From NCBI GenBank assembly GCA_002722885.1, contig PBNE01000001.1, positions 1 through 64,000 of the forward strand: a DNA stretch of 64,000 nucleotides. Reading direction: 5' to 3'. Positions 1-64,000 of this stretch are shown here, piece by piece; position 1 is the first letter of the stretch, and each line of letters starts with the position of its first letter. This stretch comes from Rhodospirillaceae bacterium. GTDB lineage: Bacteria > Pseudomonadota > Alphaproteobacteria > SP197. The translations under genes and the position numbers were made by a program. A model generated the notes under the pieces. The model saw only the letters and a list, made by a program, of their open reading frames with translations. It was not told where the DNA came from and ran no database searches.

Positions 1-22
1 GCGACATCGATCTGGTTGTGAC

Positions 23-457
23 ATGAAAGACCTTGCCCCCTGGACAGTGACCGGAGAATGCCTTCTGCATGACGGCTCACCCTGGCTGCAGCTTTTTGAG
101 CAGTCTCTCGCCCTGCCCGGTGGCTTTATCGACGACGGCGAGGAACCGCTCGAGGCCGCTCAGCGTGAGTTGCTGGAGGAAACCGGTTTCCGGGCGTCGG
201 ACTGGAGTAGTCTCGGGAGCTATGTCATGAACAGCAACTACGGTTGTGGCCGATGCTACGCCTTCATGGCCTCTGGTGCCGAACAGGTCGCCGAGCCCGA
301 TTCAGGCGACCCGGAAGATGCCGAGCTCTGCCTCATCCCTCGCAAAAGGCTGCTGCAACATCTGCGGGACGGTGACATCGGCATCATGGGTCATGCCTCT
401 GTCATCGCACTTGCGCAGGTGTTGGGAGCCAACGCACCCGTCAGAATCGGACATTAA
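23..457 (+). CDS. Nudix hydrolase, apparently shortened
   Basis: A Nudix hydrolase, probably of the ADP-ribose pyrophosphatase type that cleaves nucleoside-diphosphate-linked compounds with Mg2+. The Nudix box is complete from Gly34 to Phe56, with the metal-binding RE-LL-EE at residues 48-53. The box follows directly after an ALP motif at residues 30-32. From memory of the family, about 50 residues carrying central strands and a VRQY-like motif should lie there. At 144 residues the protein is short against roughly 190, so an in-frame internal deletion is likely. The frame stays open to the window edge, so a start outside the window is possible, but the ATG fits family N-termini. Its 3' end overlaps the convergent hydrolase gene by 17 bases. 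Confidence 0.85.
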   Translation: MKDLAPWTVTGECLLHDGSPWLQLFEQSLALPGGFIDDGEEPLEAAQRELLEETGFRASDWSSLGSYVMNSNYGCGRCYAFMASGAEQVAEPDSGDPEDAELCLIPRKRLLQHLRDGDIGIMGHASVIALAQVLGANAPVRIGH

Positions 458-1946
458 AATCCGCCGGCTGGCTGTAGCTGCGGCAGCGCGGTTCGCGCAC
501 AGAGGCCGGATCCGGGTCGACAAAGAAATCGGCGGTCGCGACCATCGCACAGTCAAACCAGAACGAGACCGCGTGGCCGCCCGAACGGAACACCAGATGA
601 CGGCTGTTCGAGAGAGTCTCGGCCGCCTCATCGGCATACGACGGCGGTGTCACGGGATCATAGCGGCCGCTCAACAGCAGGGTGGGAATGTCACTCACCA
701 CCGGCCCTTCATCGGGCAGCGGATTGCTCGCTACCGGCCAGACATTGCACGACGGAACCAACGACCAAGTCATGGCGGCTTCACCGTAGAGACCGTAACG
801 AGCGACCTCCTCGGCCATGGCCACGGTATCGAGCACAGGCGCCTCACGGCACTCGATGTTGGCAAAGGCACCCTCGATCATGCCGTCGGACGCATAACTT
901 CCCAGTCCGTAGAAGTAGGTCAGGGCGTCAAGATTCCCCTTGGCGGCAGTCCCTATGGTAAGCGGAATGTAGGGCAGCCAGTCGGCGTCGTAGAGGTACT
1001 CCACCATGGTCATCACGAGCGTGCTGCCATCGAACCGCACGAAGGTGCCACGGTCGAGATAGTCGAGATCGTAGAGCTCGAGTTCACGCGGATTGGCATT
1101 CAGGTCCGCAATCAACCGCTCGAAGTCATTTTGGACATCGGGCGCGACCCGGCGGCAGCCGCTGCTGGCGGCGCAATCATCGAACAGGTTCTGAAAGGCG
1201 TCGGCCACCGCGCGCGGAAAGTCGATCTCCGGATCGACCGTCGGCGGATAGACACCGTCAAGCACCGCCGATCGCACAAGATCGGGGTGACGGCGCATCA
1301 CCTCCAGAGCCAGGCGTGAGCCGTAGGATACCCCGTAGAGGTTGACCTCGTCGTAACCCAGGGCGCGCACGATGTCGGCAACATCGTCGGCGCTGTTGCG
1401 GGTGTCGAACCGCTCCAGGGGAACACCCTCCGCCCGCAACCGGTCGTAGCAGGTGCCCAGCGTCTCGATTTCCTCGTTCCAGAGTGGATCGTCGTAATCG
1501 ACGACCTCCGGCAGGCGTCGGTCGAAATCATGCAGCTCCGGGCAATCAAGACTGGGCCGCGACAGGCCCATACCACGCTGGTCGAACAGGATGAGATCCC
1601 GGGTCCGGCGGATTGATGAAGAATCCTCCCACCAGTATTCGCTGTAGTCGTCGAAATACGGATAGGTCGTTCCAAACGACGAGTAACCCGGGCCGCCTTC
1701 CAGATAGATCACGGGATCGGGTGCCGTATTGCGCGACGACGAATGCAGCACCGCCACGGCAAGCCTTGCGCTGCTGTTCTCCGGGTTGGCCCGGTCCAGC
1801 GGCACGGTCACATGGTAGCAATCGACCGTCTGCAGCATGTTGGCCACAACCCAGCAGTCGTTGACCGGCTGCACGGTGACCTCGGCCCGCGCGCCCTGCA
1901 TCAACGTCGCAAGGCCCAAAAGAAAAAACGTCAGAAATCTGATCAT
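441..1946 (-). CDS. Secreted alpha/beta hydrolase, TAP-like C-terminal peptidase family (copy 1)
   Basis: A 501-residue exported alpha/beta hydrolase of the tripeptidyl-aminopeptidase/proline-iminopeptidase-like group, predicted to release N-terminal residues from peptides in the periplasm. A signal peptide ends near residue 21 (ARA). The oxyanion-loop GGPG is at 84-87, the nucleophile elbow G-V-S-Y-G puts Ser at 207, and the acid and base are Asp430 (SGRYDP) and His458 (GGHAV). Paired cysteines suggest periplasmic folding. It lies 21 bases after a close paralogue and is the last gene of an apparent MFS-hydrolase-hydrolase operon. The exact substrate cannot be read from the sequence; esterase activity is the main alternative. 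Confidence 0.9.
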   Translation of the reverse strand: MIRFLTFFLLGLATLMQGARAEVTVQPVNDCWVVANMLQTVDCYHVTVPLDRANPENSSARLAVAVLHSSSRNTAPDPVIYLEGGPGYSSFGTTYPYFDDYSEYWWEDSSSIRRTRDLILFDQRGMGLSRPSLDCPELHDFDRRLPEVVDYDDPLWNEEIETLGTCYDRLRAEGVPLERFDTRNSADDVADIVRALGYDEVNLYGVSYGSRLALEVMRRHPDLVRSAVLDGVYPPTVDPEIDFPRAVADAFQNLFDDCAASSGCRRVAPDVQNDFERLIADLNANPRELELYDLDYLDRGTFVRFDGSTLVMTMVEYLYDADWLPYIPLTIGTAAKGNLDALTYFYGLGSYASDGMIEGAFANIECREAPVLDTVAMAEEVARYGLYGEAAMTWSLVPSCNVWPVASNPLPDEGPVVSDIPTLLLSGRYDPVTPPSYADEAAETLSNSRHLVFRSGGHAVSFWFDCAMVATADFFVDPDPASVREPRCRSYSQPADFNVRF

Positions 1947-1967
1947 GATCGTCTCTAGGATGGCCGC

Positions 1968-3482
1968 TCAGAACTCAAGTGCGAAGGTCGCGGACGCCGT
2001 GTACTCACGACAACGCGGTGAAGGTGTGCGGCGCGGATCCGGGTTCACGAAGAACCGGGCCGCCGTCACGGTTGCACAGTTGTAGGTCGCCGTGACGCCA
2101 TGGCCGCCGGAGCGAAACACGAAATGGCGGCTATTCGACAGGGTCTCGGCTGCGAGTTCGGCATAGGCCGGCGGCGTGATCGGATCGTAGCGGCCGGAAA
2201 ACAGCAGGGTAGGGATGTCGCTGACGATGGATCCTTCATCGGCCAGCGGCGCTCGTTCCACCGGCCACACATCGCAAAAGGGAATCAGCGACCAGTTCAG
2301 CGTTGCTTCACCGAAGATGCCCTCCGCCTGTGTCTCTGCAGCCACCATGTCGAAATCGAGCGTCGTCGATTCACGACAGCCGATGTTGATGAAAACACCC
2401 TCATCCGAACCGTCCGACCCGAAGCTGCCGCTGCCCCAGGTGTAGGTCAGGGCTCCGATCTCGCGGCGCGAGGCTCCGATCATCAGAGGAATCAGGGTCA
2501 GTGCGTCGCTGTCATAGAGATCACCGATCATCGATGAAACGATCTCGTTGCCGTTCAGTTCCACTCTTGGTGCCGGTGTGCCGTCGTGAGGATCGAACAG
2601 TTCCATCTCGCGCGGCTCTTCGTTGAGTTCGGTTATCAGGGCCGAAAAATAGGACGCCATGTCCGGCACAAGGCGTGAGCACTGGCGGTCGGCTTCGCAG
2701 TCCTCGAAGAGATTCGAAAAGGCTCCGGCCACCGACGATGCAAAACCGATCTCCTCATCGATCAGGCCAGGATAGACACCGTCGATCACAGAGGCGCGCA
2801 CGATACCGGGATGGCGGCGCATGACCTCGAGCGCCAGACGCGAGCCATAGGAGATGCCCCAGAGATTGACCTCCTCGTAACCCAGGACGCGGACGATATC
2901 GGCGACATCGTCGGCGCTGGCGCGAGTATCGAACTGGTTGAGATCGATGCCTTCTTCCAGGGCCAGCCGCTCGTAGCACTGCTCGGCCGCCCGAACCTCC
3001 CGACGCTCCAGGGGATAGTCCCACGCCATGAGGATGGGCAGGGCGTCATGCAGTTCGTGGAACTCCACACAATCCAGACTTGGGCGCGACAAGCCAATGC
3101 CGCGCTGGTCGAACAGGATAAAGTCACGGGTGCGTCGGAACGGCGCGGACATCCACCACCAGTAGTCGCTGTACTCCTCATAGGCCGGGTAACCGTCGGC
3201 AAAGACTGGCGCACCAGGACCGCCCTCGAGATACATCACCGGGTCGTCGTTCGGCCGGCCGGTTGTCGCACGCAGCACAGCAACAGCGAGGTCGACAGTT
3301 CCGGCATCGGGATTCTTCCGGTCAAGCGGAACAAGAACGCGATAGCAGTCGACCTGCTCGCGCTCTTCCGGTGCTACCCAGCACTCGTCGACCACCTCCA
3401 GCACCACATCGGCCACCGCCGGCCAACCGGCCAGCACCACCAGTGACGCCACAAGAACCGATTTCAGCACCATCTTCATCAT
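1968..3482 (-). CDS. Secreted alpha/beta hydrolase, TAP-like C-terminal peptidase family (copy 2)
   Basis: A 504-residue paralogue of the downstream hydrolase, with the same GGPG, G-I-S-Y-G nucleophile elbow, SGRYDP acid and GGHG base motifs. I placed the start at the ATG whose first bases overlap the MFS stop codon (ATGA, 3479-3482); the frame runs further upstream but without homology. This start gives a clean signal peptide (MMKMVLKS... to AVA near residue 24). Tight spacing on both sides suggests one mRNA with the MFS transporter and the second hydrolase, so the operon may pair extracytoplasmic peptide cleavage with uptake of a product. The duplication followed by divergence suggests two substrate preferences; this is inference. 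Confidence 0.9.
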   Translation of the reverse strand: MMKMVLKSVLVASLVVLAGWPAVADVVLEVVDECWVAPEEREQVDCYRVLVPLDRKNPDAGTVDLAVAVLRATTGRPNDDPVMYLEGGPGAPVFADGYPAYEEYSDYWWWMSAPFRRTRDFILFDQRGIGLSRPSLDCVEFHELHDALPILMAWDYPLERREVRAAEQCYERLALEEGIDLNQFDTRASADDVADIVRVLGYEEVNLWGISYGSRLALEVMRRHPGIVRASVIDGVYPGLIDEEIGFASSVAGAFSNLFEDCEADRQCSRLVPDMASYFSALITELNEEPREMELFDPHDGTPAPRVELNGNEIVSSMIGDLYDSDALTLIPLMIGASRREIGALTYTWGSGSFGSDGSDEGVFINIGCRESTTLDFDMVAAETQAEGIFGEATLNWSLIPFCDVWPVERAPLADEGSIVSDIPTLLFSGRYDPITPPAYAELAAETLSNSRHFVFRSGGHGVTATYNCATVTAARFFVNPDPRRTPSPRCREYTASATFALEF

Positions 3483-4726
3483 GCCGCCTGCAGTCGTCCG
3501 GTGTGGTGTCGCCGTGTTGCCGAAATCAGATAGGCGACGATCACCAGGTTGATCACGTTGAAGGCCACGCCCAGCAGGAAGGGTGCATGATAGGTTCCGG
3601 TCATGTCGAAACCCAGCCCGCCGATCCATCCGCCGATGGCCATCCCGAAGGTCCCGAACATGATCACAATCGCGGTGTAGCGCCCGGCCCATTGCTCAGA
3701 AAGGTACTCGCGAATGATCACGGGATACGTTGGACCGATTCCGCCGTAGCCAAAGCCGAACACCAGAGCCAGCAGGTAGATCGCCGTCAGGCCCTCGGCC
3801 ATGGGCATCAGGCCCAGGGTGACGGCCTGCAGGGCCGAAAAGACAAACAACGTGCGCAGCGATCCGATCTTCATCATCAGCAGGCCCGCGGCAAAGGCAC
3901 GAGCCAGGAAGCTGCCACCCAGCAACACAGAAAGGATCGTCGCGGCTTCCATGGGTGCGATGCCGATATCGGTCGCGTGCGACTTCAGATGTGCCAGCGG
4001 CAGAGACATCGCGATGCAGCAGCCCACGATGGCGCAACAAAGCAGCGCCAGCAGTGTGTGGGGGCGGATATGCAGGATTGGCGCATCGGGGTCGAGCGCG
4101 CTCCCTTCCACCGCAGCCGAGCGCGGCTGCGCCTTCGGTGGCGGCCGGCGCAACAGAAACGACAGCGGCACCATCGCGGCAATCCCGAAAGCGCCATAAA
4201 ACAGATAGGTGTCACGCCAGCCCACGGTGCCCAAGCCGTACTCAAACACCGGAGGCCACATGAACCCGGCAATGCTCTGTCCGCTGGTCACAAGCCCCAC
4301 CGCCATTCCGCGGTTGCGCGAAAACCATCGTGTGATGTTGGCGACCAGCGGCGAAAACATCGCCGCATTGCCGAACAAACCGATCACAAGTCCGTAGATG
4401 GCGAAGAGCTGCCAGGCTTCGTCAATTCCGGCAATCATCAGCGAACCGCCGCTCACGGTGATCGAGCCCAGAAGTGCCGGCTTGCCCATGCCGGCCTTGT
4501 CGAGCCACCAGCCCATGAGAATTCCACCCAGGCCGCCACCGATGAACTGCAACGAATAGGCTGTGGAGGGGATCGTGCGCGGCCAGTCGAAGGTCGCCGC
4601 GATATCCTTCATCGCAACGACCAGCAAAAACAGCGCACCGTTGGCGATGACTAGCATCATGAAGGATGCGGCCAGCACCACCAGCGCATAGTGCCGGTCT
4701 TCCAGATTGCGCAGATACGCCGACAT
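3479..4726 (-). CDS. MFS transporter, 12-TM, monocarboxylate/OFA-like
   Basis: A 415-residue inner-membrane major facilitator transporter with about 12 hydrophobic segments, most like the oxalate/formate or monocarboxylate porter groups. The cytoplasmic loop 2-3 has a G-W-W-L-D-K-A-G form of the MFS motif. The ATG at 4726 is preferred; a TTG two codons upstream is also possible, and no strong Shine-Dalgarno is visible. Its stop overlaps the start of the second TAP-like hydrolase by four bases, so translation is probably coupled. It is likely to import a product of the two secreted hydrolases, but the substrate is unknown. Confidence 0.85.
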   Translation of the reverse strand: MSAYLRNLEDRHYALVVLAASFMMLVIANGALFLLVVAMKDIAATFDWPRTIPSTAYSLQFIGGGLGGILMGWWLDKAGMGKPALLGSITVSGGSLMIAGIDEAWQLFAIYGLVIGLFGNAAMFSPLVANITRWFSRNRGMAVGLVTSGQSIAGFMWPPVFEYGLGTVGWRDTYLFYGAFGIAAMVPLSFLLRRPPPKAQPRSAAVEGSALDPDAPILHIRPHTLLALLCCAIVGCCIAMSLPLAHLKSHATDIGIAPMEAATILSVLLGGSFLARAFAAGLLMMKIGSLRTLFVFSALQAVTLGLMPMAEGLTAIYLLALVFGFGYGGIGPTYPVIIREYLSEQWAGRYTAIVIMFGTFGMAIGGWIGGLGFDMTGTYHAPFLLGVAFNVINLVIVAYLISATRRHHTGRLQAA

Positions 4727-4757
4727 GAACAAAACCGATCAAAGAGAAAACACCAGT

Positions 4758-5036
4758 CTAGACCGGACCTGTCACACGGCACGAGCCCTGATCCGATGAT
4801 CGACGCCGTGTCGCGGCGATCAGGTCACGAATTTCACGGGGATAGGTTCTGCCGGACTGGTTCGTGTTGATGAAGTACTGCTGGATGTTCGGCCGGATGA
4901 ACTCCGCGAAGTGCCGCAGATGACCAATCACCGGGTAGTTGCGCAGCACGTTGTGGCGCGAGTGTGTCGCGTCCAGTAGGCCAAGCAACACAAGGGGAAC
5001 GATCACCACCAGCGACCAGATCGCAGGCGGCCACGA
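4758..5036 (-). pseudogene. N-terminal remnant of an FMN-binding glutamate-synthase-like protein
   Basis: An open frame of about 92 codons matches the start of the FMN-binding glutamate synthase family as I remember it: a hydrophobic segment (VVIVPLVLLGLLD) followed by the RH-N-LRNYPVIGHLR stretch and IRP-IQQYFI. Homology stops near position 4815 and a nonsense tail follows, whereas family members are about 500 residues. At the 5' side an in-frame TGA at 5037-5039 interrupts the expected membrane segment. No ATG is present in frame; GTG at 5009 is the only candidate. I therefore read it as a decayed remnant. It fills most of the 403-base gap between the MFS and TauD genes; the rest shows nothing. 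Confidence 0.65.
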
Positions 5037-5129
5037 TCATCAGAACGAAGGATGAGACGAGGAAGAAGAATTATCTTGGAAGCATGCCGGACTATAGGAC
5101 GCAGACGGTCGCTGATGCCAGCCCCTTCC

Positions 5130-6200
5130 TCAGTACTTCAGAACGCCCGTTTCCAGAACCTTGGCCGCCTCTCCGCGATAGCGCGTGTCGGACCGGTCAT
5201 CCCGCTTCGCAATCCCGGCCTGACGGTACATCTCGATATTAGGATCAATCGGTCGCCTCTCGCCCTCGTGCGCTGTCAACCACAGCCGCAACAGCATCCG
5301 ACCGGTCTCGGGGCCTGGTGTGTCCTCGAAACCGGTGCGCGAATGGAGCGTCGTGTGGTTGTTGCACAGCAGCATCTGACCCGGCTCCATCATAAATTGG
5401 AGGCGGATGTCCTCGCGGCCTGCAATGTCGTCGAAATGGGCCAGCGAATCCATCTCGTGCTGGCTCAGTTCCTCGCCCATCTCGTCATAGGCCATGTAGA
5501 TGTAGCCGGCGACGTAGCGGCACGAGACATAGCCCTGCTTTTCCGAAAGCACCGGCACATGGTGTTCGGTCACCGGCGCTTCGTCCGGGCCTTCCTCGCC
5601 GAAGCGGTGATAACGGAACCCACGATAGAGCGGCCCGAGATGATCCGGGTTCTCCTTCAGCAACACGTTGTGGACTGCCAGTGCGCTGGCGTACTGCGAC
5701 TCTCCACCGCTGTCGCCCTTGCGGATCGAGAGCATGCAAAGCAGATCGCAGGCGTCGGTGTGCAACGTGAGCGGGAGCGAGTTGCGATAGGCGCGCTCGT
5801 TGTGATTCTTGCCGCCGATGTTGACGACATGGCCAAGCCGGTCGCCGATCACCGACTGCGACTGGCCTTTGCCCAGATGCGTACCTATACCCCAGTAGAT
5901 GATCTCGCTCTTTTCGAGCGGCCAGTCCTCAACCGGCAGGCGGTCGACCAGAACGATCCCGCGGCCCCACATGATCTCTTCGTAGATGTCGCGCAGTTCA
6001 TCGGCGATGGCGGGCACCCGGAAGTGCTTGTGTTCGACTTCGTCTAGCGTCAGGCCCTGGGCCTTGATGACGTCGTAGGCTTCTTCGAGGGCGTCGATGT
6101 GGCGCTGCTCCCAGCGCACCGTCACCGCATCGATCGAACCCAGCTCCGCGGCAGTCCATGCCGACGGATGTTCGACGGGCTGCATGTACGTTTCGGCCAT
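5130..6200 (-). CDS. TauD/TfdA-family Fe(II)/2-oxoglutarate dioxygenase
   Basis: A 356-residue dioxygenase of the TauD/TfdA (clavaminate synthase-like) superfamily, which uses Fe(II), O2 and 2-oxoglutarate to hydroxylate a small substrate. The iron ligands are His147 and Asp149 (HTDACD) and His286 (NNHTTLHSR). A downstream Arg in RMLLRLW is suited to bind the 2-oxoglutarate carboxylate. The start is supported by a strong GGAGAGGAG ribosome-binding site. It appears to stand alone, facing away from the ArsC-like gene. Substrate unknown; sulfonates, carnitine-like betaines and chlorinated acids are family precedents. Confidence 0.88.
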   Translation of the reverse strand: MAETYMQPVEHPSAWTAAELGSIDAVTVRWEQRHIDALEEAYDVIKAQGLTLDEVEHKHFRVPAIADELRDIYEEIMWGRGIVLVDRLPVEDWPLEKSEIIYWGIGTHLGKGQSQSVIGDRLGHVVNIGGKNHNERAYRNSLPLTLHTDACDLLCMLSIRKGDSGGESQYASALAVHNVLLKENPDHLGPLYRGFRYHRFGEEGPDEAPVTEHHVPVLSEKQGYVSCRYVAGYIYMAYDEMGEELSQHEMDSLAHFDDIAGREDIRLQFMMEPGQMLLCNNHTTLHSRTGFEDTPGPETGRMLLRLWLTAHEGERRPIDPNIEMYRQAGIAKRDDRSDTRYRGEAAKVLETGVLKY

Positions 6201-6321
6201 GACGGTCTCCTCTCCTCGACGTCGTCTAAATCTCTATCAAGTTTCCGGGCCGCCGGTCCAGTTTCACGGCTTGGCGAGCCCGTACCGAATTGGTTAGCGT
6301 GATGGCCGAAGGAGACCCGCC

Positions 6322-6672
6322 ATGATCACCGTCTACGGCCTGAAGAACTGCGACACCTGCAAGAAGGCCCTAGCCTGGCTGAAGGCCGAGGGGATAGAGC
6401 ATGTCTATCGCGATGTCCGTGCTGATGGCCTGGACCGAAGCGCGCTTTCATCCTGGATGGACGAGTTGGGCCATGAGGTTCTGGTGAACACCCGCGGCAC
6501 CACCTGGCGCGGCCTGCCCGATGATCAGAAGGCCGGGCTCGACAATGCCCGCGCCGTCGGCCTGATCATGGATCAGCCCGCAATCATGAAACGCCCGGTG
6601 TTCGATCTCGACGACCGACGCCTCGTCGGCTTCAAGGACGCGCAGAAGGAAACACTCTCAGCTCACAGATAG
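6322..6672 (+). CDS. ArsC/Spx-family thiol protein (YffB-like)
   Basis: A 116-residue thioredoxin-fold protein of the ArsC/Spx/YffB family. It has Cys10 and Cys13 in the N-terminal CDTC motif after the first strand, and the IMKRPV segment with the conserved Arg-Pro late in the domain. YffB-type members are small cytoplasmic glutathione- or thiol-dependent reductases of unclear substrate, and nothing here specifically indicates arsenate reduction. A GGAG-like site precedes the ATG. The 3' end overlaps the convergent Lrp gene by 10 bases. Confidence 0.88.
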   Translation: MITVYGLKNCDTCKKALAWLKAEGIEHVYRDVRADGLDRSALSSWMDELGHEVLVNTRGTTWRGLPDDQKAGLDNARAVGLIMDQPAIMKRPVFDLDDRRLVGFKDAQKETLSAHR

Positions 6673-7112
6673 GCCAGCGGCAACTGGGGCGTGTGTTTGA
6701 TCCGTTCCATCGCGAACATCGAGCTCACGTCGAAGAACCGCGTCTTGGCGGTCAGGGTCTTGTAGACCCGGTCATAGGCCTGAATATCGGGCACAACGAC
6801 CTTCATCAGATAGTCTATCTCAGCAGCCATCCGGTAGATCTCGACGACCTCGGGCACGTTGGCGACCTCGGTCGCGAAGGTCTCCAGCCAGTCCTCGTTG
6901 TGCTGGTCCGTCCGCACCGCGATCGGTACATTAGCCTTGTCGGGATCAAGCAGGGCGACACGGCGCTCGATGTAGCCGTCCCGCTCCAGCCGCTGGATGC
7001 GCCGCCAGCACGGCGTTGTCGAAAGATGAACCCGCTCGGAGATCTCCGCGAGCGACAGCGTCGCATCGTTCTGCAAAAGCGCCAGCAGCGCCTTGTCGAT
7101 CTCATCAAGCAT
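6663..7112 (-). CDS. Lrp/AsnC-family transcriptional regulator
   Basis: A 149-residue Lrp/AsnC regulator. It has an N-terminal winged helix-turn-helix (LSLAEISERVHLST-TPCWRRIQRLERDG, about residues 20-50) and a C-terminal RAM ligand-binding domain that usually senses an amino acid. The ATG at 7112 is chosen because TTGAGG lies six bases upstream; an ATG at 7133 is also in frame. The gene is divergent from the DUF6356 gene and lies near hyuAB, so amino-acid or hydantoin catabolism genes are plausible targets. A palindromic Lrp-box-like sequence sits 26-40 bases upstream, which suggests autoregulation. Confidence 0.92.
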   Translation of the reverse strand: MLDEIDKALLALLQNDATLSLAEISERVHLSTTPCWRRIQRLERDGYIERRVALLDPDKANVPIAVRTDQHNEDWLETFATEVANVPEVVEIYRMAAEIDYLMKVVVPDIQAYDRVYKTLTAKTRFFDVSSMFAMERIKHTPQLPLAYL

Positions 7113-7131
7113 CAAAAACCTCAAATTCTTC

Positions 7132-7152
7132 ATTTCATAGGAAATTATCCGC
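7132..7152. promoter_or_regulatory. Candidate Lrp-type operator
   Basis: ATTTC-ATAG-GAAAT (7132-7145) is a perfect 5-bp inverted repeat. The overlapping 15-mer TAGGAAATTATCCGC (7138-7152) matches the classical Lrp consensus YAGHAWATTWTDCTR at 11 of 15 positions by hand count. It is AT-rich in GC-rich surroundings and lies between the divergent lrp and DUF6356 genes. Autoregulation is inferred, not shown. Confidence 0.45.
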
Positions 7153-7278
7153 ACATTGGTTAACGAACTGCGCAAGGAAACAAGCACCTTCTCTCGGGAA
7201 GCCCCTAGCCTTTCTCCCCAACAAGACCCCGGAAAGGGGTCCAGTAAGGCTGACCGTTCATTCCGTTGGGAGACGTTG

Positions 7279-7527
7279 ATGATTGACCTTTTTACCCGCC
7301 ATCCCGAATCGGTCGGCGAGACCTATCTCGAACACATGGGCGTCGCGTCCTCGTTCGGCTTCCGCATGATCTTCGCGGGGTTCGACTGCCTGGGACACGC
7401 GCTTCTGCCGTTCCTGTTCGTCAAGACAGGCAGTGCTGCGATCACAGAACTGCATGATCGCATGATGACCAACCGCCACAACCAGACCGACGGTGTCCAT
7501 TCTGCTGTCGCTGCAGGCAGCGACTGA
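7279..7527 (+). CDS. DUF6356 family small protein
   Basis: An 82-residue protein I recognise as DUF6356: F-x-RHPESVGE-YLEHM at the N-terminus, a hydrophobic central helix (FGFRMIFAGFDCLGHALLPFLF) and a C-terminal RM-x-NR. The central stretch probably makes it membrane-associated. Function is unknown. The ATG at 7279 follows GGGAGA at proper spacing; the frame is open upstream but without family similarity. It is divergent from the Lrp gene and sits 138 bases before hyuA. Confidence 0.8.
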   Translation: MIDLFTRHPESVGETYLEHMGVASSFGFRMIFAGFDCLGHALLPFLFVKTGSAAITELHDRMMTNRHNQTDGVHSAVAAGSD

Positions 7528-7540
7528 GGCAGGCCCCACC

Positions 7541-7556
7541 CTCCCGCGCCCGGGAG
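7541..7556 (+). terminator. Possible weak hairpin terminator after the DUF6356 gene
   Basis: CTCCCG-CGCC-CGGGAG makes a 6-bp GC stem with a four-base loop 14 bases after the stop codon. There is no run of T after it; instead a TTGTGCGCACAA palindrome follows at once, so intrinsic termination is doubtful. Confidence 0.3.
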
Positions 7557-7617
7557 TTGTGCGCACAAAAATCGACCCACCGCTCCCTGACTTGTGCGAT
7601 TCCGATTGTCAGGACAA
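7557..7617. promoter_or_regulatory. Pair of TTGT-N4-ACAA palindromes upstream of hyuA
   Basis: TTGTGCGCACAA (7557-7568) is a perfect 12-bp palindrome, and TTGTCAGGACAA (7606-7617) shares its TTGT-N4-ACAA form. The centres are 49 bases apart and end 49 bases before the hyuA ATG. A further half-like TTGTGCG lies at 7592-7598. The arrangement fits a two-site operator for a dimeric regulator; which regulator is unknown. Confidence 0.45.
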
Positions 7618-7665
7618 ATAAGCGCTGTCAGCGTTCGCCGCATCAACTCTGGCGGCGGAGGTTTC

Positions 7666-9747
7666 ATGGCCCGTCTGGCGGTCGACATCGGCGGCACTTT
7701 CACGGATGTCGCACTCGAGCTCGATGATGGAACGCTCGAGACCTCCAAGGTCCCCACCACACCCAAGGCCCCCGAACAGGGTGTGATGAACGGCGTCAGG
7801 CTCGCCCTGGAACAGGCGGGCCTAGAACCCGGCGCCGTCACCAGCGTGATCCACGGCACCACACTGGCGACCAACGCGCTGATCGAGCGCAAGGGTGCGG
7901 TCACCGGACTGATCTGCACCGAGGGGTTCCGCGACACCCTGCGGCTCGCCTACGAGAACCGCTACGACCAGTACGATGTCTTCCTGCAGAAACCCGACCC
8001 AATCGTACCACGCCACCTCACCCTGCCCGTCGGTGAACGGATGGATGTAAAGGGCAAGGTGCTTGCGCCGATTGATGAAAGCGCCGTCCCGGCCATCGCC
8101 CGGCAGTTGCGCGATGAGGGTGTCGAGGCCGTCGCGATCGGCCTGCTCCATGCCTATGCCAACCCCGATCACGAACAGCGCGTGCGTGATCTGCTGCTCG
8201 CCGAATACCCCGACGTCTATGTCACGCTGTCATCGGAGGTCTGCCCCGAGGTCCGTGAGTACGAGCGCCTGACCACGGCCACCTGCAACGCCTATGTCCA
8301 ACCGCTCATGGCGCGTTACCTCCAGGCCCTCGACGGCGAACTCAAGACCGCGGGCATCGCGGGACCGATGCTGCTCATGACCTCGGGCGGCGGCGTCTGC
8401 GCTCTCGAAACTGCCATGCGCTTTCCCATCAGGTTGGTCGAGTCCGGCCCCAGTGGTGGTGCCATCATGGCCGCCACGGTCGCGGCTGAACGCGGTGAGG
8501 GCAAGGTTGTCTCCTATGACATGGGCGGCACCACCGCCAAGATCTGCCTGATCGACGACGCCACGCCGCAAACCGCCCGCACGTTCGAGATCGCGCGCGC
8601 CGCGCGTTTCATGAAGGGCAGTGGCCTGCCGGTGCGTATCCCCGTGATCGAGATGATCGAGATCGGTGCCGGCGGCGGTTCGGTCGCCCGTCTCGACACA
8701 CTCAAGCGCATTACGGTCGGGCCCGACAGCGCCGGCTCGGAGCCTGGCCCCGCCTGCTACGGCCGTGGCGGCACAGATGCCGCAGTAACCGATGCGGACC
8801 TCACGCTTGGGAGGCTCGATGCCGAGGCCTTTGCCGAAGGCCGCATGACGCTCGACCGCCAGGCCAGCGCCGATGCCATCGTCACCCATGTCGCCGAACC
8901 GCTCGGGCTCACGGCCGACGAAGGCGCCCTGGGCATCTCCGAGGTCGTTGACGAGAATATGGCCAACGCCGCCCGCGTCCACGCCGTCGAGCGCGGCAAG
9001 GACCTGCGCCAGCGCACCATGATTGCCTTCGGCGGCGCCGGTCCGCTCCATGCCTGCCGCATGGCCGACAAGCTGCAGATCCCCCGCGTCGTGATTCCGA
9101 AAGATCCCGGCGTCGGATCTGCTGTCGGTTTCCTGCGCGCGCCGATCGCCTATGAGGTCATCCGCAGCCGCTACATGACGACGGCAGCCTTCAGACCCGA
9201 CGCGGTCAACCAGGTCTTCGAAGCTCTGCGCGACGAAGCCAATGCCATCGTCCGCCAGGGCGCACCTGAGGGCGAGCTCACCGAGCGACGAAGCTGCTTC
9301 ATGCGTTATCTCGGCCAGGGCCACGAGATTGAGGTCATGGTCAGCGCCGGAATGCTTGATGACGCAGAGGCCGCTCGTCTCGGCGAGGCCTACAACACCG
9401 AATACGCCCGCATGTTCCGCCGTGCGGTGCCCGGCATGGATATCGAAATCTTGGGCTGGAAGCTGGTCGTGGCCGCTGGCCAGGCGGCACCGCAAGCCGT
9501 CGCAGCAGACGAGAGCCCGCACTATGCCACGCTCGCGTCACACCGCGCGCTGATCGATCCCGCCGCCGGTGTGCCGGCCGAGGCTCCGGCCTACGACCGG
9601 GCCACCATGAAACCCGGTGCCGCCTTCCATGGCCCCTGTGTCATTGCCGAAGGTCAGACCACCACCGTCGTCACCGGGGCCTATGACGGCCGCATCGACG
9701 GCTTCGGCCATATCGTGCTGCAACGCCGAGAGGAGCACGTGTCATGA
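7666..9747 (+). CDS. hyuA: Hydantoinase/oxoprolinase subunit A (HyuA/acetophenone-carboxylase-like)
   Basis: A 693-residue ATP-dependent hydrolase subunit of the N-methylhydantoinase A/5-oxoprolinase A family, which phosphorylates and opens cyclic amides (related enzymes carboxylate ketones). It starts with the ASKHA nucleotide-binding strand (VDIGGTFTDVA) and has the second phosphate motif (YDMGGTTAKICL) in the middle. The conserved SGPSGG and FGGAGPLHA segments are present. The ATG at 7666 follows GGCGGAGG; an in-frame upstream ATG at 7594 has no family match. The stop overlaps hyuB by four bases (ATGA), as expected for a stoichiometric heteromer. Two palindromes upstream may be operators. 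The natural substrate is unknown. Confidence 0.93.
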   Translation: MARLAVDIGGTFTDVALELDDGTLETSKVPTTPKAPEQGVMNGVRLALEQAGLEPGAVTSVIHGTTLATNALIERKGAVTGLICTEGFRDTLRLAYENRYDQYDVFLQKPDPIVPRHLTLPVGERMDVKGKVLAPIDESAVPAIARQLRDEGVEAVAIGLLHAYANPDHEQRVRDLLLAEYPDVYVTLSSEVCPEVREYERLTTATCNAYVQPLMARYLQALDGELKTAGIAGPMLLMTSGGGVCALETAMRFPIRLVESGPSGGAIMAATVAAERGEGKVVSYDMGGTTAKICLIDDATPQTARTFEIARAARFMKGSGLPVRIPVIEMIEIGAGGGSVARLDTLKRITVGPDSAGSEPGPACYGRGGTDAAVTDADLTLGRLDAEAFAEGRMTLDRQASADAIVTHVAEPLGLTADEGALGISEVVDENMANAARVHAVERGKDLRQRTMIAFGGAGPLHACRMADKLQIPRVVIPKDPGVGSAVGFLRAPIAYEVIRSRYMTTAAFRPDAVNQVFEALRDEANAIVRQGAPEGELTERRSCFMRYLGQGHEIEVMVSAGMLDDAEAARLGEAYNTEYARMFRRAVPGMDIEILGWKLVVAAGQAAPQAVAADESPHYATLASHRALIDPAAGVPAEAPAYDRATMKPGAAFHGPCVIAEGQTTTVVTGAYDGRIDGFGHIVLQRREEHVS

Positions 9748-11402
9748 GCGATGCCCTGGAACGTATCCATCAGCAGATCATGTGGGACCGGCTGATCGCT
9801 GTCGTCGAGGAACAGGGCCAGACCCTGATGCGCGCGGCCTTCAGCACCATGGTCCGCGAATCCGGTGACATCTCGGCGGGCATCTTCGATTTGAAGGGCC
9901 GCATGATGGCCCAGGCCGTCACCGGCACGCCCGGCCACATCAACACCATGGCCGCCTCGGTCGCTCATTTCGTGACGATCTTCCCGCCAGAAACCATGGT
10001 CGAGGGCGATATCTACCTGACCAACGATCCATGGCTCGGCTCCGGCCATCTCAACGACTTTGTGCTGGTCAAGCCGTGTTTCTTCGACGGCACGCTGATG
10101 GGGCTGAACGCCTGCACCTCCCATCTTGTCGACATCGGCGGTCGCAGCTTTGGCCCCGATGGCGCGGATGTTCACGAGGAAGGTCTCTACATCCCCCCGA
10201 TCAAGTTGGTCGACGCCGGGGCGATCAACGAGACCCTGATGGCGCTGCTCCACGCCAATAGCCGCGTGCCGGTGCAGAACGAGGGCGACCTCTATGCCCT
10301 GATCGCCTGCTGTGAGGTCGGCGAGGAACGCCTCGCCGCCATGATGCATGAGTTCGGCATGACCTCGCTCGACAGCCTGGCCCAGCACATCATCGACACG
10401 TCGCGCGAGGCCACCCTGGAACGCATCCGCGCCTGGCCGCAAGGCACATGGTCCTCGGAGATGATGACTGACGGCTACGATTTCGAGATCAAGATCGCCG
10501 CGACCATGTCGATCGGCGACGACGGCCTCGACATCGACTTTGCGGGAAGCTCCGGACGCTCCCGCTACGGCATCAACTGCCCGCTGACCTATTCGCAGGC
10601 CTATACGGTGTTTGCCATCAAGTGCATCATCGCCCCCGATATCCCCAACAACGCCGGTGCGCTCGAACCCTTCCGCGTGACGGCCCCCGCAGGCACGATC
10701 ATGAACGCGCAGAAACCGGCCCCGGTCGTAATGCGCCACATCGTCGGCCAGCTCCTGCCCGAAGCCGCCTTCGGCTGCCTCGATCAGGCCAGGCCAGGCA
10801 GCGTTCCCGGCGAAGGCACCTCGGTCCTTTGGGATCTCTCCCTGCGCGGCGGCTTCGGCCATAATCACGCGGCCAACCAGACCCCCTTCGCCATCGAACT
10901 GGTGCACAACGGCGGTACTGGCGGCCGCCCCCATTGCGACGGCCTCGATGCCACAGCCTATCCCTCGGGCGTGATGGGGAGCCAGGTCGAGATGACGGAG
11001 TCAGCCGCCCCCCTGACGGTCTGGCGCCGCGAGCTGCGGCCCGATTCAGGTGGCGCAGGTAAGTTCCGCGGCGGCCACGGCCAGATCATCGAGATCAGCT
11101 CCAGCGAGGAGGCCCCGTTCCAGCTCGCCGCCGCTTTGGACCGCATAACCTATCCTGCGCGCGGACGGGCGGGCGGCGGCCCGGGCCGCAACGGCGTCCT
11201 ACGCCTCAAGTCCGGCACCTCGATGAACGGCAAGGGCGAACAGGATATCCCGCCCGACGACAGGCTCTGGGTCGAAACCCCAGGCGGCGGAGGCTACGGC
11301 AATCCCGCCGAACGTTATCCCGCCCTAATCGAGGCCGATATCCGCAGTGGCCTAGTCTCGGCCGACGCAGCGAAACGTGACTACGGCACCGATCACGGCT
11401 AG
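9744..11402 (+). CDS. hyuB: Hydantoinase/oxoprolinase subunit B (HyuB)
   Basis: A 552-residue HyuB/5-oxoprolinase C-terminal-type subunit that assembles with HyuA to hydrolyse cyclic amides such as (methyl)hydantoins or oxoproline. Family hallmarks are visible: an early RESGDISAGIFD stretch, ITNDPW-like YLTNDPWLGSGHLND, the H-x-DIGG region, and the C-terminal GGGGYGNP. Translation is coupled to hyuA by an ATGA overlap. The stop codon lies on a CTAG shared with the stop of the opposite-strand aminotransferase gene. Confidence 0.93.
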   Translation: MSDALERIHQQIMWDRLIAVVEEQGQTLMRAAFSTMVRESGDISAGIFDLKGRMMAQAVTGTPGHINTMAASVAHFVTIFPPETMVEGDIYLTNDPWLGSGHLNDFVLVKPCFFDGTLMGLNACTSHLVDIGGRSFGPDGADVHEEGLYIPPIKLVDAGAINETLMALLHANSRVPVQNEGDLYALIACCEVGEERLAAMMHEFGMTSLDSLAQHIIDTSREATLERIRAWPQGTWSSEMMTDGYDFEIKIAATMSIGDDGLDIDFAGSSGRSRYGINCPLTYSQAYTVFAIKCIIAPDIPNNAGALEPFRVTAPAGTIMNAQKPAPVVMRHIVGQLLPEAAFGCLDQARPGSVPGEGTSVLWDLSLRGGFGHNHAANQTPFAIELVHNGGTGGRPHCDGLDATAYPSGVMGSQVEMTESAAPLTVWRRELRPDSGGAGKFRGGHGQIIEISSSEEAPFQLAAALDRITYPARGRAGGGPGRNGVLRLKSGTSMNGKGEQDIPPDDRLWVETPGGGGYGNPAERYPALIEADIRSGLVSADAAKRDYGTDHG

Positions 11403-12574
11403 AGCGCCGACACCGCGTCGGCCAGGCGGGCGACCTCGTCTTCCGTGTTGAGATAATGCACGGCCGCACGGCAGAGCGGCGGCAGCGCACGGCTCTCGAA
11501 ATCCAGACGGGTCGCCTCAGGCGCCGATGTTCCGATCACGATCGACCGCTCCAGCAGTCGGGCCGCGATCTCGTCGACGGAAAGGCGGTCGTGACTGAAG
11601 GTCACGATGGCGCATTGATCTCGCCCGGCATCACGCAAGGTGACGCCGTCGATGGCACCGAGCCGTTCACGCAGATCACCGGCCAGCTCCCGGTTACGCG
11701 CCGCAATCTCAGCCAGCCCGAAGGAGAGCGCGTAATCGACGGCCACGCCCAGGCCGACCTTGCCAGCGACATAGAACTCCCAGTTCTCGTAGCGCCTTGC
11801 CGTAGGCTGCATCTCATAACGGTCGGGTGCGACCCAGGTCGCGGAGTGAAGGTCCAGCACCGGCGGCTCATGGGTCTCCATGATCGCCCTGCTGGCGTAG
11901 AGGAAGCCTGTACCGCGCGGACCGCGCAGGAACTTGCGTCCCGTCGCCGACAGGAAATCGCAGCCGATGGTCTGGACATCGAGCGGCAACTGACCGGCCG
12001 ACTGGCAGGCGTCCAGCAGATAGGGCACCCCCTTGGCGCGTGCGATCTTGCCGACCTCCGCAGCCGGTGAAATCAGCCCGCCCGAGGTCGGGATATGGGT
12101 CATGGCGATCAGCCGCGTGCGGTCGTTCACCAGGCCATCGAGCGCCTCCAGGTCGACCTGACCATCGGCATCGTTGGGTGCCACGACGATCTCGATACCG
12201 CGCCGCTTCACGGTCCGCAGGAACGAAATGAAGTTCGAAGCGTATTCGGCAATCACGGTGACCACGTTGTCGCCGGGCTTCATATCCTGGGCCAGACCAT
12301 AAAACGCCTGGCACCACGCCACTGTGGCGTTTTCGACCAGGGCGATCTCTTCGGGCGCACAGTTCAGCATCGTGGCGATCGAGGCATAGGTCGCCTGGGC
12401 CTGCGGTTCAACCTGCTCTTCGGCGGCATAACCGCCGATCCGCGCTTCGAGATCCAGATGATCATGTAGCGCCTTCAGAACGGGATCGGGCATCAGGCCC
12501 GCACCGCAATTGTAGAAAAACGCCTGGTCTTCAACGGCGGGCGTGTCGGCCCGGGCTCGTGCAACATCGATCAT
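11399..12574 (-). CDS. Aminotransferase class V-fold PLP enzyme
   Basis: A 391-residue fold-type I PLP enzyme of aminotransferase class V, related to cysteine desulfurase/isopenicillin-N-epimerase-like proteins. The PLP-binding lysine lies in the TGRKFLRGPRGTGFLY signature. Upstream residues expected to hold PLP are in THIPTSGG and LLDACQSAGQ. No cysteine-desulfurase active-site loop (RxGxHCAxP) is present, so sulfur transfer is unlikely; racemase, epimerase or lyase activity is possible. The ATG at 12574 is chosen because conserved sequence begins nearby; an ATG at 12616 would add 14 residues. It converges on hyuB with a shared CTAG, so it is not in the hyu operon though it may be functionally linked. 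Confidence 0.88.
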   Translation of the reverse strand: MIDVARARADTPAVEDQAFFYNCGAGLMPDPVLKALHDHLDLEARIGGYAAEEQVEPQAQATYASIATMLNCAPEEIALVENATVAWCQAFYGLAQDMKPGDNVVTVIAEYASNFISFLRTVKRRGIEIVVAPNDADGQVDLEALDGLVNDRTRLIAMTHIPTSGGLISPAAEVGKIARAKGVPYLLDACQSAGQLPLDVQTIGCDFLSATGRKFLRGPRGTGFLYASRAIMETHEPPVLDLHSATWVAPDRYEMQPTARRYENWEFYVAGKVGLGVAVDYALSFGLAEIAARNRELAGDLRERLGAIDGVTLRDAGRDQCAIVTFSHDRLSVDEIAARLLERSIVIGTSAPEATRLDFESRALPPLCRAAVHYLNTEDEVARLADAVSAL

Positions 12575-12757
12575 GACAGTGCCTTTGCTCTTGTCTCCGG
12601 GCGCACCATATGTCACGGGCCTCTGTCCTTCGCCACCCCGGTTCGGAAAACACCCATCCGCTCACCCGCCACATCAGACACGACTGACAACCTCAACAGC
12701 GGGTTTCGGACGATCCTCTCCCTGCTGCCCTATCTATGGCCGAAAGGGCAGTGGAGC

Positions 12758-14494
12758 ATGCGCGCGCGGATCGTGGCCGCCATGGTACTGCTGGTGCTGT
12801 CGAAGGTCGCCATCGTAACCGTGCCGATCTTCTACAAGGATGCGGTCGACGCGCTGGTGTCAGCCGAGGAAGGTCTGCTGCTCGCCATTCCTGTGGGTGT
12901 GATCCTCGCCTATGGCCTGGCCCGTATCGCATCGCTTGGCTTCAGCGAAGCACGTGACGCGGTTTTTGCCCGGGTCGGGCAGCGCGCGATCCGCCGCATC
13001 ATCCTGGAAGTCTTCCGCCACCTGCACCGTCTCTCCCTGCGCTTTCACCTGGAGCGGCAGACAGGCGGGCTTTCGCGCATCATCGAGCGCGGCAACCGCG
13101 CCATAGAGCTTCTGATCCGGATCAGCTTGTTCAACCTGATCCCGACCGTGATCGAGATCGTACTGGTTTTCGGCATCCTCTGGTACATGCTCGACTTCAC
13201 CATCGCAGCGATCACGCTGGTCACGGTGGTTGTCTACATCGGCTACACGATGAAAGTGACGGAGTGGCGCATCAAGTTCCGCCGCCGCATGAACGATGCC
13301 GACACCGGGGCCAACACCCAGGCCATCGACAGCCTGCTGAACTACGAGACCGTCAAGCAGTTCGGCAACGAAAAACACGAGGCCCAGCGCTACGACAACC
13401 GGCTGGCGAACTACGAAGACGCGGCGGTGAAGAGCAATGTCTCACTCGCCGCGTTGAACTTCGGTCAGGCCGCCATCATTTCCGTCGGTCTGACGGCAGT
13501 CATGCTGCTTTCGGCCGCCGGCATCGTCGACGGCACCATGACCGTCGGTGATTTCGTGCTCGCCAACACCTACCTCATGCAGCTCTATCAGCCGCTGAAC
13601 CTCTTCGGTTTTGTCTATCGCGAGATCAAGCAGGCCCTGATCGACATCGAACAGATGTTCCAGCTTCTGGCTGTGGACGCCGAGATCGTCGACAGCCCCG
13701 GTGCCACGGAAATCATGATCAACGGCGGCGCAATCCGCTTCACCGATGTCGATTTCGCCTATGACACGCGCCGCCCGATCCTGAAGGGCGTGAGCTTCGA
13801 CGTGCCCGCTGGCAAGAAGGTGGCCTTGGTCGGTCCGTCCGGTGCGGGCAAGTCGACCCTTTTGCGGTTGCTCTATCGTTTCTACGACGTCGGCGCCGGC
13901 AGCATCACGATCGACGATCAGGATATCCGGTCCGTGAAACAGGATTCCCTGCGAGCGGGCATCGGCATCGTTCCGCAGGACACCGTGCTCTTCAACGACA
14001 CCGTGGCTTACAACATCGCCTATGGCCGGCCGGGCGCCACTCAGGAGGAGGTCGAGGAGGCCGCGCGGCTGGCGCGTATTCAGGAGTTCGTCGAAGACCT
14101 GCCGGACGGCTACGACACCATGGTCGGCGAGCGCGGCCTGAAGCTCTCAGGCGGCGAAAAGCAGCGTATCGCCATCGCCCGCACGATCCTGAAGAACCCC
14201 GGAATTCTCATCTTCGATGAGGCAACCAGCGCGCTCGATACGCACACCGAGCGCGCCATCCAGGCCAACCTCAACGACATCGCCAAGGGCCGAACCACCC
14301 TTGTGGTCGCCCACCGGCTGTCGACCGTGGTTTATGCCGACGAGATTCTGGTGCTGGAGGCTGGGCGTATCGTCGAACGCGGCCGTCACAGCGACCTCCT
14401 CACCCGCGACGGCATTTATGCCGGTATGTGGCACAGTCAGCAGCAGGGCGACAACGAACCCGTCCCGACCGACCCGCAGGCCGCTCCCGCCTGA
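12758..14494 (+). CDS. Atm1/HMT1-type ABC exporter (membrane and ATPase fused), 5' end uncertain
   Basis: A half-size ABC exporter of the Atm1/heavy-metal tolerance type, which in relatives exports glutathione persulfide-like sulfur species for metal or Fe-S homeostasis. The membrane domain fills about residues 1-300 and carries the NYETVKQFGNE motif typical of this group. The ATPase has Walker A GPSGAGKST, signature LSGGEKQR, Walker B ILIFDEATS and switch His in VAHRLST. From ATG 12758 the protein is 578 residues, but family-like sequence (LLPYLWPKGQW) continues in frame upstream to about 12686 with no ATG, GTG or TTG. An ATG at 12610 opens in another frame and stops at TGA 12685-12687. A CTG start or a small frameshift is therefore likely. 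Confidence 0.9.
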   Translation: MRARIVAAMVLLVLSKVAIVTVPIFYKDAVDALVSAEEGLLLAIPVGVILAYGLARIASLGFSEARDAVFARVGQRAIRRIILEVFRHLHRLSLRFHLERQTGGLSRIIERGNRAIELLIRISLFNLIPTVIEIVLVFGILWYMLDFTIAAITLVTVVVYIGYTMKVTEWRIKFRRRMNDADTGANTQAIDSLLNYETVKQFGNEKHEAQRYDNRLANYEDAAVKSNVSLAALNFGQAAIISVGLTAVMLLSAAGIVDGTMTVGDFVLANTYLMQLYQPLNLFGFVYREIKQALIDIEQMFQLLAVDAEIVDSPGATEIMINGGAIRFTDVDFAYDTRRPILKGVSFDVPAGKKVALVGPSGAGKSTLLRLLYRFYDVGAGSITIDDQDIRSVKQDSLRAGIGIVPQDTVLFNDTVAYNIAYGRPGATQEEVEEAARLARIQEFVEDLPDGYDTMVGERGLKLSGGEKQRIAIARTILKNPGILIFDEATSALDTHTERAIQANLNDIAKGRTTLVVAHRLSTVVYADEILVLEAGRIVERGRHSDLLTRDGIYAGMWHSQQQGDNEPVPTDPQAAPA

Positions 14495-14506
14495 CACAAC
14501 CCAGCC

Positions 14507-15766
14507 ATGCGCAGCAAGAGACTTGAATTGCGCTGCCATGAGGAGGCCCATGGCGATCCGGTGGGAACGTGCACGGTGCGTGGTTTACATCTTCAGGTCT
14601 GGCTCGGGGTCGCCGATCTTCCGAACGCCATGCCGTTTGCCGTTATGTGCGGCCTACAGGGTGTCGCGCGCGCCCTTCCCCTGACCATCCTGCCGCTCAC
14701 CGCTCTCGAGATCATGGGTTCGGCGCAGGAGGTCAGCCTGCTCTACTTCTGTGCCTCCTTTGTTGGCCTGGCCGGCAGCCTGTCGATGCCGCTTCTGGTT
14801 CACCTGATCCGAAGGCGCCGCGTCGTGGCGCTGGGCACCGTCCTGATCTGTCTCGCCGCCGCCCTGCTGTCTCTGGGCAGTGGGATCGTCTTCGCCGCCG
14901 GTCTGACCTGTTTCCTGGTCGGCTTCATCGCGATCGACATCTCGCTCAATCTCCACCTGATGGATCACATTCCGCGTCAGGAGTTCGGGCGTTTCGAAAC
15001 GGTGCGCGTGCTGTTCGTGGGATCGGGTTTCATCATCGGGCCCATGGCCGGTGTCTGGCTCTCCCAGGCATTCGGGCGCCCCGCCCCGTTCATTGCCATG
15101 GCGGTGGTCACACTCATTGTCTACGCGGTCTTCCTCTACCTGCGCTTCTCCGACAACAAGGCGATCCAGGCCGCCAAGACGTCACCGCCCAATCCGCTGA
15201 AGTTCTTCCCGCACTTCTTCCAGCAGCCCCGGCTGCGACTGGCCTAGCTGCTGGCCGTGGGCCGGTCCGGCTGGTGGGCCATGTTCTTCGTCTATGGCCC
15301 GATCTACTGCGTGCAATCCGGGCTGGGCGAAACGGTCGCCGGGCTTCTGGTGTCAGCCGGATCCGGTGCGGTCATGCTTTGTCCGTTCTGGGGCTGGGTC
15401 GGTCGGCGCTGGGGCATCCGCAAGCTGCTGATGATCGACTATGCCGCGTCAGCCGTCGCAACCATTGCCGTTGCTGTGGTGTCCGATTCGCCATGGGTAG
15501 GCATCACGTTCTTCCTGATCGCCGCCTTCGTGACCAGCATGATCGACGGCGCGAGCAACATGCTGTTCCTGCGTGCTGTCCATCCGCATGAGCGCACGGA
15601 GATGACCAGCGCCTTCGTCACCTTCCGCGACACCTCGCAGATCGGACCACCAGGCGTCTTCTCGGCCCTGCTTACAGTCTTCGCCCTGCCCGCGATGTTC
15701 GTCGCGGCCGGTGTCGGCATGGTCGCCATGGCATGGTATTCTCGCTACGTGCCAAGGCAGTACTGA
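14507..15766 (+). pseudogene. MFS transporter interrupted by an in-frame amber codon
   Basis: An MFS transporter read as one frame of 420 codons but split by TAG at 15245-15247, giving pieces of 246 and about 172 residues. Either side of the stop the protein is continuous: LRLA-stop-LLAVGR. The intact paralogue at 22252-23454 reads LRLA-Tyr-LLTFGR, so a Tyr codon (TAC or TAT) most likely became TAG. No base is gained or lost. The true start may be ATG 14630, where hydrophobic sequence begins. The two halves would be nonfunctional unless suppressed. It lies between the Atm1-like exporter and the acyl-CoA synthetase. Confidence 0.85.
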
Positions 15767-15783
15767 CAACGGAGAGCAGACCC

Positions 15784-17877
15784 GTGACCCATCCGCCGCC
15801 CCGCCAGTCCGTGGTGGAGATCATGAATCCGAAGACGGTCGCGTTTGTCGGGGCCTCCGAGGACCAGCGCAAATTCGGCGGGCGCATCTTTTACAACGCC
15901 TTCAGCCTAGGTTTTCCCGGCACCATCGTGCCGGTCAACCCGAAGCGCGAAAGCTTGTTCGGCCTGCCTTGTGTGCCGCGGGTTTCAGAGTCGGACCACA
16001 AGGTCGATCTCGCCGTGATCGCCGTGCCTCGGGACTTGGTGCTCGACCACATCGAAGATTGCGCCAAGGCCGGTGTCGCCTGCTGCTGTGTCATCACCGC
16101 GGGTTTTACCGAGGCGGGGGACGACGGCGCCGCGTTGGAAACACAGATGGTGGCGCTGGCGCGCTCACACGGCATGCGCCTGATCGGTCCGAACTGCCTG
16201 GGCCTGATCAACACCCACGCCGGGCTGATCATGAACTCCTCGCCCTCGATGCAGGATTCCGGGCACGAGCCGGGCGGCATCGGCTTCATCAGCCAGTCCG
16301 GCGCACTGATGGCCACGGTCTACAACCGGGGCGTCGGCGATGGCGCACGATTTTCCAGTGCCGTCAGCATCGGCAACCAGGCCGATCTCGAGCTCGCCGA
16401 CTTCCTGGAGTGGATGGCCGAAGACGACGCCACCCGTGTGGTCACGCTTTACGTCGAAGGATTCAAGAATCCCGCGCGCTTTGTTGCCGCCGCCCGCCGC
16501 TGCCGCGACGCCGGCAAGCCCGTCCTGATGGTGAAGTCGGGTCGTTCCGACGAAGGCGCGCGGGTGACCATGAGCCACACCGCCAGCCTCGCCGGTTCCT
16601 GGCGTGTGCTCGAAGCGGTCTGCCGCGAGGCCGGGGTCGTGCCGGTCGATGACGTTAACGGCATGATGCAGGCCGCTGAGATGATCTCACGCCACGGCCG
16701 ACCCACAGGTGACGGCATCTGCGTCATCACCGGCTCCGGCGGGGCCGCCGCAATCACCACCGACCGTTTCAACGATGTCGGCCTGCGCCTGGCGCAGTTT
16801 TCGCCGGAGACCCGCACGAAGCTCGAAGAGCTCTACATCCCCATGCAGCTCGGCAACCCGCTGGACCTCGGTGCGATGAAGAGCCGCAGCTTCATCGATG
16901 TCGACGACGGCGGCCTCGGCATCGCTGCTGCCGATCCCGATGTCTCGGCCAATCTCATCATCATCACGACCGGGCCGCAGATGACGAAGTCTGCGCAGAC
17001 CCTGGCCGAAGGCGCCAAAGCGACCGGCAAACCGAGCCTGGTGGTCTTCACGCCGGGCTCGTCGTCGGACGGCGGCCGCGAGGTCGTGCGTGACCTCGAC
17101 ATGCTGAGCTACGAGACGACCGACGAAGCCCTGCGTGTTCTCAAGACCTGGCTCGCCCCGATCAACGGCGGTACCGATCCCCAGCGCCCTGCCGGGCTTG
17201 TGGACGGCGACCCGTTCGCAGGCCATGGCGACGGCTGGCTTCCGGAGCACAAAGTCAAATCGGTTCTGGCAGGCTACGGCATGGCTGCGACCCGAGAGGT
17301 TGCCGTGACGGATATCGAGGCGGCCATCGTCGCCGCTGGGGACATCGGCTGGCCCGTCGCGTTGAAAGGCTTCGGCGCCGACATCCTTCACAAATCCGAC
17401 GAAGGCGCCGTAGCATTGGAGATCACAGATGCTGAAGCGTTGCGCGTGGCCTGGAACGCCATGGCGGATCGGCTTGGCTCCCGACTTGCCGGTTGCTTGA
17501 TCGCCGAGATGGCCTCGGGCGAGGCCGAGGTCATCCTCGGCATCCAGAACGACGTCCAGTTCGGCCCCATGATCCTAGTCGGTCTGGGTGGCGTGCTGGC
17601 CGAAGTGCTCAATGACGTGATCCTGCTCCCCGCGCCGGTTCACCCCGACCGTGTCGCCGAACGGCTGCGCGATCTCAGGCTCTGGCCCGTGCTCGAAGGG
17701 GTCCGTGGTCGTCCCGCCCTCGACGTCGACGCCCTGGCCCATGCCGCCGCTCGCCTGTCCTGGCTTGCGATGGATGCCGGAGCCCGTCTGCAGGAACTCG
17801 ACATCAACCCGCTGTTCCTGCGCAGTGCAGGCGACGGTCTGGTCGCTGTCGATGCGCGGGCGCGGATCAGCGGGTAG
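15784..17877 (+). CDS. NDP-forming acyl-CoA synthetase (acetate--CoA ligase family)
   Basis: A 697-residue fused ADP-forming acyl-CoA synthetase, which interconverts acyl-CoA plus ADP and phosphate with free acid, CoA and ATP. Order of domains: CoA-binding Rossmann domain (VAFVGASED near the start), succinyl-CoA-ligase-like domain with MSHTASLAG (the His expected to be phosphorylated), and a C-terminal ATP-grasp domain (from about residue 480, containing VALKGFGADILHKSDEGAV). GTG at 15784 is chosen because GGAGAG lies just upstream; a longer frame from 15733 lacks a site. Substrate chain length is not evident. It overlaps the convergent oxygenase pseudogene by 11 bases. Confidence 0.9.
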   Translation: MTHPPPRQSVVEIMNPKTVAFVGASEDQRKFGGRIFYNAFSLGFPGTIVPVNPKRESLFGLPCVPRVSESDHKVDLAVIAVPRDLVLDHIEDCAKAGVACCCVITAGFTEAGDDGAALETQMVALARSHGMRLIGPNCLGLINTHAGLIMNSSPSMQDSGHEPGGIGFISQSGALMATVYNRGVGDGARFSSAVSIGNQADLELADFLEWMAEDDATRVVTLYVEGFKNPARFVAAARRCRDAGKPVLMVKSGRSDEGARVTMSHTASLAGSWRVLEAVCREAGVVPVDDVNGMMQAAEMISRHGRPTGDGICVITGSGGAAAITTDRFNDVGLRLAQFSPETRTKLEELYIPMQLGNPLDLGAMKSRSFIDVDDGGLGIAAADPDVSANLIIITTGPQMTKSAQTLAEGAKATGKPSLVVFTPGSSSDGGREVVRDLDMLSYETTDEALRVLKTWLAPINGGTDPQRPAGLVDGDPFAGHGDGWLPEHKVKSVLAGYGMAATREVAVTDIEAAIVAAGDIGWPVALKGFGADILHKSDEGAVALEITDAEALRVAWNAMADRLGSRLAGCLIAEMASGEAEVILGIQNDVQFGPMILVGLGGVLAEVLNDVILLPAPVHPDRVAERLRDLRLWPVLEGVRGRPALDVDALAHAAARLSWLAMDAGARLQELDINPLFLRSAGDGLVAVDARARISG

Positions 17878-18671
17878 AAGCCCCCCGCCCGAAGAAGTCC
17901 CGATGAACGTCTTCGCTGAACACCTGATCGGGGCAGCCGTCGTAGGACAGCAGGAGCATGATCCGGTCAGGCCCGGCCTCGACCGGTGTGACCCGGTGCA
18001 GGGAACGGCTCCCGTTGAGGATTGTGAAATCGCCCTGCTTCTGGTCGAGCTGGCGGGTGCCGGGCCACTGACCCGACATGACGGCATCGATGGCATCACG
18101 CTGTACTGCTTCTGAGGTATCATCGGGCCGGTTCATGTGCGCAAATTCGAAGCAGCCACCCCCGCTGCAGCGCTGCACCATCAGGGTCACGACGCCATCG
18201 TTGGGATCGTAGTGCCAGCCTAACTCGTCGCCGGGCTGATGAGCACCCAGCATCGCGCCGACCATGGGATCGGTGCTGGGAAAGTTAGGTCTCGCGTTCG
18301 AGAACGGCAGCGATGAACCGGGTCATCGGATCCCAGCGATGAATCTGCAGGAACGGTGAATCCGCAGCCATCCGGTCACCGCCGACACCGCGCATGGAGG
18401 CCCGGGTTGTGCGATGCCATGCGAAACAGCCCGACCGGCGACCCTCTTCCGGATCCCGCTCGCGGCTTCGATAGAAACCGTCGACCATCAGCGCACGCGC
18501 CTCGGCCGCAAGGTCTTCAATCCTGTCGGCGCGAATGAAGCCGTCGAGCACAAAACAACCGTCGGCCAGGAACTGTGCCCGCCCACGCGCGACAAGAGCC
18601 TGTGCCTCAGGGCTCGCGGGATCAGCGATCGGGTACCGGTCGAGGTCGATGATGGCGTCGATCTCAGTCAA
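17867..18671 (-). pseudogene. HalD/BesD-like Fe(II)/2-oxoglutarate oxygenase, frameshifted
   Basis: Two adjacent minus-strand frames together encode one 2OG-Fe(II) oxygenase resembling the HalD/BesD halogenase-hydroxylase family. The N-terminal half ends with VLERET-stop at 18285-18287; the C-terminal half reads PNFPSTDPMVGAM in the next frame, and dropping one base near 18290 joins them. The C-terminal half holds LGWHYD (His and Asp ligands), GDFTILNGSRSLHRVTPV (distal His) and RIMLLLSYD. Because Asp is present where halogenases have Gly or Ala, the ancestor was probably a hydroxylase. The likely start is TTG 18671, which overlaps the stop of the upstream hydrolase gene. Confidence 0.75.
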
Positions 18672-19473
18672 GGCTTTCGATGATCTCGCGGATCTTCGTA
18701 TTGACCACATCGTGCTTGTGACCGCAGAGCGAAAGATGGCTCAGGCCTTCCAGCCGGTGGTAGTGGCCGTTGCCCGCAAGCGCCGCGCATTTCTTGCCGA
18801 GATAGGGCGGTGCCTGCATGTCCAACCCGAAACCGATCACGTGCATCGGCACGGTGCAGTCAGGCAACCGGTCGGTTGTGTCGAAGTCACAACAGGTCTG
18901 CCACTGGGCATCCAGCATCCTGCCGTCACGATGTTTGTAGGCCGCCTCAGTCACAGCACGCAGCTCCGCCCATTGCTCGGGATCGTCCATAACCTCGGGC
19001 GGGTACATGAAGACAGCATAGTGGGTGGTCGCAAAATCCGGCGGCAGATCGCCGTGTTCGCGGCGGTAGCGGATTTCCGATTCCATCCACTCCTTTGAAA
19101 AACCCTCAGACACCGCGAAGGTTCCCATGGGGATCGCAAGTCTGACCAGATGCGGCCAGTTGATCGCGATCTCCTGCACGATCAACGAGCCCATCGAGAG
19201 CCCGGCCACGATCACCGGCGGCTCACACACCGCCTCGATCAGTTCCGCGGCATCGCGCGCCATGTCGAGAATCGTCCAGGGCGGCCCTTCGGTGTGTTCG
19301 GTCTCGCCCACGCCGCGCGGATCCATCGTGGTGTTGCGGAAATCCGGAAAGCCACCGACCTGCCAGCGCATCTCCTCGCCCCGCTGATCGCCGCCTGGCA
19401 GCCAGACGATATCGGGGCCGGATCCGGACTGCTCGTAGTAGAGCTCCGCACCGGATGTCGTGAAATGCGACAT
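18664..19473 (-). CDS. Alpha/beta fold hydrolase
   Basis: A 269-residue cytoplasmic alpha/beta hydrolase. The nucleophile elbow is G-L-S-M-G, the oxyanion region is LPGGDQRG, and GLSHLSLCGHKHD near the C-terminus probably supplies the catalytic His. The family spans esterases, lactonases and C-C hydrolases, and nothing here fixes the substrate. It lies 16 bases after pepN and overlaps the frameshifted oxygenase gene, so the three form an apparent operon. Confidence 0.85.
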   Translation of the reverse strand: MSHFTTSGAELYYEQSGSGPDIVWLPGGDQRGEEMRWQVGGFPDFRNTTMDPRGVGETEHTEGPPWTILDMARDAAELIEAVCEPPVIVAGLSMGSLIVQEIAINWPHLVRLAIPMGTFAVSEGFSKEWMESEIRYRREHGDLPPDFATTHYAVFMYPPEVMDDPEQWAELRAVTEAAYKHRDGRMLDAQWQTCCDFDTTDRLPDCTVPMHVIGFGLDMQAPPYLGKKCAALAGNGHYHRLEGLSHLSLCGHKHDVVNTKIREIIESLD

Positions 19474-19489
19474 GGCTGTGTCCTTCCGC

Positions 19490-22117
19490 TCAGGCGAGCG
19501 ATTTACCGACCTTCTCCGTCAGATCGGGTGACAGGTCTTCCTTGGCGCCGATACGCGCAAGTTCGCCCTTCATGAGTCCTTGCCGCGCCGCATCGTGGCG
19601 ACGCCAGCGGCCCAGTGAATCGATCAGACGTGCGGCCACCTGCGGGTTCAGGCTGTCGAGTTCGATCAGCCGGTCCGCCAGGAAACGGTAGCCGGAGCCA
19701 TCGGCCTTGTGAAAGTTCACGGGGTTGCCCATGCAGAACCCACCCACCAGGGCATAGACCTTGTTAGGATTGGTGATCGTGAAGGCCTCATGGTCAAGCA
19801 GCGCTGTGATACGCTCCACCGCACGGGGCAGCGGCGAGGTCGATTGCACACCCAGCCACTTGTTCACGACGAGATCGTCATCACGGAACCGCTGGTAGAA
19901 GTCGTCGAAACAGGCCGCGCGTTCGGGTGTGTCCGTGTGCCCGATCAGCACCAGGGCGGTCAGCCGGTCGGTCATGTTGTCGGCGTCGTCGTACTCCGAT
20001 TTCACCAGCGCCACGGCATCAGCATCGCCGGGCGCGGCATAATAGGCCAGGGCCGCGCCCTTCAGCGCCCGTTGGCCCGCCTGTCTGGCATTGGGACTGT
20101 AGGGCGCATCGGTCCGGTTCGCCCGGAACGTAGCCAGCCAGTCATCACGGAACCGTTCGCCCACAGCCACCCGCATGGCCTCGCGGGCCGTGTTGATGGC
20201 ATCGACATCCACCGTCTCCATCTGATCGGCCAGATAGGTCTCCGCCGGCATCGCCAGCGCATGGGCCTTGAACATCGGGTCGAGGGAGCCATCGGCCAGG
20301 ATTGCGCCGAGCGCCGCGACATAGGGTTCGTCAATCACCGGTCCGCTGCCCGTCTGGACCTGCGCCACCATCTTCAGCAACACCCTGGTACCGTACTGCT
20401 GACCGGCCTCCCAGCGCGCGAAGTGATCGGCGTCATGCGTCATCAGGAACGCGCTGTCGTCATCGCTCAACTCGGTCTGCAGGCGTACTGGCGCGCTGAA
20501 ACCACGGTTGAGCGAGGGCACCGGGGGGGCGCCGACATTTTCGAAGCGGAACGACTGTCTCAGGCCGGTCAGGTCGAGTACATGGCTCGACGCCGCGACA
20601 CCCTCCACCGCGGTTTCCATTTCGCCGCCGTTGGGCCCGATCAGGCCGACCTCGAAGGGAATGTGGAGAGCGCCCTTTTTGTCCTGACCCGGTGTCGGTG
20701 TCGTCTCCTGAGCCAGCGACAGCTCATAGGTCCTTGTCTCTGCGTCGTAGACGCCCACAGCCGTGACCACCGGCGTGCCGGCCTGGCTGTACCAGAGCTT
20801 GAAGTGCTCCAGATCGGCGCTGTTGGCATCGGCCATGGCGGCCACAAAATCCTCGCAAGTCACGGCCTCGCCGTCGTGCCGTTCGAAATAGAGGTCCATG
20901 CCTTTGCGGAACCCGTCACGGCCCAGGATTCGCTCCATCATGCGGATCACCTCCGCACCCTTCTCGTAGACGGTCGCGGTGTAGAAGTTGTTGATCTCGA
21001 CAAAGCTCGATGGCCGGATCGGATGGGCCAGCGGGCTGGCGTCCTCGGGGAACTGCGCACCACGCAGGCGTCGCACGTCGCTAATCCGTTTGACCGCACG
21101 GCTGCGCATGTCGGCACTGAACTCCTGGTCACGATAGACCGTGAGCCCTTCCTTCAGCGAAAGCTGGAACCAGTCGCGGCAGGTCACCCGGTTGCCGGTC
21201 CAGTTGTGGAAATACTCGTGGGCGACCACCCCTTCGATCGCCTCATAGTCCCCATCCGTTGCCGTCTCCGGGCTGGCCAGGATCAGTTTCGAATTGAAGA
21301 TGTTAAGACTCTTGTTCTCCATCGCCCCCATGTTGAAATCGCCCACCGCGACGATGTTGAAGATGTCGAGATCGTACTCCAGGCCGTAGCGTTCCTCATC
21401 CCAGCGCATCGAGCGCTTCAGAGCATCCATTGCATAGGTGCATTTGTCCTGATTGCCGTGTTCGCTCCAGATCTTCAGCGCAACTTTGCGGCCCGACACA
21501 GTGGTGAAGCTGTCATCGAGACAGGCAAGATCGCCCGCGACCAGCGCAAACAGATAGGACGGCTTGGGGAACGGGTCGTGCCACACAGCGCGATGGCGAC
21601 CATTCTCGAGCGCTGTCTCCTCAATCAGATTGCCATTCGACAACAGCACCGGGCAGGTTTCCCGCTCGGCATCGATGGTGACGGTATAGACCGACAGCAC
21701 GTCGGGCCGGTCGGGATAGAAGGTGATGCGGCGGAAGCCCTCGGCCTCGCACTGGGTGCAGTACTTGCCCGACGACATGTAGAGCCCCTCGAGCGCCGTG
21801 TTGCTCGCCGGCGCAATCTGCGTCTGCGCCTCCAGGGTAAACCGCGCCGGCGGTTCATGGAGCGTCAGGCCCGCCGCGTCGTGGCTGTAAGCGGCGGCGT
21901 CCAAGGCAACACCGTCGACCGCGACGTGATCAAGCGACAGGTCATCACCGTGCAGTGCCAGCGGAGCGCCTGCCTCACCGACTGCCTCAATTTCCATCGT
22001 GGTGGTCACGCGGGTGGCTTGGGGCTCCAGCTCAAAATGGAGAGCCACTGAAAGGATGCGGTAGGCCGGCGGCTGATAATCACCGAGATGAATCACACGG
22101 GGTTCTTCGGTGCGCAT
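19490..22117 (-). CDS. pepN: Aminopeptidase N (M1 zinc metallopeptidase)
   Basis: An 875-residue M1 aminopeptidase that removes N-terminal residues from peptides in the cytoplasm. The substrate-binding GAMEN motif is clear, and the zinc site HEYFHNWTGNRVT is complete (HExxH with the later Glu in the downstream helix, ...KEGLTVYRDQEF). Length and the MRTEEPRVIHL-DY start fit the alpha-/gammaproteobacterial PepN group. ATG 22117 follows AAGGAC; the frame extends 18 codons upstream without similarity. It leads an operon with a hydrolase and an oxygenase pseudogene and is divergent from an MFS gene. Confidence 0.95.
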   Translation of the reverse strand: MRTEEPRVIHLGDYQPPAYRILSVALHFELEPQATRVTTTMEIEAVGEAGAPLALHGDDLSLDHVAVDGVALDAAAYSHDAAGLTLHEPPARFTLEAQTQIAPASNTALEGLYMSSGKYCTQCEAEGFRRITFYPDRPDVLSVYTVTIDAERETCPVLLSNGNLIEETALENGRHRAVWHDPFPKPSYLFALVAGDLACLDDSFTTVSGRKVALKIWSEHGNQDKCTYAMDALKRSMRWDEERYGLEYDLDIFNIVAVGDFNMGAMENKSLNIFNSKLILASPETATDGDYEAIEGVVAHEYFHNWTGNRVTCRDWFQLSLKEGLTVYRDQEFSADMRSRAVKRISDVRRLRGAQFPEDASPLAHPIRPSSFVEINNFYTATVYEKGAEVIRMMERILGRDGFRKGMDLYFERHDGEAVTCEDFVAAMADANSADLEHFKLWYSQAGTPVVTAVGVYDAETRTYELSLAQETTPTPGQDKKGALHIPFEVGLIGPNGGEMETAVEGVAASSHVLDLTGLRQSFRFENVGAPPVPSLNRGFSAPVRLQTELSDDDSAFLMTHDADHFARWEAGQQYGTRVLLKMVAQVQTGSGPVIDEPYVAALGAILADGSLDPMFKAHALAMPAETYLADQMETVDVDAINTAREAMRVAVGERFRDDWLATFRANRTDAPYSPNARQAGQRALKGAALAYYAAPGDADAVALVKSEYDDADNMTDRLTALVLIGHTDTPERAACFDDFYQRFRDDDLVVNKWLGVQSTSPLPRAVERITALLDHEAFTITNPNKVYALVGGFCMGNPVNFHKADGSGYRFLADRLIELDSLNPQVAARLIDSLGRWRRHDAARQGLMKGELARIGAKEDLSPDLTEKVGKSLA

Positions 22118-22251
22118 GGGGTGTCCTTGTTGGTTGGCCGCATCCTGAACGATTTGAGGGAGACAGGACAACCGAAAGGCCGATAGGGTTTTCCGTTCCC
22201 GGTCGCCGGGTGGTGCCGTCTTCTGCGACGGCGAATTCTGGTGTCGCGCCG

Positions 22252-23454
22252 ATGCGGATGCGTTTCGTCGCCGAACTGACCCGGCCGGGCCCCTGGATGT
22301 TCGCCAGCTTCTGGGCGCTGGAAAGCCTCGCGCGGTCCGTTGTGGCGCCCGTCGTACCGGTCGCAGCCTATGACCTTCTGGGCGAGAGCGACCTCGCCAT
22401 GACCTCCATGTTCGTGATCGTGGGCCTGGTCTCGATCGCCTCGGCTTTTGTCATTCCCTTTGTCGTTCACAGGCTCAAGCCGGTCCGGACCTACCAGCTC
22501 GGCGCCGTCCTTGTGATGATCTCCCCGGCCATCATGGCAATCGGCACCTTCACCACCGTGTTCGGCGGCCTCTTCCTGCGCGTCTTTGCCACGAACTGCC
22601 TGATGGTTGGCCTCTCGCTCTTCATCATGGCTTACATCCGCAAGCGCGACATGGGGCGCAGCGAACCCATACGAGTGCTGATGGCGTCAGTTCCTTGGGC
22701 GATCGGCCCCACGCTGGGCCTGTGGCTCTATGAGAACGAGGGCCTGGCCGCCCCCTTCCTGGTGTCGGCTGTCGTCGCGCTCGCTTTGATCGCCTATCTC
22801 GCTGTGGTCCGCATCGACGAGACGCCGATCCTGAAGGCCGCACCGAAGGAGCCCGCCAGCCCACTCTCCTACATTCCGCGATACGTCGGCCAGGCCCGTC
22901 TGCGGCTTGCCTATCTGCTGACCTTCGGGCGTGAGAACTGGTGGTGGATGATCTATCTCTACCTGCCGGTCTACGCCGAACGGAACGGTCTTGAGGTGCG
23001 TATCTTCGGCATCGATCTTCCGGCCGGCGGCCTGGCCCTGTCGTTCTGCAGCGGCATTCAGCTCTTTGTGCCGCTCTGGGGCCGGCTGATGCGCAGGATT
23101 GGCATGCGCCGCCACATGATGGGCGGGCTGGTGATCACCGGAGTTCTCGTATTTCTTGCCGGCATGGCCTTCGGCGATCCCTGGATCGTCACCGGCCTCA
23201 TCCTGCTGTCGTCGGTCTCGCTAACCAGTATCGAAGCGGCCGGCAACACCCCGTTCCTGCGTTCGGTCAGAAGCCGGGAGCGGACCGAGATGGCCATGGT
23301 CTACGGCACCTACCGCGACATGGTCGGGCTCGTGGTCCCCGCCTGCTATTCCCTGATCCTGCTGTTCTTCGAACTCGATGCCGTCTTCATGGCCTCGGGC
23401 GTCGTGATGCTGCTTTACGCCTGGTATGCCCGCTATCTGCCGAAGAGCATGTAG
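22252..23454 (+). CDS. MFS transporter (intact paralogue of the amber-interrupted gene)
   Basis: A 400-residue inner-membrane MFS transporter with about 12 hydrophobic segments. It is a clear paralogue of the broken MFS gene at 14507-15766: LRLA-x-LL, RERTEM, and the C-terminal AWYxRYxPK/R ending agree. ATG 22252 is used; GTG 22213 would add 13 residues, and neither has a strong ribosome-binding site. Substrate unknown. It may back up the broken copy. Confidence 0.82.
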   Translation: MRMRFVAELTRPGPWMFASFWALESLARSVVAPVVPVAAYDLLGESDLAMTSMFVIVGLVSIASAFVIPFVVHRLKPVRTYQLGAVLVMISPAIMAIGTFTTVFGGLFLRVFATNCLMVGLSLFIMAYIRKRDMGRSEPIRVLMASVPWAIGPTLGLWLYENEGLAAPFLVSAVVALALIAYLAVVRIDETPILKAAPKEPASPLSYIPRYVGQARLRLAYLLTFGRENWWWMIYLYLPVYAERNGLEVRIFGIDLPAGGLALSFCSGIQLFVPLWGRLMRRIGMRRHMMGGLVITGVLVFLAGMAFGDPWIVTGLILLSSVSLTSIEAAGNTPFLRSVRSRERTEMAMVYGTYRDMVGLVVPACYSLILLFFELDAVFMASGVVMLLYAWYARYLPKSM

Positions 23455-23458
23455 CGGG

Positions 23459-24691
23459 TCACGTTTGAGGCGAGGCCTGCAGCCGCGCCAGAGGCTTTTC
23501 GTCGATCGCCAGGTGCACCAGCGCCGCCGCCAGGCCCAGCGCCGCACTCAGCCACCAGACTACGTCGTAGGACCCGGTGCTGTCGTAGAGGCGTCCTGCC
23601 AGCCAGACCCCGATGAAGCTGCCGAGCTGGTGGCTGAAAAACACGATGCCGAACAGCATTGCCATCCAGCGCGTTCCGAAGACCTGGGCCACGATGCCCG
23701 TGGTCAGCGGCACGGTGGCCAGCCACAGGAATCCCATGGCCGCCGCAAAGGCGTAGATCTTGAATTCGGTTTTGGGCGCCATCAGCAGCGCAACGATGAT
23801 GATCGAACGCAGGAAATAGATGCCGGCCAGCCCGCAACGTTTGCTCCAGCGCTGACCCAGGACACCTGCCGCCAGACAGCCCAGAATGTTGCACCCACCC
23901 ACGATCGCAATGGCGTTGACCGCCACGCCGGCTGTCAGCCCCTCCCCAGTGATATAGGCCGGAAAGTGAATCGTGATGAAAGCGATCTGAAAGCCACAAA
24001 CGAAAAATCCCAGGGTGAGCAAAACGTAACCCCGATGGGTACAGGCTTCCTGCAGTGCAGCCATCACACCCTGGTCGCTGGCGACCTCGCCCACGCCACG
24101 ACGGGCCTTCGGCAGAGTTAGCGCCAGCGGGATGATCACGAGCGTGGCCATCGAAAGCACCAGAAGCGCACCCTGCCAGCCGAAGGCTTCGATGGCGAAA
24201 TGAGCATTGGGCGAGAACACAACCTGACCGAACGACCCCGCAGCCGTACCTAGGCCCAGGACAAGGGAGCGTTTTTCCGGTTCCACGACGCGAGCCATCG
24301 CCGCCATGACCAGCGAGAACGACGTGAAGGCGATGCCCAGCCCGACCAGCACACCGGCCGTCAGGTGAAACAGCCACCCTGCCTCCACAACAGACATCAG
24401 CCAGTTGCCCACGGCATAGGCCAGCGCCCCGGCGATGATCACCTGTGACGGTCCGTATTTGTCGGCCAGCATCCCGGCCACCGGCACACCGAGGCCCCAC
24501 AGCAGGTTCTGCAATGCAAGCGCAATCGAAAAGGTCTCGCGGCTCCACAACCGTTCCTCGGTCATCGGCTCCAGGAACAGGCCATAAACCGCACGCACAC
24601 CGAACCCGATCATCGCAATGGCGCAACCGGCAGCGATCACCATCAACGGTGTCCGCCAGGTCGATGGCGGAGAAGCCTGAACGTCAGTCAT
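23459..24691 (-). CDS. MFS transporter, OFA/monocarboxylate-like
   Basis: A 410-residue MFS transporter with about 12 hydrophobic segments, including loop motif GMLADKYGPSQV (MFS motif A type) after TM2. It resembles oxalate/formate antiporter-like or monocarboxylate porters. ATG 24691 follows AAGGG; an upstream ATG at 24754 is in frame but gives a Cys/Arg-rich leader without similarity. It converges on the preceding MFS gene with only four bases between the stops. A GGATGC-ATC-GCATCC palindrome lies 51-65 bases upstream. Confidence 0.85.
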   Translation of the reverse strand: MTDVQASPPSTWRTPLMVIAAGCAIAMIGFGVRAVYGLFLEPMTEERLWSRETFSIALALQNLLWGLGVPVAGMLADKYGPSQVIIAGALAYAVGNWLMSVVEAGWLFHLTAGVLVGLGIAFTSFSLVMAAMARVVEPEKRSLVLGLGTAAGSFGQVVFSPNAHFAIEAFGWQGALLVLSMATLVIIPLALTLPKARRGVGEVASDQGVMAALQEACTHRGYVLLTLGFFVCGFQIAFITIHFPAYITGEGLTAGVAVNAIAIVGGCNILGCLAAGVLGQRWSKRCGLAGIYFLRSIIIVALLMAPKTEFKIYAFAAAMGFLWLATVPLTTGIVAQVFGTRWMAMLFGIVFFSHQLGSFIGVWLAGRLYDSTGSYDVVWWLSAALGLAAALVHLAIDEKPLARLQASPQT

Positions 24692-24741
24692 GACGGGCAC
24701 CCTTCTGGGTCGGCGGGGAAGGAGAACATTGCAACAACATC

Positions 24742-24756
24742 GGATGCATCGCATCC
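24742..24756. promoter_or_regulatory. Palindrome upstream of the OFA-like MFS gene
   Basis: GGATGC-ATC-GCATCC is a perfect 6-bp inverted repeat around a 3-base centre, 51 bases upstream of the minus-strand ATG at 24691. Position and size suit an operator, but there is no independent support. Confidence 0.35.
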
Positions 24757-24834
24757 TGGTGCTGGAGTCACCTTAACGGCTCGGCAGTCCGTGCCGAAAG
24801 CCCGGGATTGTCTACGTTCAATCAGGGAGCGGTG

Positions 24835-25047
24835 TCAGCCGTCGAGCAGCCTCTTCAAGGCACGGCCCGCAAACCGGGCGGGGTGCTCACCGGACGGGCG
24901 TTCGGTCGCCATCTGGCGCAACTCCCCTGCCTTCTGGTCGATCACGGGCTTGGCGTTCTGCTCATAGGCCTCGCGCGCCTTGGCCTGCAGGCGCGGATCG
25001 GTCGCGGCCTTGCGGGCCGCGGAAAGGAGCAACCGACGGATAATCAT
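24835..25047 (-). CDS. Small hypothetical protein, 70 residues
   Basis: A basic, helical 70-residue protein (MIIRRLLLSAARKAATDP...) with a hydrophobic N-terminal patch and a charged remainder ending GRALKRLLDG. I recall similar small uncharacterised proteins in Rhodospirillales but cannot name a domain. It has a normal codon pattern and ATG start. It is followed on its strand by a TCGGCA-GTCCG-TGCCGA hairpin (24781-24797) without a T run. Confidence 0.6.
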   Translation of the reverse strand: MIIRRLLLSAARKAATDPRLQAKAREAYEQNAKPVIDQKAGELRQMATERPSGEHPARFAGRALKRLLDG

Positions 25048-25187
25048 GGTGTCGAGACTACCACAGAGGATCGCAATCGGCCACCGGACACCCCGTCACA
25101 TCGCGTGTTCTCTGGCGCTGCCTACCACAAGATCTACTGTACATGGGGTTAAACGTCGAAAAACACACGGCCCCTCTCCCCGGACGA

Positions 25188-25850
25188 TCAGATCGGCGGC
25201 ACGATCTCCGCACCCACGGCATCGAGACCGGGCTTTAAGAAGAGCAGCAGGGCCAGCCGGCGATCCTCCAGGGTGGAGCCGAAACCGTCCCCGCTGGAGT
25301 GCCAGAACCAGGGCCGGAACAGGATGCAGCGATTGAAGATGCAGCGATTGAACTTGAGCGGCAGCGTGAAGTTGAACTCCCACTCGTCTATGTTCTCGCC
25401 CTTGGCGGGATCGAGGATATCGGTCAGCGCCTCACGAGGGGTCGGCTTGCCATAAATGGTCTGGGCTTCCTCGTTGGTGATCGGTGCCCCGTCCGAGCCG
25501 GTGGGGCGATGACGGAAAAATCGGTGCCGCCCTGCCAGTCCTCGTCGCGGCTCGGTCCGATGATCCCGGCCCAGACCGCTCCGGGGTCGACATGGACACG
25601 GCCTACCGGACGTTCGTCATCGGCGACCGTGATCCGGGCACAGCCGTGCGACTGGCCCAGCGGAGCAAGCCGCTGGCGGAGAATATTCGAGAACATCTTC
25701 TCGCGGTTGGGTCAAGCCATCGACTGCTTCGAGTTTCGCCCCTTGTAGTAGACCGTGTCGGGCGACCGCGGATAGTCCATCGAGAGCGCCGTCTGGCGCG
25801 GCCGCCGGATTGTCGAAGAAGTTGTCGAGAACGAGGTAGGACGATTGCAT
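25188..25850 (-). pseudogene. DUF6445-like oxygenase-fold gene with several lesions
   Basis: Four minus-strand segments read together give a DUF6445-like protein (jelly-roll, prolyl-hydroxylase-like): YLVLDNFFDNP, RVHVDPGAVWAGII, LPLKFNRCI and RPWFWHSSGDGFG. Lesions found by eye: a frameshift near 25800 after DNFFDNPAA; a TGA at 25712-25714 between QSMA and PNREK, probably from a Trp codon; a frameshift near 25510 after DFSVIA; and a 15-bp tandem duplication at 25323-25352 that repeats FNRCI in frame. The gene starts 6 bases after the aldo/keto reductase stop, so it was the second gene of that operon. Confidence 0.75.
25323..25352. repeat. 15-bp tandem duplication inside the DUF6445 pseudogene
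   Basis: The unit gatgcagcgattgaa occurs twice head to tail (25323-25337 and 25338-25352). On the coding strand it duplicates five residues of the FNRCI motif without shifting the frame. It looks like a replication-slippage event. Confidence 0.9.
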
Positions 25851-25856
25851 GCCAGT

Positions 25857-26801
25857 CTAGGAACCCACGATCTCGGAGATGTCATCCATTTCATCAGGGG
25901 TCATGCACCAGGCGGTGACCGCTGCTGCGTTGGCCTTCACCTGCCTGGGCTTGGTCGCGCCGCAGATCACCGTGCTGACGACCTCGTGGCTGGCCAACCA
26001 GCCGATCGCAAGTTCCAGCAGCGTGTGTCCATGATCGGCCGCATAGGCATCGAGCCGCTCCATGCGGTCAAAGTTGTCGTCGCTCAGCATGCCGTGTTCG
26101 CCATCATCACCGCTGCCCAACCGGGTGGTGCGGGCGGGGCGTTTGCCCCTCGTGTACTTGCCCGAGAGCAGCCCCATGGCGAGGGGATAATAGGGCATCA
26201 CGCCCAATCCGAAGCGTTCGGCCGCGGGCACCACTTCGGCCTCGATCTCGCGCGAAAACAGGTTCCATTCGTTCTGGGCGGCCACGAAGTTTGGGATGCT
26301 GTTGCGGTCGGCCTGCCAGGCTGCATCGGCGATCTGCCAGCCGGCATAGTTCGAACATCCGGCGTAGCGGATTTTGCCCTGGTCGATCAGCCGATCCAGC
26401 GCGTCCAGCGTCTCGGCCACCGGCGTGCGCGGGTCCGGCGCATGGTGGAGGTAGAGGTCGATGTAATCCGTGCCCAGCCGCTTCAGACTGCCTTCGCAGG
26501 AACGGATGATGTAGTCGCGGCTGCCGCGCGGGATCTCGCGCTGGTCGCTCTCCTTCTTCATGCCGAACTTGGAGACGACCACAACGTCCTTGCGTCGGGC
26601 ACCCAGCGCCTTGCCCAGAATCCTCTCGGAGGTGCCGTCGTCATACATATCGGCGGTATCGAACAGCGCCACGCCGGCATCCAGACCGGCATGCACCACC
26701 TTCTTGCCCTGTGCCTCGCCGACCCACCAACCCAGCGTGTTGCAGCCCATCCCGGCCAGCGACACCTGAAGGCCCGAGCGGCCAAACATCCGATACTCCA
26801 T
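25857..26801 (-). CDS. Aldo/keto reductase
   Basis: A 314-residue NADPH-dependent aldo/keto reductase with a TIM-barrel fold, of the YghZ/Kv-beta-like group acting on aldehydes or ketones in the cytoplasm. The catalytic tetrad is visible: Asp and Tyr in FDTADMYDDG, Lys in VVVSKFG, and His in LYLHHAPD. The C-terminal ICGATKPRQV segment fits NADP phosphate binding. ATG 26801 follows AAGGACGG. It precedes the DUF6445 pseudogene by 6 bases and is divergent from a Nudix gene. Confidence 0.92.
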   Translation of the reverse strand: MEYRMFGRSGLQVSLAGMGCNTLGWWVGEAQGKKVVHAGLDAGVALFDTADMYDDGTSERILGKALGARRKDVVVVSKFGMKKESDQREIPRGSRDYIIRSCEGSLKRLGTDYIDLYLHHAPDPRTPVAETLDALDRLIDQGKIRYAGCSNYAGWQIADAAWQADRNSIPNFVAAQNEWNLFSREIEAEVVPAAERFGLGVMPYYPLAMGLLSGKYTRGKRPARTTRLGSGDDGEHGMLSDDNFDRMERLDAYAADHGHTLLELAIGWLASHEVVSTVICGATKPRQVKANAAAVTAWCMTPDEMDDISEIVGS

Positions 26802-26905
26802 GACAACCGTCCTTGTGTGATACCGCGCTATCCTAGTCGCCCCGGCACGATCAGCACAACGCGCACTGTGTTGCCGCAAGCCATCATGCGGGTTAGGTCA
26901 TCGCC

Positions 26906-27535
26906 ATGACCCAAGATTTCTCTGTCAGTGATGACCTGCGTTCGGCCATGGCCGAGCGGATCGATGCGTTCGAACGCCTGCCGCAGGATGGTGAAGGCCT
27001 GAAACGTGCCGCCGTCACCATGACCGTGATTGACGACGGCGAGGGCCATGGCGCCTTTATCCTGACCCGGCGGACCGCAAAGATGAATCGTCATGCGGGC
27101 CAGTGGGCACTGCCGGGGGGGCGGCTCGACCCCGGAGAAACGCCGGAAAAGGCCGCGCTCCGCGAGCTCGAGGAAGAGGTCAACCTCTCCCTGCCGCCTG
27201 AAGCTGTTCTGGGACAGCTCGACGACTATCCCACACGCTCGGGCTATCTCATCACGCCGGTCGTCATCTGGGCCGGTGAGACGGTCGATCTCGTCGCCAA
27301 CCCCGACGAGGTTGCCGCGATCCACCGCATCCGCTTTTGCGTGCTGTTCAAGCCGGGCTCGCCGGAGTTCGTGTCGATCCCCGAAAGCGACCGTCCGGTG
27401 ATCCGCATGCCGATTGCGGGAACTAAAATTCACGCACCGACGGCCGCCGTCATCTATCAGTTCCGCGAGGTCGCGCTATCGGGTAAGCCCACCCGCGTCG
27501 CGCATCTCGAACAGCCGGTGTTCGCCTGGCGCTGA
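26906..27535 (+). CDS. Nudix hydrolase, CoA-pyrophosphatase-like
   Basis: A 209-residue Nudix enzyme close to the CoA diphosphatase (NudL) group, which cleaves CoA or its derivatives to phosphopantetheine and 3',5'-ADP. The extended motif upstream of the box (LTRRTAKMNRHAGQWALPGG) resembles the NuCoA signature, and the Nudix box runs GGRLDPGET-PEKAALRELEEEVNL. The overlong C-terminal half departs from NudL, so substrate assignment is moderate. It is probably co-transcribed with the short YqaE-like gene 25 bases downstream. Confidence 0.85.
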   Translation: MTQDFSVSDDLRSAMAERIDAFERLPQDGEGLKRAAVTMTVIDDGEGHGAFILTRRTAKMNRHAGQWALPGGRLDPGETPEKAALRELEEEVNLSLPPEAVLGQLDDYPTRSGYLITPVVIWAGETVDLVANPDEVAAIHRIRFCVLFKPGSPEFVSIPESDRPVIRMPIAGTKIHAPTAAVIYQFREVALSGKPTRVAHLEQPVFAWR

Positions 27536-27560
27536 AGCCCTTCCCAACAAAGGACCCGTT

Positions 27561-27728
27561 ATGAACATCCTCCGCATCATCCTCGCCATCCTGTTGCCGC
27601 CGCTCGGCGTCTTTCTGACCGTCGGTATCGGCATGCACTTCTGGATTAACATCCTGCTCACGATCTTCTTCTACATCCCGGGCCTGGTGCACGCGATCTG
27701 GGTGATCGCGACCAAGTCAACGGAGTAA
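27561..27728 (+). CDS. YqaE/Pmp3-family membrane peptide
   Basis: A 55-residue protein of the UPF0057/Pmp3/YqaE family with two transmembrane helices. The family signature is present: ILLPPLGVFL in the first helix and IPGLVHAIWV in the second. Members are stress-related inner-membrane proteolipids of unclear mechanism. ATG 27561 follows AAAGGA. Its stop is 4 bases from that of the convergent molybdopterin oxidoreductase gene. Confidence 0.92.
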   Translation: MNILRIILAILLPPLGVFLTVGIGMHFWINILLTIFFYIPGLVHAIWVIATKSTE

Positions 27729-27732
27729 GCGA

Positions 27733-29820
27733 TCAGGCGGCTTGGACCCATACCGCCGTGTCGTGGAACAGCCCGCCGCCGATCGGCGCACCGGGCTCGG
27801 AAGACACCAGCAGGTTGATCCCTACGCCTTCTTCAAAAGCGTGGTTCGGCCAGACGCTCTCGACGATCACGGTGCCATGCCGCTGGCCGTCGGTGAGGCT
27901 GGCGTGCAGCACCAGACTGCCCTGATCGTTGCCGATACGAAGGCGGTCGCCGTCGGCAACACCCAAAGTGACCGCATCGTCGGCGTGAATCTGCGCGGTC
28001 GGGCGGTCTTCGCGTTGCCGCGAGGTCGGCGTTTCGGTAAAGCTTGAGTTCAGGTAGTTGCGCGCCGGCGCAGTCACCAGACGGAACGGCCGTTCATCAT
28101 CAGCCGCGTCGATCACATTCCAGAAGTCCGGCAGGTCGGGCATCGAATCCGGCACGCCGTCGGGCCCGAAGCCGTTCTGCCGATGGGTCCAGTCGGCACG
28201 GAAATGAAAGCGACCGTCGTCGTGTCCGAAGCCGTTGATGAAGTGGGCCGTGTCGAAGTCGGGCTGTATATCGATCCAGCGCTGCGCCATCAGCTCATCC
28301 AGCGCGCCCCAGCCCGAGACCTCCATAGTGTGGGCGGCGAGTTCCTTCGGGTTCATGGCAAAGCCGGGATGCCGGTCGGCCACACCCATACGCCGGGCGA
28401 GGTCGCAAATCACCTCGTGGTTGCTACGGCAACCTTCGGGTGCTTCGACCAGCTTCGGTCCCCACATGATGTGCTGGTGTCCGCCGCCCTGGTAGAGATC
28501 ATCATGCTCCAGGAACATGGTCGCGGGCAGCACGATGTCGGCCATCTCAGCCGTCTCGGTCATGAACTGCTCGTGGACACAGACAAAGAGATCGTCGCGG
28601 GCAAAGCCCTTGTGCACCTTGCCGAGATCAGGCGCCACCATCATAGGATTGGTGTTCTGGATGAACAATGCCGTGACCTCGGGACCGTCGCGCAGGTCGC
28701 GCAGATCACCGGTCAGCACCGGGCCGATGCGGGACTGGTCGAGCACACGGGCCGCGGGATCGCGGACATCAAGCCCTTCGATCATCGAGCGGTCCCAGTG
28801 ATAGATCTGGCCGTTGTTGTGGAAGGCGCCGCCACCCTCATGGCGCCAGGAACCGGTCACCGACGCAATGGACGAGGCCGCATGCATCGACATTACGCCG
28901 TTGCGGCCGCGGCAGAAGCCATAGCCCAGACGCAGGAAGGTCTTGGGCGTCGAACCGACCAGTTTGGCGAAGGCTTCGATCTCCGTGGCCGGCACACCGC
29001 AGATCGCCTCGGCCCATGCGGGCGTGCGGGTCTTCAGGTGCTCGGCCAGACCGTCGGGATCGTCGGTGTTGGCGCGCATCCAGTCCCAGTCGGCCATGCC
29101 GTCGCGGAACAGCACATGCATGACGCCGCAGGCCAGTGCCGCATCCGTCCCGGGCTTCAGGCACAGGAACAGATCGGCCTGCTCGGCCGTGCCGGTGCGG
29201 TAGGTGTCGATCACCACGATCTTCGCACTGCGCTCCTTGCGGGCGCGGATGGCGTAAGTCATGACGTTGACCTGCGTGTTGACCGGGTTCGTGCCCCAGA
29301 TCACGACACAATCGGATTTCGCCATCTCGCGCGGATCGGGGCCCATCAACGCGCCTGTGCCAGCCATGAAGCCGGTCCAGGCCAGCGTGGTGCAGATCGT
29401 GCTGTGCTGCCCGCTGTAGCGTTTCACATGGCGCAGACGGTTGATGCCGTCACGCATCACGAAACCCATTGTGCCCGCATAATAGTAGGGCCAGACGGTC
29501 TCCGGGCCGTGCTTCGCTTCCGCTTCAGCCAGGCGAGCGACGACCTCATCCATCGCCGCGTCCCAGGAGACCGGCTCAAAGCGGCCCGAGCCCTTGGGCC
29601 CGACACGGCGGAGTGGTTGTGTGAGGCGGTCAGGGTGATGAATGCGTTCGGCATAACGCGCGACCTTGGCGCAGATGACGCCGGCCGTGTAACTGTTGTC
29701 CCGCGCACCACGCACCCGGCCGATCCGGTCCGGACCCAAAACTTCGACTTCCAATGCACAGGTCGACGGGCAGTCATGGGGACAGGTGCTGTAACCCAGC
29801 TTCACGTCATCCTGCGGCAT
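27733..29820 (-). CDS. Molybdopterin-dependent oxidoreductase (DMSO reductase/formate dehydrogenase superfamily)
   Basis: A 695-residue single-subunit Mo/W-bis-MGD oxidoreductase. It begins with a [4Fe-4S] motif using Cys13, Cys17, Cys21 and Cys50 (CPHDC-PSTC...GVIC). This is followed by the catalytic domains and a C-terminal dinucleotide-binding domain (TAPARNYLNSSF, VADGDRLRI). There is no twin-arginine leader, so it is cytoplasmic. No dedicated electron-transfer subunit lies beside it. Substrate is not evident; formate, polysulfide or organic N-/S-oxides are family precedents. It is followed at 9 bases upstream by a HAD phosphatase gene on the same strand. Confidence 0.9.
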   Translation of the reverse strand: MPQDDVKLGYSTCPHDCPSTCALEVEVLGPDRIGRVRGARDNSYTAGVICAKVARYAERIHHPDRLTQPLRRVGPKGSGRFEPVSWDAAMDEVVARLAEAEAKHGPETVWPYYYAGTMGFVMRDGINRLRHVKRYSGQHSTICTTLAWTGFMAGTGALMGPDPREMAKSDCVVIWGTNPVNTQVNVMTYAIRARKERSAKIVVIDTYRTGTAEQADLFLCLKPGTDAALACGVMHVLFRDGMADWDWMRANTDDPDGLAEHLKTRTPAWAEAICGVPATEIEAFAKLVGSTPKTFLRLGYGFCRGRNGVMSMHAASSIASVTGSWRHEGGGAFHNNGQIYHWDRSMIEGLDVRDPAARVLDQSRIGPVLTGDLRDLRDGPEVTALFIQNTNPMMVAPDLGKVHKGFARDDLFVCVHEQFMTETAEMADIVLPATMFLEHDDLYQGGGHQHIMWGPKLVEAPEGCRSNHEVICDLARRMGVADRHPGFAMNPKELAAHTMEVSGWGALDELMAQRWIDIQPDFDTAHFINGFGHDDGRFHFRADWTHRQNGFGPDGVPDSMPDLPDFWNVIDAADDERPFRLVTAPARNYLNSSFTETPTSRQREDRPTAQIHADDAVTLGVADGDRLRIGNDQGSLVLHASLTDGQRHGTVIVESVWPNHAFEEGVGINLLVSSEPGAPIGGGLFHDTAVWVQAA

Positions 29821-29829
29821 ATCCTTCTC

Positions 29830-30720
29830 CTACCAGGCCAGCAGCGGCATCACGCCACGCGGGTTCACACCGCTCTCGGCACAGGCTGCAACTACACGAT
29901 CCTGCGGCGGAGGTGCATCGGGCGCAACGCCCCAACTGTGAGCCGGCAGCCCACCGGTGATCCAAAGAGCATCGATACCGGCATCACGAGCGCCGGCGAT
30001 GTCCGTCTCGATCCCGTCACCGATCGCCAGAATGCGATCCGTTGCAACGTCACCGAGCAGTGTGCGGCAACGGGCATAGACAGCGGGATAGGGCTTGCCC
30101 TCTTCACGCATGGTGCCACCCATGGCGACATAGGCTTCGGCAATCGTGCCCGCACAGATCTCGCGTGTGTCTCCGCGCAGAACCGACTTGTCGGGATTTG
30201 TCGAGACCAGCGGCAGACCGCGCGCGAGCGCGGGTTCAAGCTCCGGCATGATGTCGGCAACCGTTTCGCCACTGTGGCGAATGCCGCAGCAAAGGACGAA
30301 CTCGGCCTCACCGACCGTTCCGACACGTTCATAATCCAACCCGTCGAGCAAGCTCGCGTCATTTTCCGTGCCGATGTGGTAGTAGCGGCGGCCCAGCTCG
30401 GCGAACCACGGATCGGCCCGCTCGTTCATCTCGAGTTTGACCGCCAGTCCCGCCGTCATGATCGCATCCCACGCCGTGTCGGGAACGCCGAACCGCACAA
30501 GCTGCGCCATAACCGCCCGGTCATCACGCGGTGCATTGGACAACAGTACGACGCGCCCACCGCCTTCGCGGAATCGGACCAACGCATCGACAGCGGCGTC
30601 ATAGGCCGTGATTCCGTTGTGGAGACAGCCCCAGAGGTCAATTAGAAGGCCATCGTAGGCGGACGCGATATCGGAAAGGCCTGCCAACACTGGCGTGGCG
30701 TCGGAGGACTGATCGTTCAT
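29830..30720 (-). CDS. HAD-IIA family phosphatase (TIGR01459-like)
   Basis: A 296-residue class IIA HAD hydrolase related to NagD/4-nitrophenylphosphatase-like enzymes and matching TIGR01459 in my recollection (DLWGCLHNG at motif I). Motif II is VLLSNAPR, Lys of motif III lies in EEGKPYP, and motif IV is AIGDGIETDIAGA. It dephosphorylates small cytoplasmic metabolites. ATG 30720 is chosen with GGACC upstream; the frame is open another 16 codons. It precedes the molybdopterin oxidoreductase by 9 bases. Confidence 0.9.
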   Translation of the reverse strand: MNDQSSDATPVLAGLSDIASAYDGLLIDLWGCLHNGITAYDAAVDALVRFREGGGRVVLLSNAPRDDRAVMAQLVRFGVPDTAWDAIMTAGLAVKLEMNERADPWFAELGRRYYHIGTENDASLLDGLDYERVGTVGEAEFVLCCGIRHSGETVADIMPELEPALARGLPLVSTNPDKSVLRGDTREICAGTIAEAYVAMGGTMREEGKPYPAVYARCRTLLGDVATDRILAIGDGIETDIAGARDAGIDALWITGGLPAHSWGVAPDAPPPQDRVVAACAESGVNPRGVMPLLAW

Positions 30721-30772
30721 TATGTGGTCCGCGTCGTAACCATTACGCAAACGTCCTGACACGACCATGCCG

Positions 30773-31888
30773 TCAGGGCAAGGCGCGGGTATCGAGCAGA
30801 GCCGTTACAGCACGAATCATGGCGATTTGCCCCATGATGCCAGTCGCCTCGGAATCAATGTGGGAGAAGCCGGGCACCACGATCAGGCGTGTCCCCTCCA
30901 CAGCGTCCGCCAGCCGCCGGCTCTCATCGATCGGCACGATGGGATCAGCATCGCCGTGTATCAGGAGCAGTTTTCCTTCAAGAGGCGAAAGATCGTGCAG
31001 CGACGGCGAAACAGCCAGAACTCCATCTCGCAGAACAGGATCAAGATTGGCGAGCAGGTCTTCCACCCGGGCCGGATCCGTGTTGGCGATAAACGTCAGC
31101 AGGGCATGCGCATCGGGCTGCAGCCCGGCCATCACCGTGGCAATGGCCATGACATCGGGTGGACCATCGTAGAGTCCCTGTGAAGCCAGTGTCGTCAGCG
31201 TGGCCCGATCCAGTGGCGATGACACAAGGGCAGCATTTGCCATCAACAGAATCCAGCGAGCCCGGGGATCGGGCTCAAGAATTTCCTGCGCCGTCTCGCG
31301 TCCGACAGCGCCGGTGGTCGTGAAGCGGACCACGGACAGAGCATCATAGTAACCGCCCAAGCCGACATAGGTGTCGAGCGCTTCTGCCAGTTCGGGATCG
31401 CTGAGCGCGATCAGCGCCGGCCCTTGGCCATAGGAGATCGCTACGACAACAAGGGGTAATCCACCATCATCCGAGACATCCGTCAGAACGAGCTCGAGGA
31501 CCGCATTGTCCGCTTCATCGGTCCGGAACGTGGAGGCACCGGGAAGCTGCGGCACCACGACGCGGAATCGCGCCCGGGCAAGGACACCGGCGACCGCGGT
31601 CACCCGGGTGTCATCACGTCCCGCCGGAGTCAGGCCGGGAACAAACACCAGCACGGCGCGTGCGGCGTCCAGCCCCTCATAGACGTAGTAGTCAGCATGG
31701 GTCTCCGCACCGCGAATCTGAACGTCGGCGCGGCTCACGTCGGTAAGAAGGGCGCCAGTCGACCCGTTCAGAAGTGCTTTCAGGACACCGATGGCCTCGC
31801 CATAACGCAGCCAGGCACCGCCAGCCACACCGGCCCCCATGAGAACCATCAAGCCAAGAGCAAGGAGTAGCTTTCCTTTGCGCTTCAT
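30773..31888 (-). CDS. Alpha/beta hydrolase with N-terminal membrane anchor
   Basis: A 371-residue serine hydrolase held in or exported across the membrane by an N-terminal hydrophobic helix after MKRKGK. The nucleophile is in AISYGQG, the acid in LIHGDADPIVP, and the base in VPGFSHID. Residues 50-80 are a beta-rich preface. No lipobox is seen. The substrate is unknown. It is divergent from the GNAT gene with a 48-base gap. Confidence 0.82.
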   Translation of the reverse strand: MKRKGKLLLALGLMVLMGAGVAGGAWLRYGEAIGVLKALLNGSTGALLTDVSRADVQIRGAETHADYYVYEGLDAARAVLVFVPGLTPAGRDDTRVTAVAGVLARARFRVVVPQLPGASTFRTDEADNAVLELVLTDVSDDGGLPLVVVAISYGQGPALIALSDPELAEALDTYVGLGGYYDALSVVRFTTTGAVGRETAQEILEPDPRARWILLMANAALVSSPLDRATLTTLASQGLYDGPPDVMAIATVMAGLQPDAHALLTFIANTDPARVEDLLANLDPVLRDGVLAVSPSLHDLSPLEGKLLLIHGDADPIVPIDESRRLADAVEGTRLIVVPGFSHIDSEATGIMGQIAMIRAVTALLDTRALP

Positions 31889-31936
31889 CGCGGTGCGCTC
31901 CAGATTGCGTGGCAGAGTCTAACGATCTGTTGTGCC

Positions 31937-32494
31937 ATGACCGTCCTTGTTACCGAACGTCTCGTTCTCAAACCACTGCATCGTGGCGATCTCGCGGCGC
32001 TGAGAACGATTTTCGCGGACAAGGCGCATATGTGGGATCTGATGGACATTCCCGGCCGTTCCAACGACCCGACCGAGCTCGCCTCCTACTACCTCGCCCG
32101 TTCGCTCTGGTCCTTCGAGACTTACGGTGTCGGAATGTGGGGCCTTCATCTCAGAGAATCGCAAAACACACCCATCGTGGGCTACACCGGCGCGATCATC
32201 GATGTGGGCGAAGAGACCGATATCAGCAAGGACGTCGAGGCGGGCTGGGCCGTGGCTCCGGGTTCAGCCGGAAAGGGCTACGTGGCCGAAGGCACAATGG
32301 CCGCATTCGATCATCTGTTCGACCGGCACCGCACGGCCCGGATTTCGGCAGTAACCAGCCCCGACAACTGGGCTTCCCGCCGCCTGATGGAGCGGCTGGG
32401 CCTTGTTCGTGAAGCCGATATCACCGCCTATCAGGGGCTTCAGGTGGTCTATGCCATCGACCGCGACGCATGGCTGTCTCGAGGCAGTAAGTGA
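31937..32494 (+). CDS. GNAT N-acetyltransferase (RimJ/RimL-like)
   Basis: A 185-residue GNAT acetyltransferase of the RimJ/RimL-like type that transfers acetyl from acetyl-CoA to an amino group. It begins TERLVLKPLHRGDL, has the acetyl-CoA pyrophosphate loop GSAGKGYVAEG, and ends with the SPDNWASRRLMERLG motif. Target unknown. It converges on the IPNS-like oxygenase gene with three bases between. Confidence 0.9.
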   Translation: MTVLVTERLVLKPLHRGDLAALRTIFADKAHMWDLMDIPGRSNDPTELASYYLARSLWSFETYGVGMWGLHLRESQNTPIVGYTGAIIDVGEETDISKDVEAGWAVAPGSAGKGYVAEGTMAAFDHLFDRHRTARISAVTSPDNWASRRLMERLGLVREADITAYQGLQVVYAIDRDAWLSRGSK

Positions 32495-32497
32495 TGA

Positions 32498-33478
32498 TCA
32501 GGCCGCCTTGCCGCGGTGATCGAAATTGCGGTTGGTGAAGGCCAGGATGTGGTCGAGATAACGGATCGGCTCGTGCCTGGGCGGGTTGTCGGTCCCCTGG
32601 CAGGTCGGCAGACAGGCCACCGTGGCCTCGAAGTCGGGATCAAAGAAGAACGGGATCGAAAACCGCTCTCGTCCGGCCAGATTGACCACCCGGTGGGGGG
32701 TCGACGGAAAGATATCGTTGGTCCAGCGGGTCAGCATCTGTCCAATGTTGACCAGGAAAGCACCCGGCAGAACCGGCGCCGGATGCCAACGGCCGTCTCG
32801 CAGAAGAATCTCGAGGCCGGGAACATCGGCCTGGGCCAACATCGTCATGAAACCGGCATCGGTGTGTGGTCCGGTGCCGAACTCTTCACCATCGAAATTG
32901 TCCTGGGCCGGATAATGCGAGATTCGGAGCGTGATACTGGGTTCCCGAAACGACGCCGCGAAGAAGTCAGTTTCCAGCTCCAACGCGCGCGCATAGACAG
33001 GCAGCATGCGTTTGCCAAGTGACTCCATCGCCGTCATGTACTCGAGCATAGTCCCGCGAAAGTCTGGCAGCTCGTCCGGCCACTGGTTGAGGCCACGCAA
33101 GGGCAGTCCTTCGACTACGACGGGATCATCCGAAGAACGCTCCCGCTTCATAAAGTACGATGCCACGAGGTTCGGCTTGGTGGCTTTGTGCACGGTCGAG
33201 CTGCGCTGCATGCTGGTGCGCGGCGCCATGTATCCGATGTTGTGCCGGTTGATGGCGTAGGCCGCTTTCACATGAGCGGGCAAATTGTGAAACGCAGCGG
33301 TTTGTTCAAAGGTACGATCGACAAGACCCTGCGGCACGCCGTGATTGGTGATGAAGTAAAATCCAACTTCCATGCAGACCTTACGCAGGTCTGCCGCAAG
33401 GCGATCCAGGGCGCCTTCGTCGCCGGCCATCCAGGGTCCGAGGTCGAGAACGGGTATGTCTTTGGTGAGCGCGGTCAT
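32498..33478 (-). CDS. Isopenicillin-N-synthase-like Fe(II)/2-oxoglutarate oxygenase
   Basis: A 326-residue oxygenase of the IPNS/DIOX family. The N-terminal half shows IPVLDLGPW and FYFITNHGVP; iron ligands are His205, Asp207 (HTD) and His262 (PHRVV), and Arg272-x-Ser274 binds the 2-oxoglutarate carboxylate. Bacterial members modify amino acids, flavonoid-like compounds or ethylene precursors. It lies 32 bases after the ammonia-lyase homologue on the same strand, so the two may act in sequence on one metabolite; this is inference. Confidence 0.9.
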   Translation of the reverse strand: MTALTKDIPVLDLGPWMAGDEGALDRLAADLRKVCMEVGFYFITNHGVPQGLVDRTFEQTAAFHNLPAHVKAAYAINRHNIGYMAPRTSMQRSSTVHKATKPNLVASYFMKRERSSDDPVVVEGLPLRGLNQWPDELPDFRGTMLEYMTAMESLGKRMLPVYARALELETDFFAASFREPSITLRISHYPAQDNFDGEEFGTGPHTDAGFMTMLAQADVPGLEILLRDGRWHPAPVLPGAFLVNIGQMLTRWTNDIFPSTPHRVVNLAGRERFSIPFFFDPDFEATVACLPTCQGTDNPPRHEPIRYLDHILAFTNRNFDHRGKAA

Positions 33479-33510
33479 GACGGTCTCCGTTGTCCCGACA
33501 GTCTAATCCC

Positions 33511-35025
33511 TCACGCAGCAGCGTCGAGACAGGGACGAAACCGACCGTCCGCGAGTGCGTCAGAGATGCTTGCCACTTCATGTGTCATCGAACGATCATC
33601 ATCGAGAGCAGGCACGATTTCGCGGACCGTGCTGTACAGAGCATGGGCAACATGCGCGGCACTTTCCGGTGCACGCAACTCGAAGGCCTGGGCAGCCGTG
33701 AGCAACTCGCAGGCCGCGAGCTGCCGCAGGAGCGCCGCCGCCTGGCTAGCCTGGCGCACAGCCAGCGTTGCCATCGGCGCATGGTCTTCGACATTGTAAG
33801 TCGAGCTGTCCTGCAGGCTGGCAGGGGCACCCAGCATATGGATGTCCTTGGATAGCGTTTCCGCAGTGAGAGACAAGAGCCCCATACCCGCGTGTGTCGT
33901 GCCGTGATTTGTAAGACCGTCAGGAAGGTCGGTGTAGAGATTCTGCAGCATCCGTCCGACGCGTTGCGCACTGATCGTCGCAGCCTGCGCGATGGCCAGC
34001 GCCAGAGCGTCGAAGGCCACGGCCATCGCCGGCGTGTGAAAGTTTCCTGTCGACAAAATGTCCTGATCCGGCTCGAGTACCACGGGATTGTCGCCGGCGC
34101 CATTCAGTTCAACGAGGATGTTCGGCTCGCAGAAATCAATTGCGGCTCGCAAGCTGCCGTGGACGTGACTGACACAACGGATAGAGATCGGATCCTGCAC
34201 ACGGCGCGGCTCGCCGTCGTCAAAAAGCGCCGTGCCTGCCAGTTTGTGCCGAAGGCTCTGGGCCGCGCGCGCCTGCCCTGGCGCGCCGCGCGCCATAACG
34301 ACACGGGGGTCGATCGGGCTGGGGTTCGCGCGGAACGCCTCGAATGTCAACACCGCGATTCCATCCATGAGTTCCAGCAACTCAGTGAGATCGTGCAGAA
34401 CCAGGGAGCCAAGACCCACGGAGATGCTGTTGGCAGAGCAGAGCGACAGACCCTCCTTCTCCAAGGGGGCCACAACATCGATCCCGGCACGTTCCATTGC
34501 CTCTTTGCCTTCAAGCCACGTGCCTTTAAACATCGCGCGGCCTTCACCCAGCAACGGTAAGGCCATGTTGGCGCACAGTGCCAGATCCGAGGCACCCACA
34601 GAACCAATTGAAGGAACGTAGGGATGGACACCTTCGCGCAGCATGGCGCAGAAGGTGTCGACCAGCAGAGGCCGAACCCCCGCGCCACCGCGCGCCATAC
34701 TGCTCGCACGCGCGACCATGGCCGCGCGTGTAGCACCTTCAGACAGCGGGTCGCCGGCGCCACAGGCTCGCGCAAGAACCACGACCCGGCTGAAGTCGGA
34801 GCGCTCCTCCGGTGTCACCTCGCGCACAACACGGCTGCCGAGGCCACGGGTGAGTCCATAGACCGGCCTGTCTTCGGCGCTGAAGGCCTCAACCACGGCA
34901 CGACTGCGCTCCATCGTGTTGCGCGCGTCCGTAGACAAGACCGCTATCGCACCCCGACGTGCCACAGCAACGACATCGGCGATGCCGGTGTCACCGTCAC
35001 CCAAGAGAATGTCCTTTTGAGTCAT
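33511..35025 (-). CDS. HAL/PAL/TAL-like aromatic ammonia-lyase homologue, atypical active site
   Basis: A 504-residue member of the aromatic amino acid lyase superfamily, whose members remove ammonia from His, Phe or Tyr with a self-formed MIO group. Tyr56 of YGLTRG and the QSLRHKL, NPVVLEP, GNFHTPAMA and EDHAPM regions are family-like. The MIO triad normally reads GSVGASGDLAPLA; here it is GSVGASDLALCA (triad at 145-147), so the Gly is missing and Ala-Ser-Asp stands there. The Asn of the canonical LLNGTQ is also replaced (LCSANS, residues 195-200). Either this subfamily uses a modified chemistry or it is not a lyase. GGAGAA precedes the ATG, and an operator-like palindrome lies upstream. Confidence 0.85.
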   Translation of the reverse strand: MTQKDILLGDGDTGIADVVAVARRGAIAVLSTDARNTMERSRAVVEAFSAEDRPVYGLTRGLGSRVVREVTPEERSDFSRVVVLARACGAGDPLSEGATRAAMVARASSMARGGAGVRPLLVDTFCAMLREGVHPYVPSIGSVGASDLALCANMALPLLGEGRAMFKGTWLEGKEAMERAGIDVVAPLEKEGLSLCSANSISVGLGSLVLHDLTELLELMDGIAVLTFEAFRANPSPIDPRVVMARGAPGQARAAQSLRHKLAGTALFDDGEPRRVQDPISIRCVSHVHGSLRAAIDFCEPNILVELNGAGDNPVVLEPDQDILSTGNFHTPAMAVAFDALALAIAQAATISAQRVGRMLQNLYTDLPDGLTNHGTTHAGMGLLSLTAETLSKDIHMLGAPASLQDSSTYNVEDHAPMATLAVRQASQAAALLRQLAACELLTAAQAFELRAPESAAHVAHALYSTVREIVPALDDDRSMTHEVASISDALADGRFRPCLDAAA

Positions 35026-35053
35026 CGTTTCTCCATCTTCGGCACCATGACCA

Positions 35054-35067
35054 TGTCACATTTGACA
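35054..35067. promoter_or_regulatory. Palindrome upstream of the ammonia-lyase homologue
   Basis: TGTCA-CATT-TGACA is a perfect 5-bp inverted repeat with a 4-base centre, 29-42 bases upstream of the minus-strand ATG at 35025. It lies in the 110-base gap before the HEAT-repeat gene. It is a candidate operator only. Confidence 0.35.
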
Positions 35068-35135
35068 CAGCGACGGTGGCGGGTCCTCAGGGGTCCGTCA
35101 CCCGTCGTACCGGATAACGCAAATCTCGATCCGAT

Positions 35136-36017
35136 CTAACCCTGTGCTTCGGGTTCGCGGTTCTCCCACCATTCGGACCAAAGATCGTAGTCCGGCCCCA
35201 TGGTCTCACCGGTAATGTTGCGCAGGGACCAGGACGAAAACCAACGAACATCCTGCGAGTCGTCGTTCAGCGCTTCGATCAGCTCCGGAATGGCGACAGG
35301 GTCGGCGATCCGCCCCAGTGACCAAGCCGCTTCCCACCGAACACGTTCGTGGCTGTCGTAGAGGGCCTCGATCAAATCGGGCACCGCAACGGGATCGCCG
35401 ATATGCCCCAGAGCGGTGACCACGCTGTAGCGCAGGGGTATCTCATGCTCGTAGACCCACGGGAGCAGAACCTCAACGCCCCAGGCCTGTGCGACGGCAT
35501 AACAGAGCGCCTCGATGAAGCCGCCGGGCTGTTCAAAGGCAACCAGAAACGGCGCGTTCCTGGGATCGTCGAACCCGTGGTTGATGGTGATCTGGAACGG
35601 ACGTTGGATGGTGGACGCGAAGTCGCCTGCAGCGAACTCGCCGTGCTGTCCTTCGATCATGATTTCGCCGGAAAGATCGGCGCCGGTATAGAGATAGGCC
35701 TTGGTCGGCTCCATATAGGTGCCCCCGGACGCCCGTCCACGCAATGTCACGTGGATGACAGCCTCGGCACCTTCGTCGCCTGGATAGAACGGCTCGATCT
35801 CGGCAGCAAACAACATGTCCTCGATGTATTCGAGGACCGGAAGTTCAACACCCTCCATGACATTGAACTCGATCCGGGAAGGTTCCCGGTAAGTAAACTC
35901 CTGATCGATCTCGATCAGGACGGATCCCGGCGCCTCCTGGCCGCTTGCAGGCCCAATGATCGCCGCTGTCATATACAGCGACACAAACAGAGCGAGGCAC
36001 GGGTGATGGCGGGTCAT
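35136..36017 (-). CDS. Secreted HEAT-repeat protein
   Basis: A 293-residue exported protein. A signal peptide (LALFVSLYMTAAIIGPASG) is followed by a beta-rich domain of about 150 residues that I do not recognise, and then a C-terminal array of about three PBS-lyase-type HEAT repeats (IPLRYSVVTALGHIGDP, VRWEAAWSLGRIADP, VRWFSSWSLRNI). HEAT arrays usually bind proteins. The end carries WSEWW. ATG 36017 is preferred because it gives the signal peptide; an upstream in-frame ATG at 36047 is possible. It follows a secreted Sel1 gene on the same strand. Confidence 0.78.
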   Translation of the reverse strand: MTRHHPCLALFVSLYMTAAIIGPASGQEAPGSVLIEIDQEFTYREPSRIEFNVMEGVELPVLEYIEDMLFAAEIEPFYPGDEGAEAVIHVTLRGRASGGTYMEPTKAYLYTGADLSGEIMIEGQHGEFAAGDFASTIQRPFQITINHGFDDPRNAPFLVAFEQPGGFIEALCYAVAQAWGVEVLLPWVYEHEIPLRYSVVTALGHIGDPVAVPDLIEALYDSHERVRWEAAWSLGRIADPVAIPELIEALNDDSQDVRWFSSWSLRNITGETMGPDYDLWSEWWENREPEAQG

Positions 36018-36095
36018 GGCGGCCAGCATAGCGGGTCCGAGCGACAATTTCGCCCGACAGCGATCATGATTGATCGAATTTGAGTGCGCCCGCGG

Positions 36096-36665
36096 TCAGG
36101 GCTGAGCGGCAAGCCACGCGTCGAGCGCCGCCTGCGCCGCTTCAAGGTCCTCCGGCGTCATCGTAGCCCGCAGTGCATCGAGATTAGCTGCGACAGCAGG
36201 ATCGCCCGCCTCACTGGCCACCGAGAGCCACCGATAGGCGGTGACAGGATCGCGTGGTTCCAACGTCAACAGAACAAAACCCAGCAACGACATGGCATCG
36301 ACAACACCCTGTTGTGCAGCTGCATCCAGCCAACCGCGGGCGGCCTCTTGATCGAGGGGACCGCCGACACCTTCCATCATGAGCAGAGCGAGACGAACCT
36401 GGGCGCGGACATGGCCCTGTTCGGCTGCCTTCTCGTACCAGCCGCGCGCCGCCACCGTGTCGGCTTCGGCCTGCGCCCCGGTCTCCAGGGCAAAACCCAG
36501 GAGAAACTGTGCTTCAGGATTGCCGGCGGCGGCTTCATCACCATACCACGCCATGGCCTCGCCATAGGTCTGTGGTGCGTCATCTGCCTGCGAAACAGGC
36601 ATCACCACCGCCAGTCCCATGGCAGCGGCAACCAGACAGGCGAAAATGTCGCTCCGGCTCAGCAT
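36096..36665 (-). CDS. Secreted Sel1-repeat protein (small)
   Basis: A 189-residue protein with a signal peptide (CLVAAAMGLAVVMPVSQA) and four or so Sel1-like repeats: AMAWYGDEAAAGNPEAQFLLG, ARGWYEKAAEQGHVRAQVRLA, ARGWLDAAAQQGVVDAMSLLG and AYRWLSVASEAGDPAV. Such proteins act as periplasmic scaffolds. ATG 36665 is used because the frame upstream has no signal sequence. It lies between meaB and the HEAT gene, both on the same strand, with gaps of 137 and 78 bases, so co-transcription is uncertain. Confidence 0.85.
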   Translation of the reverse strand: MLSRSDIFACLVAAAMGLAVVMPVSQADDAPQTYGEAMAWYGDEAAAGNPEAQFLLGFALETGAQAEADTVAARGWYEKAAEQGHVRAQVRLALLMMEGVGGPLDQEAARGWLDAAAQQGVVDAMSLLGFVLLTLEPRDPVTAYRWLSVASEAGDPAVAANLDALRATMTPEDLEAAQAALDAWLAAQP

Positions 36666-36802
36666 CGTTCGTTCGCGTTTTCGAACCCCAAGTGACCGTC
36701 CGGTAGCAGACCTCGCGGTCATTGCCGTTAGACTGGGTGATATTAGTGCGGATACCGGCATGATGGAACAGCGCTGTCCTTGTGCGGTGTGGACGTGTCG
36801 CC

Positions 36803-37744
36803 TCAACTCTTCACGACGTGATCCGTCAGACGCCCCGCCGCCTCGTCGAGGCTGAGGTCACCATCGCGCAACCCGGCGACGAGCCCGTCAAGGACGGTGT
36901 CTCCCTCCGCCGCCTGTTCAAACAGTTGCAGCGCACGGGCAACGACCTGCCGAGCCATACGCTGGTCTGCGCCCCGGCGCTTGTTGGCGCCATGTTCCCG
37001 GGCAACCGATGCCACAGCATCAGCAAGCGCGGGGACACCACTGCCGCTGGTCGCCGTTGTTGTCATGACTGTGGGTGGTGTTCCAGTGCCATAGGACGCC
37101 GCGCTGCGCAGGGCCGCTTCGGTTGCAGCAGCCTGGGGAAGGTCCGCCTTGTTGACCACCAGGACATCGGCGATCTCCAGGATACCCGCCTTGGCCGCCT
37201 GAACATCATCGCCTGCGCCCGGCGCCCAGACCACGACACGGACATCGGCCAGATCGGTGATCTCGATCTCCGATTGGCCGACACCCACGGTTTCCACAAC
37301 AATGACATCCCGTCCCGAGGCATCCATGACATCGACGACCGAACCGGTCGAAAGCGCCAGCCCCCCGAGATGTCCGCGCGAGGCGAGGCTGCGGACAAAC
37401 ACGCCGGGGTCACCGGCATGGGATAGCATGCGGATGCGGTCACCCAACAGCGCCCCGCCGGTCAGCGGGCTCGACGGATCGACCGCGAGAACGCCCACCG
37501 TCTGGCCCCTACGGCGCAGTTCCGCAACATAGGCGCCGACCAGAGTCGACTTGCCGGCGCCCGGGGCACCGGTCATGCCGACAACAAGAGCGCGGCCGCT
37601 CAGCCTTCGCGCGGCACGGAGAATTGCCTCGGCTTCATCGGTGTCGTTCTCAACCGCAGTGATCGCGCGCGCCAGCACGCCACGGTTGCCGCTGGCAAGC
37701 GTGGCGTCCCAGTCTGTGAAACTGTTGTCTGTGGTCCGGCTCAT
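36803..37744 (-). CDS. meaB: MeaB/ArgK-family GTPase (methylmalonyl-CoA mutase chaperone)
   Basis: A 313-residue G3E GTPase of the MeaB/ArgK family, which protects and reloads adenosylcobalamin in methylmalonyl-CoA mutase. Walker A is GAPGAGKS (59-66), the VDPSSP switch and ETVGVGQSE region follow, and NKAD gives guanine specificity. The mutase itself is not in the window. ATG 37744 is used; the upstream in-frame extension to 37783 lacks similarity. It is divergent from the degenerate ABC ATPase gene with a 68-base gap. Confidence 0.93.
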   Translation of the reverse strand: MSRTTDNSFTDWDATLASGNRGVLARAITAVENDTDEAEAILRAARRLSGRALVVGMTGAPGAGKSTLVGAYVAELRRRGQTVGVLAVDPSSPLTGGALLGDRIRMLSHAGDPGVFVRSLASRGHLGGLALSTGSVVDVMDASGRDVIVVETVGVGQSEIEITDLADVRVVVWAPGAGDDVQAAKAGILEIADVLVVNKADLPQAAATEAALRSAASYGTGTPPTVMTTTATSGSGVPALADAVASVAREHGANKRRGADQRMARQVVARALQLFEQAAEGDTVLDGLVAGLRDGDLSLDEAAGRLTDHVVKS

Positions 37745-37812
37745 GATGGCGGCGGAGCATACGCATGTTCCCGCCCGCAGCAAGCATGGCCTGCTTGCAC
37801 AGAGCCCAGGAA

Positions 37813-38949
37813 ATGCGCACGATCCTGCGCGTGAACGACATCAACACCTTGCAGATAAACGATGTCGCCGGTGCCGACAGCGGCGTCGCACCGGTCGACG
37901 GTGTTTCCCTGCGTCTGAGTGCGGGTCAGACGCTTGTTCTTCTGGGCGATTCGCGTTCCGGCAAAGAAAGCCTGGTGCGGCTGGTCGCAGGGTTCGGTGA
38001 TCTGGTGTCGGGCACGATCGCCTTCAACGGCCACGACATCACCCGGATGCCGCCGCACAAGCGGCCGTTCACACTGCTGACGGCGCGTGATGCACTGTTT
38101 CCGCACCTCGATATTGCCAACAACGTTGCCTACGGGATCAAACCCCGCATTGCCAAAAAGGAAGGTGGCAGCGACCCGCGCGTGCTGCGTACCCTGGAGA
38201 TGGTCGAACTGACGGCTGCGAGGGATGCCTTTCCCGAAGCGCTGAGCCCTGCCGAACGGCAACAGGTGGCGCTGGCAAGGGCGCTCGCTGTGGAACCGCT
38301 AGTTTTGCTGCTCGACAACGCCCTGAATGAACTCGACCCGCTGACCGAGGGCCGAGTGATGACGCGGCTGCGCGATCTGCAGCGCCAGGCGGGCTTCAGC
38401 ATCCTGGACGTGCGGCGTAAAGGCAGCGGCATGATGGCGCTGGCCGATCACATGGGCGTGCTGGCCGAGGGCCAACTGCTGGAACTGGACCGGCCACAGG
38501 TGCTCTACAGCACACCCCGATCGGCACTCACGGCGAGCCTCACGGGTCCGATCAACCTGATCCCAGGCGACAGACTCGCTGACCGGCCGGAAAGCGACGA
38601 AGGATCGATCACACGGAAGGCCGCAATGGGCCGTGCGAGTTGGGCTCTCGCCCTGCGTCCCGATGCCATCGAGCTCCACCTGACAGATGCGAACCTTCAA
38701 ACCCCAAGCCTTCGGGGAAAAATCGACGGCGTGGCCTATTCGGCCTTCGGCCTGACCGCACATATCAGGCTTTCCGGCCTTGAGACGCTGCTGACCGCAA
38801 GGGTCGATCACAAGCGGCTCGATGTCGATGACTTGCCCCCGGGGCGCAGAGTGTGGTGTACCTGGGATGACAGCGCGGCCAACGTCGTGCCATGGAATGG
38901 ACCAACAGAGCCGGACAGGACCGGCCACGATCAAGGGGCTTCGAGATGA
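37813..38949 (+). CDS. Degenerate (pseudo-) ABC ATPase of the PotA/CysA-like importer type with TOBE domain
   Basis: A 378-residue protein with the full layout of an ABC importer ATPase plus C-terminal TOBE-like domain (about 270-370), but its catalytic motifs are altered. Walker A reads GDSRSGKE (45-52), with Glu52 for Ser/Thr. The Q-loop Gln before ALFPHL is lost. The signature is LSPAE (144-148) instead of LSGGQ, though RQQVALARAL is kept. Walker B ends Asp168-Asn169 instead of Asp-Glu, and the switch His is Arg202 (VRRKGS). Length and coding quality are intact, so it may be a selected pseudo-ATPase. ATG 37813 is used although its ribosome-binding site is weak; ATG 37786 and GTG 37831 are alternatives. 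The stop overlaps the glycosyltransferase start. No permease is adjacent. Confidence 0.8.
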   Translation: MRTILRVNDINTLQINDVAGADSGVAPVDGVSLRLSAGQTLVLLGDSRSGKESLVRLVAGFGDLVSGTIAFNGHDITRMPPHKRPFTLLTARDALFPHLDIANNVAYGIKPRIAKKEGGSDPRVLRTLEMVELTAARDAFPEALSPAERQQVALARALAVEPLVLLLDNALNELDPLTEGRVMTRLRDLQRQAGFSILDVRRKGSGMMALADHMGVLAEGQLLELDRPQVLYSTPRSALTASLTGPINLIPGDRLADRPESDEGSITRKAAMGRASWALALRPDAIELHLTDANLQTPSLRGKIDGVAYSAFGLTAHIRLSGLETLLTARVDHKRLDVDDLPPGRRVWCTWDDSAANVVPWNGPTEPDRTGHDQGASR

Positions 38950-40241
38950 GTTACGGTAAAACCATTGTCTTCTTTCCCGAGGGCGCCTTCGGACCGGCGC
39001 TGAACTCAGTCGGCATCGCACAGGTCTGCAAGGAAATGGGCCACAACCCGGTCTTCGTGGCCGATGCCGGCTTCGGCGGTGTGTTCGAAGGTTACGGCTT
39101 CGAGGAGCACTTGATCTCGATGTCCGAGCCGATGGAACCCGAAGCGATGGCGCGCTACTGGGTCGACTTCATCAACGGCCAAATTCCGAACTTCCGCACA
39201 CCGCCGATCGATCAGGTTTCGACCTACATCAAGGCCTGCTGGGAGGCGATCGTCGACACCGCGCTGTGGGCCGAGAAGGACCTTCCGGCGACACTAGACA
39301 AGATCAAACCCGACCTGATCTGCGTCGACAATGTGGTGCTGTTCCCGGCGACCAAACGTTATGGCGTGCCCTGGGTGCGCATCATCTCGTGCAGCGAGAA
39401 CGAAATCGAGGACCCGGACATTCCGCCGCACCTTTCCGGCTGCCGTGAGGACGACCACGCCTGCTTTGCCGCTTATCGCGAGAAGTTCGACCGGGAGATC
39501 GGTCCGATCCACGCGCAATTCAACGAGTTCCTGAAAGACTGCGGCGAGGAACCCTATCCCCTGGGTCAGTTCTTCGAGGCTTCGCCCCATCTCAACCTGC
39601 TGCACTATCCCAAGCCCCTGGCGTTCAACCGCCGCCATCCGCTGGATCCTGAGAAGTTCGTCTACCTCGAAGGCTGTATCCGCGAGGACGCGCCTTACGA
39701 GATCCCCGAGTTCAAGGCACACAACGACAAGCCGCTGCTTTATGTCAGCTTCGGCAGCCTAGGTTCCGGCGACACCGACCTGATGAAGCGCCTGATGGCC
39801 ACATTGGGCAACTTGCCCTACCGCGTCCTGGTCAACGTGGGCGACTACGGCGACGCTTACGAGGCAATCCCCAACAACTGCCATGTCGAAAGCTGGTATC
39901 CGCAGCCTTCGGTCATCGCCCAGGTTGATGCGGTGATTCATCACGGCGGCAACAACAGCTTCAACGAGTGCCTCTATTTCGGGAAACCCGCGCTGATCAT
40001 GCCTTACTGCTGGGACGGCCACGACAACGCAACCCATATCGACGAGCGCGGTTACGGCATCGCGATGGAACGTTATGTCTGGGAGGATTCCGATATCGCC
40101 GCGGCAGTCAACCGGATGCTGACCGACAGCGACATGCACGGGAAAATCGCGGCGCTCAGCAAGCATATGCAGGCCGAAAACGGCACCCGGAAGGGTGCGG
40201 AGGCGCTCGACAAACTGCTGCGTGAGACCGCGGCATCATGA
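38946..40241 (+). CDS. UDP-glycosyltransferase-like protein (GT-B, GT1 type)
   Basis: A 431-residue GT-B glycosyltransferase resembling macrolide and UDP-glucuronosyltransferases, which move a sugar from a nucleotide donor to a small acceptor. The N-terminal domain starts TIVFFPEGAFGPALNSVGIA; LLYVSFGSLGS opens the donor domain; SWYPQPSVIAQVDAVIHHGGNN-SFNE... DGHDNATHI matches the PSPG-like donor-binding motif. It is translationally coupled at both ends by ATGA overlaps with the degenerate ATPase and the cupin. The acceptor is unknown. Confidence 0.9.
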   Translation: MSYGKTIVFFPEGAFGPALNSVGIAQVCKEMGHNPVFVADAGFGGVFEGYGFEEHLISMSEPMEPEAMARYWVDFINGQIPNFRTPPIDQVSTYIKACWEAIVDTALWAEKDLPATLDKIKPDLICVDNVVLFPATKRYGVPWVRIISCSENEIEDPDIPPHLSGCREDDHACFAAYREKFDREIGPIHAQFNEFLKDCGEEPYPLGQFFEASPHLNLLHYPKPLAFNRRHPLDPEKFVYLEGCIREDAPYEIPEFKAHNDKPLLYVSFGSLGSGDTDLMKRLMATLGNLPYRVLVNVGDYGDAYEAIPNNCHVESWYPQPSVIAQVDAVIHHGGNNSFNECLYFGKPALIMPYCWDGHDNATHIDERGYGIAMERYVWEDSDIAAAVNRMLTDSDMHGKIAALSKHMQAENGTRKGAEALDKLLRETAAS

Positions 40242-40600
40242 CCATGCCGACCGTTTCGCTCTTCGAGCAGGCGGCGGAACTGGCCCATGCCGTCCTCGCT
40301 GACTGGGGTGCTGTACCCGAACCCTTGGGCGATGAGATCTCGCACACCTCCGGCCGCATTCTGACCGGCGGCGGAGGCCAGTTTCCGGAGTCCGGCTATT
40401 GGCGCTGCACGCCGGGAAGCTGGCGTTGCGAGATTGCCCGGGCCGAGTTCTGTCAGTTTCTGGAAGGCGAATGCACCTATACCAGCGACGACGGTGAGAT
40501 CATCGAGATCAGGGGCGGCGACACCGCCTGGTTTCCGGAAGGCTGGAAGGGCCGCTGCGATGTGCGGCGCACGATGGGAAAAACCTACGTCATCCTGTGA
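40238..40600 (+). CDS. Cupin domain protein
   Basis: A 120-residue single-domain cupin, most like the PF05899 (Cupin_3) ureidoglycine-aminohydrolase-like group. The conserved strands include WRCEIARAEFCQFLEGECTYTSDDGE and GDTAWFPEGWKGRCDV. The usual metal-binding His residues of cupin motif 1 are poorly represented, so metal binding is uncertain. Its ATG overlaps the glycosyltransferase stop (ATGA), making it the third gene of a coupled set. Role unknown; such proteins often bind or isomerise sugars. Confidence 0.85.
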   Translation: MTMPTVSLFEQAAELAHAVLADWGAVPEPLGDEISHTSGRILTGGGGQFPESGYWRCTPGSWRCEIARAEFCQFLEGECTYTSDDGEIIEIRGGDTAWFPEGWKGRCDVRRTMGKTYVIL

Positions 40601-40697
40601 AGCCGTTCACGGCGCACGATCTGTCGCTGGTCTAGGTTGAGAGCGTTGCATCGGACCAACACCCTGCCCGGATCTCGCGCGAAGGGCAGGCCGACAG

Positions 40698-40770
40698 CCC
40701 CGTGTCGCCGGTCGCTGATGAGAAGAGCTCTCACTTTGGGGGGCCTCACCCGCTTCCAAGCGACACGGGG
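40698..40770. repeat. 11-bp perfect inverted repeat
   Basis: CCCCGTGTCGC at 40698-40708 pairs with GCGACACGGGG at 40760-40770, with 51 bases between. Within the loop TGAGA-AGAGC-TCTCA is a second small inverted repeat. The element could fold as an RNA stem. It is not a recognised riboswitch. Confidence 0.7.
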
Positions 40771-41026
40771 ACTGACTGCTTCCGTGCGGAAGCCTCAACC
40801 CACAAGGCCCGCCACGCCGGTCACCGACATGCCGACCAGTTCCTGCAGGTCTGACCTGAAATATAGGCCGCGTCCCGTTACAACCGTGTGACGCCAGTCA
40901 CTGGCTCCTCAGAACCGGCACACGGTCAAGACACAAAGCGTCCAAATGGTATCGGTCGTCACACAATTGCCGCCGCAGACGTGCATCATGGTGCCGTTGC
41001 TGTTGCGCCTGGAGCCGGGGTCGTTC

Positions 41027-41040
41027 GTCCGTCCGTCCGT
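41027..41040. repeat. Short GTCC tandem repeat
   Basis: GTCC is repeated three times plus GT, directly before the operator-like repeats and about 95 bases upstream of the Sel1 gene. It is too short to call a contingency locus, but could vary by slippage. Confidence 0.5.
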
Positions 41041-41074
41041 GGTGTGTTACACCGCATGTCCGGTGCGTTACACT
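41041..41074. promoter_or_regulatory. Two operator-like direct repeats upstream of the Sel1 gene
   Basis: GGTGT-GTT-ACACC (41041-41053) is a perfect 5-bp palindrome around GTT. GGTGC-GTT-ACACT (41062-41074) is a weaker copy 21 bases later, two helical turns away on the same face. Both contain GTTACAC. The second ends 59 bases before the ATG at 41134. The regulator is unknown. Confidence 0.45.
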
Positions 41075-41133
41075 GAGCTCAGCGTTTCGACCGCGCTGCG
41101 AAATGCTTACTGATCCTGACTTGGGAGTCCATC

Positions 41134-43233
41134 ATGGCCCGATTCACTCGTTTCGTCATTGCTGCAGCCGTTTCAATGGCCTTTGCAGCACCGTCGTGGG
41201 CTCAATCTCTGGACGAGGCGCAATCACTCTACGACGCCGGTGACTACGACGCGGCGTTCAACAGCTATAGCGCTCTGGTGGCCGAGGGCGATCCGGAGGC
41301 GATGTATGTCATCGGGCAGATGTACGAAAGCGGTCAGGGCACACCACAGAACTTCTCCAGCGCGATGCGCTGGTACCGCCGTGCGGCCAAGCAGGACCAC
41401 GCCCAGGCCTATTTCGACATCGGCCGCATGTTTGAAAACTCGATTGGCGTGCCGCGTGACTTCGGTGCCGCGTTCGACGCTTACAGCGCAGCGGCCGACC
41501 TTGGTCATGCAGAAGCCGAACTCAAGCAAGCCGAATTCTTCGCGCGAGGAAGGGGAACCGGTCCCGATGTCGCCCGCGCTGCCCAGCTTCTGGGTGCTGC
41601 CGCGGATGCCGGCAATGAAGACGCCTTCGAAGCCCTTGTCGACCTCTGGGACACTGGCGAGGTCCCGACCGGCGTGCTCAATGACGACATCATTGCACGC
41701 ATGGAATCCGTGCTGGCCGCCCGTGCGGCCCTGGACAGCCTGGTCGAGTACGGCGATGAGACGGGGGACGAGTCCGAGACGGCAGCCTACCTCCGCCAGC
41801 AGATTTCCACAGCCATGCAGGATTTGGACGGAATGCTGCGGGAAACCAGCGGCGAGCTGAGCTATGGGCTCGACGTAAGCGAGAACGCAGAAGGCCAGAT
41901 CACAGCAGCCCTGCGCAGTGTCTCTGCCTTTGGGCCCGACGGAAGCTGGGACGTGGGCGACATTGTCATGCAGCTCGCCCCTGTGGATGACGACAGCTAT
42001 GCCGTCGTCGTGACACTGCCGGAACGCACAACATTCTACGACAGCAGCGGAAACGAGACCGGCGGAACCAGTATCGGAAGCCAGTCGTTTTCGGGTGTGT
42101 TCATGCCGGCGATCACCACCTGGACCACGGGAAGCGGCATCTATGCCGACCTCGCCATGTGGATCGAAGCCCCCGGAGAAGTTTCCTTCCGCCTCGAGAC
42201 CGACTCCGTGGTGCTTGATATTCAGCTCGACGAGACCCAGGAGAACAAGTGGTCGGGGCCCGGTTCGTTTGTCATGACGGGTATGGAGTCATCTCTCGAC
42301 GGCCAGCGTGTGTTAGGATTGGAATCGATCACCGGTGCGTTCGACTGCCGCGCGATCGACCTCGGATTCTTCAATCAGATGAACCTCGTGATGCAGGACA
42401 TTCAGCGCAAAATGCTGGAAGAGCCTGAGCCGTCGGAGGCCCTGATGGCTGAGATGCAAGAGGTCGGCGCAACGCTGGTTGCACTGGCTCGGGAACGCGC
42501 GCCCCTGCTGGAAGGCGTTCTGATGTCCTTCGAGGTGACCGATCTGTTCGGGCGCGCTCCCAGCACCGGCGAGACCTTCTCGTTCGACAGCCTGAGCATG
42601 GCGTTCGGCCTCGATGACCTGGACAAGGAACTGGGCGGCATGCTGTTCACCTATGCGCACAGCGGCATGGTCGTGCCTGTGCCCGGACCCAATGCCGATC
42701 TGGTGCCACACGCGGTCGAGCTCCATCTGGAGCTGGGCAACCTGCCCGCGAGCGATGCCGCGACCATGACCCTGGAAATGCTGGAAGGCGCTATCGCCGA
42801 TTCCGAAGCGTTCGAATCTCAGGCGGAAATGGCCTTGGGTTTCATGGCGCTGGGCCTGCAGCAACGCATGGTGCAGACCGGTAGCTCGTTCGATATCAAG
42901 ACCTTCATCTACGAGAGCCCGGCTCTGTCAGCGACCATGACCGGTCGCCTGGTCGCCTCGGCCGATTCTTCCCTGATGACGGTCGGCACAGCGCGGCTTG
43001 AGGTTGTCGGTCTTGAGGCCCTCGCCAAGCGCATGGACGCCATGGCCCAGCAGGGCGATCCCGATGCGATGGACACCGCCCTGGGCCTAGCGATGATACA
43101 GGCCATGGGCGCAAGGATCGAACAAGCGGGCGAAGTCCGCCATGTTTACGATCTGGAGCTCACGCCCGACGGCCGCACGCTGCTGAACGGCAACGACATG
43201 AGTGCGATGATCGGCGGCATGATGGCACCGTGA
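41134..43233 (+). CDS. Large secreted Sel1-repeat protein with unassigned C-terminal domain
   Basis: A 699-residue exported protein. The signal peptide ends at SWA-QS (about residue 23), followed by about four Sel1 repeats up to residue 190 (GDPEAMYVIGQMYESGQGTP, AQAYFDIGRMFENSIGVP, AEAELKQAEFFARGRGTG and a divergent fourth). Residues about 200-240 look helical. The remaining 450 or so residues are beta-rich, with alternating hydrophobic strands and repeated ELxLGNL-type segments; they recall YdgA/DUF945-like or DUF2125-like lipid-binding folds, but I cannot assign them. GGGAG precedes the ATG. It stands alone after a 533-bp regulatory gap. Confidence 0.82.
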   Translation: MARFTRFVIAAAVSMAFAAPSWAQSLDEAQSLYDAGDYDAAFNSYSALVAEGDPEAMYVIGQMYESGQGTPQNFSSAMRWYRRAAKQDHAQAYFDIGRMFENSIGVPRDFGAAFDAYSAAADLGHAEAELKQAEFFARGRGTGPDVARAAQLLGAAADAGNEDAFEALVDLWDTGEVPTGVLNDDIIARMESVLAARAALDSLVEYGDETGDESETAAYLRQQISTAMQDLDGMLRETSGELSYGLDVSENAEGQITAALRSVSAFGPDGSWDVGDIVMQLAPVDDDSYAVVVTLPERTTFYDSSGNETGGTSIGSQSFSGVFMPAITTWTTGSGIYADLAMWIEAPGEVSFRLETDSVVLDIQLDETQENKWSGPGSFVMTGMESSLDGQRVLGLESITGAFDCRAIDLGFFNQMNLVMQDIQRKMLEEPEPSEALMAEMQEVGATLVALARERAPLLEGVLMSFEVTDLFGRAPSTGETFSFDSLSMAFGLDDLDKELGGMLFTYAHSGMVVPVPGPNADLVPHAVELHLELGNLPASDAATMTLEMLEGAIADSEAFESQAEMALGFMALGLQQRMVQTGSSFDIKTFIYESPALSATMTGRLVASADSSLMTVGTARLEVVGLEALAKRMDAMAQQGDPDAMDTALGLAMIQAMGARIEQAGEVRHVYDLELTPDGRTLLNGNDMSAMIGGMMAP

Positions 43234-43247
43234 CGGACGCGCTCACG

Positions 43248-44138
43248 TCAGGTTGATGCCACTTCCCGTGCCCGACGCGCGACCACGGCTTCGCGGTGGA
43301 AGACGTAGATTCCCGACGCGACGATGATGCCCGCGCCAAGGAAGGTGGGTCCGTCTGGGACATGGCCGAACACGATCATGCCGGCCAGGATCGCCAGCAC
43401 GATATGTGAGAAGGTAAACGGCGCCAGTGCCGAGACGGGCGCGTGGCGGTAGGCCAGCACCAGACAGAAATGTCCGGCCATGCCGAAGCCGCCGAGCAGG
43501 ACCAGTGACGCCCAGTCGCCCGCATCGAGGGGTGACCATTGTCCAGGCACCATCAGGATCACCGCGGTCATGACGACAACACCAGCGGAGTTGTTGAAGG
43601 CAATGCTGGTCTGGGCGCTGTCGTAGCGATTCACAAGCCGTGTCAGAACATTGTAGAGCGCAGCCAAGAAGGCCACGCTCACGGGCAGGAAATAGGCCCA
43701 GTGACGGTCCTCGAAACCCGGACGCAGAACGATCAGCACACCGATGAACCCGACGGCGATGGCGGTCCAGCGCCGCACGCCCACCTTCTCCCCCAGCATG
43801 GGGATGGCCAGTGCAGTGGTGATGAACGGTGCCGCAAAGCCGATTGCCACAGCATCGCCCAGCGGGATGTAGCTGATCGCGACGAAGAAACCACAGGTCA
43901 TCGAGACCAGCAGGATCGAGCGCACAATCTGCAGGCCGGGCCGCTTCGTTCGGAATGCAACGCGGAGATCGCGTGGCCGGATGAGAAGCGGCAGCAGCAG
44001 CACTGAAAAGACGTAACGCCCCCAGGCCACCTGGAGCGGCGGATGCAGCTCGGTCATCAGCTTGGCGGTCATGTCGAGCGATACAAAGAAGAAAATCGAC
44101 AGCAGGATGAACGCGATACCGCGCGGGATGTTGTCCAA
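43248..44138 (-). CDS. DMT/EamA-family transporter
   Basis: A 296-residue inner-membrane transporter with ten predicted helices in two EamA repeats, of the drug/metabolite superfamily. No ATG lies at the expected N-terminus. TTG 44138 (MDNIPRGIAFILLSIFF) is preceded by AAAGG, so I use it as the start; the frame upstream to 44366 overlaps the monooxygenase pseudogene on the other strand and is not protein-like. Substrate unknown; amino acids or drugs are usual. Confidence 0.83.
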   Translation of the reverse strand: MDNIPRGIAFILLSIFFFVSLDMTAKLMTELHPPLQVAWGRYVFSVLLLPLLIRPRDLRVAFRTKRPGLQIVRSILLVSMTCGFFVAISYIPLGDAVAIGFAAPFITTALAIPMLGEKVGVRRWTAIAVGFIGVLIVLRPGFEDRHWAYFLPVSVAFLAALYNVLTRLVNRYDSAQTSIAFNNSAGVVVMTAVILMVPGQWSPLDAGDWASLVLLGGFGMAGHFCLVLAYRHAPVSALAPFTFSHIVLAILAGMIVFGHVPDGPTFLGAGIIVASGIYVFHREAVVARRAREVAST

Positions 44139-44222
44139 GAAACCAGGCCTTTGGAACGGAGATCTCTGTTCTAGGCGATTGCCGAAGCAAAAGGTATCGC
44201 CACGTCCGGTTTGCCGCGCCAG

Positions 44223-44614
44223 ATGATTCAGGCGAGGCTGCCGTGTGGAACGACTGACGACTGCGATGTCCTGATAGTCGGCGCAGGGCCGGTGGCCCTC
44301 TTTCTGGCTTGTGATCTGGCGCGACGCGGTATCGACACCGGCTGATCGACAAGAATGGCGGTCCAACGGACCTGTCCAAGGCCATCGGCATCCATGCCCG
44401 TTCGCTGGAGTTGTTTCAGGATCTCAGCATTATCGACCGCGCTCTTGAACGCGGTCAGATCGAGAAAGGTGCCCTGATGTATTCGGGCGAGCATCTTCTG
44501 GTCGATATCAGGCTCGACAAGCACGATGCGCCCTACCCCATGCTGCGGGACCTCGAGCAGACCCAGACCGAACGCCTGCTTATGGAGCGCCTGGCGGAAC
44601 TGGGTGGCCGCTGA
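44223..44614 (+). pseudogene. FAD-dependent monooxygenase fragment (PheA/TfdB/MhpA-like)
   Basis: The N-terminal part of an aromatic-ring FAD monooxygenase: DVLIVGAGPVALFLACDLARRG is the Rossmann FAD motif, followed in a shifted frame by RLIDKNGGPTDLSKAIGIHARSLELFQDL and ERLLMERLAELG. The first frame ends at TGA 44343-44345 in IDTG; adding one base after ACC near 44339 restores the family sequence (probably loss of one C). The gene then stops at 44614 after about 130 codons, where relatives have 380 or more. Both lesions make it nonfunctional. It lies between the DMT gene and uup. Confidence 0.75.
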
Positions 44615-44637
44615 AGAACCGTTGATCTTCCGGCCCG

Positions 44638-46434
44638 CTATCCCGCGAGTGTCTCTCTGAGCTCTTCGAGTTCCAGCCACCGCTCTTCGGCTGCAGCGAG
44701 TTCGTCTTGCGCGGCTTGCAGATCGTCAGCCGCCTTCTGGTAGGCTTTCGGATCACGCGTGAAAAGTTCACCGTCTGCCAGAACGTCCTCCAGACGTGCA
44801 ATCTCGGTTTCCAGCTCGGCGATCCTGTCGGGCAGCATGTCGAGCTCGCGCTGGTCCATGTAGCTGAGCTTCGTGCGGGTCTTCGGTTTCGGAACGGTGG
44901 CGCTCTCCTTGCGTACCGGCTCAGCACTCTCCGCGGGCGCTGAACTTCTGGTCTTCATGCGATGGTAGTCGCTGTAGCCCCCGGGGCTCTCCACGATGGT
45001 TCCGTCGCCTTCCAGGCCGTAGGTCAGGGTCACGAGGCGGTCGAGAAAATCACGGTCATGGCTGACCACGATCAGCGTGCCGGGGAAGTCGGCCAACACG
45101 TCCTGCAGCAGATCCAGTGTCTCCATGTCGAGATCGTTGGTCGGCTCATCGAGCACGAGGAGATCGGCAGGCTGAGTGAACAGCCGTGCCAGAAGCAGAC
45201 GGTTCCGCTCACCACCCGACAGCGTGCGGATCGGCTGGCGTGCCTGGTTTTCGGCAAACAGGAAGTCGCGAAGATACGCCACAACATGGCGGGATTCGCC
45301 ACGGACCATGACGCGGTCACTGTTGCCAGACGCCAGGGTCTTCCAGGGCGTGCTGTCGGTATCGAGCGCCTCCCGGCGCTGATCGAAATAGGCGGTCTTC
45401 AGTTCCGGCGCATGGTGGACGCTGCCGTCATCAGGCTGTAGATGCCCCGTCAGCATGCGGATTAGCGTCGTCTTGCCCACGCCGTTGGGGCCGACAACCC
45501 CGATCCGGTCGCGACGTAGGACCCGCGCATCGAACGGCGCAACAATAGTCTTGCCGTCAAAGGCCTTGGTGATGCCGGCCGCCTCGATCACGAGATTGCT
45601 GCGGCTGGCACCGCCCTCCAGCCCAATCGTGGCGCTGCCCTGCCAGGACCGGCGCAGTTCCGCCCTCTCGGCACGCAGGTTGGCCAGTTCCGCAACACGG
45701 CGCTGGTTGCGTGTCCGCCGCGCCGTCACCCCACGCTCCATGTAGCGTTCTTCCTCGGAGATACGGCGTGCCACCCGCTCAGCATTGCGCTGATCCGCCT
45801 GGGTGATCTCTTCGGCCCAGATCTCAAACGTCTCGAACCCGGCGTCGCGGCGGTGCAAGGTGCCGCGATCGAGCCACAGCATGGCTGTGGTTACACGCCG
45901 CAGAAAGGCGCGATCGTGGCTCACGATGACCGTCGCGCCGCGGAAGGCTGCAACAAAACCTTCCAGCCATTCGATCGCCTTGATGTCGAGATGGTTGGTC
46001 GGCTCATCGAGCAGGAGGACGTCGGGCTCGGCCGCCAGGACACGGGCCAGGTGGGCGCGGCGCTGTTCGCCGCCGGAGAGATCGGCCATGGGCCGGTCGC
46101 CATCCAGACCGAGGCGATCCAGATAGGCTTCGGCACGATGGCGGCCGGCGTCATCGGCCAAGTCTGCTGCCGCCCACTCCAGCGCCGTACCCCCGGGGTC
46201 GTCGAGAATTTCCTGGCTCAAAAGTCCAACCTTCGTGCCGGGCTGGCAGAACCGCTCGCCCCGGTCGCTTTCGAGCAGTCCGACAAGAATCCGCAACAGC
46301 GTGGACTTGCCGCAACCGTTCCGTCCAATCAGACAGAAACGGTCGCCAGGCTCCAGCGCTAGTTCCAAGTCATGGAACAGCGGCTGCCGGTCAGCGTGAT
46401 GCGCGAGACCGCGCAGGGTCAGGATTGGTGGCAT
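44638..46434 (-). CDS. uup: ABC-F ATPase, Uup-like
   Basis: A 598-residue soluble ABC-F protein with two ATPase domains and no membrane part. Domain 1 has Walker A GRNGCGKST, signature LSGGEQRR and Walker B VLLLDEPTNHLD. Domain 2 has GPNGVGKTT, LSGGERNR and LVLDEPTNDLD. A Lys/Arg/Glu-rich linker joins them. The last 90 residues are a coiled-coil tail (ELETEIARLEDVLAD) as in Uup, which acts on ribosomes and influences transposon excision. ATG 46434 is used since similarity starts there. Confidence 0.92.
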   Translation of the reverse strand: MPPILTLRGLAHHADRQPLFHDLELALEPGDRFCLIGRNGCGKSTLLRILVGLLESDRGERFCQPGTKVGLLSQEILDDPGGTALEWAAADLADDAGRHRAEAYLDRLGLDGDRPMADLSGGEQRRAHLARVLAAEPDVLLLDEPTNHLDIKAIEWLEGFVAAFRGATVIVSHDRAFLRRVTTAMLWLDRGTLHRRDAGFETFEIWAEEITQADQRNAERVARRISEEERYMERGVTARRTRNQRRVAELANLRAERAELRRSWQGSATIGLEGGASRSNLVIEAAGITKAFDGKTIVAPFDARVLRRDRIGVVGPNGVGKTTLIRMLTGHLQPDDGSVHHAPELKTAYFDQRREALDTDSTPWKTLASGNSDRVMVRGESRHVVAYLRDFLFAENQARQPIRTLSGGERNRLLLARLFTQPADLLVLDEPTNDLDMETLDLLQDVLADFPGTLIVVSHDRDFLDRLVTLTYGLEGDGTIVESPGGYSDYHRMKTRSSAPAESAEPVRKESATVPKPKTRTKLSYMDQRELDMLPDRIAELETEIARLEDVLADGELFTRDPKAYQKAADDLQAAQDELAAAEERWLELEELRETLAG

Positions 46435-46540
46435 GGCGAGGCGACTTAACACATGCGGCGCAAGAGAGGCATACCTTGCCGCACAGCAGGTGCAATGACA
46501 GGATGCCGCACGGTTTCTCCCCTCCAACAACGGGTTCCCT

Positions 46541-47473
46541 TTGCTGAGCGTATTCGACCCATCAAGGCCGGCCTGGCAGCGGCGTCTCGCGATCCTGTTC
46601 ATGATGGTGTTCTGCGGTGGCATTTGGGGCCTGGTGCCGACACTGGCAAAGACCGCCATCGAGGACGGTGCCCATCCCTTCGGCCTGACATGGTGGCAGG
46701 GCATCGGGGCGGGGGGCGTCTTGCTGATCTATCTCACGCTGCGGAGCAAACGCCTTCCGCTCGACCGCAATCACATTCTTCTCTACCTCTTCTGCGGGTT
46801 GTTCGGCACGATCATGCCCACGCTGGCTCTTTTCTACGCCGCCGAGCACATCTCAGCCGGGATCATGGCCATGACCATGGCCATGATCCCCATCGCAGCG
46901 TATGTGATCTCACTGGCCGTCCGCATCGACCACCTCGAATTGGGCCGCTCCATCGGCATTGCCCTGGGTCTGGCGGGCGTTGCCCTGCTGGTCCTACCGG
47001 GTGCAGAGACATCAATCGATGGGCCGTTCTGGATCATTATCGCCATGCTCGTTCCCCTGGGCTACGCGATGGAGAACGTGTTTCTGGCGGTCCGCAGCCC
47101 ACGTGGCACGGAAACCACCGTGCTGGTCTGTGGCATGGTGCTGACGGGCGGGCTGATCATGACACCCGTGATGCTTGCGACCGGCACCTGGTATCCGATC
47201 ACCTGGCCGCTGAGTGAACCGGAGCTTTCGGTCATCGCCATCTTCATTGTGAACATCCTGAGCTACGGCATGTTCCTCACGCTGATCTTTGCTGCCGGGC
47301 CGGTGCTCGCCTCGATGTCCGGTTACTTCACGGTGCTGACCGGCATCCTCTGGGGCATGGCGCTGCTGGGCGAAAGCCATGGCCTGCTGTTCTGGGCTGC
47401 GCTCGCCACCACGCTCGCAGGCATGGCACTGGTACGCGAACGCCGGGTCGAGCGGACGGTCGAAGCAACATGA
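46541..47473 (+). CDS. DMT/EamA-family transporter (tandem copy 1)
   Basis: A 310-residue ten-helix DMT transporter. The frame has no ATG at its start; TTG 46541 (MLSVFDPSRPAWQRR) is the best candidate, with only a weak GGG upstream. It is a paralogue of the gene that follows: both show GGxWGLxxxLAxxAxEDGxHPxGLTxWQGIG near the N-terminus. The two overlap by ATGA, which suggests equal synthesis and perhaps a heteromer, though DMT proteins often work as single chains. Confidence 0.85.
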   Translation: MLSVFDPSRPAWQRRLAILFMMVFCGGIWGLVPTLAKTAIEDGAHPFGLTWWQGIGAGGVLLIYLTLRSKRLPLDRNHILLYLFCGLFGTIMPTLALFYAAEHISAGIMAMTMAMIPIAAYVISLAVRIDHLELGRSIGIALGLAGVALLVLPGAETSIDGPFWIIIAMLVPLGYAMENVFLAVRSPRGTETTVLVCGMVLTGGLIMTPVMLATGTWYPITWPLSEPELSVIAIFIVNILSYGMFLTLIFAAGPVLASMSGYFTVLTGILWGMALLGESHGLLFWAALATTLAGMALVRERRVERTVEAT

Positions 47474-48375
47474 CCGAAACCACGCGCGGCAGGCGGCTGT
47501 GGTTCTGGTTTCTGATTGTCCTCAGCGGCGGTTCCTGGGGGCTGTTCTTTTCGCTCGCCCGCATCGCGCGCGAGGATGGCTACCATCCGTTGGGCCTGAC
47601 CATGTGGCAGGGTATCGGTGGCAGCATCCTGCTGCTGTCCATCACCCTTGGGCGCCGCAGTCGTATTCCCTTTCATGGACGCGCTATCTGCTTCTATGTC
47701 ATCTGCGGCATCTTCGGGACCGTGCTGCCTACCAGCACGATCTTCTATGTCGCGCCGAACATGGGTGCCGGGTTCCTGGCGATCACCATGACACTTGTGC
47801 CCCTGCTGACCTATGGCGTTTCGATCCTGCTGGGCATCGACCGACCCGCAGCCCTGCGTCTGGCGGGGCTTGTTCTGGGCTTTGTCGCGATCCTGATGAT
47901 TTTCGTGCCCCAGATGGGCGCAGAGGGCGGCGTGGCCCTGTTCTGGGCGCTGCTCGCCCTGTTGATCCCCGTCAGCTTCACGACAGAGAACCTGCTCCTG
48001 GCTCTGAAGGCCCCGGCGGGCATGGACCCCATCGCCCTGGTCGGCGTCTTCCAGCTCACCGGCGCGCTGCTGCTGTTGCCCATCGTTTTGGCGACCGGGA
48101 CCTACATGGATGTCACCGTGACATGGACCCAAGCCCACTGGGTTTCGGTTCTGATGCTGGTGATCAATGCCGGCAGCTACACGCTGTTCCTTTACATCAT
48201 CCAGCACACGGGACCGGTGTTTGCGGCCCAGACAACCTACCTCGCCACGATCACCGGCGTGCTCTGGGGTATGGCGCTGTTTGGTGAGACCCATTCGGCA
48301 TGGGTCTGGGGAGCGCTGGTGATCCTGATAGCCGGTATGGCTCTGGTTCAGGAACGCAAGATCGAGCGGTCCTGA
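47470..48375 (+). CDS. DMT/EamA-family transporter (tandem copy 2)
   Basis: A 301-residue DMT transporter, paralogous to its immediate neighbour and translationally coupled to it. Ten hydrophobic segments form two EamA repeats, ending TYLATITGVLWGMALFGETHS in the last pair of helices and a short charged tail. Substrate unknown. It converges on recX with nine bases between the stops. Confidence 0.88.
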   Translation: MTETTRGRRLWFWFLIVLSGGSWGLFFSLARIAREDGYHPLGLTMWQGIGGSILLLSITLGRRSRIPFHGRAICFYVICGIFGTVLPTSTIFYVAPNMGAGFLAITMTLVPLLTYGVSILLGIDRPAALRLAGLVLGFVAILMIFVPQMGAEGGVALFWALLALLIPVSFTTENLLLALKAPAGMDPIALVGVFQLTGALLLLPIVLATGTYMDVTVTWTQAHWVSVLMLVINAGSYTLFLYIIQHTGPVFAAQTTYLATITGVLWGMALFGETHSAWVWGALVILIAGMALVQERKIERS

Positions 48376-48384
48376 CCGTCACCG

Positions 48385-48936
48385 CTACCGCACCTCTGCG
48401 AGAAGCTCTTCAAGCGCCTCTTCGTCTTCGGCATCGATCACCCGGCGCGTGAGATCCAGGCCAAAGCCCTTGCGGGCCAGCGCGGCCATATCCCTCTCAC
48501 GGCGTTCTTCACGATCGTCACCGGTTCTGTATGGTCCCATCCGTCTCCGCCGGGCATAGGAAATAGCCGCTGCAATGTCGCTGTTGTCGGGTTCATCCTG
48601 CGCGAGAGCACGGGTTGCCGTCTCCTCGTCGATGCCCTTGGCCGCGAGCTTCATGCGGATGGAACGGGCGGATTCGCCCTTGTAGCGCAGCGAACGGACC
48701 CGCATGTCGGCCCAGGCCTGATCGTCTAGCCAACCGCCCTGCTGCAACCGAGCCACCGTTTCGCCGATCCAGACCTCGGCCTGTTCCTGATCGACCTCGT
48801 GCTCCCGCGCCGATCGCCAGACCTTCCGGCGCAGAACCGTCTTCAGATTCTCCGACGAGCTTGCGTAACGCTCCAGATAGAACAGCGCCGCCTTGTCGAG
48901 ATACTCCAGCGTGATCTTGCGCGGCCGCTTCGCCAT
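48385..48936 (-). CDS. recX: RecX family regulatory protein
   Basis: A 183-residue RecX-like protein, a regulator that caps or disassembles RecA filaments. It is made of helical three-helix repeats: ALFYLERYASSSENLKTVLRRKV, WLDDQAWADMRVRSLRYKGESARSIRMKLAAKGI and AISYARRRRMGPYR. There is no recA beside it. It lies one base after the M24 gene on the same strand. Confidence 0.88.
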   Translation of the reverse strand: MAKRPRKITLEYLDKAALFYLERYASSSENLKTVLRRKVWRSAREHEVDQEQAEVWIGETVARLQQGGWLDDQAWADMRVRSLRYKGESARSIRMKLAAKGIDEETATRALAQDEPDNSDIAAAISYARRRRMGPYRTGDDREERRERDMAALARKGFGLDLTRRVIDAEDEEALEELLAEVR

Positions 48937-48937
48937 G

Positions 48938-50185
48938 TCATGCGATGACGGGCATGCGTGCCGGGGTCTGCTGCAGGAATTCGGCCGAGTCTTCGGTGAA
49001 GACCATCATGTCGATGAACATCGACATGCCGGCCAGGTTTGGCAGATAGAAGTTGGCCTCATAGTTGGTCGTCATGCCCGGTTCAAAGACAGCGTCATCG
49101 GGATCGTTGTGGACGTCGTAGAACCAGGGACCGACCCAGTCCGGCGGGAAGGAAATCCCGAGATCGTAACCGCCGACCCAACACTGGTCCTGCCAGATTC
49201 CGGTGTCCTTGTAGTAACCCTCAATCGTCTGCAGAAGCTCGAGGACCGGCAGATTGGGGCGGATGACATCGGTCAGCATCGTCTTCACTCCGGTGATCGC
49301 ATCGAGGTAACGTGAGACCTCCGGGTGGGGTTCACCAATGCAGAATGTCCGCGCCATGTTGGTGTGGTAGCGGTTGTAGACACCGCACAGATCCACATTC
49401 ACAACATCTCCGGGCATGATCTTCTTGCGTGAAGCCAAAGCATGCATGCAGGCGCTCTTGCCGCCCGAAGACACAGGCATGGTGATCGACGGGTTTTCGC
49501 CGCCGGCCTTCGCCATCGCGCGGACGACCTCGCCATAAACGTCGAGCTCGGTGACACCCGCCTGAAGCGTGTCGGCGGCGGCCTGCATGCCGATATCGCC
49601 GATCCGGGCGGCGGTGCGGGTGTAGGCGATTTCCTGGGGAGATTTGATCTTGCGTACGGTACCAACGATGGCCGTTCCGTCGACAACGGTCGCGCCTTTG
49701 GACTCCATGGCGGCCTGCAGCATTTCACTGACCGCCCGGTTGGGACGGTAGCTGTACATTTCCAGCCCGACACGCCCCTTGAGCCAGCCCTCACCATCGA
49801 GCTCGTCGACGATGAAGTCGAGCACATCGTCGCCGGGCTGGGCATCGCCGCCGAATATGCGCAGATCGCGAGAGACCGAGGTGAACCCGGCAATGACCTG
49901 TTCGTTCTGAACCTCGAAGTGGATGTAGTCGTCGCCATCGACATGCACGGCAAGACCACTGACCGGCAACCAGCTCATGGGGCCCTGAGCCTGGTACCAT
50001 TCCGCCCGGAAGCCCGAGAGGTAACAGATCGCTTCGGGCGAGGTGAGGTAGAGCATATCGATGCCGGCGGCAGCCATACCCGCCTTCACGCGCTGAAGGC
50101 GTTCCGCATACTCCTCCAGCGAGAAGATGGTCTCCATCTCCGGCCGGATGAACTTCAGAACCCGCTCGCGGTGGGTCATAGTCAT
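48938..50185 (-). CDS. M24 family 'pita-bread' protein, creatinase-like, metal site degraded
   Basis: A 415-residue protein with the two-domain creatinase/prolidase layout: an N-terminal RNase H-like domain and a C-terminal pita-bread domain. Of the five M24 metal ligands, Asp265 (VNVDLCG) and Glu376 (TNYEAN) are present, but the second Asp is Asn276 (HTNMART), the His is Tyr340 (GGYDLG) and the last Glu is Ile391 (MFIDMMV). Creatinase itself lacks metal, so a metal-free amidohydrolase on a small N-containing molecule is plausible. The ATG follows GGGGAG. It is divergent from a stand-alone HyuA gene, which supports a role in cyclic amide or guanidino-compound breakdown. Confidence 0.85.
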   Translation of the reverse strand: MTMTHRERVLKFIRPEMETIFSLEEYAERLQRVKAGMAAAGIDMLYLTSPEAICYLSGFRAEWYQAQGPMSWLPVSGLAVHVDGDDYIHFEVQNEQVIAGFTSVSRDLRIFGGDAQPGDDVLDFIVDELDGEGWLKGRVGLEMYSYRPNRAVSEMLQAAMESKGATVVDGTAIVGTVRKIKSPQEIAYTRTAARIGDIGMQAAADTLQAGVTELDVYGEVVRAMAKAGGENPSITMPVSSGGKSACMHALASRKKIMPGDVVNVDLCGVYNRYHTNMARTFCIGEPHPEVSRYLDAITGVKTMLTDVIRPNLPVLELLQTIEGYYKDTGIWQDQCWVGGYDLGISFPPDWVGPWFYDVHNDPDDAVFEPGMTTNYEANFYLPNLAGMSMFIDMMVFTEDSAEFLQQTPARMPVIA

Positions 50186-50310
50186 GGCTGTCTCCCCTGA
50201 TGTCTGGCGGCACGGTAACGGCTGAGGCGCGCTTCAACAAACGCTCGATTCCGGCTGCGGTTTTCTCCATAGTTCGCGCCGTTTCGCTTGGCCTTTCCCG
50301 GAGACAGCCC

Positions 50311-52302
50311 ATGGCCCTGACGCTCGGCATCGATACCGGCGGCACCTACACGGATGCTGTCCTGTTTGACACGGAACGTGGTGTTTTGGCCGAGACCAAG
50401 GCGCTCACCACCAAGCATCACCTGACCATCGGCGTGGCCGAGGCGGTCAATGACGTGCTGGGAGACCACGCCGGCGAAATCGCGCTAGTGTCGATCTCGA
50501 CCACGCTGGCGACCAACGCGATTGTCGAAGGCCAGGGCAGCCCCGCCTGCCTGATCCTGGTCGGCCATGCCGAGGCAGACGCCCAACGCCCCGACCTGAC
50601 CCGAGCCCTGGCGGGCGATCCGGTGATCACGGCCCATGGCGGCCATGACGCCCTGGGTGACGAACGCGCCCCTCTCAATCTCGAAACTCTCAAGGGCGAG
50701 ATCGAAAAGGTCGAAGGCCGGGTTTCCGCCTTTGCCGTTTCCTCGCTCTTTGCTGTCCGCAATCCGGAGCACGAGATCGCCGTGCGCGACATGCTGCGCA
50801 CCATGACGGGCCTGCCGGTATCCTGCGCCCACAGCCTGAGCTCCGAACTCGACGCCCCGCGCCGGGCGCTGACGGCCCTGCTGAATGCCCGCCTGATCCC
50901 GCTGATCCAGGGCCTGATCATCGCCGTGCGTGACCTGATGGCCGAACGTGGTGTCAGCGCGCCGATCATGGTGGTCAAGGGCGACGGATCCCTGATCGAT
51001 GCGGGAACCGCCCTCGAATCACCTGTCGAAACCATTCTTTCAGGCCCTGCCGCCAGTGTGGTCGGTGCCCATCATCTCTCGAACCGGGACGATGCCTTTG
51101 TCTCTGACATCGGTGGCACCACCACGGACATCGCGCTGGTCCGCACCGGCCGCCCCCTGCTCGACCCCCAGGGTGCCCGGGTCGGCGGCTATCGCACCAT
51201 GGTGCGGGCTGTGGCTGTTCACACCTCGGGCCTTGGCGGCGACAGCGAGGTCGCGTTGGACGACCGGGGCCGCATCCGGGTCGGGCCGCGCCGGGCCGTG
51301 CCGCTGGCCCTGCTGGCGTCGCGCTACCCTGAGACGCTGGAGATTCTGAAGCGGCAGATGGAACGGGGCTGGCCCGCGGAATGGGACGGCATGTTCGTAC
51401 TGCGCCAGCGCAGTCTCGACACCGATCTCGCCGAGCTCTCCCGCCCCCAGCGCAAGCTCTGGGACTCCCTGGCCGACGGACCGGTGGCGATGGATGTGCT
51501 CTATCAGGAGCAGTCGCCCAAGCTGCCACTTGAGCGGCTTCTGGATCGTGGCCTTGTGATAGTATCGCGCTTCACGCCCAGCGACGCATCTCATGTTCTG
51601 GGCCTGCACGGATCGTGGGATGCCGAGGCATCACGCATCGGCGCTCAGCTTTGGGTGCGCTGGTGGGCAATCACCGGACACGAAGCGGCCGACGATCCCG
51701 ATGTCTTTGCCCGTATGGTGGTCGATGCAACCGTCACAAAGACCACCCGTGCCCTGCTCGAGGCCGCAACGGCCGAAGAGCTCGGCATGGCCCTGCCCAC
51801 GGGCCGGCAGGCCGACGCCCTGCTCGCGCCGGCGCTGGGCGGGCAGACGGGCGACCTCTTCGACCTCGGCATCACGTTCAATCGGCCCGTCGTGGCCGTG
51901 GGTGCGCCCGCGGCAACGTACTATCCCGAGGTCGGGCGTCGTCTGAACACCGAGGCCGTGGTGCCGACCCACGCCGGCGTATGCAACGCCGTCGGCGCGG
52001 TGGCCGGTGGCGTGGCGCAACGGGCCGATGCCCTGATCACCTCACCGTCGGACGGTCTCTACCGGTGCCATCTCGCCGAAGGAATCGCCGATTTCGAGGA
52101 CCTCGCCGAAGCCGCCGCTCATGCTGAGGCTGATGTCGACCGGCTGGCCCGGGCTGCAGCCGAGCAAATCGGCGCGCAGGATATTGCGGTGACCCTGGAA
52201 CGCCAAGACGAGATCGTGCGCGGCAAGGACGGCAGCAACCTTTTCATCGAAAGCCGCATTGCCGCTCTGGCAACAGGGCGTCCCGCACTCGCAACCGACT
52301 GA
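50311..52302 (+). CDS. Stand-alone hydantoinase/oxoprolinase family protein
   Basis: A 663-residue HyuA-type protein. The N-terminal ASKHA motif reads LGIDTGGTYTDAVLF, and the second phosphate motif is SDIGGTTTDIALV. The C-terminal part (GVCNAVGAVAGGVAQRADALI) differs from the HyuA at 7666 and the gene has no HyuB partner beside it, so it belongs to a separate subgroup. ATG 50311 follows CCCGGAGA; the frame is open to 50200 but without similarity. It is divergent from the M24 gene across 125 bases. The SUF promoter begins 7 bases after its stop. Confidence 0.88.
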   Translation: MALTLGIDTGGTYTDAVLFDTERGVLAETKALTTKHHLTIGVAEAVNDVLGDHAGEIALVSISTTLATNAIVEGQGSPACLILVGHAEADAQRPDLTRALAGDPVITAHGGHDALGDERAPLNLETLKGEIEKVEGRVSAFAVSSLFAVRNPEHEIAVRDMLRTMTGLPVSCAHSLSSELDAPRRALTALLNARLIPLIQGLIIAVRDLMAERGVSAPIMVVKGDGSLIDAGTALESPVETILSGPAASVVGAHHLSNRDDAFVSDIGGTTTDIALVRTGRPLLDPQGARVGGYRTMVRAVAVHTSGLGGDSEVALDDRGRIRVGPRRAVPLALLASRYPETLEILKRQMERGWPAEWDGMFVLRQRSLDTDLAELSRPQRKLWDSLADGPVAMDVLYQEQSPKLPLERLLDRGLVIVSRFTPSDASHVLGLHGSWDAEASRIGAQLWVRWWAITGHEAADDPDVFARMVVDATVTKTTRALLEAATAEELGMALPTGRQADALLAPALGGQTGDLFDLGITFNRPVVAVGAPAATYYPEVGRRLNTEAVVPTHAGVCNAVGAVAGGVAQRADALITSPSDGLYRCHLAEGIADFEDLAEAAAHAEADVDRLARAAAEQIGAQDIAVTLERQDEIVRGKDGSNLFIESRIAALATGRPALATD

Positions 52303-52309
52303 TTCCGCC

Positions 52310-52340
52310 TTGACTCCCGGGGCAAACAGCCACACATAAG
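52310..52340 (+). promoter_or_regulatory. Predicted sigma70-type promoter of the SUF operon
   Basis: TTGACT at 52310-52315 is a good -35 element, and CATAAG at 52335-52340 is a fair -10 with a 19-base spacer; ACATAA at 18 bases is an alternative. Transcription would start near 52347, inside the palindrome. Confidence 0.45.
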
Positions 52341-52341
52341 C

Positions 52342-52366
52342 AATTAGAACCAAATTGGTTCTGATT
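52342..52366. promoter_or_regulatory. SUF operon operator (Rrf2 binding site candidate)
   Basis: AGAACCAA-A-TTGGTTCT (52346-52362) is a perfect 8-bp inverted repeat; with AATT/GATT flanks it extends to 25 bases with one mismatch. It covers the predicted start site, 25 bases before the regulator's ATG. The first gene is an Rrf2/IscR-type Fe-S regulator, so feedback repression is the simple reading. Confidence 0.65.
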
Positions 52367-52386
52367 AGCGCCAAACTGGACGTCCG

Positions 52387-52839
52387 ATGATCCGATTGAG
52401 CCGTATGGCCGATTATGGCGTGGTGGTCATGACCTACATGGCCTGGCGCCACCACGAAAACCACAGCGCCCATCAGGTCGCTGAAGGCACGGGCCTCTCC
52501 GAGGCCACCGTGGCCAAGCTGCTTAAGATGTTCGCCCGTGAGAATCTCCTGGGGAGCCATCGCGGTGTCCATGGCGGCTACCAGCTCAACCGCAAGCCCG
52601 AAGAAATCACGGTTGCCCAGATCGTTGAGGCCGTCGAAGGCCCCATCGCACTCACGCTGTGCGTCGACAATCACCCGGGCAGCTGCGATGTCCAATCGCT
52701 GTGCCCCATGCGCGGCGGCTGGAACCAGATCAACACGGCGTTGCGTGACGCCTTTGAAGGCGTGTCGCTGGCCGCCATGGCCTTGCCTAAACCCACCGAT
52801 TTCAACCTCACAGCCGACGCCCAGCGCGCCGAGCTTTAG
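52387..52839 (+). CDS. Rrf2-family Fe-S regulator of the SUF operon (IscR/SufR-like)
   Basis: A 150-residue Rrf2 regulator matching the SUF-associated regulator family. A winged helix-turn-helix fills residues 1-75 ([41 protein letters not shown]). Cys92, Cys100 and Cys106 (CxxxxxxxC-xxxxx-C) can hold an Fe-S cluster, so DNA binding would sense Fe-S supply. The first gene of the SUF operon, it is followed by sufB after 10 bases, with the sufB ribosome-binding site overlapping its stop (TTTAGGAG). A palindrome at its promoter is the likely target. Confidence 0.93.
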
Positions 52840-52849
52840 GAGACCATTC

Positions 52850-54313
<1,464 letters not shown>

Positions 54314-54339
54314 CCGCTCCCAACACAACGAGACAGATC

Positions 54340-55095
54340 ATGACCATTCTTTCGATCAAGGACCTGTACGCAGAAGTCGACGGCAAGGAAATCATCAAGG
54401 GCCTGAACCTTGAGATGGGCGCCGGCGAAATCCACGCCATCATGGGCCCCAACGGCTCCGGCAAATCGACTCTGAGCTATGTGCTGTCGGGCCGTGACGG
54501 CTATGAGGTCACCAGCGGCGAGGTCATCTACAAGGGCCAAAACCTGCTGGATCTGGAGCCCGAGGAGCGCGCCCAGGCGGGTATCTTCCTCGCCTTCCAG
54601 TACCCTGTGGAAATCCCAGGTGTGCCGACCGTGACCTTCCTGAAGCAGGCCATGAACTCGGTGCGCAAGGCCCGTGGCGAAAAGGAACTCGACGCCTTCG
54701 AGTTCAAGAAGTTGATGGACGCTCGTCTGAAAGAGCTTTCGATCGCCAACGACATGGTGCGCCGTGCGCTCAATGCTGGGTTCTCCGGCGGCGAGAAAAA
54801 GCGCATGGAGGTTCTGCAGATGGCCCTGCTGGAGCCGACTCTGGCAGTGCTTGACGAAACCGACTCCGGTCTCGACATCGATGCGCTGAAGACGGTCGCC
54901 GATGGCGTGAACGCTCTGCGTTCGCCCGAGCGCTCCATGCTGGTCATCACCCACTATCAGCGTCTGCTCGACTACATCGTGCCTAATCATGTTCATGTCC
55001 TGGCCGGTGGCCGGATCATCAAGAGCGGTGACAAGTCGCTGGCTCTGGAACTCGAGGAAAAGGGCTATGCCGACATCGTGTCGGCAGCTGCCTGA
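54340..55095 (+). CDS. sufC: Fe-S cluster assembly ATPase SufC
   Basis: A 251-residue ABC-type ATPase that drives the SufBCD scaffold. Walker A GPNGSGKST, Q-loop LAFQYP, signature FSGGEKKR, Walker B LAVLDETDSGLDID and switch His in VITHYQRLL are all intact, in contrast to the degenerate ABC ATPase at 37.8 kb. It begins 26 bases after sufB and ends 8 bases before sufD. Confidence 0.97.
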   Translation: MTILSIKDLYAEVDGKEIIKGLNLEMGAGEIHAIMGPNGSGKSTLSYVLSGRDGYEVTSGEVIYKGQNLLDLEPEERAQAGIFLAFQYPVEIPGVPTVTFLKQAMNSVRKARGEKELDAFEFKKLMDARLKELSIANDMVRRALNAGFSGGEKKRMEVLQMALLEPTLAVLDETDSGLDIDALKTVADGVNALRSPERSMLVITHYQRLLDYIVPNHVHVLAGGRIIKSGDKSLALELEEKGYADIVSAAA

Positions 55096-55103
55096 GGACG
55101 ACC

Positions 55104-56392
55104 ATGAGCGACGCTGGACTCCTTCAGAACCACGAGCAGACTGCTGCCGCCCTGCCGGGCGCCGGTGCGGACTGGCTCGACGGACTGCGTCATAGCGGCG
55201 CCAAGCGTTTCGCCGGGCTGGGCTTGCCCAACCGGCGGATCGAAGACTGGAAGTACACCGATCTGCGGACCCTCGCGGCGGAAGACTTCCAGACACCGGG
55301 TGCAGCCGGGGACACAGCCATTGGCGATCTCGGCCTTGAGACGGCCGGCCGACGCGCTGTCTTCGTGAACGGGGCTTTCGATGCCGGCCTTTCGGACCTT
55401 TCGGGCCTGCCCGATGGTGTTCAGCTGGTGCCGCTGGCACAGGCCATGGCGCAGTCATCCCAAATGCTGCAGGACTATCTGGGTCGCGTGGCGTCCCTGC
55501 AGCGCAAGCACTTTGTGGCCTTGAACACCGCCTGGCTGACCGATGGCATGGTCCTGTTCGTCGCCGACGGCGTGACCGTCGAACAACCGATCGAGATCGT
55601 GTTCGCGGGCAATCCCGGCGACAGCCGTGCTGCGTGGCACCCTCGCAATCTGATCGTGCTCAACCCCGGTGCGTCCACGACCCTGGTCGAGCGCCATATC
55701 GGCAGCGGCACCTACCTCGCCAACTCGGTCTCCGAGATCGTCCTGGCTGCCGGCGCACACCTGCGCCACTACAAGATTCAGGATGAAGCCGCCGACGCCT
55801 TCCATATCGCAACGACCGAGATCAGAGCCTCGGCCAATGCGGCCTATGAGAACTTCTGCCTGATGGCGGGCTCTGCGACCGCGCGCAACCAGATCGCGAT
55901 CGAACTGCAGGCGGAGGGTGCGACCTGCAAACTGAACGGCGCCTATCTGGGGCGCAGCAACCAACAGCTCGACACCACCACGCTGATCGACCATGCCGCG
56001 CCGGACTGCACCAGCACCGAGATCTACAAGGGCGTGCTGGACGACCGCTCCAAGGGAGTCTTCCAGGGCCGGGTCGTGGTGCGCAAGGACGCCCAGCGGA
56101 CCAACGGCCATCAGAACAACCGAACCCTGCTGCTGTCCGACCGTGCTGAGATCGACACCAAGCCGGAGCTGGAAATCTATGCCGACGACGTCCAGTGCGG
56201 CCACGGCGCGACCGCTGGCGAACTGGACGACAACGCCCTGTTTTATCTGCGCGCTCGCGGCATCCCGCTGGAAGAAGCGCGCGGCCTGCTGATCGATGCC
56301 TTTGTCGATGGCGCGATCGACGAGATCACCGACGAGGCCGTGCGTGATGTGTTCCGCGCGCACGCATCGGCCTGTCGCAAGGGAGAAGCAGC

Positions 56393-56396
<4 letters not shown>
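55104..56396 (+). CDS. sufD: Fe-S cluster assembly protein SufD
   Basis: A 430-residue SufD, the SufB paralogue in the SufBC2D complex. It has an N-terminal helical segment ending at RIEDWKYTDLR and a C-terminal beta-helix with TNGHQNNRTLLLSDRAEIDTKPELEIYADDVQCGHGAT and the ALFYLRARGIPLEEARGLL end. The His of CGHGAT and the conserved SufD end are present. The stop overlaps the sufS start (ATGA). Confidence 0.97.
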
Positions 56397-57639
<1,243 letters not shown>

Positions 57640-57643
<4 letters not shown>

Positions 57644-58098
57644 TGGACGATCTGCGCGACCTTTATCAGGAAGTGATTCTGGATCACGGCAAGAATCCCA
57701 GGAACTTTCGCCATCCGGATGACTGCAACAGGCAGGCCGAGGGCGACAACCCGTTGTGTGGCGACCAGCTCATCGTCTACCTGAAGCTCGATGCCGACGG
57801 CACCGTGGCCGACGTCGCCTTTGAGGGCCGCGGCTGTGCGATTTCGATGGCTTCGGCCTCGATGATGACCGAGATGGTGCAGGGCCACAGCGAGGCTGAC
57901 GCTCGCAGCCTGTTCGACAAGTTCCACAAGCTGGTCACCGGCCACGAGGACGACATCGACGGTGATGTCGATGACCTCGACAAACTGATCGCGCTGTCGG
58001 GTGTGCGAGAGTTTCCCATGCGCGTGAAATGCGCCACCCTTGCGTGGCACACCATGACAGCCGCCATGGATGGCGAGCAGTCGGTGACGACGGAGTAG
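57640..58098 (+). CDS. sufU: SUF system sulfur-transfer protein SufU
   Basis: A 152-residue SufU-type (NifU-like) zinc protein that accepts sulfur from SufS; no sufE is present in the operon. Zinc ligands are Cys40 and Asp42 (PLCGD), Cys66 (GRGCAIS) and Cys131 (VKCATLAW). The 18-residue insertion that separates SufU from IscU is present (GHEDDIDGDVDDLDKL region). The start overlaps sufS by ATGA. Confidence 0.94.
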
Positions 58099-58101
58099 GT
58101 T

Positions 58102-58551
58102 ATGGACGAAACGACCGATCCCTATCGCGCCGCAACCGGCGACACAGCGCCAGAGCCACAGGCCGCAACGGCGCCTGCACCCCAGGCCTATGAAAGCTGG
58201 CGGCCGGATGAGGACATCGACTCCCATACGATCAAACAGGAAGAGGGCGAACCGCTGATCGGCGATATCGTCGATGCGATCCGCACGGTCTTCGACCCCG
58301 AGATTCCCGTGAACATCTATGATCTCGGGCTGATCTACGCCATCGATTCGCGCAAGGACGGCAGTGTGAAGATCGAGATGACGCTGACCGCGCCGGGCTG
58401 CCCGGTTGCCGAGGATATTCCGATCTGGGTGCGGGACGCTGTTGTAAAGGTCGACGGCACCACCGATATCGATGTGGAGATCGTCTGGGACCCGCCCTGG
58501 GAGCCGTCGATGATGACGGATTATGCCAAGATCGAACTGGGCATTTATTGA
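58102..58551 (+). CDS. sufT: SUF-associated DUF59/MIP18-like protein (SufT)
   Basis: A 149-residue DUF59 protein of the SufT family, thought to help Fe-S maturation. The core (GDIVDAIRTVFDPEIPVNIYDLGLIYAI... PGCPVAEDIP... WDPPWEPSMMT) is intact, with the conserved Asp-Pro-Glu and Cys. The first 40 residues are a Pro/Ala/Thr-rich extension with repeated APxP that most homologues lack and that is probably disordered. It lies 3 bases after sufU. Confidence 0.92.
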   Translation: MDETTDPYRAATGDTAPEPQAATAPAPQAYESWRPDEDIDSHTIKQEEGEPLIGDIVDAIRTVFDPEIPVNIYDLGLIYAIDSRKDGSVKIEMTLTAPGCPVAEDIPIWVRDAVVKVDGTTDIDVEIVWDPPWEPSMMTDYAKIELGIY

Positions 58552-58562
58552 ACGGTAGGAGA

Positions 58563-58578
58563 ACGCCACCTCTGGCGT
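58563..58578. promoter_or_regulatory. Small hairpin between sufT and sufA
   Basis: ACGCCA-CCTC-TGGCGT makes a 6-bp stem with a 4-base loop in the 48-base gap between sufT and sufA. It is not followed by T, so it is not a clear terminator; it might set mRNA processing or the lower sufA level. Confidence 0.25.
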
Positions 58579-58599
58579 GACTGGAACAGGACACCGACC

Positions 58600-58944
58600 A
58601 TGTTTGGCACACCCGACAAGCAACTGCTGACTCTGACCGACCGCGCCGCAGAGCGTGTGAAGTCCCTCATGCGTATGAATGACAAAGCCGTGGGCCTGAA
58701 GGTCGGCGTGAAGATGGCCGGCTGCAGCGGCTTTTCTTACACGATGGACTACGCCGAGGAAGAAACCGGCAGGGAAGACGTAATCGAGGACAAGGGCGTG
58801 AAGCTCCTGATCGAGCCAAGCGCAACCATGTTCCTGCTGGGCACCGAGCTCGACTGGTACGAAGACCAGCTCGAAAGCCGCTTCGTCTTCAACAATCCCA
58901 ATGTGAAGGGCATGTGCGGCTGCGGCGAATCCTTCACCGTCTGA
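58600..58944 (+). CDS. sufA: A-type Fe-S carrier SufA/IscA-like
   Basis: A 114-residue A-type carrier that delivers Fe-S clusters from the scaffold to apoproteins. Cys42 (AGCSGF), Cys106 and Cys108 (MCGCG) are the three cluster ligands. Its start follows a 48-base gap with a small hairpin, so its translation is not coupled like sufB-T. It is the last SUF gene. Confidence 0.95.
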   Translation: MFGTPDKQLLTLTDRAAERVKSLMRMNDKAVGLKVGVKMAGCSGFSYTMDYAEEETGREDVIEDKGVKLLIEPSATMFLLGTELDWYEDQLESRFVFNNPNVKGMCGCGESFTV

Positions 58945-58966
58945 ACGTTTCCCGGAGAGTTCTGCC

Positions 58967-60931
58967 GTGACCCTGTTCCGCCTCGCTGCAGTCACGGCCG
59001 TTCTCGCAGTCCTGGCCACGCCCCTTGCCGTGCGCGCCCAGCAGGCGCTGAGTGACGAAGACAATGCGCTCTACCGCCAGGCCTTTGCTGCCGCCTACGC
59101 CGATCAATGGTCGAATGTCAGGAGCTTCGCCGATCAGGCGGAAGACCCCACACTGGCCAAGGTTTTGCGCTGGATGGAGTTGAAGGATCCCGACCGGATA
59201 AACGACTACACTGCCATCGCGCAGTTCCTGCTGCAGAACCCCGAGTGGCCATCCCAGACAGCTCTGCAGAAACGCGCCGAAAACACGATGCCCGACACAC
59301 TGTCGGCCGCCGACACGGTGGCGTATTTCGACAGCTTCCCGCCCAAGACCGATGACGGCCTGCTGCGTTACATCGCCGGTCTCGTCAAACTGGGCCGCGA
59401 CGGCGATGCCCGGGCACAGATCACGGATGCCTGGGCCAATTGGGACTTCACTCTGGCCAAGGAAGAAGCCTTCCTGGCCGACTACGGTGTGCTGCTTTCC
59501 GAGGACCAGCATTGGGAGCGGATCGATCGGCTGATCTGGGACGGCAAGACCACGGCGGCCAACCGGCTGCTGCGCTTTATCTCCGGTGATCGCCTGGCGC
59601 TGGCCCGGGCCCGCATCACACTGCGGTCCAGCGCGCCCGGTGTCGATGCAGCCGTTGCAGCAGTGCCCGACCACCTGCAGGGCGATGAAGGTCTGCTCTA
59701 CGAGCGCATGCGCTGGCGTGAGAACCACGGCAATCTATCCGGCGCCCTGGAGCTGCTGCTTCAGGCACCCCGCGGCCTCTTGCACCCCGACATGTGGGCC
59801 ACGACGCGACTGGCGATCGCCGATGTCTTTGTCGACGGTGAAGAGTTCCTCGGCGCCTATCAGGTTCTAGCCGGACACTATGACCAGAGTGATGCTCTGC
59901 ACTATGAGGTCGACTGGCTGGCGGGCTGGATCGCCCTGCGCAAGCTCAACGAGCCGTCTGTAGCACTCGACCACTTCGTGACCTTCTATGGTGGGGTCAG
60001 CTACCCCATCAGCCGTGCGCGGGGTGCCTACTGGGCCGGCCGTGCGGCCGAGGCGCTTGGCGATATGCAACTCGCCGCGGTCTGGTACGACCTCGCCGCC
60101 GAGAACGGGCAGACTTTCTATGGCCAGCTGGGCGCCGCAAAGCTTGGCAGCGCGCCACGGCTTCCGGCCGCTCCACCCATCCCGGAATCAGAAGTCGCCG
60201 CCTTCGCGGCAGATGAGCTGACAGCCGTGGTGCGCCAGCTCCACGAAATCGACGAGGAAAACCTTGTGCGCACCTTTCTTTTGCGTATGACCGATGCCAC
60301 CACATTCGGCCCGCGCCATAAGCTGATCGGACAGCTCGCCCTGGTCATGAACCGTCCGGACCTTGCCGTCATGGTCGCCAAACGCGCCATGAAGGTGGGA
60401 ACGGTGCTGGTGACGGCCGGCTACCCGGTGTTCAACCTTCCGGCCGGCAGCGATGTTGATCCGGCCCTGGTGCTCGCCGTGATCCGCCAGGAAAGCGCGT
60501 TTGACCATGAAGCCATCTCACCGGCAGGAGCCCGTGGTCTGATGCAGCTGATGCTGCCCACAGCCCAGGACATGGCGAGCCACATCGGCGTTTCGACCTC
60601 GAGCTCGAAGCTGATCAATGATCCGATCCACAATGTTCAGCTGGGCATGGCCTATCTGGACCACATGCTCTCGACCCAGGACGGCTCCTACGTTTGCGCC
60701 ATCGCCTCCTACAATGCCGGGCCCGGCCGTGTGCGCCAATGGGTCGGCGAAATGGGCGACCCGCATGCGCCCGGCATCGATATCGTCGACTGGATCGAGG
60801 AAATTCCCTTCTCCGAGACCCAGAACTACGTCCAGCGGGTGCTGGAGGGCATGCAGGTCTATCGCATGCTCAGCGGCGTCCCGACGGATCAACTGGTTCT
60901 CGATCCCAAACTCGCCTGCAACAGCTGCTGA
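58967..60931 (+). CDS. Lytic murein transglycosylase (Slt70-like)
   Basis: A 654-residue secreted lytic transglycosylase that cleaves peptidoglycan glycan strands to anhydro-muropeptides. After a signal peptide (VLATPLAVRAQQ) the protein is an alpha-superhelical (TPR-like) region to about residue 480, then an SLT domain. The catalytic Glu is in RQESAFD, followed by ISPAGARGLMQLM and AIASYNAGPGRVRQW. GTG 58967 is chosen from GGAGAG upstream and signal peptide. It follows sufA by 22 bases without a clear terminator. Confidence 0.92.
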   Translation: MTLFRLAAVTAVLAVLATPLAVRAQQALSDEDNALYRQAFAAAYADQWSNVRSFADQAEDPTLAKVLRWMELKDPDRINDYTAIAQFLLQNPEWPSQTALQKRAENTMPDTLSAADTVAYFDSFPPKTDDGLLRYIAGLVKLGRDGDARAQITDAWANWDFTLAKEEAFLADYGVLLSEDQHWERIDRLIWDGKTTAANRLLRFISGDRLALARARITLRSSAPGVDAAVAAVPDHLQGDEGLLYERMRWRENHGNLSGALELLLQAPRGLLHPDMWATTRLAIADVFVDGEEFLGAYQVLAGHYDQSDALHYEVDWLAGWIALRKLNEPSVALDHFVTFYGGVSYPISRARGAYWAGRAAEALGDMQLAAVWYDLAAENGQTFYGQLGAAKLGSAPRLPAAPPIPESEVAAFAADELTAVVRQLHEIDEENLVRTFLLRMTDATTFGPRHKLIGQLALVMNRPDLAVMVAKRAMKVGTVLVTAGYPVFNLPAGSDVDPALVLAVIRQESAFDHEAISPAGARGLMQLMLPTAQDMASHIGVSTSSSKLINDPIHNVQLGMAYLDHMLSTQDGSYVCAIASYNAGPGRVRQWVGEMGDPHAPGIDIVDWIEEIPFSETQNYVQRVLEGMQVYRMLSGVPTDQLVLDPKLACNSC

Positions 60932-60938
60932 GAGTCCC

Positions 60939-61568
60939 ATGACCGATACTTCCACCCCCGAAGCACCGCTTAACATCACAGACGGTACACCACTCGACTT
61001 CCTGGCGTCCCGCCGCTCCGTTCTGGCCTCCCGCATGGAAGAGCCAGGACCGAGCCAGCAGCAGCTTGACCAGATGCTCGAGATCGCCGTGCGGGTGCCG
61101 GACCATGGGCGTATGACACCCTGGGTTCTGCAGATCGTGAGCCCAGCGGCCCAGATCGAGCTCGGTGAACTCTTCGTTGAGGAGTTCCGCAAGATCGAGC
61201 CCGATGCTAAGGATGAGCGAGTCGATCTTGAGCGGGTCCGGCCGCAGCGATCGCCGGTTCTTGTGGTCGTGAGCAGCCGGACGGTGCCCGATCGCGATGG
61301 CGTGCCGCCCGTCGAGCAGCTCCTGTCGGCCGGCAATGTTTGCTTCAACCTGCTGCATGCCGCCACCGCCATGGGCTTTGCCGCGCAGTGGGTGACCAAC
61401 TGGCCGTCCTACAACGACCGGATCAAGGCATCGTTGGGGATACCAACTAGCGAACACCTCGTCGGCTTCATCCATATCGGCACGCCCAAGGGGCCGCCCA
61501 GCGAACGGCAGCGGCCTGTGATGGCCGAGGTGGTGGAGACCATCGATAGCCTGAAGCCTGTCAGCTAG
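60939..61568 (+). CDS. Nitroreductase family protein
   Basis: A 209-residue FMN-dependent nitroreductase-fold protein (RutE/YdjA-like): FLASRRSVLASRM near the start, the PDHGRMTPWVLQIV FMN loop, and GFAAQWVTNWPSYN. The ATG is 8 bases after the transglycosylase stop, so the two may share a message. The stop lies on CTAG shared with the convergent gamma-glutamyltransferase gene. Confidence 0.88.
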   Translation: MTDTSTPEAPLNITDGTPLDFLASRRSVLASRMEEPGPSQQQLDQMLEIAVRVPDHGRMTPWVLQIVSPAAQIELGELFVEEFRKIEPDAKDERVDLERVRPQRSPVLVVVSSRTVPDRDGVPPVEQLLSAGNVCFNLLHAATAMGFAAQWVTNWPSYNDRIKASLGIPTSEHLVGFIHIGTPKGPPSERQRPVMAEVVETIDSLKPVS

Positions 61569-63121
61569 CCGGTGGAAACACCCGCCCAGGGCGAGGTGAC
61601 AAAGGCACAGCCATGACGCTCAGCGCCTGTGTTCTGCACCGCATTAGGGCAGGCATAGGACGAAATCACCGATGGCGGTAGCTCCACCGTGGACCATGTC
61701 GATGCCAACGCATCCCGCGTCGCCTGATCGAGCCGGCTGTCGACGGTGACAAGATCGGTCCCGCTGACATCGATACGCGGCGTGGCAAAGGCGTCGTTCA
61801 GGCTCATGCCGTGATCGGTTAGGAACGACACAAGCTGGAAGACGGCCGGGAAGATCCGCCGTCCGCCGGACGCCCCTAGGGCAAAAGCACCACCCGATGC
61901 ACCGGTCACCACGGCCGGGCACATGTTTGAGAGCGGCCTGCGGCCCGGTTTCATGGAGTTCGGTCCGCCCGGACGCGGATCAAACCACATGATCCCGTTG
62001 TTCATCAGGAACCCGACCTCGGGCAGCATCACACGGCTGCCGAACACCGACAGCAGGGTCTGCGTCAACGCCACCATATTGCCCTTGGCGTCGACCACGG
62101 TGAGATGCGTGGTGCAGCTCTCACCGTTGCCCTCACCCATCGTGGTCAGCCGATGGGCATAGGCCTCAAAGAGCGCTGTTCCATAGGCCTGGAAGGCCTT
62201 CGTGTCAGGCGTGGCGCCCGAGGCTTCCCATGCCCCCTCGAGACGCTGCAATGCATCAATCAGCGTCGGCCCGGCATTGAGATCAGGGGCCACGTGCACG
62301 GTCGCGTCACGGTATCCGGCGGTGCGTGCCGGGACGATCCGGGCCTCGTAGGCTGCGAGGTCGTCGGCCGTCACACGGGCCCCGACTGCCGTCATGTCGC
62401 GTGCCACCGCCTGCGCAAGGTCACCGCGATAGAAGTCTTCTGGTCCTGCATCGCGCAGCCGTTCCAGCGTCGCGACCTGGCGGTCGCTCTGCAGTGTCTT
62501 GAGGTTGCCCGCGTCCAGGCTGACCGCCGGCAGACCATCGGTCATGAAGAACTCCCGGCTGGCCGGGTAGTTCGCCAGCCCGCGCGCCTCCAGCGCGATC
62601 CGTAGGGTGGCGTACCAGTCGACCTTCATGCCCCGGCGTGCCATGGCGACGGCAGGTTCGATGGCGTCGGCCCAGGGTACGGTGCCGAACCGCTCCAGAG
62701 CCGCCGACAGCCCCGCGACCACGGTCGGCACCGCAATCGAAAGCGGGCCCTGGACGTTGCGGTCATCCACCACGCGGGGCCAGCCGAAGAGATCGTCGTC
62801 CGTTTCGGTCGACGGTTCGATGGGGTAGTCGGCGAGATCGAGGCTCTGTGGCGCGATGGTGCTGAAGTCGACGGCGTGGCACTGCCCGGTCTCCACCTCA
62901 TAGACCATCATGTAGCCGCAGCCGCCAACACCGCTCATCCATGGCTCCAGCACACCGATGGCAAGGCCCGTGGCCACGGCAGCATCAACCGCATTGCCGC
63001 CGGCTGCCAGAACCTCGGCACCGATGGTCGAGGCTTCGTGATGGTGGCTTGCAACAAGGCCCTTATCCGTCACGATTGCCGGTTTGCTGATTTGCCAGGA
63101 TTCGGTGAGTTGCAACGACAT
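61565..63121 (-). CDS. Gamma-glutamyltransferase family N-terminal nucleophile hydrolase
   Basis: A 518-residue Ntn-hydrolase of the gamma-glutamyltranspeptidase family, made as a precursor that cleaves itself before a Thr. The Thr pair in SCTTHLTVVD puts the nucleophile at about Thr337. The AAGGNAVDAAVA, GVGGCGYMMVY and late GASGGRRI motifs are family-like. No signal peptide is obvious, so it may be cytoplasmic and act on a catabolic gamma-glutamyl or cephalosporin-like amide. ATG 63121 follows GGGGGAG; an upstream ATG at 63148 is in frame. Confidence 0.9.
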   Translation of the reverse strand: MSLQLTESWQISKPAIVTDKGLVASHHHEASTIGAEVLAAGGNAVDAAVATGLAIGVLEPWMSGVGGCGYMMVYEVETGQCHAVDFSTIAPQSLDLADYPIEPSTETDDDLFGWPRVVDDRNVQGPLSIAVPTVVAGLSAALERFGTVPWADAIEPAVAMARRGMKVDWYATLRIALEARGLANYPASREFFMTDGLPAVSLDAGNLKTLQSDRQVATLERLRDAGPEDFYRGDLAQAVARDMTAVGARVTADDLAAYEARIVPARTAGYRDATVHVAPDLNAGPTLIDALQRLEGAWEASGATPDTKAFQAYGTALFEAYAHRLTTMGEGNGESCTTHLTVVDAKGNMVALTQTLLSVFGSRVMLPEVGFLMNNGIMWFDPRPGGPNSMKPGRRPLSNMCPAVVTGASGGAFALGASGGRRIFPAVFQLVSFLTDHGMSLNDAFATPRIDVSGTDLVTVDSRLDQATRDALASTWSTVELPPSVISSYACPNAVQNTGAERHGCAFVTSPWAGVSTG

Positions 63122-63200
63122 GATCTCCCCCATTGCGGTGCTGCACATCGAACCTTAGGTCGGCTAGTCTGTCGCGTCATCCGATGTTTGGAGCAGTTCC

Positions 63201-64000
63201 GTGGACCATCCTCTCTTCACCGACGACCTGAAGCTCACGCCCTACTGGTGGGATGATGCGCCACGCCCTGAGATTGCCAACGCTCCCCTGCCCGACAAGG
63301 TCGATGTAGCCATTGTCGGGGCCGGCTACACGGGGCTGACAGCCGCCACCGTTCTGGCGCGCGCAGGGCGCAGCGTCGTTGTTCTGGAAGCAGAGGACGC
63401 GGCCTGGGGCTGCAGTGCCCGCAACGGTGGCCAGATCGGATCCGGCGTGAAGCCGAGCGTGGCAGAACTTGAAAGCCGCTATGGCCGCGAGGGCGGTCAC
63501 GCCATCATCCACGAAGGCTTCAACAGCCTGGACTATGTCATCAACTTCATCGAGGCCGAGAAGATCGATTGCGATCTGAACAAGGGTGGCCGCTTCATTG
63601 GCGCTCATCGGCCGTCACGCTATGACTCGATGGCTAAGAGTTTCCGAAGTCTGAACGCTATCCGCGACTTCGACTGGCACATGGTGCCCAAGGAAGACAT
63701 GGATCAGGAGCTCGCGACCGAGGCATATCACGGCGGGGCAGTGCTTCCCCACCACGCCAGCCTGCATCCCGCCAAGTATGCCAACGGTCTGGTCCAGACA
63801 GCGTTGAAAGCCGGTGCCACCATCGAGACACACACATCGGTTCTGGGCCTCGCGACGGGAGAAAGCGAAAGCACGCTGACCACAACACGCGGCAAGGTTC
63901 GTGCACGCGACGTGATCATCGCCACCAACGGCTACACCCAGCGCCTGACACCCGGACTGCGCAGGCGGGTGATTCCGATCGGCAGCTACATGATCGCCAC
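63201..64000 (+). CDS. FAD-dependent oxidoreductase (DadA/PuuB-like), 3' end outside window
   Basis: The first 266 codons of an FAD-dependent amine oxidase/dehydrogenase of the DAO family. The start GTG 63201 has GGAG upstream (TTTGGAG). An N-terminal LKLTPYWWDDAPRP segment typical of gamma-glutamylputrescine oxidase-like proteins precedes VDVAIVGAGYTGLTAATVLARAG, the FAD motif, and the GCSARNGGQIGSG loop follows. It is divergent from the gamma-glutamyltransferase gene, so gamma-glutamyl-polyamine breakdown is a reasonable joint role; this is inference. Confidence 0.88.
   Translation, partial: MDHPLFTDDLKLTPYWWDDAPRPEIANAPLPDKVDVAIVGAGYTGLTAATVLARAGRSVVVLEAEDAAWGCSARNGGQIGSGVKPSVAELESRYGREGGHAIIHEGFNSLDYVINFIEAEKIDCDLNKGGRFIGAHRPSRYDSMAKSFRSLNAIRDFDWHMVPKEDMDQELATEAYHGGAVLPHHASLHPAKYANGLVQTALKAGATIETHTSVLGLATGESESTLTTTRGKVRARDVIIATNGYTQRLTPGLRRRVIPIGSYMIA

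Follow-up and report, generated by a model that had tools for sequence, protein, structure and literature searches.

The locus

The window, a 64,000-nucleotide stretch of contig PBNE01000001.1 from a Rhodospirillaceae bacterium (Alphaproteobacteria), contains a gene for a degenerate relative of ABC importer ATPases (hereafter the pseudo-ATPase), which is followed by a glycosyltransferase-like gene (GT) and a cupin gene, and flanked on its other side by the gene for the MeaB GTPase (Table 1). The initial annotation had described an intact reading frame that encodes the full importer-ATPase layout with a TOBE domain, and both points are borne out: the frame is open over all its 378 codons, and Pfam matches both domains in its product (ABC_tran, E 1.1e-19; TOBE_2, E 1.2e-6), i.e. 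a nucleotide-binding domain (NBD) fused to TOBE, as in the importer ATPases of the PotA/MalK type.

Translation probably begins at GTG 37831, which gives a protein of 372 aa. This codon is preferred because it aligns with the chosen start of eight relatives, and ATG 37813 is disfavoured because the DNA that surrounds it is conserved but out of frame at loci L011 and L012. Residue numbers below refer to the 372-aa version, and adding six converts them to those of the initial annotation. The segment just 5' of the likely start (37810–37824, AATGCGCACGATC) is identical in the window copy, L011, L012 and L013; as it does not lie in one reading frame in these, it is perhaps a leader or has a control function. 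Elsewhere in the window, on the minus strand (44638–46704), there is an ORF with two ABC-ATPase-like stretches, probably encoding an ABC-F-type protein and unrelated to the finding described here.

Table 1. Features of the pseudo-ATPase gene and its neighbourhood (window positions)
Feature	Coordinates	Strand	Remarks
MeaB GTPase gene	36803..37783	-	divergent
Pseudo-ATPase ORF, 378 aa, from ATG 37813	37813..38949	+	open frame, uninterrupted
A-loop position 16	37876..37878	+	Asp, not the adenine-stacking aromatic; alignment
Walker A, degenerate, GDSRSGKES	37945..37971	+	Lys kept, Mg-binding Ser/Thr replaced by Glu46
Q-loop, degenerate, LTARD	38077..38091	+	Ala85, without Gln
ALFPH..NNVAYGI segment	38092..38139	+	best-retained stretch; starts in coupling-helix cleft
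Signature, degenerate, LSPAE	38242..38256	+	canonical LSGGQ
Walker B, VLLLDN	38302..38319	+	Asp162 kept, catalytic Glu replaced by Asn163
Switch region, DVRRK	38407..38421	+	His replaced by Arg196
Hinge, LTGPINL	38539..38559	+	TGPxNL invariant in 9/9; alignment
TOBE_2 domain	38647..38880	+	strand GR[RQ][VI]WCT[WF] common to all nine; Pfam, alignment
Glycosyltransferase-like gene (GT)	38946..40241	+	ATGA overlap with pseudo-ATPase stop
EutQ-like cupin gene (Cupin_3)	40238..40600	+	overlaps GT stop; Pfam

Loss of the ATP-handling motifs

The motif changes listed in the initial annotation are all present (in its 378-aa numbering: Glu52, the missing Q-loop Gln, LSPAE, Asn169 and Arg202), and the loss of the A-loop aromatic, which it did not mention, is to be added to them. 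The window copy fails all six patterns considered, i.e. the A-loop aromatic, the Walker A pattern GxxxxGK[ST], the Q-loop Gln, LSGGQ, the Walker B Glu and the switch His; the Walker A Lys and the Walker B Asp are both retained. According to excerpts of a study of the E. coli PotA structure (PMC11414716), residues F27 (the adenine-stacking one), T57, S149, D172 and H206 handle ATP, and replacement of F27, T57, S149 or D172 by Ala lowers the ATPase activity. By alignment offset these residues correspond to positions 16, 46, 139, 162 and 196 of the pseudo-ATPase, of which 16, 46 and 196 are replaced in the window copy, and Ser139 and Asp162 are kept.

Orthologues were found in 9 of the 16 genomes of the family (the window genome and eight others) at E<=1e-50, the eight relatives being 44–54% identical to the window copy at the amino acid level. 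All eight are likewise degenerate, to a varying degree, and none has intact motifs. None of the nine orthologues retains the A-loop aromatic, the LSGGQ signature or the switch His; position 16 of the A-loop is D or E in eight of them and A in one, and F or Y in 6/6 PotA proteins encoded beside the same GT in other bacteria (GT-linked PotAs, see below). The Q-loop Gln is lost in 8/9, the Walker B Glu in 5/9 (kept in 4/9), the Walker A Ser/Thr in 4/9 and the Walker A Lys in 3/9 (kept in 6/9), the orthologues of G003 and G008 being among those without this Lys. The Walker B Asp and the D-loop Asp169 are kept in all nine. Since the loose P-loop pattern GxxxxGK[ST] still fits five of the nine members, the degree of degeneration differs among orthologues, and as motif loss recurs across all nine, it is no product of chance or of a sequencing slip.

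In a wider search, only five proteins reached E<=1e-50 among 385 sampled genomes of the class, namely three family members (window genome included) and two PotA-type proteins with intact motifs. A scan of named genomes returned ten loci, six at 44–54% identity, which apparently are the orthologues of G002, G005, G008, G009, G014 and G015 already counted, and four weaker ones, of which L079 was checked and proved to have intact motifs. No hidden pseudo-ATPase came up above threshold when 11 stretches around GTs lacking a match were searched with a profile; this search found only two other ATPases (L070), which we read as of the branched-chain type, and the G031 remnant described below. A viral origin was also considered and rejected, as the six pattern matches in a scan of viral contigs included no relative.

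Selection versus decay

Rates of substitution were taken from two close pairs; more distant ones were excluded, their silent sites being nearly saturated. For the pairs L011/L012 and L017/L018, respectively, dN/dS of the pseudo-ATPase is 0.126 and 0.065 by NG86 (0.089 and 0.046 by YN00); the NG86 values are 0.031 and 0.042 for the GT, 0.071 and 0.041 for MeaB, 0.115 and 0.104 for a HEAT protein, 0.088 and 0.136 for a small Sel1 protein, and 0.121 and 0.128 for a large Sel1/TPR protein. The pseudo-ATPase therefore evolves faster than the GT and on a par with ordinary neighbours. The nine frames are all open, they come from three genera, and a single one-residue indel separates them in the NBD.

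Recent decay, which the initial annotation had judged less likely, can be dismissed on the combined evidence of degeneracy shared by the orthologues in 9/16 genomes and of dN/dS values of 0.05–0.13, which show no relaxation in either close pair. The same annotation had proposed that the protein is kept for a non-catalytic role, and we agree: the orthologues are degenerate yet under purifying selection, and the pseudo-ATPase is very probably a selected non-catalytic protein.

Probable descent from a GT-linked importer ATPase

In other Alphaproteobacteria the same GT belongs to a complete operon (PotD-PotB-PotC-PotA-GT-cupin) whose PotA is intact. The intact operon is present at 4/4 loci of one genus (L066–L069) and on plasmids of Ruegeria, Shinella and Pararhizobium, in all of which the gene order is receptor, two channel genes, ATPase, GT, two cupins and aldehyde dehydrogenase. 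The receptor of the three plasmids is annotated as a spermidine/putrescine-binding protein, and every motif is present in the ATPases encoded at L066, L067 and L069 and on the three plasmids. A limited literature search found no paper on this PotDBCA-GT-cupin-cupin-aldehyde dehydrogenase operon. On the plasmids (L088, L089, L091) a second GT and a GntR regulator lie divergently upstream of the operon. Plasmids of the haloarchaea Natrialba and Natronorubrum (L090, L092) carry a GT-cupin-aldehyde dehydrogenase trio with no ATPase directly before it and a GT identity of 55–56%, which suggests a transfer between domains; one of the two trios is near genes that we take to resemble the Puu pathway.

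When compared with 21 canonical ATPases, each of the nine pseudo-ATPases matched a GT-linked PotA best, with a narrow margin for L013 (184 vs 181 bits), and among 72,556 plasmid records the sole ATPase match at E<=1e-40 was the GT-linked one of Ruegeria. The pseudo-ATPases group with the GT-linked PotAs at moderate support (87/75) and on a long stem in a tree from which own_L006, own_L007, rel_L026, rel_L027 and GTop_L068 were left out; in the first tree, calculated without the plasmid sequences, they had no resolved position. We consider it likely that the pseudo-ATPase descends from a GT-linked PotA. A separate decay of the same ATPase is seen in G031, where a frame-broken 3' remnant of PotA with an ordinary switch His (L064:7742-8218, minus strand) lies directly before the GT.

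The cognate transporter appears to be missing. Between far lineages, the cognate PotD is 69% and PotC 65% and 59% identical. Across the 16 family genomes the best match to PotD is only 30% identical, with none at E<=1e-30 in the window's own genome, and the closest match to PotC is 36% identical in the own genome and 45% across the family. No PotB, PotC or PotD was found at E<=1e-5 in the 64-kb window or in the stretches around the eight relatives, one of which (L036) is short, with 3.4 kb upstream of the pseudo-ATPase. The own genome has four PotC-like genes at E<=1e-10, and no more than about 3 kb from each is a different ATPase gene, whose product keeps Walker A, the Walker B Glu and the switch His; with such an ATPase nearby, none of the four looks orphaned. 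Neither the origin from a PotDBCA-GT-cupin operon nor the absence of the cognate transporter was part of the initial annotation.

What remains constrained

Six GT-linked PotAs used as reference share 148 invariant columns. In seven pseudo-ATPases (the near-copies L012 and L018 having been removed for these and the other column counts given below) 5/21 of the ATP-site columns are still invariant vs 49/127 of the others (p=0.23). A preferential loss of ATP-site residues is accordingly rejected, and we see no sign of directed remodelling of the ATP site, only a lifted constraint; in the alignment, its columns now drift no differently from the average column.

The best-retained stretch is residues 88–103, in which 0.94 of the invariance over 11 columns is retained vs 0.44 elsewhere (permutation p 0.0042, for a window width of 11 set after this region had been looked at). 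It may be kept for folding only. In MalK, residues F81–Y87 form the cleft for the coupling helix, as stated in excerpts of PMC7658222, and correspond to residues 84–90 of the pseudo-ATPase when the alignment is anchored on the Gln. The first half of the cleft is altered in 9/9 orthologues, with Phe 84 replaced by Thr or Gly and Tyr 87 by Asp; D87 is invariant in the nine pseudo-ATPases and is Tyr in 6/6 GT-linked PotAs.

The hinge that precedes the TOBE domain contains Pro240, which was not seen in the canonical panel. Within TOBE, Leu330, Asp334, Leu335, Gly338, Arg339, Trp342, Cys343 and Thr344 are invariant in 9/9, and these residues vary in a mixed canonical panel, a contrast that is indicative only, as paralogues are mixed in that panel (12 of the 20 canonical rows of the first tree). 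Trp342 and Cys343 are common to the GT-linked PotAs of L066 and L067. The conservation of the C-terminal TOBE region is 0.49 in the pseudo-ATPases vs 0.20 in the mixed canonical panel, and 0.43 vs 0.34 when the GT-linked PotAs are used for comparison, the panels differing in depth of divergence.

A structure model based on a 29-row alignment has a mean pLDDT of 89.9 (an earlier one from a 9-row alignment, with pLDDT 47.3, was discarded), and its top Foldseek matches are chains of FbpC, PotA, MalK and CysA (E 4.1e-29 to 5.9e-28). The fold of the pseudo-ATPase is predicted to be intact.

The glycosyltransferase-like neighbour

The coupling to a glycosyltransferase, on which the initial annotation relied, recurs together with the gene order: the same GT is directly downstream of the pseudo-ATPase at 9/9 loci, with a gap of -4 to +64 nt (12 to 64 nt in the eight relatives). 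A cupin follows the GT at the window locus and in 5/8 relatives, and MeaB is divergently upstream in 7/8 relatives. The GT is 78–91% identical to the window copy vs 44–54% for the pseudo-ATPase. It was found in 15/16 family genomes (split over two contigs in G001); six of these lack the pseudo-ATPase, so the GT does not require this companion. In a GT tree made without the split G001 sequence, the carriers of the pseudo-ATPase form one clade together with G004, G006 and G007 (100/100), and G011 and G013 fall outside it; the nesting of G004, G006 and G007 beside G008 (99/96) points to one later loss of the pseudo-ATPase there. A faster evolution of the GT after this loss was considered for the G004/G006/G007 branch and dropped, since MeaB of G004 is also more diverged.

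In the spider-mite enzyme UGT203A2, the His of the AFGH motif is presumably the catalytic His of GT1 enzymes. This enzyme is the best solved relative of the GT (7lvy, E 1.5e-52). At the corresponding position of the GT, none of 33 rows has His, 30 having Pro and three Ala (the latter being second copies on plasmids), and only two second copies have lost the donor motif HHGGNN[ST]F. To go by these residues, a different base may serve the GT, or it may not be a transferase.

Possible functions of the pseudo-ATPase

We propose a scenario that would begin with an ancestral operon PotD-PotB-PotC-PotA-GT-cupin, encoding an ABC importer of the polyamine type, from which the receptor and channel genes would have been lost in the ancestor of this alphaproteobacterial family. 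The orphaned ATPase would then have lost its nucleotide chemistry, with purifying selection keeping a folded, non-hydrolysing protein. This protein may bind a partner protein via its TOBE domain and the old coupling-helix cleft, which the invariant Asp87 and Thr/Gly84 would have rewired. Since the ATP residues and the importer are lost, yet the gene is kept beside the GT, its job is probably non-catalytic, and on balance, if with reserve, we favour the view that an orphaned importer ATPase has been retained to bind protein without hydrolysing ATP, most likely as a subunit of the GT module. The partner would most likely be the GT of the next gene, of which the pseudo-ATPase would be a stabilising or activating subunit; this role is our first choice because the GT is the only companion at all nine loci, and a direct partnership of the two proteins is a tentative proposal, somewhat short of an even chance. 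A precedent is offered by activators of the EryCII/DesVIII type, dead P450-derived proteins that are encoded beside some macrolide GTs and needed for their activity. They may serve by analogy as a model for the partner hypothesis, being dead relatives of an enzyme next to a GT, but they derive from cytochrome P450, and the present GT matches the model of activator-dependent GTs, TIGR04516, only distantly (48.8 bits, cut-off 440). In the most far-reaching version, which we regard as rather unlikely, an importer ATPase would have become the non-catalytic subunit of a GT-like enzyme that lacks the GT1 His, the channel-docking cleft would hold the enzyme, and two altered enzymes would make one working unit.

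Among the alternatives to the subunit role, the highest in rank is a dead second ATPase that is still docked on a surviving channel of the PotB/PotC type, yielding a half-active or blocked transporter. The retained segment at the coupling-helix cleft, the predicted MalK/PotA-like fold and the four PotC-like channel genes of the own genome agree with it, but all four of these genes are close to an ATPase gene that keeps the motifs named above, neither the window nor the relatives' stretches (with the limited upstream reach of L036) yielded a channel gene, and the Phe and Tyr equivalents of the MalK cleft are replaced in every orthologue, so we hold this alternative to be improbable. Next in rank, and improbable as well, is a regulator whose TOBE domain would bind a small ligand, either a polyamine or a product, in the manner of MalK, which has a regulatory side job. 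The raised conservation of TOBE in both comparisons speaks for such a regulator, but those comparisons involve panels of different divergence depth, and none of the genes in the unit was recognised as encoding a regulator.

Very improbable, to our mind, is a slow decay that would make the protein a relic without present function. The drift of the ATP-site columns, the lower identity of the pseudo-ATPase as compared to the GT and its loss from one subclade would all follow from it, but the low dN/dS of both pairs and nine open frames from three genera, which differ in length within the NBD by just one single-residue indel, would be difficult to reconcile with it. The last place is taken by a nucleotide sensor, which would bind ATP without hydrolysis and which the initial annotation had offered among the possible jobs. 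It could draw on the Walker A Lys in six orthologues, the GxxxxGK[ST] pattern in five and the Walker B Asp in all, but the aromatic that would stack against adenine is replaced throughout, by an acidic residue in eight cases, the Lys is gone from three members and the Ser/Thr from four (among them the window copy), and the signature and switch His from all. With the A-loop aromatic gone in 9/9 and the Walker A Lys in 3/9, this claim finds no support for the family: judging from these residues, sensing is unlikely to be the common job, and nucleotide binding is possible in some members, five of nine fitting GxxxxGK[ST].

Relation to known systems

The best solved sequence relative of the pseudo-ATPase is PotA of the E. 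coli spermidine importer PotABCD (PDB 8y5f and 8zx1; E 2.7e-61 with the family profile), with which it shares the NBD and TOBE fold in the model and which represents the type of the ancestor by gene order. The window copy differs from PotA in that its A-loop, Q-loop and signature are not functional, the Walker B Glu and the switch His are absent, and Walker A is altered; moreover, there is no PotB, PotC or PotD gene beside it. Degenerate nucleotide-binding sites are known from the heterodimeric ABC exporters TM287/288, TmrAB and MRP1 (PMC7756269, in excerpts), where, too, an NBD site without hydrolysis is kept; as these excerpts describe them, however, such sites lie within a working transporter, beside an active site, whereas the pseudo-ATPase is a soluble protein of the importer type with no transporter gene at its locus. 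It might conceivably pair with an active ATPase whose gene lies elsewhere in the genome. MsmX, according to excerpts of PMC7658222, is a stand-alone, multitask importer ATPase and in this resembles the pseudo-ATPase, not being bound to one transporter operon, but it works with several channels and has retained its catalytic motifs. Among the matches listed in a limited literature search (titles and openings of abstracts), none described a free-standing pseudo-ATPase of the importer type.

While degenerate ABC sites are known inside exporters, here we deal with a free-standing importer ATPase without transporter or ATP chemistry, and the fact that selection retains it in three genera offers a natural test of the uses of the ABC fold apart from ATP. 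As intact, decayed (G031) and repurposed forms of the ATPase all lie beside the same GT, the steps of this change can be compared directly.
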